NCBI GenBank assembly: GCA_913775175.1
Contig: CAJYKU010000022.1
Span: 1-39,366 of the forward strand
Reading direction: 5' to 3'
Origin: an uncultured Pantoea sp.
GTDB lineage: Bacteria > Pseudomonadota > Gammaproteobacteria > Enterobacterales > Enterobacteriaceae
DNA length: 39,366 nt
The position numbers were made by a program, and so were the translations under genes. Under the pieces are notes generated by a model. The model saw nothing but the letters and a program-made list of their open reading frames with translations. It ran no database searches and was not told the DNA's origin. Each line of letters opens with the position of its first letter. Position 1 is the first letter of the stretch. Below, piece by piece: positions 1 through 39,366 of this stretch.

Positions 1-14
1 CACCTCTTGTGACA

Positions 15-989
15 CTACCTGCGCGGATAGAGCTCTTTGCGCGCATAGGGCTCGATATCATCAGCCTTACGCGTTTTCAGCAGCTTAAGGATCCAGGTGT
101 ATTGTTCCGGATGAGGACGGACAAATATCTCGACCTCTTCATTCATACGGCGCGCCAGCGTTATGTCGTCCGCATCAACCAGATCGTCCATTGGCGGACG
201 AACATAGATTTCCAGCTGATGTGTTTTGCTGTTGTACACCGGAAACAACGGTACTACCCGTGCCCGGCATACTTTCATCAGCCGTCCAACTGCAGGCAGC
301 GTCGCTTTGTAGGTCGCAAAGAAATCGACAAATTCACTATGCTCAGCGCCATGATCCTGATCCGGCAAATAGTAGCCATAGTAGCCCTGACGCACTGACG
401 CGATAAACGGCTTGATACCATCATTGCGGGCATGCATACGGCCACCAAAACGGCGGCGAACTCTGTTCCAGAGATAGTCCAGTAGCGGATCGCTCTGGTT
501 GTGAAACATAGCTGCCATCATCTGCCCTTCAGACGCCAGCAGCATTGCAGGAATATCGACTCCCCAGCCATGCGGCACCAGAAAAATGACATTTTCACCC
601 TTTTCCTGCAGTGTGGTAATGATATCGCGGCCGTGCCACACTACCCGTTGCCGCACGCGCTGTGGATCGCGTATCCCGAGCTCAACCATCATAGCCATCG
701 CCTGCGGAGCGGTTGCAAACATGCGGTCAGCAATCTCTTCACGCTGCGCCTCACTCAACTCTGGCAGGCAATAGTAGAGATTGATCAGCGCACGACGTCG
801 GGCACTTTTTGCCAGCCGGCCGGCAAATCGGCCTAAGCCACCCAGTACAGGATCGCGCAGACGCGGCGGTAGCATCGCCATGCCTGCCAGTGCCCCTACC
901 GCCAGCCAGCTTCCCCAATATTTAGGTTTCAAAAAGGAACGTTGAAAAACGGGAATAAATTCACTGTTATTTTTTTTTCGGGTTTCCAT
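15..989 (-). CDS. lpxM: Lipid A biosynthesis myristoyltransferase LpxM (MsbB)
   Basis: Late acyltransferase of lipid A synthesis. In the known family it adds the last secondary acyl chain to Kdo2-lipid A at the inner face of the cytoplasmic membrane. The 324-residue product has the usual family length. It has a hydrophobic N-terminal segment (about residues 25-42) and the acyltransferase HX4D motif in VPHGWGVD. The start is ATG at 989, with GAGG seven bases upstream. The gene is complete: its TAG stop lies 14 bases inside the window. It runs in the same direction as mepM, separated from it by a strong hairpin terminator, so it probably has its own promoter in the short gap. Identification rests on recognisable end-to-end similarity to E. 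coli MsbB/LpxM. Confidence 0.95.
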
Positions 990-1062
990 GCACTCGCCTC
1001 TGAAAATGACGGCTCAATAATAGTGACGGCAGTTATTTTTGCAATCTTCGCGCGTCAGAAGA

Positions 1063-1094
1063 GAAAAAACCGACGAATTAATCGTCGGTTTTTC
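1063..1094 (-). terminator. Rho-independent terminator after mepM
   Basis: Stem CCGACGA/TCGTCGG (1070-1076 and 1082-1088) with a five-base loop, flanked by an A run on one side and a T run on the other. Read leftwards it gives a stem followed by a T-rich tract 25-50 bases after the mepM stop, so it should end the znuA-mepM transcript before lpxM. The A/T flanks could also make it work in the other direction, but no rightward gene ends here. Confidence 0.85.
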
Positions 1095-1112
1095 TCTAAA
1101 ATCGCCTGAGTA

Positions 1113-2438
1113 TCAAAGCGTCAGCTGCGGCAGCCAGGATTTAACCTGTGCCAGGTAGGTGCTGCGATCTTTACCCGTCAGCCCTTCCATGCGCGGCAGC
1201 TTCGCCGTTAGCGGATTAACCGCCTGATTATTGATCCAGACTTCGTAATGCAAATGAGGACCCGTAGAGCGCCCGGTATTACCTGAAAGTGCAATGCGGT
1301 CGCCGCGTTTAACTTTTTGTCCCGGCTTCACCAGCGCTTTGCTGAGATGCATATAGCGGGTCATATACTGGCGACCGTGACGAATTGCCACATAGTTACC
1401 CGCTGCTCCGCCATTTTTCGCAATCACAACTTCACCATCACCCACCGCCAGTACGGGTGTACCCACCGGCAACGCAAAATCAACGCCCCGATGTGGTGAG
1501 ATACGTCCGGTTACCGGATTAAGACGACGTGGATTAAAGTTAGAGGAGACACGATACTGTTTTACCGTCGGAAAACGCATAAAGCCGCGTGCCAGTCCCG
1601 ATCCGCTGCGATCGTAGAATTTGCCATCTTCGGCACGGAACGCGTAGTAATCTTTGCCACCGGTACGCAGTCTGACACCCAGCAGCTGGCTCTGAGCACT
1701 GCGGTTATCCAGCATCTCGCGCGACATTAATACGCTGAACTGATCGCCAGCACGCAGCTTACGGAAATCCATCTGCCACTGCAGCGCTTTAATCACGCTG
1801 CCGATCTCAGCGCTGCTCAGGCCGGCACGCTGGGCGCTGGCAGCGAAACTGCCCTGAACCTCTCCTTTAAGCACGCTGTTTTGCCACTCTCCCTTCTGCA
1901 TCTCCTGCTTCATGCTGAAGCTGCCATCAGGCTGACGTGTGTAAATACGGGTTTCGCGACGATCAATTTCCCAGTTAAATGTCTGCAACTGCCCTTCTGC
2001 ATCCAGCGTCCAGCTCAGTTGTTCTCCGACACGCATATTACGCAGCGCTTTATCACTGGCAACCAGTGCATTGATATCGCTGAGATCAATGCCATACTGA
2101 TTAAGGGCACTGCTTAATGTATCGCCTGATGAAATAGTGTATTCGTGCTGATCGGGCGCGGCAGGCAGTGTTTTATCGATATCATCCTCAGGAAGATCTT
2201 CTTCAGGTTCAGCCGTGGTCTGATCGATAGGCTCACTCGCTTCCGGCAGCAGGGTACGCAGCTCGTTTTTGTCCAGCGTAACCTCTTTTACGATGGGGTC
2301 GACATCATGGGGATGATAGATATAGGGCCGCCAGACAGCGACGGCCAGAGTAACTACAGTCAGCGATCCCAGCATAACGCGGTGGGGACGCGGCAAATTA
2401 TTAAATGCGAGGGCGACAGAGCGGGCTATCTGCTGCAC
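1113..2438 (-). CDS. mepM: Murein DD-endopeptidase MepM (YebA)
   Basis: Envelope peptidase that cuts D-Ala-mDAP crosslinks so that new murein can be inserted. The 441 residues match E. coli MepM in length and layout: an N-terminal membrane anchor (about 20-40), an OapA-like stretch, a LysM domain (about 98-145) and a C-terminal M23/LytM domain. Zinc ligands are visible as H316 and D320 (HRGVD) and H397 (HLHYEV). The start is GTG at 2438, with AGGAA about ten bases upstream. It begins only 14 bases after the znuA stop on the same strand, so co-transcription with znuA is likely and may place it partly under zinc control. Co-transcription is an inference from spacing. Confidence 0.95.
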   Translation of the reverse strand: MQQIARSVALAFNNLPRPHRVMLGSLTVVTLAVAVWRPYIYHPHDVDPIVKEVTLDKNELRTLLPEASEPIDQTTAEPEEDLPEDDIDKTLPAAPDQHEYTISSGDTLSSALNQYGIDLSDINALVASDKALRNMRVGEQLSWTLDAEGQLQTFNWEIDRRETRIYTRQPDGSFSMKQEMQKGEWQNSVLKGEVQGSFAASAQRAGLSSAEIGSVIKALQWQMDFRKLRAGDQFSVLMSREMLDNRSAQSQLLGVRLRTGGKDYYAFRAEDGKFYDRSGSGLARGFMRFPTVKQYRVSSNFNPRRLNPVTGRISPHRGVDFALPVGTPVLAVGDGEVVIAKNGGAAGNYVAIRHGRQYMTRYMHLSKALVKPGQKVKRGDRIALSGNTGRSTGPHLHYEVWINNQAVNPLTAKLPRMEGLTGKDRSTYLAQVKSWLPQLTL

Positions 2439-2452
2439 GTTTACTTATTCCT

Positions 2453-3412
2453 CTATGCTCCATTCAGGCAGCTCGCATACTGGCTTGACAACTGTGAGAG
2501 GAATTTCACATAGCTGTCTTTGGTTAAGCTGATCCCTGTGCCCAGTGGATCCAGCGTGCCTTTGCGTACGCTGGTACCTCGCGACACGGCATCGATGACC
2601 GCCGGCCTGAATTGTGGCTCAGCAAAAACGCATACCGCTTTTTGCTCAACCAGCTGTGTTCGTATTTGATGTAGACGCTGCGCGCCAGGCTGAATTTCAG
2701 GGTTGACGGTAAAATGTCCGGCTGGAGACAAACCATACTGTTTTTCAAAGTAGCTATATGCATCGTGAAAAACGAAATAACCCCGATTTCGTACCGGCGC
2801 CAGTTGAGCGCTAATCTGCTTGTCAGTCTCAGCCAGTTTGGCTTCAAACTGTTGCAGGTTAGCGTCAAGTTTGGCTTTGCGCTGAGGCATAAGTTCCAAT
2901 AATTTTCCATGGATTGCAACCGCAGATTGCCGTGCAATTGACGGGGACATCCATAGATGCATGTTATATTCGCCATGATGGTGATGGCTATGAGACGACT
3001 CTGGATCATCGGACTTTTCTGAGGAATGCTGATGTTCATCTTCCTCCTCTTCTTCACTACCGCGAATCAGCTGCGACTTAACCGCTGGCAATGCTGCAAT
3101 TTCCAGATTTTTACTGGCTGGCAAGGTGGCTGCAGATTTTGTCAGAAAGGCTTCCATCTCAGGGCCAACCCATACAACTAAGTCTGCGTTTTTAATACGT
3201 TTTACATCAGAGGGGCGCAGTGCATAGTCATGTTCTGAAGCACCATCCGGCAGCAATACTTCAACCGGGGTAATACCTTCAGCGATCGCTGCTGCGATAA
3301 ATCCTAGAGGCTTGATCGATGCCACTACCGCTGAGTGTGCCGGAAGCGCCAGTGTGGAGAAAATTGTTGCCGCAGAAAGGGTGAAAATCAGGCGCGGTTT
3401 ATTGTGTAACAT
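2453..3412 (-). CDS. znuA: Zinc ABC transporter periplasmic binding protein ZnuA
   Basis: Captures zinc in the periplasm and delivers it to the ZnuBC membrane transporter. It has a signal peptide ending near residue 27 (LPAHSA). The expected metal ligands are present: H61 (SEHDY), H152 (NMHLW), H216 (FHDAY) and an acidic D288 (TLDPLG). Between the first two lies the flexible loop typical of ZnuA, rich in acidic residues and histidine (about 110-147), ending in a run HSHHHH. At 319 residues it is slightly longer than the E. coli protein because of this loop. It diverges from znuC across a Zur-type operator at 3442-3464. Confidence 0.95.
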
Positions 3413-3441
3413 AATGCGTCATTCCATCGTGACCAGGGGAT

Positions 3442-3464
3442 GAAATGTGATATTATAACATTCT
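3442..3464. promoter_or_regulatory. Zur-type operator between znuA and znuC
   Basis: AT-rich imperfect palindrome starting GAAATGTGATA (3442-3452) and continuing TTATAACATTC (3453-3463). It closely matches the Zur site known in the znuA-znuCB intergenic region of E. coli. The gap between the divergent start codons is only 76 bases, so one bound Zur dimer could repress both znuA and znuCB when zinc is plentiful. The match is visible in the sequence; the regulation is inferred from the family. Confidence 0.85.
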
Positions 3465-3488
3465 AATTTCAATGCAACCGTAAATCTC

Positions 3489-4244
3489 ATGTCTTCTCTT
3501 GTTACACTGGATAAAATCTCGGTGACTTTTGCACAACGCACCGTGCTGGCAGGTATTTCGCTTTCGCTTGAGCCCGGCAAAATTCTGACGCTGCTTGGGC
3601 CCAACGGCGCAGGCAAATCTACACTGGTGCGTGCAGTACTGGGGCTGCTTACACCCGACAGGGGCAGCATTACGCGGGCGCCTGGATTACGCATTGGCTA
3701 TGTGCCACAGAAACTGCATATCGATCCCACGCTGCCCATCACCACAGAGCATTTTATGCGGCTGACGCGTGGCAGTAAGCGCGCCGATATTCTGCCCGCC
3801 CTGAAGCGGGTGCAGGCAGGGCATCTGCTGCAGTCACCACTGCAAAAACTCTCAGGGGGCGAAACACAGCGCGTCCTGCTGGCACGTGCACTGCTGAATC
3901 AGCCTCAGCTACTGGTACTGGATGAACCTACCCAGGGCGTGGATGTAAATGGTCAGGTCGCGCTCTACGATATGATTGACCAGCTGCGGCACGAACTCAA
4001 CTGTGGCGTACTGATGGTCTCGCACGACCTGCATCTGGTAATGGCGAAAACCGATGAGGTTTTGTGCCTTAATCACCATATCTGTTGCTCTGGTACGCCG
4101 GAAGCGGTTTCACAGCATCCTGAATTTATCGCTATGTTTGGCCCGAGCGGTGCCCGGCAACTGGCAATCTATCGTCATCAGCACAATCATCGTCACGATC
4201 TCCAGGGCCGGATTGTACTGCGTAAAGGAAATCACTCCCAATGA
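3489..4244 (+). CDS. znuC: Zinc ABC transporter ATP-binding protein ZnuC
   Basis: Cytoplasmic ATPase that powers ZnuAB zinc uptake. All ABC motifs are intact: Walker [10 protein letters not shown] (37-45), signature LSGGETQR (from 120), Walker B LVLDEP (141-146) and the switch histidine in MVSHD. The length of 251 residues equals the E. coli protein. The C-terminal tail is rich in histidine (HQHNHRHD), as is usual in ZnuC and possibly zinc-sensing. Its stop overlaps the znuB start in an ATGA junction, showing translational coupling. It diverges from znuA across the Zur site. Confidence 0.95.
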
Positions 4245-5026
4245 TTGAACTGTTACTTCCCGGCTGGCTGGGTGGCGCGCTGCTGGCGCTGGCGGCAGGC
4301 CCGCTGGGTTCGTTTGTCGTCTGGCGTCGCATGTCTTATTTTGGTGATACGCTGGCACACGCTTCTCTGCTGGGTGTCGCCTTTGGCCTGCTGCTGAATG
4401 TCAATCCCTGGTACGCGGTTATTCTGGTTACGGTCTGTCTGGCACTGGGTCTGGTGTGGCTGGAGCGTCGTCCACATCTGGCTATTGATACGCTACTGGG
4501 GATTATGGCGCATAGTGCGCTTTCGCTGGGTCTGGTAGTGGTGAGCCTGATGCAGGGTGTGCGTGTTGACCTGATGGCCTATCTGTTTGGCGATCTGCTG
4601 GCCATTACACCCGACGATCTCTGGCTCATGGCCGGGGGCGTGATTATTGTGCTGGCGGTAATGGCGTGGCAGTGGCGCGCACTGCTCTCAATGACTATCA
4701 GTCCTGAGCTGGCACAGGTTGATGGTGTGAATATTCAGCGCACCCGGCTGATGCTGATGCTGGTCACTGCGCTGACCATTGGTGTGGCGATGAAATTTGT
4801 TGGTGCGCTGATAATCACCTCACTGCTGATTATCCCTGCGGCGACAGCCCGCCGCTTCTCACGTTCGCCTGAACAGATGGCTGGCTTTGCGGTAATTGCC
4901 GGACTGATTGCCGTAACGGGCGGCCTGGGTTTTTCAGCAACCTACGATACACCCGCCGGCCCTTCAGTGGTGCTCTGCGCCGCGGTGCTGTTTATGCTGA
5001 GCATGGCAAAAAAGCCAGCGGCATAA
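4241..5026 (+). CDS. znuB: Zinc ABC transporter permease ZnuB
   Basis: Inner-membrane permease of the high-affinity zinc uptake system. The 261-residue product is almost wholly hydrophobic, with about seven to eight predicted membrane segments, and belongs to the ABC-3 permease family. The segment [10 protein letters not shown] and the later stretch around [19 protein letters not shown] are family hallmarks. It starts inside the end of znuC (ATGA overlap) and is the last gene of its operon. It ends about 20 bases before a hairpin that separates it from the oncoming ruvB. Confidence 0.95.
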
Positions 5027-5045
5027 TTCTGCGGTTCTTACTCAG

Positions 5046-5073
5046 CAGAGGGGCACGTGTCGGTGCCCTTCTG
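5046..5073. terminator. Probable bidirectional terminator between znuB and ruvB
   Basis: An eleven-pair hairpin: CAGAGGGGCAC (5046-5056), six-base loop, GTGCCCTTCTG (5063-5073), with one G-T pair. It sits between the convergent 3' ends of znuB and ruvB. There is no long T run on either side, so intrinsic termination may be only partly efficient. Confidence 0.6.
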
Positions 5074-5090
5074 TTCTCTCAGGTGCGCCG

Positions 5091-6095
5091 CTACTCTTCA
5101 CGTACGATATCAAAGTGGCGGTATGCGTGTTGCGTTGCCAGGCGACCGCGCGGAGTACGCTGAATAAAGCCCTGCTGAATCAGGAAAGGCTCTATCACAT
5201 CCTCGATGGTTTCCCGCTCTTCGCCAATCGCTGCCGCCAGATTATCCAGCCCTACCGGCCCGCCCATAAATTTATCGATAATCGCCAGCAGCAGTTTGCG
5301 ATCCATATAATCAAAGCCCTGGGTATCGACATTAAGCATATCCAGAGCACTGGCCGCCACATCGCCACTCATATTGCCTGCTGCCCGCACATCCGCAAAA
5401 TCGCGTACACGACGCAGCAGACGGTTAGCAATACGTGGGGTACCGCGTGCCCGCCGGGCAACTTCCAGCGCCCCCTCTTCGCTCAGCGTCAGGCCAAGAC
5501 AGGCTGCACTGCGGCTGACAATATGCTGCAGATCCGGCACATTGTAAAATTCAAGCCGCTGTACAATGCCAAAGCGGTCACGTAGCGGTGAAGTAAGTGA
5601 ACCCGCTCGGGTGGTCGCACCAATCAGCGTAAAAGGTGGCAGATCGAGCTTGATTGAGCGCGCCGCAGGCCCCTCACCAATCATGATATCCAGCTGATAA
5701 TCTTCCATTGCCGGATAGAGCACCTCTTCCACTACGGGTGAAAGACGATGGATCTCATCGATAAACAGGACATCATGCGGCTCAAGATTAGTCAGCATGG
5801 CTGCCAGATCGCCCGCTTTCTCCAGTACCGGCCCCGACGTGGTGCGCAGATTTACGCCCATTTCGTTCGCGACGATATTTGCCAGCGTGGTTTTACCCAG
5901 TCCCGGCGGACCAAAAATCAGTAAGTGATCCAGCGCATCGCCGCGCAGTTTAGCCGCCTGAATAAAAATCTCCATCTGCTCACGCACCTGCGGCTGCCCG
6001 ACATATTCAGCCAGCAGTTTGGGGCGAATAGCGCGATCCAGGCTCTCTTCTTCGCTGTATGAGCCGCCTGAAACCAGACGATCGGCTTCAATCAT
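5091..6095 (-). CDS. ruvB: Holliday junction branch migration ATPase RuvB
   Basis: Hexameric AAA+ motor that, with RuvA, drives branch migration of Holliday junctions in recombinational repair. The 334 residues include Walker [10 protein letters not shown] (62-70), Walker B with the DEIHRL motif, the sensor stretch GATTRAGSL and the C-terminal winged-helix region. The start ATG at 6095 follows GAGG by six bases. Only eight bases separate it from the ruvA stop, so ruvA and ruvB form one operon. Confidence 0.97.
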
Positions 6096-6103
6096 TTATT
6101 ACC

Positions 6104-6718
6104 TCAAATAGCTGCACGCAGCGCTTCGCGGATCAGGGTTTCACAATCCGCGTCAGGTTTACCCACTTTGCTGACCATGCGGCTGGCTTCCTGCGGCTTA
6201 TACCCCAGCGCCACCAGGGCTGCCACAGCTTCCGCCTCTGCATCGTTGTTATCCGGTGCTGCTGCAGGTGTGGTAAGCGTAAAGGCGGAGTCGCCGCCAA
6301 ACAGATCGCCATGCATACCTTTAAAGCGGTCTTTCATCTCCACCACCAGACGCTCAGCGGTTTTTTTACCCACGCCAGGCAGCTTAACCAGGGAAGCGAC
6401 CTCTTCGCGCTCTACAGCATTAACAAACTGCTGAGCAGACATCCCGGAAAGGATTGCCAGTGCCAGCTTTGGCCCGACACCATTTACTTTGATTAGCTCG
6501 CGAAACAGTGCCCGCTCCTGTTTACTGTTAAAGCCAAACAGCAGCTGCGCATCCTCACGCACTACAAAATGGGTAAAGATCACCGCTTCCCGGGCGACCT
6601 CCGGCAGCTCATAGAAACAGGTCATTGGCATATGCACTTCATAACCGACGCCGTGTGCCTCAAGCAGCACCAGCGGCGGCTGTTTTTCCAGAATGTTGCC
6701 TCGTAAACGTCCAATCAC
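6104..6718 (-). CDS. ruvA: Holliday junction DNA-binding protein RuvA
   Basis: Tetrameric protein that binds the four-way junction and loads RuvB. The 204 residues show the N-terminal OB-like domain, the helix-hairpin-helix region ([14 protein letters not shown] and [12 protein letters not shown]) and the C-terminal RuvB-binding domain ([14 protein letters not shown]). The start is GTG at 6718, as in E. coli, with AAGGAA eight bases upstream. The LexA-type box at 6823-6838 lies about 105 bases before the start and should place ruvAB under SOS control. Confidence 0.97.
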
Positions 6719-6803
6719 CTGAGCAGTTCCTTAATCTGTGAATCGGCGGTTCAGGGATCGCTCCCTGCGGCCAGCTAAGCGGCTGACGGTAAGATAGCGG
6801 CTA

Positions 6804-6809
6804 TGTATA
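6804..6809 (-). promoter_or_regulatory. Candidate -10 element of the ruvAB promoter
   Basis: Reads TATACA on the minus strand. With a 17-base spacer the -35 region would fall at 6827-6832, inside the LexA-type palindrome. The -35 match is poor. The geometry fits a promoter that LexA would occlude. The assignment is by consensus only. Confidence 0.45.
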
Positions 6810-6813
6810 CCAT

Positions 6814-6840
6814 AAAAAAAGGCTGGATGCATATCCAGCC
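6814..6840 (-). terminator. Terminator after ruvC, sharing a palindrome with the LexA box
   Basis: Read leftwards from ruvC, the sequence gives an eight-pair stem (GGCTGGAT/ATCCAGCC, four-base loop) followed directly by seven T. This is a textbook intrinsic terminator 22 bases after the ruvC stop. The same bases contain the LexA-type operator. Confidence 0.75.
6823..6838 (-). promoter_or_regulatory. LexA (SOS) operator upstream of ruvAB
   Basis: Minus-strand CTGGATATGCATCCAG is a perfect palindrome apart from its central four bases. It differs from the known E. coli ruvAB SOS box (CTGGATATCTATCCAG) at two central positions. It is placed as expected upstream of ruvA. LexA control is inferred from this match. 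Confidence 0.85.
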
Positions 6841-6861
6841 TGTTAATGTGCAGTTTCAGTG

Positions 6862-7389
6862 TTAGCCAGAGCGCAGCCGGCCACGGCTCAGCACCAGTTT
6901 GCTGTCGCTCATGCGCGCTGCATTTTGACTGACATGGCAGTGCGTAATCGCAATCGCAAGCGCATCGGCGGCATCAGCCTGCGGATTCGCCGGCAATTTA
7001 AGCAGGCTACGCACCATATGCTGTACCTGGCTCTTATCAGCCCCGCCAGTGCCGGTCACTGTCTGTTTTACCTGACGTGCCGCATACTCAAATACCGGCA
7101 GCTCCGCATTAACCGCGGCGACAATCGCTGCCCCGCGCGCCTGACCCAGCTTCAGCGCTGAATCAGCGTTTTTTGCCATAAACACCTGCTCAATGGCAAA
7201 GTAGTCGGGCGAAAACTGCGTGATGATCTCACACACGCCCGCATAAATCAGTTTTAACCGGCCCGGCAGGTCTGCCACATTGGTACGGATACATCCGCTG
7301 CCAAGATAGCTGAGCTGTCGCCCGGTCTGACGAATCACGCCATAGCCAGTGACGCGCGAACCGGGATCAATCCCGAGAATAATTGCCAT
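6862..7389 (-). CDS. ruvC: Holliday junction resolvase RuvC
   Basis: Endonuclease that cuts Holliday junctions symmetrically, completing the work of RuvAB. The 175 residues contain the four acidic catalytic residues of the family, D8, E67, D139 and D142, in [15 protein letters not shown] and ADAADALA. It follows yebC on the same strand after 36 bases, so it is probably part of the aspS-nudB-yebC-ruvC series. A terminator that doubles as the SOS box separates it from ruvAB. Confidence 0.97.
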
Positions 7390-7425
7390 CGCACGCCTCC
7401 GGTTGCCGGATATGCAAAGACGCCA

Positions 7426-8169
7426 TTACAGCGTTTCCGCCACCTCATCGGAAATTTCACCGTTGTGGTAAACTTCCTGAACATCATCGCAATCTTCCAG
7501 CATATCGATCAGACGCAGCAGTTTAGGTGCTGTTTCTGCATCGAGTTCCGCTTTGGTTGACGGGATCATGGAAACCTCGGCGCTGTCGGCTGTCAGGCCA
7601 CCCGCTTCCAGCGCATCGCGTACGCTGCCCAGATCTTCCCATGCGGTAAAGACGTCAATCGCACCATCGTCATAGCTGACGACATCTTCTGCACCCGCTT
7701 CCAGCGCCGCTTCCATCACAGCATCTTCATCCTGGCCCGGTGCAAAAGAGATTACCCCTTTTTTGCTGAACAGATAGGCAACTGAACCATCTGTGCCAAG
7801 ATTGCCACCCGTTTTGGTAAAGGCATGACGCACTTCGCCTACGGTACGATTTCGGTTGTCACTCAGGCACTCAATCATTACCGCAGAGCCGCCCGGACCA
7901 TAGCCTTCATAGATGATGGTTTCCATGTTGGAATCATCTTCGCCACCCACACCGCGCGCAATGGCACGGTTCATGGTGTCACGGGTCATATTGTTGGAGA
8001 GCGCTTTATCCATCGCCGCACGCAGACGCGGGTTAGAACCCGGATCGCCACCACCCAGTTTGGCCGCTGTTACCAGCTCACGAATAATTTTGGTGAAGAT
8101 TTTACCGCGTTTAGCATCCTGCGCCGCTTTGCGGTGCTTGGTATTTGCCCATTTACTATGTCCTGCCAT
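7426..8169 (-). CDS. yebC: YebC/PmpR family protein
   Basis: Member of the YebC/TACO1 family, known as a DNA-binding regulator in some bacteria and more recently linked to translation of difficult sequences. The 247 residues begin with the invariant [25 protein letters not shown] and carry the family motifs GGxGEDDSNM-like and IYEGYGPGG. Length equals that of the E. coli protein. It lies between nudB and ruvC on the same strand. The gap to nudB (234 bases) is much longer than in E. coli and holds no gene I can recognise. Confidence 0.95.
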
Positions 8170-8403
8170 TTCTCATCTCTCTTCTCTATTGCTCAGGCTA
8201 TCTTGCCATGTAGGCTGATGACCCACAGTGCGCGCACGATTTACGTCTGGATACGCAACGACTATTGCAGCACACCGCGGCAGTCAGTTTCATGGTATCG
8301 ACTACGCCCGGCTGTTCAGCTATGCAGCGCATGGTCTGGCAACAGCGCTGAGTATACAGTTTTCTGTTATCTCGCTGGCTACCGCCAATGGGCGGCGGCC
8401 AGG

Positions 8404-8835
8404 TCAGATATATTCTTCAATTGCCTGACGGTTACTCCAGGAACGGGTCAGCGCGGCAGCAGCGGCGGGGGCCAGCCAGCACGCCGCCAGATGCTCACTT
8501 AATACAGGCATCCGTTCGGCGGGTAGCCCGAGCCGGAACCAGTGTTCACGGTTGTGGGTGATCTCTGGCGCATAGCGGTGACGAAAATGCGGAAAGATCT
8601 CAAACTCAATCTCCCGCTGGCAATCATCAAGCTGGAGCCGCTCACCAGTAATATCGATCGCCAGCTCCTCCGCCACTTCGCGCACTGCGGCCTGAGCAGG
8701 CGTTTCACCCGGCTCCAGGCTGCCGGTCACGGATTGCCAGAAGCTGGGATCATCCCGCCGCTGTAGCATCAACACCCGGCCGGTATCCTGCGCAAAAATC
8801 ACCACCAGCACCGATACCGGATGTTTAAAGCCCAT
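8404..8835 (-). CDS. nudB: Dihydroneopterin triphosphate diphosphatase NudB
   Basis: Nudix hydrolase that removes pyrophosphate from dihydroneopterin triphosphate, the committed early step of folate synthesis. The Nudix box GX5EX7REUXEE is intact (GSLEPGETPAQAAVREVAEE, starting near residue 38). At 143 residues it is a little shorter than the E. coli enzyme at the C terminus, ending after the conserved SWSNRQAIEEYI. Its ATG overlaps the aspS stop by one base (TAATG), so it is translationally coupled to aspS. Confidence 0.93.
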   Translation of the reverse strand: MGFKHPVSVLVVIFAQDTGRVLMLQRRDDPSFWQSVTGSLEPGETPAQAAVREVAEELAIDITGERLQLDDCQREIEFEIFPHFRHRYAPEITHNREHWFRLGLPAERMPVLSEHLAACWLAPAAAAALTRSWSNRQAIEEYI

Positions 8836-10613
8836 TACAGGTTCTCTGGCTTTTCTTTCTTAACAATCTGAATACCCAGATCGCCCAGCGCAACCGGATT
8901 AGCCTCGCTTGGCGCTTCCGTCATCATACAGGCGGCAGCAGTGGTTTTCGGGAAAGCGATCACATCGCGAATATTATCCGTGCCGGTCAGCAGCATCGTC
9001 AGGCGATCCAGGCCAAACGCCAGACCAGCGTGCGGTGGCGTGCCATACTTCAACGCATCCAGCAGGAAGCCAAACTTCTGCTGCTGCTCTTCAGCGGTAA
9101 TTCCCAGAATGCTGAACACGGTCTGCTGCATAGTGCCGTTGTGAATACGTACTGAACCGCCACCCACCTCATACCCGTTGATAACCATATCGTAGGCGTT
9201 AGCAACCGCCTGAGTGGGATCCGCCGCCAGCTGTTCAGCACTCATCGATTTTGGTGAGGTGAACGGATGGTGCATCGCTGCCAGTCCGCCTTCGTCATCC
9301 TCTTCAAACATCGGGAAGTCGATAACCCACAGCGGTGCCCAGGCTTTCTCATTGGTGATCTGCAGATCGCGGCCCACTTTCAGGCGCAGTGCGCCCAGCG
9401 CATCAGCCACGACTTTTGCACGATCGGCACCGAAGAAGATGAGATCGCCATCCTGCGCCGCAGTACGATCCAGAATGGCATCCACAATCTCTGGTGTCAG
9501 GAATTTAGCCACCGGGCTCTGTACGCCTTCAAATCCGCTGGCACGGGCATTGATTTTCATCCATGCCAGGCCGCGTGCGCCATAGATCTCAACAAATTTG
9601 GTGTACTCATCAATCTGTTTGCGCGTCAGCGCTGCTCCGCCCGGAACGCGCAGTGCAGCAACGCGGCCCTTCGCATCGTTAGCCGGTCCAGCAAACACCT
9701 GAAACTCGACATTTTTCAGCAGGTCAGCAACATCCACCAGCTCCATCGGGTTACGCAGATCGGGTTTATCTGAGCCATAGCGGTTCATCGCCTCGGCAAA
9801 GGTCATCAGCGGGAAATCACCAAGGTCAACGCCTTTGATTTCCAGCCAGAGCTCGCGGATCAGACGTTCCATCTTCTCACGCACCTGCTCCGCACTCATA
9901 AAAGAGGTTTCAACGTCGATCTGAGTAAATTCTGGCTGACGATCGGCGCGCAGATCTTCATCACGAAAACACTTCACAATCTGATAGTAGCGATCAAAGC
10001 CTGACATCATCAGCAGCTGTTTAAACAGCTGAGGCGACTGCGGTAACGCATAAAATTTACCTTTATGCACGCGGCTTGGCACCAGATAGTCACGCGCGCC
10101 CTCTGGCGTGGCTTTGGTCAGCATTGGCGTTTCAATATCCAGGAAGCCTTCGTTATCCATAAAACGGCGTACAAAGCTGGTGATTTTCGCCCGCGTTTTC
10201 AGACGCTGTGCCATCTCCGGACGACGCAGATCGAGATAGCGATACGTCAGGCGTGCTTCTTCACTGTTGGTCTGATTAGAGTCCAGCGGCAGCGGTTCCG
10301 CGCGGTTAATAATCGTCAGCGCATGAGCAAACACTTCGATATCGCCAGTCGCCATATCGCTGTTACGGTTTCTCTCTTCGCGCGCACGCACCGTCCCGGT
10401 GATCTGGATGCAGAATTCGTTGCGCAGTTCAGAAGCCAGCTGGAAAGCCTCCTGATGATCGGCATCAAAAAAGACCTGAGCGATCCCTTCGCGGTCACGC
10501 ATATCGATAAATATCAGGCTGCCGAGATCGCGACGGCGATTAACCCAGCCGCAGAGAGTAACTTGCTGACCCACATGAGACAGATTGAGCTGTCCACAAT
10601 ATTCTGTACGCAT
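8835..10613 (-). CDS. aspS: Aspartyl-tRNA synthetase AspRS
   Basis: Class II synthetase that charges tRNA-Asp. The 592 residues have the N-terminal OB anticodon-binding domain (about 1-105), class II motif 2 ([16 protein letters not shown]), the bacterial GAD insertion domain and motif 3 ([13 protein letters not shown]). Length is as in other enterobacteria. The start is ATG at 10613, with AAGGAT upstream. A perfect -10 hexamer lies about 85 bases upstream. It leads the aspS-nudB cluster. Confidence 0.97.
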
Positions 10614-10697
10614 AACGTATCCTTTTAACTTCGCCGCTGCTGCCAGACAGCATCAGAGCGAATAATCTCTAAAGATGCTGCCGCAAAAAAGGCAGCT

Positions 10698-10726
10698 ATT
10701 ATAATGGAAAAAGCCAGGCAGGATAA
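10698..10726 (-). promoter_or_regulatory. Candidate aspS promoter
   Basis: The minus strand has a perfect TATAAT at 10698-10703 and, 17 bases upstream, a weak TTATCC at 10721-10726. A GC-rich stretch follows the -10, as is common in promoters under growth-rate control. The assignment is by consensus only. Confidence 0.5.
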
Positions 10727-10814
10727 GTAGAGCCGATGCAAAGCGAACAATTCATCAGCGTTTGCACGCCGCGACCTGCCGCTGGATCCTTTTAACCCGC
10801 TTCCGGAGTTCAGT

Positions 10815-13407
<2,593 letters not shown>

Positions 13408-13691
13408 TATCAGTTAGTTACCGCGCCTCTCTCTGTGGCGCATAACGGCTGTTATGTCCGGCAGTTGCCTGTTCCGTGCCGGCGGCTGACAGAGCGCCCG
13501 CTAAACGCGGCGGGGTTGTATCAGACCTGCTTTAGCGACATGTAGCCGCTGGTGCAGTGGTTGCTGAGCGCAGACTGAACTGCATCAGCGGCGCTTAGCT
13601 ACTGGTGCAGTGCCTGGCGCGGCAGCTATGAGCTTTATCAGCTCTGTGCCTGCGGCAATCAGCAGCTGGCAGCATGCAGTGCCTGGCGCAA
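13408..13691. other. Gap of 284 bases without a confident gene
   Basis: Lies between the convergent cmoB and the secreted-protein gene. A 15-base direct repeat, TGCAGTGCCTGGCGC, occurs at 13606-13620 and again at 13675-13689. Both copies fall in an open stretch (13579-13710, plus strand) that would encode a Cys- and Trp-containing peptide with two CSAWR blocks. That stretch has no start codon or ribosome site, so it is at best a gene remnant. Confidence 0.4.
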
Positions 13692-14531
13692 CTACTCTTC
13701 TGCTGGTTGATCCCAGTATTGATATTTATAGGCTGAGGTAAGATGGCGCTCGATAGTGCCTTTAGCAAACACCTCTTTTTCATACAGAAAGCTCAGGGTA
13801 CAGTTGCCGGTTTCATCCCAGAGCTGACAATTATCAACAGAGTGCAGTGTGCTGACTGGCGTGGTAGCAACGCCAGTCAGACCCAGCTCCCGCCACTGTT
13901 CATCAAAGCGCCACGTCTCTTTGCTGCGGCCACTGGTCGTTGCAATTACCTGATCCCGTGCATTCCAGCGCCAGCTGTTCTCGCTATTGTTCTGCGTATC
14001 ACTGTCACGCGTCACGCTTTTTTGTAGTCTGAAACGCGAATCGTAATGGTAAACAATTGCAGCACTACCACTGCTGCCCATAGTGACATACTTGTCCGAG
14101 GCGCTAACGATGTTACCGCGCGGTCCGGTTCGCCAGCTTAACGTACCCTGTCGCTGATCGACTAACTGCTCCTGATCCGCCTTAAGTGTCACCACCCGCC
14201 AGGCGTACTCGGCCACCCAGCCGCGCTGTACCCGGGCAATATGCTGCTCCATACTCAGCAGAATATTGCCCTCGCGCTTATCGTAACTAATATCTGCTGC
14301 CAGTAAGTCACCGCAGCGGTCAAACTGTCCCAGGACCCGCTTTTGCGAATCGACATCTTTGCCAAACTCGCCGGCAATAACCTGCTTTACCGCGCCTTTT
14401 GCTGCACCACCCAACAGAATCCAGACATTACTGCTGCTGATATTCCGGCTTAGTGGCGGGCAAACAGGTTTGGCTGCCAGCGACAGGCAGGGAGTAAGCA
14501 ACAGTAGCGTAACCGGCAGGAACCATTTCAT
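13692..14531 (-). CDS. Secreted protein of unknown function
   Basis: I do not recognise this gene. From ATG 14531 it encodes 279 residues beginning with a clear signal peptide (MKWFLPVTLLLLTPCLSLAA); an upstream start is possible but would put extra residues before the signal. The mature part is rich in Trp, Tyr and Arg. Towards its end are short stretches resembling YD/Rhs-type repeats (YHYDSRFRLQKS, WRWNARDQVIATTSG, WRFDEQWRELGL), which suggest a beta-strand-rich periplasmic or outer-envelope protein. Its codon use looks like that of its neighbours. It is alone between cmoB and cutC, where E. coli carries tor genes. Confidence 0.75.
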   Translation of the reverse strand: MKWFLPVTLLLLTPCLSLAAKPVCPPLSRNISSSNVWILLGGAAKGAVKQVIAGEFGKDVDSQKRVLGQFDRCGDLLAADISYDKREGNILLSMEQHIARVQRGWVAEYAWRVVTLKADQEQLVDQRQGTLSWRTGPRGNIVSASDKYVTMGSSGSAAIVYHYDSRFRLQKSVTRDSDTQNNSENSWRWNARDQVIATTSGRSKETWRFDEQWRELGLTGVATTPVSTLHSVDNCQLWDETGNCTLSFLYEKEVFAKGTIERHLTSAYKYQYWDQPAEE

Positions 14532-14611
14532 TGTGTTTTCCACACAGGGGCTTAGATTAAGCAAAGCATCTTTTTATCTGCTGCGCTATGTCCCGACGTA
14601 ATACACAGGCA

Positions 14612-14637
14612 AAAAAAACCCCAGCAAATGACTGGGG
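14612..14637 (-). terminator. Terminator after cutC
   Basis: Stem CCCCAG/CTGGGG (14619-14624 and 14632-14637), followed on the minus strand by a run of T. It lies about 65 bases after the cutC stop and before the next leftward gene. Confidence 0.85.
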
Positions 14638-14700
14638 CCTGGTACTTGCAAACATCACGTCAGGGTTGGTGGCGTGCTGTGCGGCAAAATCGGTAGCGGG

Positions 14701-15453
14701 TCAGGCGACCCGATTAACATTCATCTGCATCATGATTTTCATCGCTTCAATGACATCACTATCAACGCAGGAACGGCTGAATTCATCAGTTTCTGCTTCT
14801 GAACACATGGAAACACCGGCTTTACGGTAGCGCATGGGTGAAGCAATAGCGCGACTGGCTGAGCTGTGAAACTCCTGCAAACCGCTATCAAGGAGTTTTT
14901 GCAGATTGCTTAACCGCACACCTGCACCTGCCATAACTATTGGACCACGGCTCAACTCATTTAGTTCCCTTAATAATGCAATTCCTGTTTCAGCGCTCTG
15001 CTGCTGCCCGGAAGTTAAGATCCTTGCCACGCCCAAATCGGTCAGCATCTCCAGCGCACGCTTCGGGCTATGGCAGAGATCAAACGCCCGATGAAAAGTC
15101 ACTGCCATGCCGTCGCACAGCTGCATAATTTGCTGCATCCGCGGCATATCAATATGTGCATCCTCATCCAGAATACCAATAACCAGCCCGGGAAACCCCC
15201 ATTCACGTATCATCGCCACATCAGATTTCATGATGTCAAATTCCTGACGCGAGTAGCAGAAATCGCCCCCGCGTGGCCGGACGATGGGATGCACAGGAAT
15301 CGTGATGTCGCGCAGCGCTGCCTGCAGCGTACCCGCTGATGGCGTCAGACCACCCTCGCGCGGGGCGCTGCACAGCTCGATACGATCGGCACCGGCATGC
15401 TGTGCGGTCACAGCACAGTCAATGCCGTAGCAACATATCTCCAGTTTCGTCAT
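14701..15453 (-). CDS. cutC: CutC family protein
   Basis: TIM-barrel protein of the CutC family. It was first linked to copper tolerance in E. coli, but its molecular role is still debated. The 250 residues carry the family signatures [49 protein letters not shown] and ILTSGQ. Length matches E. coli CutC. It is read leftwards, with a strong terminator after it, and diverges from the C-S lyase gene. The cutC-yecM-argS order of E. coli is kept except for the inserted lyase gene. Confidence 0.93.
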
Positions 15454-15538
15454 CGCTCTCTCCTGTTAACGACTGCTGGCTCAAAGGGTTGGCTTCAGCT
15501 AATCTGCTTAGCTAGTCAGTTTACGTGGAAAGTGAACT

Positions 15539-16678
15539 ATGGTGTTCGATTTTGATCAACGGATAGACCGCGGTCACAGCGATAGTCTCAAATGGCACAA
15601 ATATCGTGACCGGGATATACTACCGCTCTGGGTTGCAGATACGGATTTTCGTTCGCCACCCTGTATTATTGAGGCCATACAAAAGCGAGTTGCGCATGGG
15701 GTTTTTGGTTACGGTGTCACGCCATCCGGGTTGCTGGATATTACCGTTCAGCGCATGGCTGAGCGCTATAACTGGGTTATTAAGCCGGAATGGATTGTAA
15801 TATTGCCTGGCGTAGTCAGCGGGCTGAACATTTCGGTACGCGCTTTTACAGCGGCGGGTGAACGCACAATCGCCCCCTCACCGATCTATCCCCCTTTCTA
15901 TCGCGCCGCCCGGCTGGCAAATCGCGCACAGCTCTCTTTACCATTGCAGTTGCAGCAGAATCGCTGGGTTATCGATCCCGGACAGGCTGAAATGCAGGGC
16001 AATGAGCGCCTGTTAATGCTGTGTAACCCGCAAAATCCTGGTGGCACTCTGTATCGTCGCGAAGAGCTGGCTACTCAGCTCGCCTTTGCCCGGCGTCACG
16101 ATTTAATTGTCTGCTCCGATGAAATTCATGCTGATTTAGTGCTGGAGCCGAACGCCGTACACACGCCGTTTGCCGCCCTGAGTGAAGATGCGGCAATGCG
16201 CAGTATCACGCTAATCTCCCCTTCCAAAAGTTTTAACATCGCGGGGCTGGGCGCATCGATAGCCATCATTCCGGATGAGACTCTGCGCCGGCGTTTTAAG
16301 CAGGTGCGTGAGGGTATTGTTCCGGGCGTTGATATTCTGGCGCTGGTTGCTGCAGAAGCGGCATGGCGCGATGGCGATGCCTGGCTGCAGGCGCAGATTG
16401 CCTATCTGCGCGCAAACCGTGACTGGCTGACAGCGCAGATTAATGCGCTGCCAGAACTTAGTATGGTTGCACCTGAAGCGACCTACCTGGGCTGGATTGA
16501 CGCCAGTGCGCTAAATGTTGCCAGCCCGGCAGCATACTTTGAGCAGCATGGGCTGGGGTTCTCGCCCGGACGCGACTTTGGGGATGAACGCTTTGTACGC
16601 TTTAATTTCGGCTGCACACGCGCCATGCTGCAGGAAGCGGTCGCCAGAGTGCAACGGGCTGTTGAAGCCCTCCGCTAA
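15539..16678 (+). CDS. PatB/MalY-type PLP-dependent cystathionine beta-lyase
   Basis: Fold-type I PLP enzyme of the MalY/PatB branch. Known members cleave C-S bonds in cystathionine or related thioethers, giving pyruvate, ammonia and a thiol; some also act as regulators. The 379 residues show WVADTDF near the N terminus, the cofactor-binding NPQNPGG (from N163), DEIH with D194, and the Schiff-base lysine K230 in SPSKSFNIAGL. A conserved FVRFNFGC with the carboxylate-binding Arg lies near the end. It lies alone between divergent cutC and convergent yecM, and overlaps the yecM stop by four bases. Substrate cannot be read from sequence, so I give no symbol. Confidence 0.85.
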   Translation: MVFDFDQRIDRGHSDSLKWHKYRDRDILPLWVADTDFRSPPCIIEAIQKRVAHGVFGYGVTPSGLLDITVQRMAERYNWVIKPEWIVILPGVVSGLNISVRAFTAAGERTIAPSPIYPPFYRAARLANRAQLSLPLQLQQNRWVIDPGQAEMQGNERLLMLCNPQNPGGTLYRREELATQLAFARRHDLIVCSDEIHADLVLEPNAVHTPFAALSEDAAMRSITLISPSKSFNIAGLGASIAIIPDETLRRRFKQVREGIVPGVDILALVAAEAAWRDGDAWLQAQIAYLRANRDWLTAQINALPELSMVAPEATYLGWIDASALNVASPAAYFEQHGLGFSPGRDFGDERFVRFNFGCTRAMLQEAVARVQRAVEALR

Positions 16679-17235
16679 GCGCGTTCGCTGGCGACGATCT
16701 CTTCCAGTCGCCACGGGTGGAATTTGATCGTACTCTGACCATCTGTTACTGCCAGCGTCGGGTTAGGCAGCCGCTCATGCTCACCCGCCGGAGAGCTGGT
16801 TTTGAACGAGATACCGGGCTGGGTCAATGCTGCATCAGACAGCAATGCCATTGCGCGCACGCCCAGCGTCTCTGGCTCGCCCCGCAGCACAATCTCAATA
16901 TGTTCCCAGCCCTCATGCCGGTAGAGTTTTTGTCCCGGCCAGGGGAGCTCAACAACATCCACAGCCTGTCCTGCCAGCAAAAGCGGCTGCTGTAATTTAA
17001 ACAGACAGATAGGACGGCCGTTAATCATGGTTTCAGAGAAGAGCTGGCCAATCTGCATAAAACCACGCTTCCAGCGCTCAGCGGTGGTGAACTGGTGACA
17101 GCGCACAGCGATATGGTCGATCTCATGCGCGGCTGGATCCACGCCAATTCTTTCAGCCAGTTCCTGTAACGCCTGCTCAAAACGACTGAAATCCTGCGCT
17201 AACTCTTCCAGCTCTGCGGGAAAACGCGGTGCCAT
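16675..17235 (-). CDS. yecM: YecM family metalloenzyme-like protein
   Basis: Member of the YecM family, which has a vicinal-oxygen-chelate-type fold with a putative metal site; its reaction is unknown. Starting at ATG 17235 it has 186 residues, close to the E. coli protein. This start has GAGG nine bases upstream, whereas the in-frame ATG at 17250 has none. Conserved stretches include DHIAVRCH, MINGRPICLFKL, GWEHIEIVL, KTSSPAGEHERLPNPTLAVTDG and IKFHPW. It converges on the lyase gene with a short overlap. Confidence 0.9.
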   Translation of the reverse strand: MAPRFPAELEELAQDFSRFEQALQELAERIGVDPAAHEIDHIAVRCHQFTTAERWKRGFMQIGQLFSETMINGRPICLFKLQQPLLLAGQAVDVVELPWPGQKLYRHEGWEHIEIVLRGEPETLGVRAMALLSDAALTQPGISFKTSSPAGEHERLPNPTLAVTDGQSTIKFHPWRLEEIVASERA

Positions 17236-17544
17236 TCTGTAATACCTCATGTCTGTTTAGCTAAATTAATCATTTAAAATCAATATACCAGCAATGCCAC
17301 TTTTGCCAAACCTTAGGATTCATCTTATCTGGCAGCTAGAAGGCGCAAAAAGCGGATAAAAATAGGCCAACATTCAGACTAATCACTTAATCAGGGCCAG
17401 GCTAAACTTTATAAAACAGGGGTAACGCACTGACTGAAATAGGAAAGATTCATACAATGAGATAACTCTTATTTGGCAGCGATTCAATTGCAGATGACCG
17501 CCCTTTCTTATAAATTTGAGTTTCACATTAAAAGGAATGACTTT
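17236..17544. other. AT-rich gap between yecM and the miniprotein gene
   Basis: About 300 bases, clearly richer in A and T than the flanking genes. It should hold the leftward yecM promoter and the rightward promoter listed at 17488-17516. I see no stable RNA structure or further open frame. Confidence 0.5.
17488..17516 (+). promoter_or_regulatory. Candidate promoter of the 40-residue gene
   Basis: TTGCAG at 17488-17493, a 17-base spacer, and TAAATT at 17511-17516, ending about 30 bases before the start codon. Found by consensus only. Confidence 0.4.
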
Positions 17545-17667
17545 ATGTCTATGCTCATCGTTGTCGCAGTCCTCATTGCATTAATGGGATTTGCTATTTC
17601 CCGCCACTGGAAGGTGCGTGAAGACAAAAGCGTTAAAAACCCCCGTCGTCAACCGCGTCGCCGTTAA
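17545..17667 (+). CDS. Small single-pass membrane protein of unknown function
   Basis: Encodes 40 residues. A hydrophobic helix (about 3-18, MLIVVAVLIALMGFAI) is followed by a strongly basic tail ending PRRQPRRR. By the positive-inside rule the tail should face the cytoplasm. The start ATG 17545 has AAGGA eight bases upstream and a plausible promoter just before it, which favours it over the longer open frame starting at 17473. It precedes argS in the same direction, but argS has its own promoter. I know no function. Similar small proteins with one helix often modulate larger membrane complexes; that is analogy only. Confidence 0.65.
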   Translation: MSMLIVVAVLIALMGFAISRHWKVREDKSVKNPRRQPRRR

Positions 17668-17715
17668 CCGGCACGCGGTTCTGCTGTTAGTCCGGCTCCG
17701 GCGGCTTAGCGGTTG

Positions 17716-17744
17716 CTGACGCATCCTAACATTTCACGTATACT
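17716..17744 (+). promoter_or_regulatory. Candidate argS promoter
   Basis: CTGACG at 17716-17721, a 17-base spacer, and TATACT at 17739-17744. This leaves an untranslated leader of roughly 90 bases before the argS GTG. Found by consensus only. Confidence 0.5.
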
Positions 17745-17840
17745 TCCCCTCTACTTTTTTTCCGTCCCGAGAGATGTTCGGTATGACGGCGACGGCTCGT
17801 CTTTAGTTAACGGGCCTTTTCAGCATATGAAGGTAACGCG

Positions 17841-19571
17841 GTGAATATTCAGGCTCTTCTTTCCGATAAAGTCAGTCAGGCGATGTGTGCAGCGGGTGCA
17901 CCCGCTGATTGCGAACCACTGGTTCGTCAGTCTGCCAAGGTTCAGTTTGGTGATTATCAGGCGAACGGCATTATGGGCGCGGCCAAACGACTTGGTCAGG
18001 CACCGCGCCAGCTGGCTGAGCAGGTCGTTAAGCATCTGGATCTGGCCGGAATCGCCAGCAACGTAGAGATCGCCGGGCCGGGCTTTATCAATATTTTCCT
18101 CGATCGTCAGTGGCTGGCACAGCAGGCCGCTGAGGTACTCCAGCATCCACATCTTGGCGTCAGTCAGCCTGAACCGCAGACTATTGTGATTGACTACTCT
18201 GCGCCCAACGTAGCCAAAGAGATGCACGTTGGTCACGTGCGTTCCACTATCATTGGCGATGCCGCTGTACGTACCCTGGAATTTCTCGGACATAACGTTA
18301 TTCGTGCTAACCACGTGGGTGACTGGGGCACGCAGTTTGGCATGTTAATCGCCTACCTGGAAAAGCAACAGAACGAGCAGCATGAAGATATCGCGCTTGC
18401 CGATCTGGAAGCGTTCTATCGTGAAGCAAAACGTAGCTACGATGAAGATGAGGCGTTTGCAGAGCGCGCCCGCGGCTATGTTGTCAGACTACAGGGCGGC
18501 GATGAGTATTGCCGTGCGATGTGGAAAAAGCTGGTTGATATCACCATGAGCCAGAACCAGCAGGTCTACGACCGGTTAAATGTCACCCTGACGCGTAATG
18601 ATGTGATGGGCGAGAGCCTCTACAACGATATGCTGCCAGGTATCGTTGCTGACCTGCGTGAAAAAGGTCTGGCGGTGACCAGTGAAGGCGCAACCGTGGT
18701 GTTCCTTGATGAGTACAAAAACAAGGAAGGTGAGCCGATGGGTGTGATCATTCAGAAAAAGGATGGTGGCTATCTCTACACCACGACAGATATCGCCTGT
18801 GCAAAATATCGCTATGAAACACTGCACGCCGACCGTGTGATTTACTATATCGATTCACGTCAGCATCAGCATCTGCAGCAGGCATGGACCATCGTGCGTA
18901 AAGCGGGCTATGTGCCGGCATCGGTGCCACTGGAACATCATGCATTTGGTATGATGCTGGGCAAAGATGGTCGTCCATTTAAAACCCGCAGCGGCGGCAC
19001 CATCAAACTGGCCGATCTGCTGGACGAAGCCGTTGAGCGGGCGCATACGCTGATCAGCGCGAAAAACCCCGATATGTCATCTCAGGAGCTGGCAGAGCTG
19101 GCGGAAGTGGTCGGTATCGGCGCGGTTAAATATGCTGACCTCTCCAAGAGCCGCACCACAGATTATATCTTTGACTGGGATAACATGCTGGCCTTTGAAG
19201 GCAACACTGCGCCCTATATGCAGTATGCCTATACCCGTGTGCTATCTGTCTTCCGTAAGGCGGGCATCGAGGCAACCACACTGCAGGGTGAAATCAGCCT
19301 GATTGATGAGCGTGAAGCGCTGCTGGCTACGCGTCTGTTGCAGTTTGAAGAGACCATTACTCAGGTTGCACGCGACGGTACGCCACACGTCATGTGTGCT
19401 TATCTCTACGATCTGGCCGGGCTTTTCTCTGGTTTTTATGAGCATTGCCCGATTCTGTCAGCTGAAGATGAAGCGTTACGCATCAGCCGCCTGCAGCTGG
19501 CGGCCCTTACAGCCAGGACTCTGAAGCAGGGTCTGGATACGCTGGGCATTAAAACTGTTGAGCGTATGTAA
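17841..19571 (+). CDS. argS: Arginyl-tRNA synthetase ArgRS
   Basis: Class I synthetase that charges tRNA-Arg. The 576 residues contain the N-terminal tRNA-binding domain, the HIGH-type motif HVGHVRST within [19 protein letters not shown], and the C-terminal anticodon-binding DALR domain ending [13 protein letters not shown]. The ArgRS-typical replacement of the KMSK loop ([15 protein letters not shown]) is present. The start is GTG at 17841, with GAAGG seven to eight bases upstream. A strong terminator follows directly. Confidence 0.97.
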
Positions 19572-19583
19572 GCGATAAGCGAC

Positions 19584-19610
19584 AAAAACCCGCCTGGTGC
19601 GGGTTTTTTT
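19584..19610 (+). terminator. Terminator after argS
   Basis: Stem AACCCGC/GCGGGTT (19587-19593 and 19599-19605) with a five-base loop, followed by a T run, 16 bases after the argS stop. The A run on the other side may let it also stop the leftward flh transcript, whose last gene ends at 19615. Confidence 0.9.
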
Positions 19611-19614
19611 ATGC

Positions 19615-20016
19615 CTACTGATAATTGACTGTGACTTCGCTGCTTATCACACGCAGACCTGGTGGCAGCGCGCCCTGCCCCTGAAAACCAAACGCAAAGT
19701 GTAGCGGCTGGTCTGCCGGGATCAGCGCCAGCTCGCGGGTTGTGCCGCTGGCTCCCTCCAGTGGGACACAGCGCTGGCTGGCGCAGAGTCGTACTATCAA
19801 CCCGGAAGGGGCCGGCAGGCTAAGCCGGTAACGGTAGTTTACCTGATTGATGACGCCCGGTGCAGCGGATGGAGGTTGCAGCGCTGGCGATAGCAGCCAG
19901 CTACCGCGTGCGCCCAGTCCGGGGCCACTCACGCTGGCACTCCAGGCACCGGTTGCTGCGCTGCCCGTAAGCGGCAGCAGCGTCAGCAGCAATAACAACC
20001 AATGTCCGCTAAACAC
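19615..20016 (-). CDS. flhE: Flagellar protein FlhE
   Basis: Periplasmic protein of the flhBAE operon, known to limit proton leak through the flagellar export apparatus. The 133 residues start with a signal peptide (about 1-21, ending GSAA). The two-cysteine stretch LIVRLCASQRCVPLEGASGTT is conserved with E. coli FlhE, as is the ending EVTVNY. The GTG start overlaps the flhA stop by one base (TAGTG), so translation is coupled to flhA. Sequence identity in the family is low, but position and motifs agree. Confidence 0.9.
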   Translation of the reverse strand: MFSGHWLLLLLTLLPLTGSAATGAWSASVSGPGLGARGSWLLSPALQPPSAAPGVINQVNYRYRLSLPAPSGLIVRLCASQRCVPLEGASGTTRELALIPADQPLHFAFGFQGQGALPPGLRVISSEVTVNYQ

Positions 20017-22103
20017 TATTTGCTACCTATAGTCGCGGTCATACGGATCTGGCGATTATCACTGAGTTCCATGTTAGAGAGCACGACCAGCTGCGGCAGA
20101 TTACGACGCAGGAAGCGAGCCAGCAGCGCGCGCAACGGATGATTGACCAGCAGGACCGGCGGAGCACCACTCATCTCCTGCTGCTGGAGCGCAGCCTGAG
20201 CCTGCACCAGCAGCCGGTCGGCCAGGCCCGGCTCCAGGCCACCGCCGCCCTGCAGCGCCTGCAGCAGCAGACGCTCCAGCGACGCATCAAGACCAATAAC
20301 CTGAACTTCACCGCTGCCCGGGAACCACTGCTGAGTAATCGCCCGGCCCAGCGCAACACGCACCACGCTGGTGAGTTCCTGCGGATCGTTTTGTACTGGC
20401 GCATGCTCAGCCAGCGTTTCAATAATGGTGCGCATATCTCTGATGGATACCCGCTCGGTTAGCAAATTCTGCAACACCTTATGCAGCGTCGTTAGCGTAA
20501 TCACACCGGGTACCAGATCTTCGGTGAGTTTAGGCATCTCCTGCGTCACGCGGTCCAGCAGCTGCTGCGCTTCCTGACGACCAAAGAGTTCGCTGGCATA
20601 CTGACCAATCAGATGATTCAGGTGCGTTGCCACCACCGTACTGGCTTCTACCACGGTGTAGCCCTGAATCTGCGCCTGCTCTTTCAGCGCGCTATCGATC
20701 CAGATCGCCGCCAGACCAAAGGCGGGATCCACTGTGGGCTCGCCAGGCAGAGTGCCTGCCGCTGTACCGGGGTTAATCGCCATCCAGCGACCGGGATAAG
20801 CGTCACCGCTACCTATCTCGACCCCTTTCATCAGAATACGATAACGGGCTGGCGGCAGATCCATATTGTCACGAATGTGTACCACCGGCGGCAGAAAGCC
20901 CACCTCCTGCGCCACTTTTTTACGGATACTGCGGATGCGACCCAGCAGCTCACCATTTTGCGTATGGTCAACCATAGGGATCAGACGATAACCCACCTCC
21001 ATGCCCAGAGAATCTTCCAGCTGCACGTCAGTCCATGAGGCTTCGGCTGTGGCAGGTGTCTCCTGCGTTTTTATCAGGCTTGCAGATTCAGGCTGTTTCT
21101 TAGGCGTAAGCTGCTGACCACGCTGCCACCAGGCCAGCCCCAGCAGTACTGCTGTAAAAAGCAGAAAAACAAAGTTGGGCATCCCTGGCACCAGACCAAG
21201 CAAACCAATCACACCGGCGCTCAGCATCAGCACGCGCGGATTATTGAATAGCTGCCCCACCATCTGTTCACCGACATCCTGATCGGTTGCCACGCGGGTC
21301 ACAATCACACCCGCTGCGGTGGAGATCACCAGCGCCGGGATCTGTGCCACCAGGCCATCACCGATGGTCAGTAGCGTATAGGTTTCACCTGCCTGCCCCA
21401 CGGCCATACCGTGCTGTACCACGCCCACCAGCAGCCCGCCGATCACATTGATGACCATAATCAAAATACCGGCGATGGCGTCACCGCGCACAAATTTACT
21501 GGCACCATCCATTGAGCCGTAGAAGTCCGCCTCTTGTGTGACTTCAGAACGACGGCGTTTCGCTTCATCTTCGCCAATCAGCCCGGCATTGAGATCGGCA
21601 TCAATTGCCATCTGCTTGCCTGGCATTCCATCCAGCACAAAACGCGCGCCCACTTCGGCGATACGACCAGCACCTTTGGTGATCACCATAAAGTTGATGA
21701 TAACGAGAATAATAAATACCACGATGCCGATAGCGAAGTTGCCACCAACCAGAAAATGGCCAAAGGCTTCCACCACGCGGCCTGCGGCATCGGCTCCGGT
21801 GTGCCCCTCCAGCAAAATAATCCGGGTTGACGCGACGTTGAGCGCCAGGCGCAACAGCGTCGAGAAGAGCAGAATGGTTGGAAACGCAGCAAAATCCAGC
21901 GTGCGCTGGGTAAACATCGCTACCAGCAGCACCATAATTGATAGTGCAATATTAAACGTGAAGAGCAGGTCGAGGATAAAAGCTGGTAGTGGCAGCACCA
22001 TCATCGACAGAATCATCATAATCAGCACCGGACCTGCCAGTACCTGCCATTGCGTCTCTTTAATATTGCCCGGTAAACGCAGCTTTTCGGCCAGATTAGC
22101 CAT
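20016..22103 (-). CDS. flhA: Flagellar export gate protein FlhA
   Basis: Large inner-membrane component of the flagellar type III export gate; it uses the proton motive force and docks substrates through its cytoplasmic domain. From ATG 22103 it has 695 residues: about eight membrane helices in the first 320, the FHIPEP-family signature around RIAEVGARFVLDGMPGKQMAIDADL, and a four-part cytoplasmic domain to the end. I take MANLAEKL as the start because it matches other FlhA proteins and has AGGAGA about 11 bases upstream. The frame also has a TTG further up, inside flhB. It overlaps the end of flhB by eight bases. Confidence 0.96.
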   Translation of the reverse strand: MANLAEKLRLPGNIKETQWQVLAGPVLIMMILSMMVLPLPAFILDLLFTFNIALSIMVLLVAMFTQRTLDFAAFPTILLFSTLLRLALNVASTRIILLEGHTGADAAGRVVEAFGHFLVGGNFAIGIVVFIILVIINFMVITKGAGRIAEVGARFVLDGMPGKQMAIDADLNAGLIGEDEAKRRRSEVTQEADFYGSMDGASKFVRGDAIAGILIMVINVIGGLLVGVVQHGMAVGQAGETYTLLTIGDGLVAQIPALVISTAAGVIVTRVATDQDVGEQMVGQLFNNPRVLMLSAGVIGLLGLVPGMPNFVFLLFTAVLLGLAWWQRGQQLTPKKQPESASLIKTQETPATAEASWTDVQLEDSLGMEVGYRLIPMVDHTQNGELLGRIRSIRKKVAQEVGFLPPVVHIRDNMDLPPARYRILMKGVEIGSGDAYPGRWMAINPGTAAGTLPGEPTVDPAFGLAAIWIDSALKEQAQIQGYTVVEASTVVATHLNHLIGQYASELFGRQEAQQLLDRVTQEMPKLTEDLVPGVITLTTLHKVLQNLLTERVSIRDMRTIIETLAEHAPVQNDPQELTSVVRVALGRAITQQWFPGSGEVQVIGLDASLERLLLQALQGGGGLEPGLADRLLVQAQAALQQQEMSGAPPVLLVNHPLRALLARFLRRNLPQLVVLSNMELSDNRQIRMTATIGSK

Positions 22104-23250
22104 CGTCTCTGTTCTCTCCTGCAAAGTCCATCTCTGCCGGAACCGGCAGATGCTTAGGTTTGGTTGGGATCAGGCCACCTTCACGTTTCCAGCGACGTAG
22201 CTGCCAGACCCAGGCCAGTACTTCCGCCACGGCGGCATATAGCGCACCAGGGATCAACTGACCAATTTCACTGTGGCGATAGAGCGCACGCGCCAGTGGC
22301 GGCGCCTCCAGAATCGGTACGCGATGCTCGCCGGCAATTTCCCGAATACGCAATGCAATATCCCCGGCACCTTTGGCGATAACTTTGGGCGCACTCATCT
22401 TCCCTTCCTGATATTGCAATGCGACAGAATAGTGGGTTGGGTTGGTTACAATCACATCCGCTTTGGGAACATCTGACATCATGCGCCGTCGCGCTGCCGC
22501 GCGCATTGCCTGCCGGATCCGTCCTTTAACATGCGGATCACCCTCATTCTGTTTATGTTCATCGCGGATCTCCTGACGTGTCATGCGCAGCTTTTTGAAG
22601 TGGCTGTAGAGCTGCCAGAAGACATCAAACCCCACCATCGGAAACAGGCCGAGCATTATCAGCCCGCAACTGGCCGCAACCATACTCAGCCCATGCTGCA
22701 ATGCATTAACCGGAGACTCGCTGATGAGCCGCAGCATCTCCTGCCAGTGACTCCAGAGATACCAGCCCGCCACTATGCCAACCAGTACAGCTTTGAGTAT
22801 CGCCTTAACCAGCTCCGCCACTGTCTGCCCGGAAAACATGCGTTTAATACCTGGCAGCGGATTGAGCTTTTTAAAATCGAGCTTGATCGACTTTCCGCTG
22901 ATATTGATGCCACCCAGAATCATGGGCGCTACCATTGCAATAATCACCAGCCCACCCATAAGCGGCAGCAGTGCGGCTACCGCCTGCATAACCAGGCTGC
23001 CAATATGCGCGATAATAATTTTGTCATCGCTGACCATGCCGTGATCAAAGCGAAATCCGCTTGCCACCATGCGAGCCAGTGTGGTTGCCATATGTGCACC
23101 ACCCAGCCACAAAATCAGCAGACCAGTCAGTAACATCAGTACCGATGTCAGTTCTCGCGAACGCGGGATTTGCCCCTCCTCCCGCGCTTTTTCAAGTCGG
23201 TGGGGGGTGGGCGATTCTGTTTTATCCTCACTACTGCTCTCTTCAGACAC
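22096..23250 (-). CDS. flhB: Flagellar export switch protein FlhB
   Basis: Inner-membrane export component whose self-cleavage switches the flagellar apparatus from rod/hook to filament substrates. I choose GTG at 23250 (VSEESSSEDKTESPTPHRLEKAREEGQ) over the longer open frame: CGAGG lies seven bases upstream and the length of 384 matches E. coli. Four membrane helices span about 30-215. The autocleavage motif NPTH begins at N270. It is the first gene of flhB-flhA-flhE. In E. coli the chemotaxis operon lies upstream of flhB; here that position is taken by an intergenic region and the T6SS-like module. Confidence 0.95.
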   Translation of the reverse strand: MSEESSSEDKTESPTPHRLEKAREEGQIPRSRELTSVLMLLTGLLILWLGGAHMATTLARMVASGFRFDHGMVSDDKIIIAHIGSLVMQAVAALLPLMGGLVIIAMVAPMILGGINISGKSIKLDFKKLNPLPGIKRMFSGQTVAELVKAILKAVLVGIVAGWYLWSHWQEMLRLISESPVNALQHGLSMVAASCGLIMLGLFPMVGFDVFWQLYSHFKKLRMTRQEIRDEHKQNEGDPHVKGRIRQAMRAAARRRMMSDVPKADVIVTNPTHYSVALQYQEGKMSAPKVIAKGAGDIALRIREIAGEHRVPILEAPPLARALYRHSEIGQLIPGALYAAVAEVLAWVWQLRRWKREGGLIPTKPKHLPVPAEMDFAGENRDDG

Positions 23251-23844
23251 AGCAAACCTCGGCAGGCAGGAATTCTGAGCATAGAATGCCAAAATCAGCT
23301 GCGACTAAAGCGCGGATTAGACGGAGAAACAAGAGGTTTATTACGGCATAAGCTTCTTAAGGCGAGATATTACGCCAGATTTTTCGGTCAATATGTACGA
23401 CAGGTAACGCTCTTCTGGCATATCAATAGCTGTTTCACACCAGCCTGCCGGAAAATCTTAAAAACCTGTCTCAATGCTGTACACAGTTGCCGTACAGAAA
23501 TAACTTAATAATTAGCAATATTAACTATTTTCGTTAAGAAATGACTGCCGCGAGAGGCCTTTACGCCACTGGTGACACAAAGAGTCAGATAAAAAATAAA
23601 TGTTACTTAACTGTTATCCGCATCCCTCCCCAGTCAGGTGGAACAGCTGCTGATGTTATGTTCGCTAACACGCGGTTTCCTGTATTGCAATAGTTTGAAT
23701 TCCCAAAAGTCTTAGGTAGACTGACGCAGTGGCTTTCCTGAAGAAATCTGGCTTCTTTTTCGTGGTTTTTTCGCGACATACTGTAGTTATACAGTTCAGG
23801 TATACCCGCTTTTACTCTGCAGTTAATCTGATGGAATTATAGGG
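23251..23844. other. 594-base intergenic region between divergent flhB and the T6SS-like operon
   Basis: AT-richer than both flanks, with no convincing coding frame. It must hold the leftward flhB promoter and the rightward promoter of the module. Two inverted repeats share the half-site CTGTA/TACAG: CTGTAC-N9-GTACAG at 23477-23497 and ACTGTA-GTTA-TACAGT at 23780-23795. I could not find a convincing FlhDC box. Confidence 0.55.
23780..23795. promoter_or_regulatory. Inverted repeat, possible operator of the T6SS-like operon
   Basis: Perfect ACTGTA-GTTA-TACAGT, 50 bases before the first start codon. It overlaps a possible -10 hexamer TATACA (23788-23793), so a bound protein could block transcription. 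Arm spacing (CTGT-N6-ACAG) is two bases too short for LexA. Confidence 0.45.
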
Positions 23845-24339
23845 ATGACAGTGAAAACAGGTCTTGTGCTTACGCTACTGGCGACATTAATGCTGGCCGG
23901 ATGTAAAACAGCGCCACCGGCACTCACCGATGATACGCTGGTGACCAGCACAGTTAATGGCGTTACGCTGACGCATCGTCATGCGGTAGCTGTCCCGACA
24001 GAATTCACTGCCATCAATACCTCATACCGTGCGCTTTATGCGGCTTCAGTTATGACCACGCCAGATTACGGTGGCAGCGTTGTGCGCTATCTCGATAATG
24101 CACAACGTTTTGAAGTTCTGGGCCGGGTTGAGCATAACTGGCTGGCAATTGCTGACGCTCCAGAGGGAGAGCTGATCGGTTATGTTCCGTATAAAGCGGG
24201 TGTGGAGAGCAGCCGCTATAATGCCACACTGCGCAGCGATCGACCGCGTCCGCGCCGCAACAAGCAGGTTTGTGTAGCAACCGGTGGTGACAGCAAGGCG
24301 TGCCGGAGTAATGATACGGCAACCTGGATCCTGGATTGA
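23845..24339 (+). CDS. Lipoprotein with an SH3-like domain, first gene of the T6SS-like operon
   Basis: Encodes 164 residues with a lipoprotein signal peptide ending in the lipobox LAGC, so the mature protein starts at C20 and should be anchored in a membrane facing the periplasm. Residues about 75-120 (VVRYLDNAQRFEVLGRVEHNWLAIADAPEGELIGYVPY) resemble a bacterial SH3 domain, which in other proteins binds peptidoglycan. The tail is basic (RPRPRRNKQ) and has two further cysteines. It stands where a TssJ lipoprotein would be expected to serve a TssL-TssM complex. I see no similarity to TssJ, so it may be a substitute anchor. The gap to tssL is 85 bases. Confidence 0.8.
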   Translation: MTVKTGLVLTLLATLMLAGCKTAPPALTDDTLVTSTVNGVTLTHRHAVAVPTEFTAINTSYRALYAASVMTTPDYGGSVVRYLDNAQRFEVLGRVEHNWLAIADAPEGELIGYVPYKAGVESSRYNATLRSDRPRPRRNKQVCVATGGDSKACRSNDTATWILD

Positions 24340-24424
24340 ATCAGCAATCAGGCTGGTGCCAGCCGCAGCGGCCTGGAGTGCGGTGGATGCATAGCGCCGT
24401 TATTGCCGGAAAAAACGAGAGTTT

Positions 24425-25639
24425 ATGATGCAGGACACCCTTGCCCGCAACGGAACAGATGCGGGCAACGATAACCTTTTGCTGAATGCCGCCGCGCCGG
24501 TGCTGAATGCTGTTGTACACATCCGGCAGGCTGCCACACATGACGATCCCGCCGGGCTGCGCCAGTTACTGATTAGTGAGATACAGGCGTTTGAGCGGCG
24601 CTGTAAGCAGGCTGGACTGCCGTTTGAGATGATTATCGGTGCCCGCTACTGTCTCTGTAGCGTACTGGATGAAGCCGCTGCGCAGACGCCCTGGGGAACT
24701 CGTGGTGTCTGGTCCGGCAACGGTATGCTGGTCAGTTTTCATAATGAGAGCTGGGGTGGTGAAAAATTCTTTCAACTGTTGTCACGCGTATCGCAAAGTC
24801 CGCACCAGCATCTCTGGTTGCTGGAAGTCATTCACTACTGCCTGTTGCTGGGATATGAGGGGCGCTATCGTGGCAGCGAGGCGGGCCGGGCACAGTGCGA
24901 GGCGATCCGTCAGCGTCTGGCAACGTTAATTCGTGAGACGCGTGCCTCTGACAACAGTAATAATGCGCCTCTGGTAGCTGTTCATCCGCTGGTCAGCACG
25001 CTGACGCGCCCGCTGGTGCCCTTCTGGGCCTGCGCTATGCTGGCAGCCCTTATCGCCTGTCTGGTCTATAGCACACTTAACTGGCGGCTTGGCAGCGCAG
25101 CAGAGCCGCTGCTGCGTGCTATCTATCAAACGCCTCTGCCACAGATTATGCAGGGCCGCCGTCCCGCGTCACCCCAGGCGTTACTCGATTTACAGCAGCG
25201 CCTGAATGATGTGATCGCAGCCGGGCAGCTGGAAGTCAGCGACGGTGCGTTTGGCAGTAAAGTCATTATTCCGGCAGATAAACTCTTTACGCTCAGGGGC
25301 ACCGTGGTGACGCCAGTGGGGCGTGCACTGCTGGCGCATATCGCCAGTGCGATAAAAAACGTCAAAGGCACCATTCTGATTTCTGTCTACACCGACAACG
25401 GTGCGGTAGATGGGCGTTTCGCTTCAAGCTATGAGTTTTCACTGGCGCGTGCGCATGCCGTGATGCAACTGTTGGGCGCACAGCTGGCGCAGGGACAGAG
25501 TATAAAAGCTGAAGGACGAGGCGACAGTACTCCTCTGCTGCCTAACGACAGCAACGAAAACCAGGCCCGCAATCGCCGGGTTGAAATCACGCTGTTTGCC
25601 ACACCGGAAACAGCAGCTAACGCCGGGAACTCTCGCTGA
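24425..25639 (+). CDS. tssL: T6SS membrane-complex protein TssL (DotU) with OmpA-like domain
   Basis: Inner-membrane component that pairs with TssM in type VI secretion. The cytoplasmic DotU domain (about 40-180) carries the hallmark ARYCLCSVLDEAAAQTPWG, FHNESWGGEKFFQLL and LGYEGRYRG. A single membrane helix lies at about 198-217. The periplasmic part ends in an OmpA-type peptidoglycan-binding domain (about 290-395, with NQARNRRVEI), as in extended TssL proteins. At 404 residues it seems complete. The start is ATG 24425 or 24428. The stop overlaps the tssM start by one base (TGATG). Confidence 0.93.
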   Translation: MMQDTLARNGTDAGNDNLLLNAAAPVLNAVVHIRQAATHDDPAGLRQLLISEIQAFERRCKQAGLPFEMIIGARYCLCSVLDEAAAQTPWGTRGVWSGNGMLVSFHNESWGGEKFFQLLSRVSQSPHQHLWLLEVIHYCLLLGYEGRYRGSEAGRAQCEAIRQRLATLIRETRASDNSNNAPLVAVHPLVSTLTRPLVPFWACAMLAALIACLVYSTLNWRLGSAAEPLLRAIYQTPLPQIMQGRRPASPQALLDLQQRLNDVIAAGQLEVSDGAFGSKVIIPADKLFTLRGTVVTPVGRALLAHIASAIKNVKGTILISVYTDNGAVDGRFASSYEFSLARAHAVMQLLGAQLAQGQSIKAEGRGDSTPLLPNDSNENQARNRRVEITLFATPETAANAGNSR

Positions 25640-27753
25640 TGCGCACATCATACCAACATCTGCTTACCCATCGGCTGCTCTGGAGTCTGATTGGTGTCAC
25701 CGCACTCAGCTGCCTGGTCTGGATGCTTGGACCTCTGTGGGTATGGGGTGAAAGCCGCCCCTTTGAACCTCTGTTAGCGCGTCAGCTTGCGACAGGCGCG
25801 CTCTACTTTTGCTGGCTGCTGTTTCAGTTTATTCCGGCTCTCTGGCGCGGCTGGTTCAACAGCAAGATGCTGCAGCGTCTGCAAACCCTGAGTCATGACG
25901 ATCACTCCGACCGTCAGGCTACGGATATATTGCTGACGCAGCGTTTTAGTGAGGCGGTGATGCGCCTGAAACGCACGCAGTTTGGCCGTGATCATCAGAA
26001 AAGCTGGCTGACGCGGTTTCAGAGCCACTATCTCTATCAGCTGCCCTGGTATCTTATTATCGGCGCACCCGGAGCAGGTAAAACCACCGCCCTGCTCAAT
26101 GCCGGACTCAGCTTTCCGCTAAGTGATACTCACGGTAACAGTGCAATACGGGGTATTGGTGGCACCCGGCACTGTGACTGGTGGTTTACCGATCGGGCCG
26201 TGTTGATTGATACTGCCGGACGTTATGCGCTACAGGAGAGCCAGCAGGCGCGCGACAGCGCAGAGTGGCAGAGCTTTATCCGGTTACTGAAACGCTATCG
26301 TACGCGGCAACCGATCAACGGCGTGATCCTGACGGTAAGTGTTGCCGACCTGCTGACTGATAGCGCTGAAGCACGCCATGCCCAGGCCACTGCGCTGCGC
26401 AATCGCATGGCCGAGTTGCATCAGCAGAGCGGTATCCAGTTTCCGGTCTATATCATGGTGACTAAAACCGATCTGCTGAAAGGATTTCTCAGTTTTCACG
26501 CCGCTCTTAGCAAACCGCAGCGCGACGCTATCTGGGGCTTTACCTTTCCCCGTGAGCCGGGTAAATCACATCGGGAAACCTGGCAGTCCGGTTTCACCAC
26601 CCGGTTTCAGCGCCTTGAGCAGCAGCTCAGGCTGCAACTGCCAGAGCGCATGGCCGCCGAGCGCGATTTGACCCAGCGCGCCGATAGCTTTCTGTTTCCG
26701 CAGGAATTCAGCTCGCTGCGTCCACTACTCCACGCGTATCTCGATACTATTTTTTCCCGCCATGGGGAGAGCGTTGCCTGGTCTGCTCGTGGACTTTTCT
26801 TTACCAGCGGCACGCAGGAAGGTTTGCCTTTTGATCGGATTATGGGCGCACTTAATCGCAAATTGCAGCTGCCGCAGAGTGGCGAAAATACGCTGGCAAC
26901 GTGGGATAGCGTCACTCGCAGTAATCCAATCCCGGGTAATAAAGGCCAGAGCTATTTTATTCGCGATTTACTGAGTGAACTGATTTTTCGTGAAAGCGGT
27001 CTGGCGGGCAGTAATCGCCGCTGGGAGTCCCGCAACCGTCTGCTGCACTGGACAGGCTATGGTGCGCTGACCGGTGCGCTGGTGCTGTTATGCGGCCTGT
27101 GGCTGACCAGCTATGTACAGAACCAGCGCTACCTCAATCAGGTGGCGGCGCGTATTACGCCGCTGATGCAGCAGAACCAGCAGGTGGTTTCTCAGCCCGT
27201 AGAGAATATTTTTGATCTGCTACCCTTTTTAAATAATCTGGTAAAGCTGCCGCTGTCAGACCACTTTTCGCTCGACGATCCTCCGCTTACCATGCGGGCC
27301 GGGCTGTATCGCGGTATGCAGGTCAGCGATGCCGCGTGGGTGTTGTATCAGAATGCGCTTAAGTCGCTGCTACTGCCGCGGGTAGCACAGCAGATAACAC
27401 ATCTGCTGCGTGATGATCCCGGAACCGATAGCCACTACAGCCGGAACGCCCTGCGTGCCTATCAAATGCTCTATCAGCCACGCAACTATGATGGTGAGTT
27501 TCTGCGCAGCTGGCTGATTGAGAATCTGCAGCGCTCACTGCCTGCTGATGTCAGTGTACGGGATTTGCAGCAGCTGGACTGGCATCTCAGTCAGCTACTC
27601 GATCAGCAGATACAGTCATCCCCTTATGCGCGTGATAATGCGCTGATGATGCGTAAGCTGGCGCAGAATCTTAACAATGCAGGCGAACACAAGGCGACGC
27701 TGGCGATGAGTCCGGCGCGCGCCGCTGAGCATATAACCCGTTATAGCGAATAA
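25639..27753 (+). CDS. tssM: Short T6SS membrane-complex protein TssM (IcmF)
   Basis: Inner-membrane ATP/GTP-binding protein that pairs with TssL. Two N-terminal helices (about 13-33 and 50-70) precede a cytoplasmic NTPase domain with Walker A GAPGAGKTT (142-150), DTAG (191-194) and a TKTD motif. A third helix lies at about 472-490. The protein then ends after about 210 periplasmic residues, at 704 in total, whereas typical TssM has about 1,100-1,200. The missing part includes the C-terminal region that contacts TssJ in studied systems. No downstream frame continues the protein: tagF starts 14 bases later. So this is a clean shortening, not a recent frameshift. The NTPase motifs are intact, which suggests continued use. 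Confidence 0.92.
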   Translation: MRTSYQHLLTHRLLWSLIGVTALSCLVWMLGPLWVWGESRPFEPLLARQLATGALYFCWLLFQFIPALWRGWFNSKMLQRLQTLSHDDHSDRQATDILLTQRFSEAVMRLKRTQFGRDHQKSWLTRFQSHYLYQLPWYLIIGAPGAGKTTALLNAGLSFPLSDTHGNSAIRGIGGTRHCDWWFTDRAVLIDTAGRYALQESQQARDSAEWQSFIRLLKRYRTRQPINGVILTVSVADLLTDSAEARHAQATALRNRMAELHQQSGIQFPVYIMVTKTDLLKGFLSFHAALSKPQRDAIWGFTFPREPGKSHRETWQSGFTTRFQRLEQQLRLQLPERMAAERDLTQRADSFLFPQEFSSLRPLLHAYLDTIFSRHGESVAWSARGLFFTSGTQEGLPFDRIMGALNRKLQLPQSGENTLATWDSVTRSNPIPGNKGQSYFIRDLLSELIFRESGLAGSNRRWESRNRLLHWTGYGALTGALVLLCGLWLTSYVQNQRYLNQVAARITPLMQQNQQVVSQPVENIFDLLPFLNNLVKLPLSDHFSLDDPPLTMRAGLYRGMQVSDAAWVLYQNALKSLLLPRVAQQITHLLRDDPGTDSHYSRNALRAYQMLYQPRNYDGEFLRSWLIENLQRSLPADVSVRDLQQLDWHLSQLLDQQIQSSPYARDNALMMRKLAQNLNNAGEHKATLAMSPARAAEHITRYSE

Positions 27754-27766
27754 TGGCGAGGTAACG

Positions 27767-28465
27767 ATGGCGAAACAGCATGCGCCCGGCTGGTGTGGCA
27801 AACTTCCTGCTACCGGTGACTTTCTGCGCCAGCGTTTAAGCGAAGCGACTGTTGCCCCGTGGAACAACTGGTTTCAGCAGGGTCTGATCCACTGGCATCA
27901 GCAGGCGAATGCCACTACTCCGCTGTTTTTACGCGCCCCGGTATGGAATTTTGTCCTGCCGCTTTCGCCACTGCGTCAGCAGGTGCAGATCGGCTGTCTG
28001 TTGCCCTCCTGCGATCGGGTAGGTCGCGCCTGGCCTTTACTGGCGCTGCGTTCATTTACGCCAGCTGAATGGCATCCGGCACAGCTGACTATCTCTGGTG
28101 ACTGGTTTCACGAACTGGGCGCCCTGCTCTGGTCAGCGGTACGTGACAGTTACAGGCCGGATCGCCTTGAGGCCGGATTGCAGCAGCTCCCTCCTCTGCT
28201 GGTGCCGGATAATCAGCCCAGCGATATTATGGATGTGATTGGCTATGCGGATCTGCCCTGCACCCTGAGCTGGCGTGAAGTGGCTGAACGCTTTACCCCT
28301 CAGCAACCTGTCAGCTACTGGTGGAGTAATCGCAGTGATGGATTTGCTCACGCCACGCATAAGCATAGTGGTCCACTGACCGCAGAGCTTTTTTCACTAT
28401 TATTTAATCCGGCGGCCGGTGCGCAGCCAGGACTTAATGGCCTCTATCCGCCGATGTTTGATTAA
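27767..28465 (+). CDS. tagF: T6SS accessory protein TagF
   Basis: TagF (ImpM/DUF2094) proteins act in the threonine-phosphorylation control of T6SS; in Pseudomonas TagF represses the system together with Fha. The 232 residues start with the family signature GWCGKLPATGDFLRQRL and include GRAWPLLALRSF and a late SYWWSNRSDGF. Length is typical of stand-alone TagF. The start ATG 27767 has GAGG upstream. It follows tssM by 14 bases and precedes the FHA gene by 32 bases. That pairing fits the known TagF-Fha partnership. Confidence 0.9.
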   Translation: MAKQHAPGWCGKLPATGDFLRQRLSEATVAPWNNWFQQGLIHWHQQANATTPLFLRAPVWNFVLPLSPLRQQVQIGCLLPSCDRVGRAWPLLALRSFTPAEWHPAQLTISGDWFHELGALLWSAVRDSYRPDRLEAGLQQLPPLLVPDNQPSDIMDVIGYADLPCTLSWREVAERFTPQQPVSYWWSNRSDGFAHATHKHSGPLTAELFSLLFNPAAGAQPGLNGLYPPMFD

Positions 28466-28497
28466 ACCAGTGGTTTGCCATGTTAACGGGATGATTC

Positions 28498-29622
28498 ATG
28501 CAATTTACTCTTGTGCAGTGCGATACGGATGCGCCCGCTAAAAGCGTCACGTTTACACCGCCTGGCGGCACCATTGGCCGCAGCCAGGATAATGACCTGG
28601 TTCTGCCTGACGAAACGCGCGCTATCTCGCGCCTGCAGGCGCTGGTGCACCTCTCAGCCACAGGTGAGTGTCGCCTGACCGCTCAGGGCAGCGTTACCCC
28701 GATTATACTTAACGGCGTGGCGTTGCAGCGCGGTGAGCAGGTTATGCTGCAGCATGGCGACCAGCTGCAGATTGGCGCCTGGGCACTCACAGCTATCGAC
28801 CCGGCGCACCAGCCTGAGTCAGACGATCCGCTCGCTTTTTTTACCGATAATGTCACCGACCCGCTGGCGATACAGCAGGAAGCCATATTAAGCGTCGATC
28901 CCCCCGCTGTGATAGCGCCACCTGTATCAGAGCGCCGTCCCGATCCGCGCCTCGCCATCGACCCGCAGCGTGATGCTGCAGCCCGGCCCCGTCTGACTTC
29001 TGAGAGTAATGAGCAGCAGCTAATTGCGGCGTTGCTGGAAGGAATGGGCTTAAACAACGGACAACAGACAACTATCAGTGAAGAGCAGATGCGCATCACT
29101 GGTCGTATGCTGAGTCTGTTTTCGCAGGGCACAGTTGCGCTGCTCTCATCGCGCTCGATTCTTAAGCGGGGCGTGAAGGCGGATATGACCATGATCCTCA
29201 ATGAAGCCAACAATCCCTTTAAGATCCTGCCATCCGGCAAAACCGTGCTGATGCAGATGTATCAGAGCCAGATGCCGGGCTTTATGCCGCCGGAAGCCGC
29301 CGTGCGTGACGCGCTGGTCGATCTGCAGGCGCATCAACTGGGCATGATTGCCGGTATCCGGGCGATTATTGCTGCCATGCTGCAATCGTTTAATCCGGAA
29401 CGTCTGGAAGAACAGGCACGCAGTGAAGGCACGCTGCCTAAGGTGGCGTTAAACAGCGGACGCAAGGCTGCACTGTGGAATGCATTCACGCGCCACTATC
29501 AGCGTACGGCGGGCGAGATCGAGGATGATTTCCACACGCTTTTTGGCGAGGCCTTTCTCAATGCCTATGACATGGAAGTTAATCAGTATAAAGATTCGCA
29601 AACCCGGATGGATGAGACATGA
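28498..29622 (+). CDS. tagH: FHA-domain T6SS regulator (TagH/Fha)
   Basis: Phosphothreonine-reading scaffold of the T6SS post-translational control pathway. An N-terminal FHA domain (about 5-100) has the phosphate-binding G27-R28-S29 and S44-R45, but glutamine (Q47) replaces the usual histidine of the SRxH motif. A linker rich in Pro and Asp follows. The C-terminal T6SS-specific domain (about 165-370) contains MTMILNEANNPFKILPSGKTVLMQMY and GEAFLNAYDMEVNQY, close to those of complete systems. The stop overlaps the pppA start (ATGA). The kinase and phosphatase genes close by are its expected partners. Confidence 0.9.
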   Translation: MQFTLVQCDTDAPAKSVTFTPPGGTIGRSQDNDLVLPDETRAISRLQALVHLSATGECRLTAQGSVTPIILNGVALQRGEQVMLQHGDQLQIGAWALTAIDPAHQPESDDPLAFFTDNVTDPLAIQQEAILSVDPPAVIAPPVSERRPDPRLAIDPQRDAAARPRLTSESNEQQLIAALLEGMGLNNGQQTTISEEQMRITGRMLSLFSQGTVALLSSRSILKRGVKADMTMILNEANNPFKILPSGKTVLMQMYQSQMPGFMPPEAAVRDALVDLQAHQLGMIAGIRAIIAAMLQSFNPERLEEQARSEGTLPKVALNSGRKAALWNAFTRHYQRTAGEIEDDFHTLFGEAFLNAYDMEVNQYKDSQTRMDET

Positions 29623-30395
29623 AGATGATGTTTGCCAGCCGCAGTCAGCAGGGCAGGCGCGATGAGAATCAGGATCGTACTGCCGCAGAAGTCGATGAGC
29701 AGCGCGGCTTTTTTCTGGTATGTGATGGCGTAGCGGGATTACCTGGCGGTGACTATGCGGCTGAACTGGTGCGGGACACGCTGCTCAGCGCGCTGCAAAA
29801 CAGCAGCAGCTTTACCCCTGAATCCACCCGCGCAGCTATTGCAAAATGTCAGCAAACCCTGGCAGACGCACAGGGGAAGAATCCGAAATTTTCACGTATG
29901 AGCACTACCCTGGCGGCACTGTTTATCGATCGTAAAAATCAGCTGGCATGGTGGGCGCACGCTGGTGACAGCCGGGTTTATCATTTCCGTCACGGCAGGC
30001 TGAGTGAGGTCACCCGGGATCATAGTCTGGCTCAGCAGCTGCAGGATGCAGGCTATGAAAATTCCGGCATTAACAGTAATTTACTTTATAATGCGCTCGG
30101 CACAGATCCGGTTCGTCCGGTAACGTTCAGCACGGCACTTGAGCTCAGTGATGGCGATGCATTTCTGGTATGCACTGATGGCTTCTGGCTCAATCTGACT
30201 ACCCGGGAAATGGAGCAGGCGCTGCGCATGGTCAACGCCTGCGAAGAGTGGCTGACGCTGATGGAGCAGGCAGTAAACCAGAGCGATAAGCGGGATAACC
30301 TTAGCGCGCTGGCTGTCTGGGTTGGTGAACCGCAGGATGCCACGCTGCTTTACTCTCCGGCTGATGCGGCGCGCTTTGTGCCTTCTCGTAACTGA
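29619..30395 (+). CDS. pppA: PP2C-type serine/threonine phosphatase PppA
   Basis: Metal-dependent phosphatase that reverses PpkA phosphorylation in T6SS control. The 258 residues have the PP2C metal-binding and catalytic motifs: DENQD (15-19), CDGVAGLPGGD (from C35), GDSRVY (116-121) and TDGFW (186-190). It is soluble, with no signal peptide, so it acts in the cytoplasm. It is translationally coupled to the FHA gene by a four-base overlap. All key acidic residues are present, so activity is expected. Confidence 0.93.
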   Translation: MKMMFASRSQQGRRDENQDRTAAEVDEQRGFFLVCDGVAGLPGGDYAAELVRDTLLSALQNSSSFTPESTRAAIAKCQQTLADAQGKNPKFSRMSTTLAALFIDRKNQLAWWAHAGDSRVYHFRHGRLSEVTRDHSLAQQLQDAGYENSGINSNLLYNALGTDPVRPVTFSTALELSDGDAFLVCTDGFWLNLTTREMEQALRMVNACEEWLTLMEQAVNQSDKRDNLSALAVWVGEPQDATLLYSPADAARFVPSRN

Positions 30396-30410
30396 TTTGC
30401 AAGGATCCTT

Positions 30411-31361
30411 ATGAAAGTGTGGTTGTCGGGTATTGCCGCCCTGCTGCTGGCTCAGAATGCTCAGGCAGAAGATTATCGCGTTATCTATTCGCCCAGCCTG
30501 GCGCTGGAGGTCTATATCGATAATGTCGCCAGCAAAGCACCCGATGACTGGTGTAAAGAGAGACTGCCGCTGCGTATCGTTTCAGGTAAAAGCCAGGAGA
30601 CACACATCCTCGACACTTTTTTACCCCGTGCAGGCACGCTACTGGCGAATCAGTGTGGCAGCCTGGATGAACTGCCGTGGCAGTTCATCAGCAAAACAGG
30701 CAGCGTACTGGCCAACGGCACAGCAGCAAAGCTGCAAAACTGGCGTCCGATTATTATCAATGATGCAACTGCCAGTGCCAGCACTACAACAGCGGCACCG
30801 CTGGATCTCTCACATCCGGCTGACAGCACGCCACTGCAACATTTTGCCCTGCCTGGCGGCTGTCATTTTCGTACCTGGTGGGATGAACAGGGTGCGTCAC
30901 TGTTTATTCCTGATGTCAGTGGATCGCACTGCTCAACCGAGGGCTGGCTGGAGGGAGCCAGCGAGATTGCGCTGCTGAATGAGAATAAACCGATTTCGCT
31001 GCCGGTGAGCTTCTATCAGGGCTATCCCGTTGCCGGACTCAATCCGGGTAAACAACCGCTGGAAATCGTGGCGGTAAATAAGCAACGCATGATTGTTACC
31101 CGGCCTGATGCTGCCGGGAGCTGGCTGGTGTTGCCGTTTGATGCAAAGCAACATCTCTGGCGCTTTGATGGTGCCCTGTTGATAAAACTGGATAAAAAAA
31201 CCGGCAGTGACAACAGCATTGTGAAAGCAAACGTTGATCGTTATCGCGCCATCTGGTCGTCGCAGTTTATGCCACAGCAAAAAGTGACAGTGTTACTTAT
31301 CGACACTCTGCATGCAGATCTTGTCGATCCGGCAATTGGTGCCTGGCGTAACATTAATTAA
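30411..31361 (+). CDS. Exported protein of unknown function in the T6SS-like operon
   Basis: I do not recognise this family. It encodes 316 residues with a signal peptide cut after AQA (about residue 19) and no membrane anchor. The mature part has four cysteines (C48, C82, C151, C174), which could form two disulfides in the periplasm. There is a Ser/Thr-rich low-complexity stretch around ASASTTTAAP. The start ATG 30411 has AAGGAT upstream and follows pppA by 15 bases. It lies between the phosphatase and kinase genes. A sensor partner for the kinase's periplasmic tail is a reasonable guess, by analogy with the TagQRST signalling proteins of Pseudomonas, but I see no sequence match to those. 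Confidence 0.8.
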   Translation: MKVWLSGIAALLLAQNAQAEDYRVIYSPSLALEVYIDNVASKAPDDWCKERLPLRIVSGKSQETHILDTFLPRAGTLLANQCGSLDELPWQFISKTGSVLANGTAAKLQNWRPIIINDATASASTTTAAPLDLSHPADSTPLQHFALPGGCHFRTWWDEQGASLFIPDVSGSHCSTEGWLEGASEIALLNENKPISLPVSFYQGYPVAGLNPGKQPLEIVAVNKQRMIVTRPDAAGSWLVLPFDAKQHLWRFDGALLIKLDKKTGSDNSIVKANVDRYRAIWSSQFMPQQKVTVLLIDTLHADLVDPAIGAWRNIN

Positions 31362-31427
31362 TCAGCATTCGCTGCCTGCTACGCACCGCGGAACCAGGCA
31401 CTACAGGATCTGTTCAGAGAGCTCACT

Positions 31428-32828
31428 ATGTCGGCAAACGAAAAACTTACCCCTAACGCCCTGCCCGCAGGCTACCGATTTAACGAGTTCGAAATTCAGG
31501 ACGTTGTCGGTGGCGGCGGTTTTGGTATCGTCTATCGCGCCTGGGATCACCAGCTGGAACGAACCATCGCTATTAAAGAGTATATGCCGCTCTCGCTGGC
31601 CGCTCGTGCAGCAGATATGTCGCTGGAGTTGCGCGGTGAACGCTTTCATAAACTGTTTCATGCAGGCCGCAACAGTTTTATTCAGGAGGCGCGCCTGCTG
31701 GCACGCTTTAATCATCCCGGTCTGCTGCACGTGCTGCGTTTCTGGGAAGAGAATGGCACCGCCTATATGGGCACGCTGTTCTATAGCGGTATGACGTTAA
31801 AAGCGTGGCAGGCCAGCCAGCCTGAGCCGCTTAACGAAGCCTGGATTCGCCGGCTGCTGCCACCCTTGTTTGATGCAATTAATACTATTCATGCCGCAGG
31901 CTATCTGCATCGTGATATCTCGCTGGACAATATTCAGATTCAGGATAACCAGCTTCCCGTACTGCTTGATTTTGGCTCTGCACGCAAAGAGATTGGTAAC
32001 CTCTCTGATGAAACTGAAATCATGCTTAAGCCCGGGTTTGCGCCGATTGAGCAGTACAGTGAAGAGGGTGAAGGTGAACAGGGTCCCTGGACCGATATCT
32101 ATGCGCTGGGCGCGGTGCTGCACACACTGATTACCGGCTATGCGCCGCCAGTCAGCGTGGTTCGCTGTATTGAAGATAATTATCAGCCGCTGGCCAGTCG
32201 CAGACCAGAAGGCTATTCACTGCCGCTGTTGCACGCCATTGATGCTGCCCTGGCCATGAAACCGCAGGATCGTCCGCAAACCATCGATGCACTGGCGCAA
32301 CTTATTAATCTGCCCGACAGCGATGCTGAAACGTTAAGCACACCGTTGCCGGTTAACACAGACGTTCTGCCAGTGACAGAGCCAGTTACAGCGGCTGAAC
32401 CTCCGCTGGCGGCATCTCTGCGCACCGCAACGCTGACTGAACCGGTATCGCCTGACGCCGCCAGACGGCGGCGCACCACACCTGTTGTCGTGACGCTGGC
32501 TGCTGTTGCACTGGTTGCTATCGGAGTGGGAGTATGGCGAACCCTGCACCACACCTCTCCACCCCCAGTGGCCACCGCTCCGGTAACCGGCCCTGCTACT
32601 GCGGGCAGCGTACCTGCCACGGCTACACTCTATCTGCAGCTACAGCCGGACGAACGTGTCGCGCTGAATGGAGAGGTTCAGGATATTAAAGCAGCCAGCA
32701 GTGGTTTCGCTTCACTTAATCTTGCGGCTGGCAGCTATCAGATTGAAGTCCGCCGGGGCAATCAGGTGCGCAGTCAGTCCCTGACAATCAGCCAGCCCGG
32801 AACCTGGCTGATTAATCCCGGTAACTAA
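31428..32828 (+). CDS. ppkA: Membrane serine/threonine kinase PpkA with PEGA-like periplasmic tail
   Basis: Hanks-type kinase, the presumed activator of this module through phosphorylation of the FHA protein. Residues 20-300 form the kinase domain: glycine loop GGGGFGIVY (28-36), ATP lysine K50, catalytic HRDISLDN (161-168; HRD is followed by IS rather than LK) and DFG (181-183). A proline- and threonine-rich linker leads to a membrane helix (about 350-368). The last 70 residues resemble a PEGA domain (LYLQLQPDERVALNGE to ITSQP-like end), probably periplasmic. The catalytic residues are intact. The gene's last 17 bases overlap the oncoming chaC. Confidence 0.92.
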   Translation: MSANEKLTPNALPAGYRFNEFEIQDVVGGGGFGIVYRAWDHQLERTIAIKEYMPLSLAARAADMSLELRGERFHKLFHAGRNSFIQEARLLARFNHPGLLHVLRFWEENGTAYMGTLFYSGMTLKAWQASQPEPLNEAWIRRLLPPLFDAINTIHAAGYLHRDISLDNIQIQDNQLPVLLDFGSARKEIGNLSDETEIMLKPGFAPIEQYSEEGEGEQGPWTDIYALGAVLHTLITGYAPPVSVVRCIEDNYQPLASRRPEGYSLPLLHAIDAALAMKPQDRPQTIDALAQLINLPDSDAETLSTPLPVNTDVLPVTEPVTAAEPPLAASLRTATLTEPVSPDAARRRRTTPVVVTLAAVALVAIGVGVWRTLHHTSPPPVATAPVTGPATAGSVPATATLYLQLQPDERVALNGEVQDIKAASSGFASLNLAAGSYQIEVRRGNQVRSQSLTISQPGTWLINPGN

Positions 32829-33495
32829 TGTGCGGGCACGCCTGCTGCAATGCCCTGACTTCAGCAGCCAGCCGCGTCAGTGCGGCCTCCTGCATACCGC
32901 GCTTACTCAGCTCCTGCTCCAGTGAGAAGAGATACTGTGCGTTGCTGCCGAGTGGTCCGCTCGCCTGCGCAATCAGCGGGGCAATCGTTGTGCGGCATGA
33001 ATCAGCCTCATACAGCGGATGACGGGGATCCATAATAAACACCAGCGCGGTTACTCTGCGTCCGTCATCCAGTGTCAGTTCACACCAGGTAGGCAGATAG
33101 CAGCCGGTGATCATTTCACGCTTCCAGAGCAGCTCCAGCTCTTCATGCAGACGGGTCTCTGGCAGGCGAAATGCCAGACCGCTGGTGCTGCCTCCCTCTT
33201 TTAGCGCCAGCATACGGCCCGGTGTATCAGCGGTACCGCGTCCGGCGGTCAGCCGCAGACAGAATGCACGATGCCAGCCTTCAAGACGACCTGCAGCCAC
33301 TTCATCTGCCTCAAATACCGGGTTCCACATCAGTGAGCCGTAGCCAAAAATCCAGACCGGGCTTTGATCGGGCCGACAGGCCAGCGTAGCAGAGAGTGAT
33401 GCGGCTCGCTGGTCGCAGTCCCACAGCAATGCTTCATCAATATCACCAAATGATGTTTTGCAATCGGCTTTTAATAAAAATTCCCGGGTTAACAA
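32812..33495 (-). CDS. chaC: Glutathione-specific gamma-glutamylcyclotransferase ChaC
   Basis: Degrades glutathione to 5-oxoproline and Cys-Gly in the cytoplasm. The 227 residues hold the substrate-binding WIFGYGSLMWNP and the GRMLALKEGG and KREMITGCYLPTW stretches typical of ChaC. The start is TTG at 33495. A perfect AGGAGG (33502-33507) lies six bases upstream, and the N terminus MLTREFLLKADCKTSFG matches E. coli, so the rare start is secure. The C terminus (QQACPHISYRD) differs from E. coli and lies partly within the 3' end of the kinase gene on the other strand. Confidence 0.93.
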   Translation of the reverse strand: MLTREFLLKADCKTSFGDIDEALLWDCDQRAASLSATLACRPDQSPVWIFGYGSLMWNPVFEADEVAAGRLEGWHRAFCLRLTAGRGTADTPGRMLALKEGGSTSGLAFRLPETRLHEELELLWKREMITGCYLPTWCELTLDDGRRVTALVFIMDPRHPLYEADSCRTTIAPLIAQASGPLGSNAQYLFSLEQELSKRGMQEAALTRLAAEVRALQQACPHISYRD

Positions 33496-34295
33496 TGGTT
33501 ACCTCCTCTGCCACACCAGCATCCTTTGTCTCTGCTTCCGAAACCCTCTCCTTTCAGCGACGCGCAGGCGTCGGCTTAAGTCAGAAACATTAATGCATTC
33601 ATGACCGGGCTTTCAAGATAGCGATTCAGTTTTCGTTAAAAGAACTGTTGCAGAGTGTCAGAAGCCAGCCAGCCGTGCGCGGGTAGCGCCTTAAGCGCCT
33701 CGCACCTGAAAGGGCACAGGCAGCCGATTTACGCAGCGCGTAATGTCATGACTACTGACGACAGTCTGCTTTGATCCCGCCTGAAATTGCCGCTGCACAG
33801 GCATAGTGATAGCGCTTTAAGATCAAAATCATTCAACTTCTGTTCTGCAATCAGCAGCTTTCTGATAACTACAAAGGGGTCTCAAACAGCAAAGAAGCGA
33901 CATCTCCCGACCGATGCGCACAGCCAGATTTATCCACTACAATTATCTGTAACAGCACCTGAAACAGGACAATAAGCATAAGAAACTGCGGTTTTAGCTA
34001 ATCTGGAACAAATGACAGCAATAAGCGCAGAAAAAACCAGAGTGATAAACTAACAGCACCTGATGTTTTGCCTTTATTCTTAATACGAAGATCGATTACT
34101 GATTGAAATAAACTATAAATTCTTTCAATAATCCTGCTTTTATCGGGTTTAGCCATAATTGTTCGTGAAAGTAAAATCTCGTAAAATTTTCTTATCAGAG
34201 CGCCATAGCAGGTTACACTGCGCCAGAGCGTTAAGTAAGCAGGGAGTGACTGAAAGTCATACCAGATTAATCTATTTTGCTGATGGGGAGGGTGA
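33496..34295. other. 800-base gap between chaC and chaA
   Basis: AT-rich, with no coding frame I can support. E. coli carries the small chaB gene between chaA and chaC; I find no chaB-like sequence here. A 13-base direct repeat TAACAGCACCTGA occurs at 33950-33962 and 34051-34063. A candidate chaA promoter lies at 34192-34219. Otherwise I see nothing. Confidence 0.5.
34192..34219 (+). promoter_or_regulatory. Candidate chaA promoter
   Basis: TTATCA at 34192-34197, a 16-base spacer, and TACACT at 34214-34219, about 75 bases before the chaA start. Each hexamer matches four of six consensus bases. Confidence 0.4.
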
Positions 34296-35381
34296 ATGGC
34301 TGCGCATGAGAAAACACGTCACAGCGAGTTCTCGTTGATTTTTCCAGTGGCTGCACTGACGGTTCTGATTCTGTTCGGTAACCAGACTGCGCTTCTGCCG
34401 GTCGTTGGCATCAATTTACTGGCGCTGGCTGGTATTCTTTTCAGCGCTTTCAGTGTGGTACGCCATGCTGACGTGCTGGCACACCGTCTCGGCGAGCCTT
34501 ACGGCTCTCTGATCCTGAGTCTCTCTGTCGTTATCCTCGAAGTCAGTCTGATCTCTGCATTAATGGCAACTGGTGACGCGGCACCAGCGCTGATGCGAGA
34601 TACGCTCTATTCCATCATCATGATTGTTACCTCAGGGCTGGTTGGCTTCGCCCTGCTGCTGGGTGGTCGCAAGTTTGCAACTCAGTATGTCAATCTGGCG
34701 GGCGTCAAACAGTATATGATTGCGATTTTCCCGCTGGCTATTCTGGTGCTGGTGTTTCCCAATGCGCTGCCTGGAGGAAACTTCACTACGGCTCAGGCAT
34801 TGATTATCGCCGCGATTTCAGCTGCTATGTATGGCGTGTTCCTGCTGATACAGACCAAAACGCATCAAAGCCTGTTCGTTTATGAACATGAGGATGAGGG
34901 AGACGATCCACATCACGGTAAGCCTTCAGCACATAGCTCGCTCTGGCATACGCTGTGGCTGATTGTGCATCTGGTAGCCGTTATTAGCGTAACCAAAATG
35001 AACGCTAATCCGCTGGAGCTGTTGCTGACAGAGCTTAACGCACCGGAACAGTTCACCGGCTTTTTGGTCGCGCTGCTGATCCTCTCTCCTGAGGGACTGG
35101 GTGCCATTAAAGCTGTTCTGGCCAATCAGGTACAGCGTGCTATGAACCTGTTTTTCGGTTCGGTACTGGCGACAATTTCTCTTACCGTGCCCGCTGTCAG
35201 CATTATTGCCACGCTCACCAATCAGCAGCTGATTTTTGGTCTGGAGCCGCCACATATGGTGATGCTGATCGCGGTGCTGATCCTGTGCCATATCTCGTTC
35301 TCCACAGGTCGCACCAATGTGCTGAATGGCGCAGCACACCTGGCGCTGTTTGCCGGTTATCTGCTGACGATTATGCTCTGA
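34296..35381 (+). CDS. chaA: Na+(K+,Ca2+)/H+ antiporter ChaA
   Basis: Cation/proton antiporter of the CaCA superfamily in the inner membrane, known to expel sodium, potassium or calcium at alkaline pH. The 361 residues form about eleven helices with the two inverted alpha repeats: GEPYGSLILSLSVVILEVSLI in the first half and LSPEGLGAIKAVLANQVQRAMNLFFGSVLATI in the second. They are joined by an acidic cytoplasmic loop (EHEDEGDDPHHG). Length is near that of E. coli ChaA. It converges on kdsA across a terminator. Confidence 0.95.
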   Translation: MAAHEKTRHSEFSLIFPVAALTVLILFGNQTALLPVVGINLLALAGILFSAFSVVRHADVLAHRLGEPYGSLILSLSVVILEVSLISALMATGDAAPALMRDTLYSIIMIVTSGLVGFALLLGGRKFATQYVNLAGVKQYMIAIFPLAILVLVFPNALPGGNFTTAQALIIAAISAAMYGVFLLIQTKTHQSLFVYEHEDEGDDPHHGKPSAHSSLWHTLWLIVHLVAVISVTKMNANPLELLLTELNAPEQFTGFLVALLILSPEGLGAIKAVLANQVQRAMNLFFGSVLATISLTVPAVSIIATLTNQQLIFGLEPPHMVMLIAVLILCHISFSTGRTNVLNGAAHLALFAGYLLTIML

Positions 35382-35443
35382 CAGCAACCGTGCCAGGCTA
35401 AACAGGTTGATAAGCAGGCCAGGCTACCGGCCGCAGCAGTAAT

Positions 35444-35471
35444 AAAAAAGGCACTCCACAGAGTGCCTTTT
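35444..35471. terminator. Bidirectional terminator between chaA and kdsA
   Basis: Stem GGCACTC/GAGTGCC (35450-35456 and 35461-35467) with a CACA loop, preceded by six A and followed by four T. It sits between the convergent 3' ends of chaA and kdsA and should serve both, more strongly for kdsA, where the T run is longer. Confidence 0.85.
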
Positions 35472-35487
35472 CGTTTGCGTAACAGCA

Positions 35488-36351
<864 letters not shown>

Positions 36352-36366
36352 TTATGTCGGCAGCGC

Positions 36367-37176
36367 TTAGTGCAGCGTTACCTGTTTCTGTTCAATTGCG
36401 TGGATCTGTACTTTGATCATCTCGCTCACCGGATCTTCCGGGCACTGCTCAACAAAATAGGTTAAGTCAGTCAGCGCAACATGCTCACACTCCAGCTGCG
36501 CATAGATAAGCCCGCGATCGCGAATTTCGTAAGGATCATCAGGATCAAGCTCCAGCAAAACTTTGCTGACATTCAGTGCCAGCTCCATCTGTTTCTCTTC
36601 CATCAATGCGGCTTTAAGCGTATCGAGCATTTTGCGCATTACGTTCAGCGTTTTTGCTTCATCCAGATCGTCTGCATACAGTTTGGCCGTCGGGCTGATA
36701 TTGCCCTTGAGCCACACTTCCAGAGTATGCATATCCAGCGTTTCGCCATTGAATGGATTGATCAGCCACATTTCGCCATCCAGCCAGTCGGCACGCAAAA
36801 TCAACTGTGTCGGGAAAATCACCGGCATCAGCGGCAGCTCCAGTCGCTCTGCTATATGCAGCAGTATCACACCCAGCGATACTGCCGTGCCCTGACGGCT
36901 TTTCAGAACTTTATCAATCCAGAGTGCATCGGAGAGATTGTAAACGCCGCTGGCTCCGCCAAATCCCCATTTGCGATAGAACAGCTCCAGCAGCTTCTCG
37001 AGCCTGAGATCAGAGTCTGCGGCGTCACTGATATAGTCGCGCGCTTCTTCCACCAGACGAGACAGTTGCTGCTCTACAGAGAGCGCTGAAAAATCGGCGC
37101 GGATAGCGCAGGTTGCGCCAATAACCGCTTCACTTAACGGTGTTTCACTAAAATCTAATTCTACTGGTGAGGTCAT
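36367..37176 (-). CDS. sirB1: SirB1 family transglutaminase-like/TPR protein
   Basis: Conserved protein (YchA/SirB1) with an N-terminal transglutaminase-like domain and a C-terminal TPR-like region; molecular role unsettled. The 269 residues match E. coli SirB1 throughout: KWGFGGASGVYNLSDALWIDKVLKSRQGTAVSLG, PVIFPTQLILR, INPFNGETL, WLKGNISP and DPYEIRDRGLIYAQLECEHVAL. Its ATG overlaps the stop of the broken sirB2 (ATGA), the remnant of an old translational coupling. With sirB2 broken, how ribosomes now reach this start is uncertain. Confidence 0.93.
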   Translation of the reverse strand: MTSPVELDFSETPLSEAVIGATCAIRADFSALSVEQQLSRLVEEARDYISDAADSDLRLEKLLELFYRKWGFGGASGVYNLSDALWIDKVLKSRQGTAVSLGVILLHIAERLELPLMPVIFPTQLILRADWLDGEMWLINPFNGETLDMHTLEVWLKGNISPTAKLYADDLDEAKTLNVMRKMLDTLKAALMEEKQMELALNVSKVLLELDPDDPYEIRDRGLIYAQLECEHVALTDLTYFVEQCPEDPVSEMIKVQIHAIEQKQVTLH

Positions 37177-37420
37177 ACTATCCCCAAAATCGGCATGGTA
37201 GCTATCGCCGGTTCGACTACATACAGCAGCGCGAGCAGAGAACAGCTCCGGCGCTTTCTCAGCCTGCGCGAACGACAGCTGAATGCCATAAACCCAAGGC
37301 GTTGTAGATAATAACCGCTAACAGCTTCTTCGTCAGCCAGCTTCCTCACGCTGAGCGCCGATAAAAATCGATAATCAGAGTCGACAGCACGCAACGCCGC
37401 AGCATCTGGTGGAGAATAGC
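37173..37420 (-). pseudogene. sirB2: sirB2 remnant
   Basis: SirB2 is a small inner-membrane protein of unknown role encoded between prmC and sirB1 in E. coli. Only pieces survive here, in more than one frame. One segment reads IDFYRRSA-stop-GSWLTKK and runs on to LAVIIYNALG (37292-37339 for WLTKK...ALG), aligning with the known HFYPFTPQGSWLTEKLFGVIIYIVLG. After a frame change comes a C-terminal piece ending LALLYVV...IATMPILGIV and a stop at 37173, matching the usual end VPLLGIV. The N-terminal half is missing or beyond recognition. At 326 bases, the prmC-sirB1 gap is also too short for an intact gene of about 390 bases. Confidence 0.85.
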
Positions 37421-37502
37421 GCTCTGTGCTGTCACAAAGAGTGCAGCTGCGGGCGACTGAGTCATCAGACCAACGCCTGAGAGGGCACGTTTTAGCTGTC
37501 AG

Positions 37503-38348
37503 TTATCCGGCAGGCACTCCCGGATATTGCCCAAGCGTGACACGCGGGTGACCGCCATAATCATTAACGGTTATCACCTGCTGGTAGCCCTGCTGCTGCA
37601 TTAGCGCACGCACTGCACTATCCTGCTGCCAGCCATGCTCCAGCAACAGCCAGCCCTCTGGCTGCAGCCAGGTCAGCGCCGTGCGAATAATGTAATCGAT
37701 ATCAGCCAGACCAGCGTTATCAGCAACCAGCGCGCTACGCGGCTCAAAGCGGACATCTCCCTGCTGCAGATGGAAATCATCGGCGTCAATGTAGGGCGGA
37801 TTACTGGCAATCAGATGATAGCGTGTGGCTGGCAACGCATTAAACCAGTGGCTGAGCTGAAAGTGAGCATTTGTGATGTTAAGTCGCGACGCATTCTCGC
37901 ACGCCAGTTCCACCGCTGCCGGAATGCGGTCGCAGCCGGTTACCTGACAGTCAGGACGTTCACTGGCAAGCGCCAGCGCAATAGCGCCGGTGCCGGTGCC
38001 AAGATCGAGAATGGTGGCAGGCGTAGCAGGCAGACGCGCCAGTGCCTGTTCCACCAGGATCTCCGTATCCGGTCGCGGGATCAGTGTGGCATCACTGACG
38101 CGCAGCGGCAGCGACCAGAATTCACGCTCACCGGTGAGATGCGCCACTGGCTCTCCACGCTGACGCCTTGCCAGCAGCTGATCCAGCTGCGCCAGTTGTC
38201 CGGCATCGAGCTGATGCTCATCAAATGCCAGCAGCCAGCTACGCGTTTTGCCCGTGACAAAACAGAGCAGGATCTCCGCGTCGCGCTTTGGGCTATCGCT
38301 TTCGCTCAGCACCCCAATCGCCTGCTGACGCCAGCGCCGGATCTCCAT
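37503..38348 (-). CDS. prmC: Release factor glutamine methyltransferase PrmC
   Basis: Methylates the glutamine of the GGQ motif in release factors RF1 and RF2, using SAM. The 281 residues contain the helical N-terminal substrate-binding domain, the SAM site ILDLGTGTGAIALALA (about 113-128) and the catalytic NPPYI motif. The ATG overlaps the prfA stop by one base (TAATG), so enzyme and substrate are co-translated. Confidence 0.96.
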   Translation of the reverse strand: MEIRRWRQQAIGVLSESDSPKRDAEILLCFVTGKTRSWLLAFDEHQLDAGQLAQLDQLLARRQRGEPVAHLTGEREFWSLPLRVSDATLIPRPDTEILVEQALARLPATPATILDLGTGTGAIALALASERPDCQVTGCDRIPAAVELACENASRLNITNAHFQLSHWFNALPATRYHLIASNPPYIDADDFHLQQGDVRFEPRSALVADNAGLADIDYIIRTALTWLQPEGWLLLEHGWQQDSAVRALMQQQGYQQVITVNDYGGHPRVTLGQYPGVPAG

Positions 38349-39366
38349 TAATCCTGTCCAGCCAGCGCAGCCAGCTGATCGGCCTGATATTCCTGCACAA
38401 TCGGCTCAATCAGCGTATCCAGCTTGCCTTCCATGGTTTCATCAAGACGATAGAGCGTCAGGTTGATACGATGGTCGGTCACGCGCCCTTGCGGAAAGTT
38501 ATAGGTGCGAATGCGATCTGAACGATCGCCGCTGCCCAGCAGATTGCGCCGTGTGGACGCTTCAGCAGCCTGACGCTTTGCCATTTCAGCAGCATGAATA
38601 CGCGCACCCAGCACTGCCAGCGCTTTGGCTTTGTTTTTATGTTGTGAACGCTCATCCTGACACTCCACCACAATGCCGGTTGGCAGGTGGGTAATGCGGA
38701 TTGCGGAATCCGTGGTGTTAACGTGCTGACCACCCGCGCCCGATGAGCGGAAAGTATCAATTTTCAGATCTGCAGGATTGATATCAGGCAGCTCAGCTTC
38801 CGGCAGCTCCGGCATCACGGCCACGGTACAGGCTGAGGTATGGATACGTCCCTGCGACTCCGTTTCCGGTACGCGCTGCACGCGATGACCGCCTGATTCG
38901 AACTTCATGCGGCCATAGGCACCCTCACCCGTTATCCGGGCAATGACCTCTTTATAACCGCCATGCTCGCCATCGCTGGCACTCATAATCTCTACCTGCC
39001 AGCGCCGTCCTTCAGCGTAGCGGCTATACATCCGGAACAGATCGCCGGCAAAAATTGCCGCCTCATCGCCACCGGTACCGGCACGCACCTCAATAAAGCA
39101 GGGACGTTCATCATCCGGATCTTTCGGCAGCAGCAGTACCTGCAGCTGCTGCTCCAGCACCTCGCGTTTTTCACGCGAAGCGTTGAGTTCCTCCTGCGCC
39201 ATATCGCGCATTTCCGGATCGTCGAGCAGCATCTCAGCGGTGTCGATATCTTCCTGCACCTGCTGCCACTCGCGAAAACAGCGGGTAACATCGCTGAGCT
39301 GGGCATATTCGCGTGATAACGCGCGGAAACGGTCCTGATTGCCAATAACGCCGGCATCCCCCAGTA
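38348..39366 (-). CDS. prfA: Peptide chain release factor 1 (partial, 5' end outside window)
   Basis: Recognises UAA and UAG stop codons and triggers release of the finished protein. The visible 339 codons cover most of the roughly 360-residue protein. The catalytic GGQ lies in [15 protein letters not shown]. The RF1 stop-codon recognition loop is present around the conserved [12 protein letters not shown] region. The frame stays open to the right edge (ending [24 protein letters not shown] when read from the edge), so the start codon lies outside. An internal ATG at 39259 is not the start. It leads the prfA-prmC operon. Confidence 0.96.

What the first reader, a model, noticed from the sequence alone, without database searches (positions are those of the whole stretch)
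23845..32828. Stand-alone T6SS membrane and phospho-signalling module without a secretion machine
Eight close-packed genes encode an SH3-like lipoprotein, TssL, TssM, TagF, Fha, PppA, an exported unknown and PpkA. Kinase, phosphatase and NTPase motifs are intact. Nothing in the window encodes tube, sheath, baseplate, ClpV, Hcp or VgrG. Either it is the remains of a larger cluster whose regulatory half has been kept open, or it is a repurposed envelope complex switched by threonine phosphorylation. Intact active sites and several overlapping start/stop codons favour function. Small, incomplete T6SS loci have, as I recall, been reported from Pantoea and Erwinia. Whether this is one of them, and whether anyone has assigned a role, needs checking.
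Basis: partly seen in the sequence, partly recalled or inferred. Interest (0 to 1): 0.85.

Follow-up and report, generated by a model that had tools for sequence, protein, structure and literature searches.

The report
T6SS control switch without its weapon
A plant-associated bacterium of the genus Pantoea carries the membrane-and-phosphorylation control unit of a bacterial injection machine without the machine's other parts beside it; the unit was seen before and called probably non-functional, yet its genes are kept under strong selection in most relatives, so it probably does another, still unknown job in the cell envelope.

Summary
The eight genes are really there and intact. They are the published T6SS-2 locus of Pantoea/Erwinia (De Maayer 2011; "PA T6SS-3" of Shyntum 2014), called partial and potentially non-functional. 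Added here: (1) the exported unknown is RtkS, the periplasmic PpkA partner, so the locus holds the Serratia RtkS-PpkA-PppA-Fha-TagF switch plus TssL, TssM and a TagV-like lipoprotein. (2) It is colinear with a T6SS-1 cluster lacking TssJ, baseplate, sheath, tube, ClpV and the C-terminal half of TssM; short TssMs (701-705 aa in 37 of 39 loci) form one clade. (3) Purifying selection is strong (gene medians of dN/dS 0.05-0.11); 58 of 61 genus genomes have the locus, 48 with all eight genes open. (4) It is not a split locus where checked. Five genomes without TssK, TssF or full-length TssM keep it wholly or largely. Against independence: broken copies are commoner where TssK is absent or broken (6 of 11 against 1 of 47). 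A published deletion is reported to have shown no virulence or competition defect. Most likely: a repurposed, non-secretory envelope phospho-switch with unknown cue and output. Known locus; new reading.

The parts
23845..24339 (+). TagV-like lipoprotein, 164 aa; lipobox-like LAGC seen in the sequence; T6SS-1 homologue 53% identical in G130
   Evidence: NF041850 TagV 200.6 bits, E 1.3e-59, below the 300-bit cut-off; T6SS-1 homologue
24425..25639 (+). TssL: DotU domain and C-terminal OmpA (peptidoglycan-binding type) domain, 404 aa
   Evidence: PF09850 E 2.2e-63, PF00691 E 3e-7; TIGR03349 above cut-off, TIGR03350 below cut-off
25639..27753 (+). TssM, short form, 704 aa: NTPase motifs intact, positions 1-144 of the 308-position IcmF-related domain kept, C-terminal half of the protein absent
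   Evidence: TIGR03348 634 bits, profile 1-630 of 1,168; PF06761 1-144 of 308; 701-705 aa in 37 of 39 loci; motifs
27649..27750 (+). variable C-terminal tail of the short TssM, residues 671-704; relaxed constraint
   Evidence: median dN/dS 0.37 against 0.046 for residues 531-670; 0.376 against 0.044 without genomes with broken copies
27767..28465 (+). TagF, 232 aa, 13 bases after tssM
   Evidence: PF09867 E 1e-35; TIGR03373 above cut-off
28498..29622 (+). Fha (TagH), 374 aa: FHA domain and T6SS_FHA_C domain with a shortened linker (four T6SS-1 Fha are 542-669 aa)
   Evidence: PF00498, PF20232 E 2.2e-49; lengths
29619..30395 (+). PppA, PP2C-type phosphatase, 258 aa
   Evidence: PF13672 E 1.1e-14; motifs
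30411..31361 (+). RtkS, exported PpkA partner, 316 aa (the 'exported unknown')
31428..32828 (+). PpkA, Ser/Thr kinase, 466 aa; residues 398-465 match the kinase chain crystallised with RtkS
   Evidence: PF00069 E 3.7e-21; PDB 5hnv PpkA kinase domain E 5.2e-154 and 9k1u_D, residues 398-465, E 2.4e-17

Best explanation
The locus derives from a T6SS-1-type cluster that lacks its contractile machine, the outer-membrane lipoprotein TssJ and the C-terminal half of TssM, and is kept as a non-secretory envelope phospho-switch. Proposed working, by analogy with Serratia marcescens and Agrobacterium: an unknown periplasmic cue is read by RtkS, which stabilises and activates PpkA; PpkA phosphorylates Fha (or TssL); phospho-Fha clusters at the inner membrane and overcomes TagF; TssL-TssM, anchored to peptidoglycan through the TssL OmpA domain and perhaps flanked by the TagV-like lipoprotein, changes state through the TssM NTPase; PppA resets the switch. 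With no TssK, TssJ or TssM C-terminal half it should neither dock a baseplate nor cross the outer membrane, so the output should be the membrane cluster itself. Shown here: the parts list, colinearity with T6SS-1, single-clade short TssM, constraint, presence in genomes without T6SS-1 and in some without a T6SS core. Inferred: every biochemical step. Unknown: cue and output.
For: All eight genes have a homologue in T6SS-1 of G130 in the same order and strand, where tssJ-tssK, tssA-tssB-tssC-hcp and tagJ(ImpE)-tssE-tssF-tssG-clpV fill the gaps (tssC not scanned in G130, its place taken). In 64 of 64 fetched loci the module genes found are colinear on one strand; all eight were found in 59. Short TssM is one side of a branch with SH-aLRT 100 (14 short, 25 long rows). 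Gene medians of dN/dS 0.053-0.112 over 293-522 pairs, 0.050-0.112 without the seven genomes with a broken gene; TssM residues 531-670, in the retained IcmF-related part, 0.046. 58 of 61 genus genomes have the locus. Genomes with only other T6SSs are as constrained as those with T6SS-1 (0.042, 22 pairs; 0.054, 81 pairs). Without TssK, TssF or full-length TssM: G152, G155, G169 keep all eight genes open, G200 seven (no tagV found), G201 all that is seen before its contig ends. Deletion is reported without effect on competition or onion virulence. Switch biochemistry in relatives: PMC6082577, PMC3953482 (passages), PMC5995506 (abstract).
Against: Broken copies are commoner where TssK is absent or frameshifted: 6 of 11 against 1 of 47 (p 7e-5); 4 of 9 against 1 of 47 without G168 and G180, dropped after the fact for broken flanking genes (p 0.0016); 3 of 8 against 1 of 47 if G207 is dropped too (p 0.008). 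Not corrected for phylogeny or assembly quality; it suggests a tie to T6SS-bearing life. Triplet counts gave higher dN/dS in G152 (0.086) than in its T6SS-bearing sister G186 (0.029); T6SS-1/none pairs had 0.143 (10 pairs) against 0.068 for T6SS-1/other (32 pairs) at similar dS, though pairwise values within one clade did not separate the classes. De Maayer reports only four genes in E. amylovora and E. pyrifoliae, icmF frameshifted in the latter, fha missing in E. tasmaniensis. In Serratia TagV did not bind TssL or TssM under the conditions tested. No phenotype, cue, substrate or expression is known for the locus. Retention in T6SS-less genomes could reflect recent T6SS loss, above all in G155, whose close relative G164 has a TssK and a TssB.
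Confidence: 0.58

Rival explanations
1. Trans-acting modulator: the module's TssL, short TssM, Fha and TagF mix with, or back up, a complete T6SS in the same cell (mainly T6SS-1, whose proteins are mostly 50-60% identical) and set its threshold, as a decoy membrane complex or a second kinase input.
For: Fha C-terminal pieces are 54-74% identical between module and four T6SS-1 clusters; broken modules are concentrated in genomes without an intact TssK; the switch acts on membrane-complex assembly in Serratia. PMC9837560 also asks whether this locus could complement T6SS-1.
Against: In 11 of 11 genomes tested without T6SS-1 the module's Fha is the only T6SS_FHA_C protein; seven of these have another T6SS and an intact module, and constraint is as strong as with T6SS-1. 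Deleting the locus in P. ananatis LMG 2665 is reported without effect on competition or onion virulence (citing a paper I did not read). P. stewartii DC283 is reported to lack T6SS-1 but keep this locus.
Confidence: 0.23
2. Slowly decaying remnant: the regulatory half of a T6SS happens still to be open and has no function, as the 2011 authors suggested.
For: No reported knockout phenotype; gene loss and a frameshift in Erwinia; 7 of 58 loci in the genus broken.
Against: Gene medians of dN/dS 0.05-0.11, with a relaxed tail (0.37) as internal contrast; near-invariant active sites; conserved order in 8 genera. The 2014 authors also inferred strong selective pressure.
Confidence: 0.13
3. Split locus: the genes supply missing parts of a complete T6SS encoded elsewhere.
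For: They are T6SS genes and most genomes with them have T6SS core genes elsewhere.
Against: Other T6SSs seen have their own full-length TssM and the four T6SS-1 clusters examined have their own copy of all eight; the module's TssM lacks the C-terminal half.
Confidence: 0.03

Closest known systems
T6SS-2 locus of Pantoea and Erwinia (De Maayer 2011, PMC3235180) = PA T6SS-3 of P. ananatis (Shyntum 2014, PMC3942780); passages read
   Same: Eight syntenous genes, about 9 kb, paralogous to T6SS-1, widely conserved
   Different: Nothing in kind; the passages call it partial and give no role, and do not mention RtkS, TagV or a short TssM
RtkS-PpkA-PppA-Fha-TagF post-translational switch of the Serratia marcescens T6SS (PMC6082577, passages; PDB 9k1u)
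   Same: Same five regulators, TagF directly after TssM and RtkS directly after PppA; that paper already notes RtkS homologues in Pantoea T6SSs
   Different: In Serratia the switch controls a complete T6SS; here no TssJ, baseplate, sheath, tube or ClpV gene lies with it and TssM lacks its C-terminal half; phosphorylation untested
PpkA-TssL-Fha switch of Agrobacterium tumefaciens (PMC3953482, passages)
   Same: TssL-TssM, PpkA and Fha; the FHA arginine and serine are conserved by motif position (inference)
   Different: N-terminal TssL threonines are not conserved in this family, so the Agrobacterium phosphosite is not evidenced here
T6SS-1 of Pantoea/Erwinia
   Same: Colinear; proteins 38-62% identical in G130
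   Different: T6SS-1 is a full cluster; this locus keeps membrane and regulatory parts only, with shorter TssM (704 against 1,206-1,212 aa) and Fha (374 against 542-669 aa)

Membership tests
Pantoea/Erwinia T6SS-2 locus | eight syntenous genes including IcmF, DotU, FHA, kinase and phosphatase, without the other T6SS core genes | tested here: met
   against the description; the published strains' own loci were not aligned by name
Type VI secretion system (complete) | core TssA-TssM including sheath, baseplate, tube, spike | tested here: not met
   only TssL and a half-length TssM; no T6SS family among 28 further window ORFs
TssM (TIGR03348) | profile score above curated cut-off | tested here: met
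   634 against 388 bits
TssM, full-length envelope-spanning form | C-terminal periplasmic half (its binding of TssJ is recalled) | tested here: not met
   profile match ends at 630 of 1,168; protein ends at 704; T6SS-1 TssM 1,206-1,212 aa
Serratia-type TPP switch | RtkS-like partner of PpkA | tested here: met
   and PpkA 398-465 to 9k1u_D
Serratia-type TPP switch | PpkA-dependent Thr phosphorylation of Fha, reversed by PppA, opposed by TagF | not testable with these tools
   only motif integrity shown
TagV (NF041850) | score above curated equivalog cut-off | tested here: not met
   200.6 of 300 bits: called TagV-like
TssL long form (TIGR03350) | score above curated cut-off | tested here: not met
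   97.6 of 139.8 bits, though DotU (TIGR03349, PF09850) and OmpA (PF00691) cut-offs are met

The most novel reading that the evidence does not exclude
A contractile injection system has been turned into a machine-less envelope sensor: a peptidoglycan-anchored TssL-short-TssM NTPase complex, clustered by phospho-Fha under RtkS-PpkA control, has done a cell-envelope job without secretion throughout the radiation of this group of genera.
Probability: 0.35. Interest if true: 0.85.

Novelty: new variant of a known kind. Interest (0 to 1): 0.6.

Why it matters
In the work I saw, T6SS membrane complexes and threonine-phosphorylation switches are studied as parts of a secretion machine. Here the same parts are kept by selection without the machine beside them. 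If the switch works, it is a natural minimal system for asking what RtkS senses and what TssL-TssM does before a baseplate docks, and it shows that the regulatory part of a secretion system can outlive the weapon. It also argues against the 'non-functional' label on a locus found in 58 of 61 genomes of its genus.

Tried and rejected
Split locus: not met where checked. Neutral remnant: disfavoured. Partial duplication of the Pantoea/Erwinia T6SS-1 (De Maayer): the short TssMs do not fall among the four Erwiniaceae T6SS-1 TssMs in the tree, but the only outgroup sat on a branch of about 10 changes per site and the root stayed open, so neither old duplication nor separate acquisition is shown. 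Relaxed selection in T6SS-less genomes: triplet counts suggested it for G152 and G169; pairwise values in the same clade did not separate the classes; chaC as control was too short to settle it.

Integrity counts: my first criterion (length) missed broken pppA in G158 and tssL in G207 and in G156; the coverage criterion found these but let G172's internal stop pass; final counts combine both. One search also flagged one flanking gene in 10 further genomes (single N-terminal shortfalls for the most part, G207 among them), which I took for differences of start; so the singling out of G168 and G180 is a judgement. still held copies that passed the first criterion but are frameshifted (pppA of G158, tssL of G207 and G156, fha of G168); one search repeats the dN/dS without those genomes, with little change.
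Full report
OBSERVATION. Eight ORFs lie head to tail between flhB (22096-23292, -) and chaC (32812-33495, -). Families: TagV-like lipoprotein, TssL with DotU and OmpA domains, TssM, TagF, Fha, PP2C phosphatase, an exported protein without Pfam or NCBIfam match, Ser/Thr kinase. In 60-63 aligned copies TssM Walker A, the kinase P-loop/Lys/HRD/DFG, the phosphatase aspartates and the FHA arginine and serine are nearly invariant. None of 28 further window ORFs, the plausible genes, is a T6SS protein; shorter and antisense ORFs were not scanned.

ANATOMY AND ORIGIN. In the T6SS-1 cluster of genome G130 the order is tagV-tssJ-tssK-tssL-tssM-tagF-tssA-tssB-(tssC)-hcp-fha-pppA-rtkS-tagJ(ImpE)-tssE-tssF-tssG-clpV-ppkA (tssC not scanned there, its place taken; some further ORFs lie between). 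All eight module genes have their T6SS-1 counterpart there, 38-62% identical, in the same order and strand. The module is that cluster minus tssJ-tssK, minus the C-terminal half of TssM, minus tssA-tssB-tssC-hcp, minus tagJ-tssE-tssF-tssG-clpV. Fha is shorter too (374 aa against 542-669 in four T6SS-1). The short TssMs lie on one side of a branch with SH-aLRT 100, 14 against 25 long ones (quick method); with one very distant outgroup the root could not be placed, so whether this was a duplication of the resident T6SS-1 or a separate acquisition is open.

DISTRIBUTION AND INTEGRITY. In the genus 58 of 61 genomes have the locus; the three without it have genomes of 1.4, 2.4 and 2.9 Mb. Of the 58, 48 show all eight genes open (window included), 2 run off a contig end with every whole gene seen open (G157, G201), G200 has seven open genes and no tagV found, and 7 are broken (G156, G158, G168, G172, G180, G192, G207). 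In 64 of 64 loci taken from G genomes (57 of the genus, 7 of other genera) the module genes found are colinear on one strand, with all eight found in 59.

SELECTION. Pairwise dN/dS (NG86, 0.1 < dS < 1), gene medians: tagV 0.053, tssL 0.061, tssM 0.070, tagF 0.112, fha 0.087, pppA 0.100, rtkS 0.111, ppkA 0.106; without the seven genomes with a broken gene 0.050, 0.054, 0.072, 0.112, 0.087, 0.097, 0.107, 0.094, largest single pair 0.342. Within TssM 0.046 for residues 531-670 and 0.369 for the tail 671-704. Pairs are not independent.

RELATION TO COMPLETE T6SSs. This genome (74.65% complete) has another T6SS on contig C39 with its own TssM, TssK, TssB and a TssL-like gene, and its only T6SS_FHA_C protein is the module's. 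The seven module-bearing genomes sampled outside the genus all have TssK and TssB elsewhere; G020, G031 and G068 have no T6SS-1-type TssM and only the module's Fha. In the genus 50 of 61 have a TssK match and 51 a TssB match. Of the 58 locus-bearing genomes 8 have no TssK match and 3 a split one. In G152, G155, G169, G200 and G201 there is no TssK, TssF or full-length TssM; G152 has one TssB; G158, also without TssK, has a TssF. Against autonomy: modules are broken in 6 of 11 genomes without an intact TssK and in 1 of 47 with one (p 7e-5; 0.0016 and 0.008 after dropping doubtful assemblies), uncorrected for phylogeny. Constraint is no weaker where only other T6SSs exist (0.042, 22 pairs) than with T6SS-1 (0.054, 81 pairs), but pairs that involve the three T6SS-less genomes used are higher (0.09-0.14, 17 pairs); within one clade the classes did not separate.

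LITERATURE (passages unless said otherwise). De Maayer 2011: eight syntenous genes, 'partial and potentially non-functional', about 52% identity to T6SS-1, four genes left in E. amylovora and E. pyrifoliae, icmF frameshifted in the latter, the FHA gene missing in E. tasmaniensis. Shyntum 2014 (as PA T6SS-3): conserved in all strains, high conservation suggesting 'a strong selective pressure', 'its specific role is unknown'. Two later papers say that Shyntum 2015 deleted it without effect on onion virulence or competition; one of them asks whether it might complement T6SS-1, the other says that P. stewartii DC283 lacks T6SS-1 but has this locus. TagV in Serratia: lipoprotein, SH3b, proposed peptidoglycan binding, supports TssJ-independent firing, no binding to TssL or TssM seen. 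Agrobacterium: PpkA-dependent phosphorylation of TssL Thr14, Fha binds it, TssM changes conformation. TagF represses through Fha (abstract) and blocks membrane-complex assembly in Serratia.

READING. The kept set is the sensor, kinase, phosphatase, phospho-reader, repressor and inner-membrane NTPase complex; the lost set is what makes baseplate, sheath, tube and outer-membrane link. With strong constraint, conserved architecture and no reported competition phenotype, a repurposed non-secretory envelope switch is the best reading (0.58, lowered slightly on re-check for the higher dN/dS of pairs with T6SS-less genomes); the tie between broken modules and missing TssK keeps a trans-acting link to T6SSs alive (0.23). 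Cue and output are unknown. The locus is known, and so was the idea that selection keeps it; the RtkS and TagV-like assignments for this locus, the conserved TssM truncation, the deletion map and the quantified selection and co-occurrence data are what I add, and I saw them in no passage read.

Noticed in passing
L141 12001-12984 and L142 12001-12915; RtkS in general: RtkS homologues between pppA and tagJ in plasmid-borne T6SS clusters (E. albertii, P. piersonii) are annotated 'hypothetical protein', and this window's RtkS matches no Pfam or NCBIfam model: an annotation gap.
   Followed up: partly
L053, L068 (records titled Enterobacter ludwigii EnVs2 and Enterobacter cancerogenus M004): Both carry the Pantoea-type locus (73-82% and 73-87% identity) with chaC at 89-90%, so the organism names on these records are probably wrong.
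   Followed up: no
G168, G180, G207 (L123, L135, L090): Frameshifts in the module and a split TssK in the same genome; G168 and G180 also have broken flanking genes, so assembly error is likely in part.
   Followed up: partly
L004, L005 (contig C39 of the same genome): A second T6SS cluster of another subtype with TssM of 1,153 aa, TssK and TssB; tblastn with the module proteins found only distant TssM and TssL matches there (26-27% identity).
   Followed up: partly
window 13695-14564 (-): A 290-aa TTG-start ORF without a Pfam match at E 1e-5, the only one of 28 scanned non-module ORFs.
   Followed up: no
window 32812-32828: The 3' end of ppkA overlaps the 3' end of the convergent chaC by 17 bases; chaC was found in 37 of 39 related loci.
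   Followed up: no
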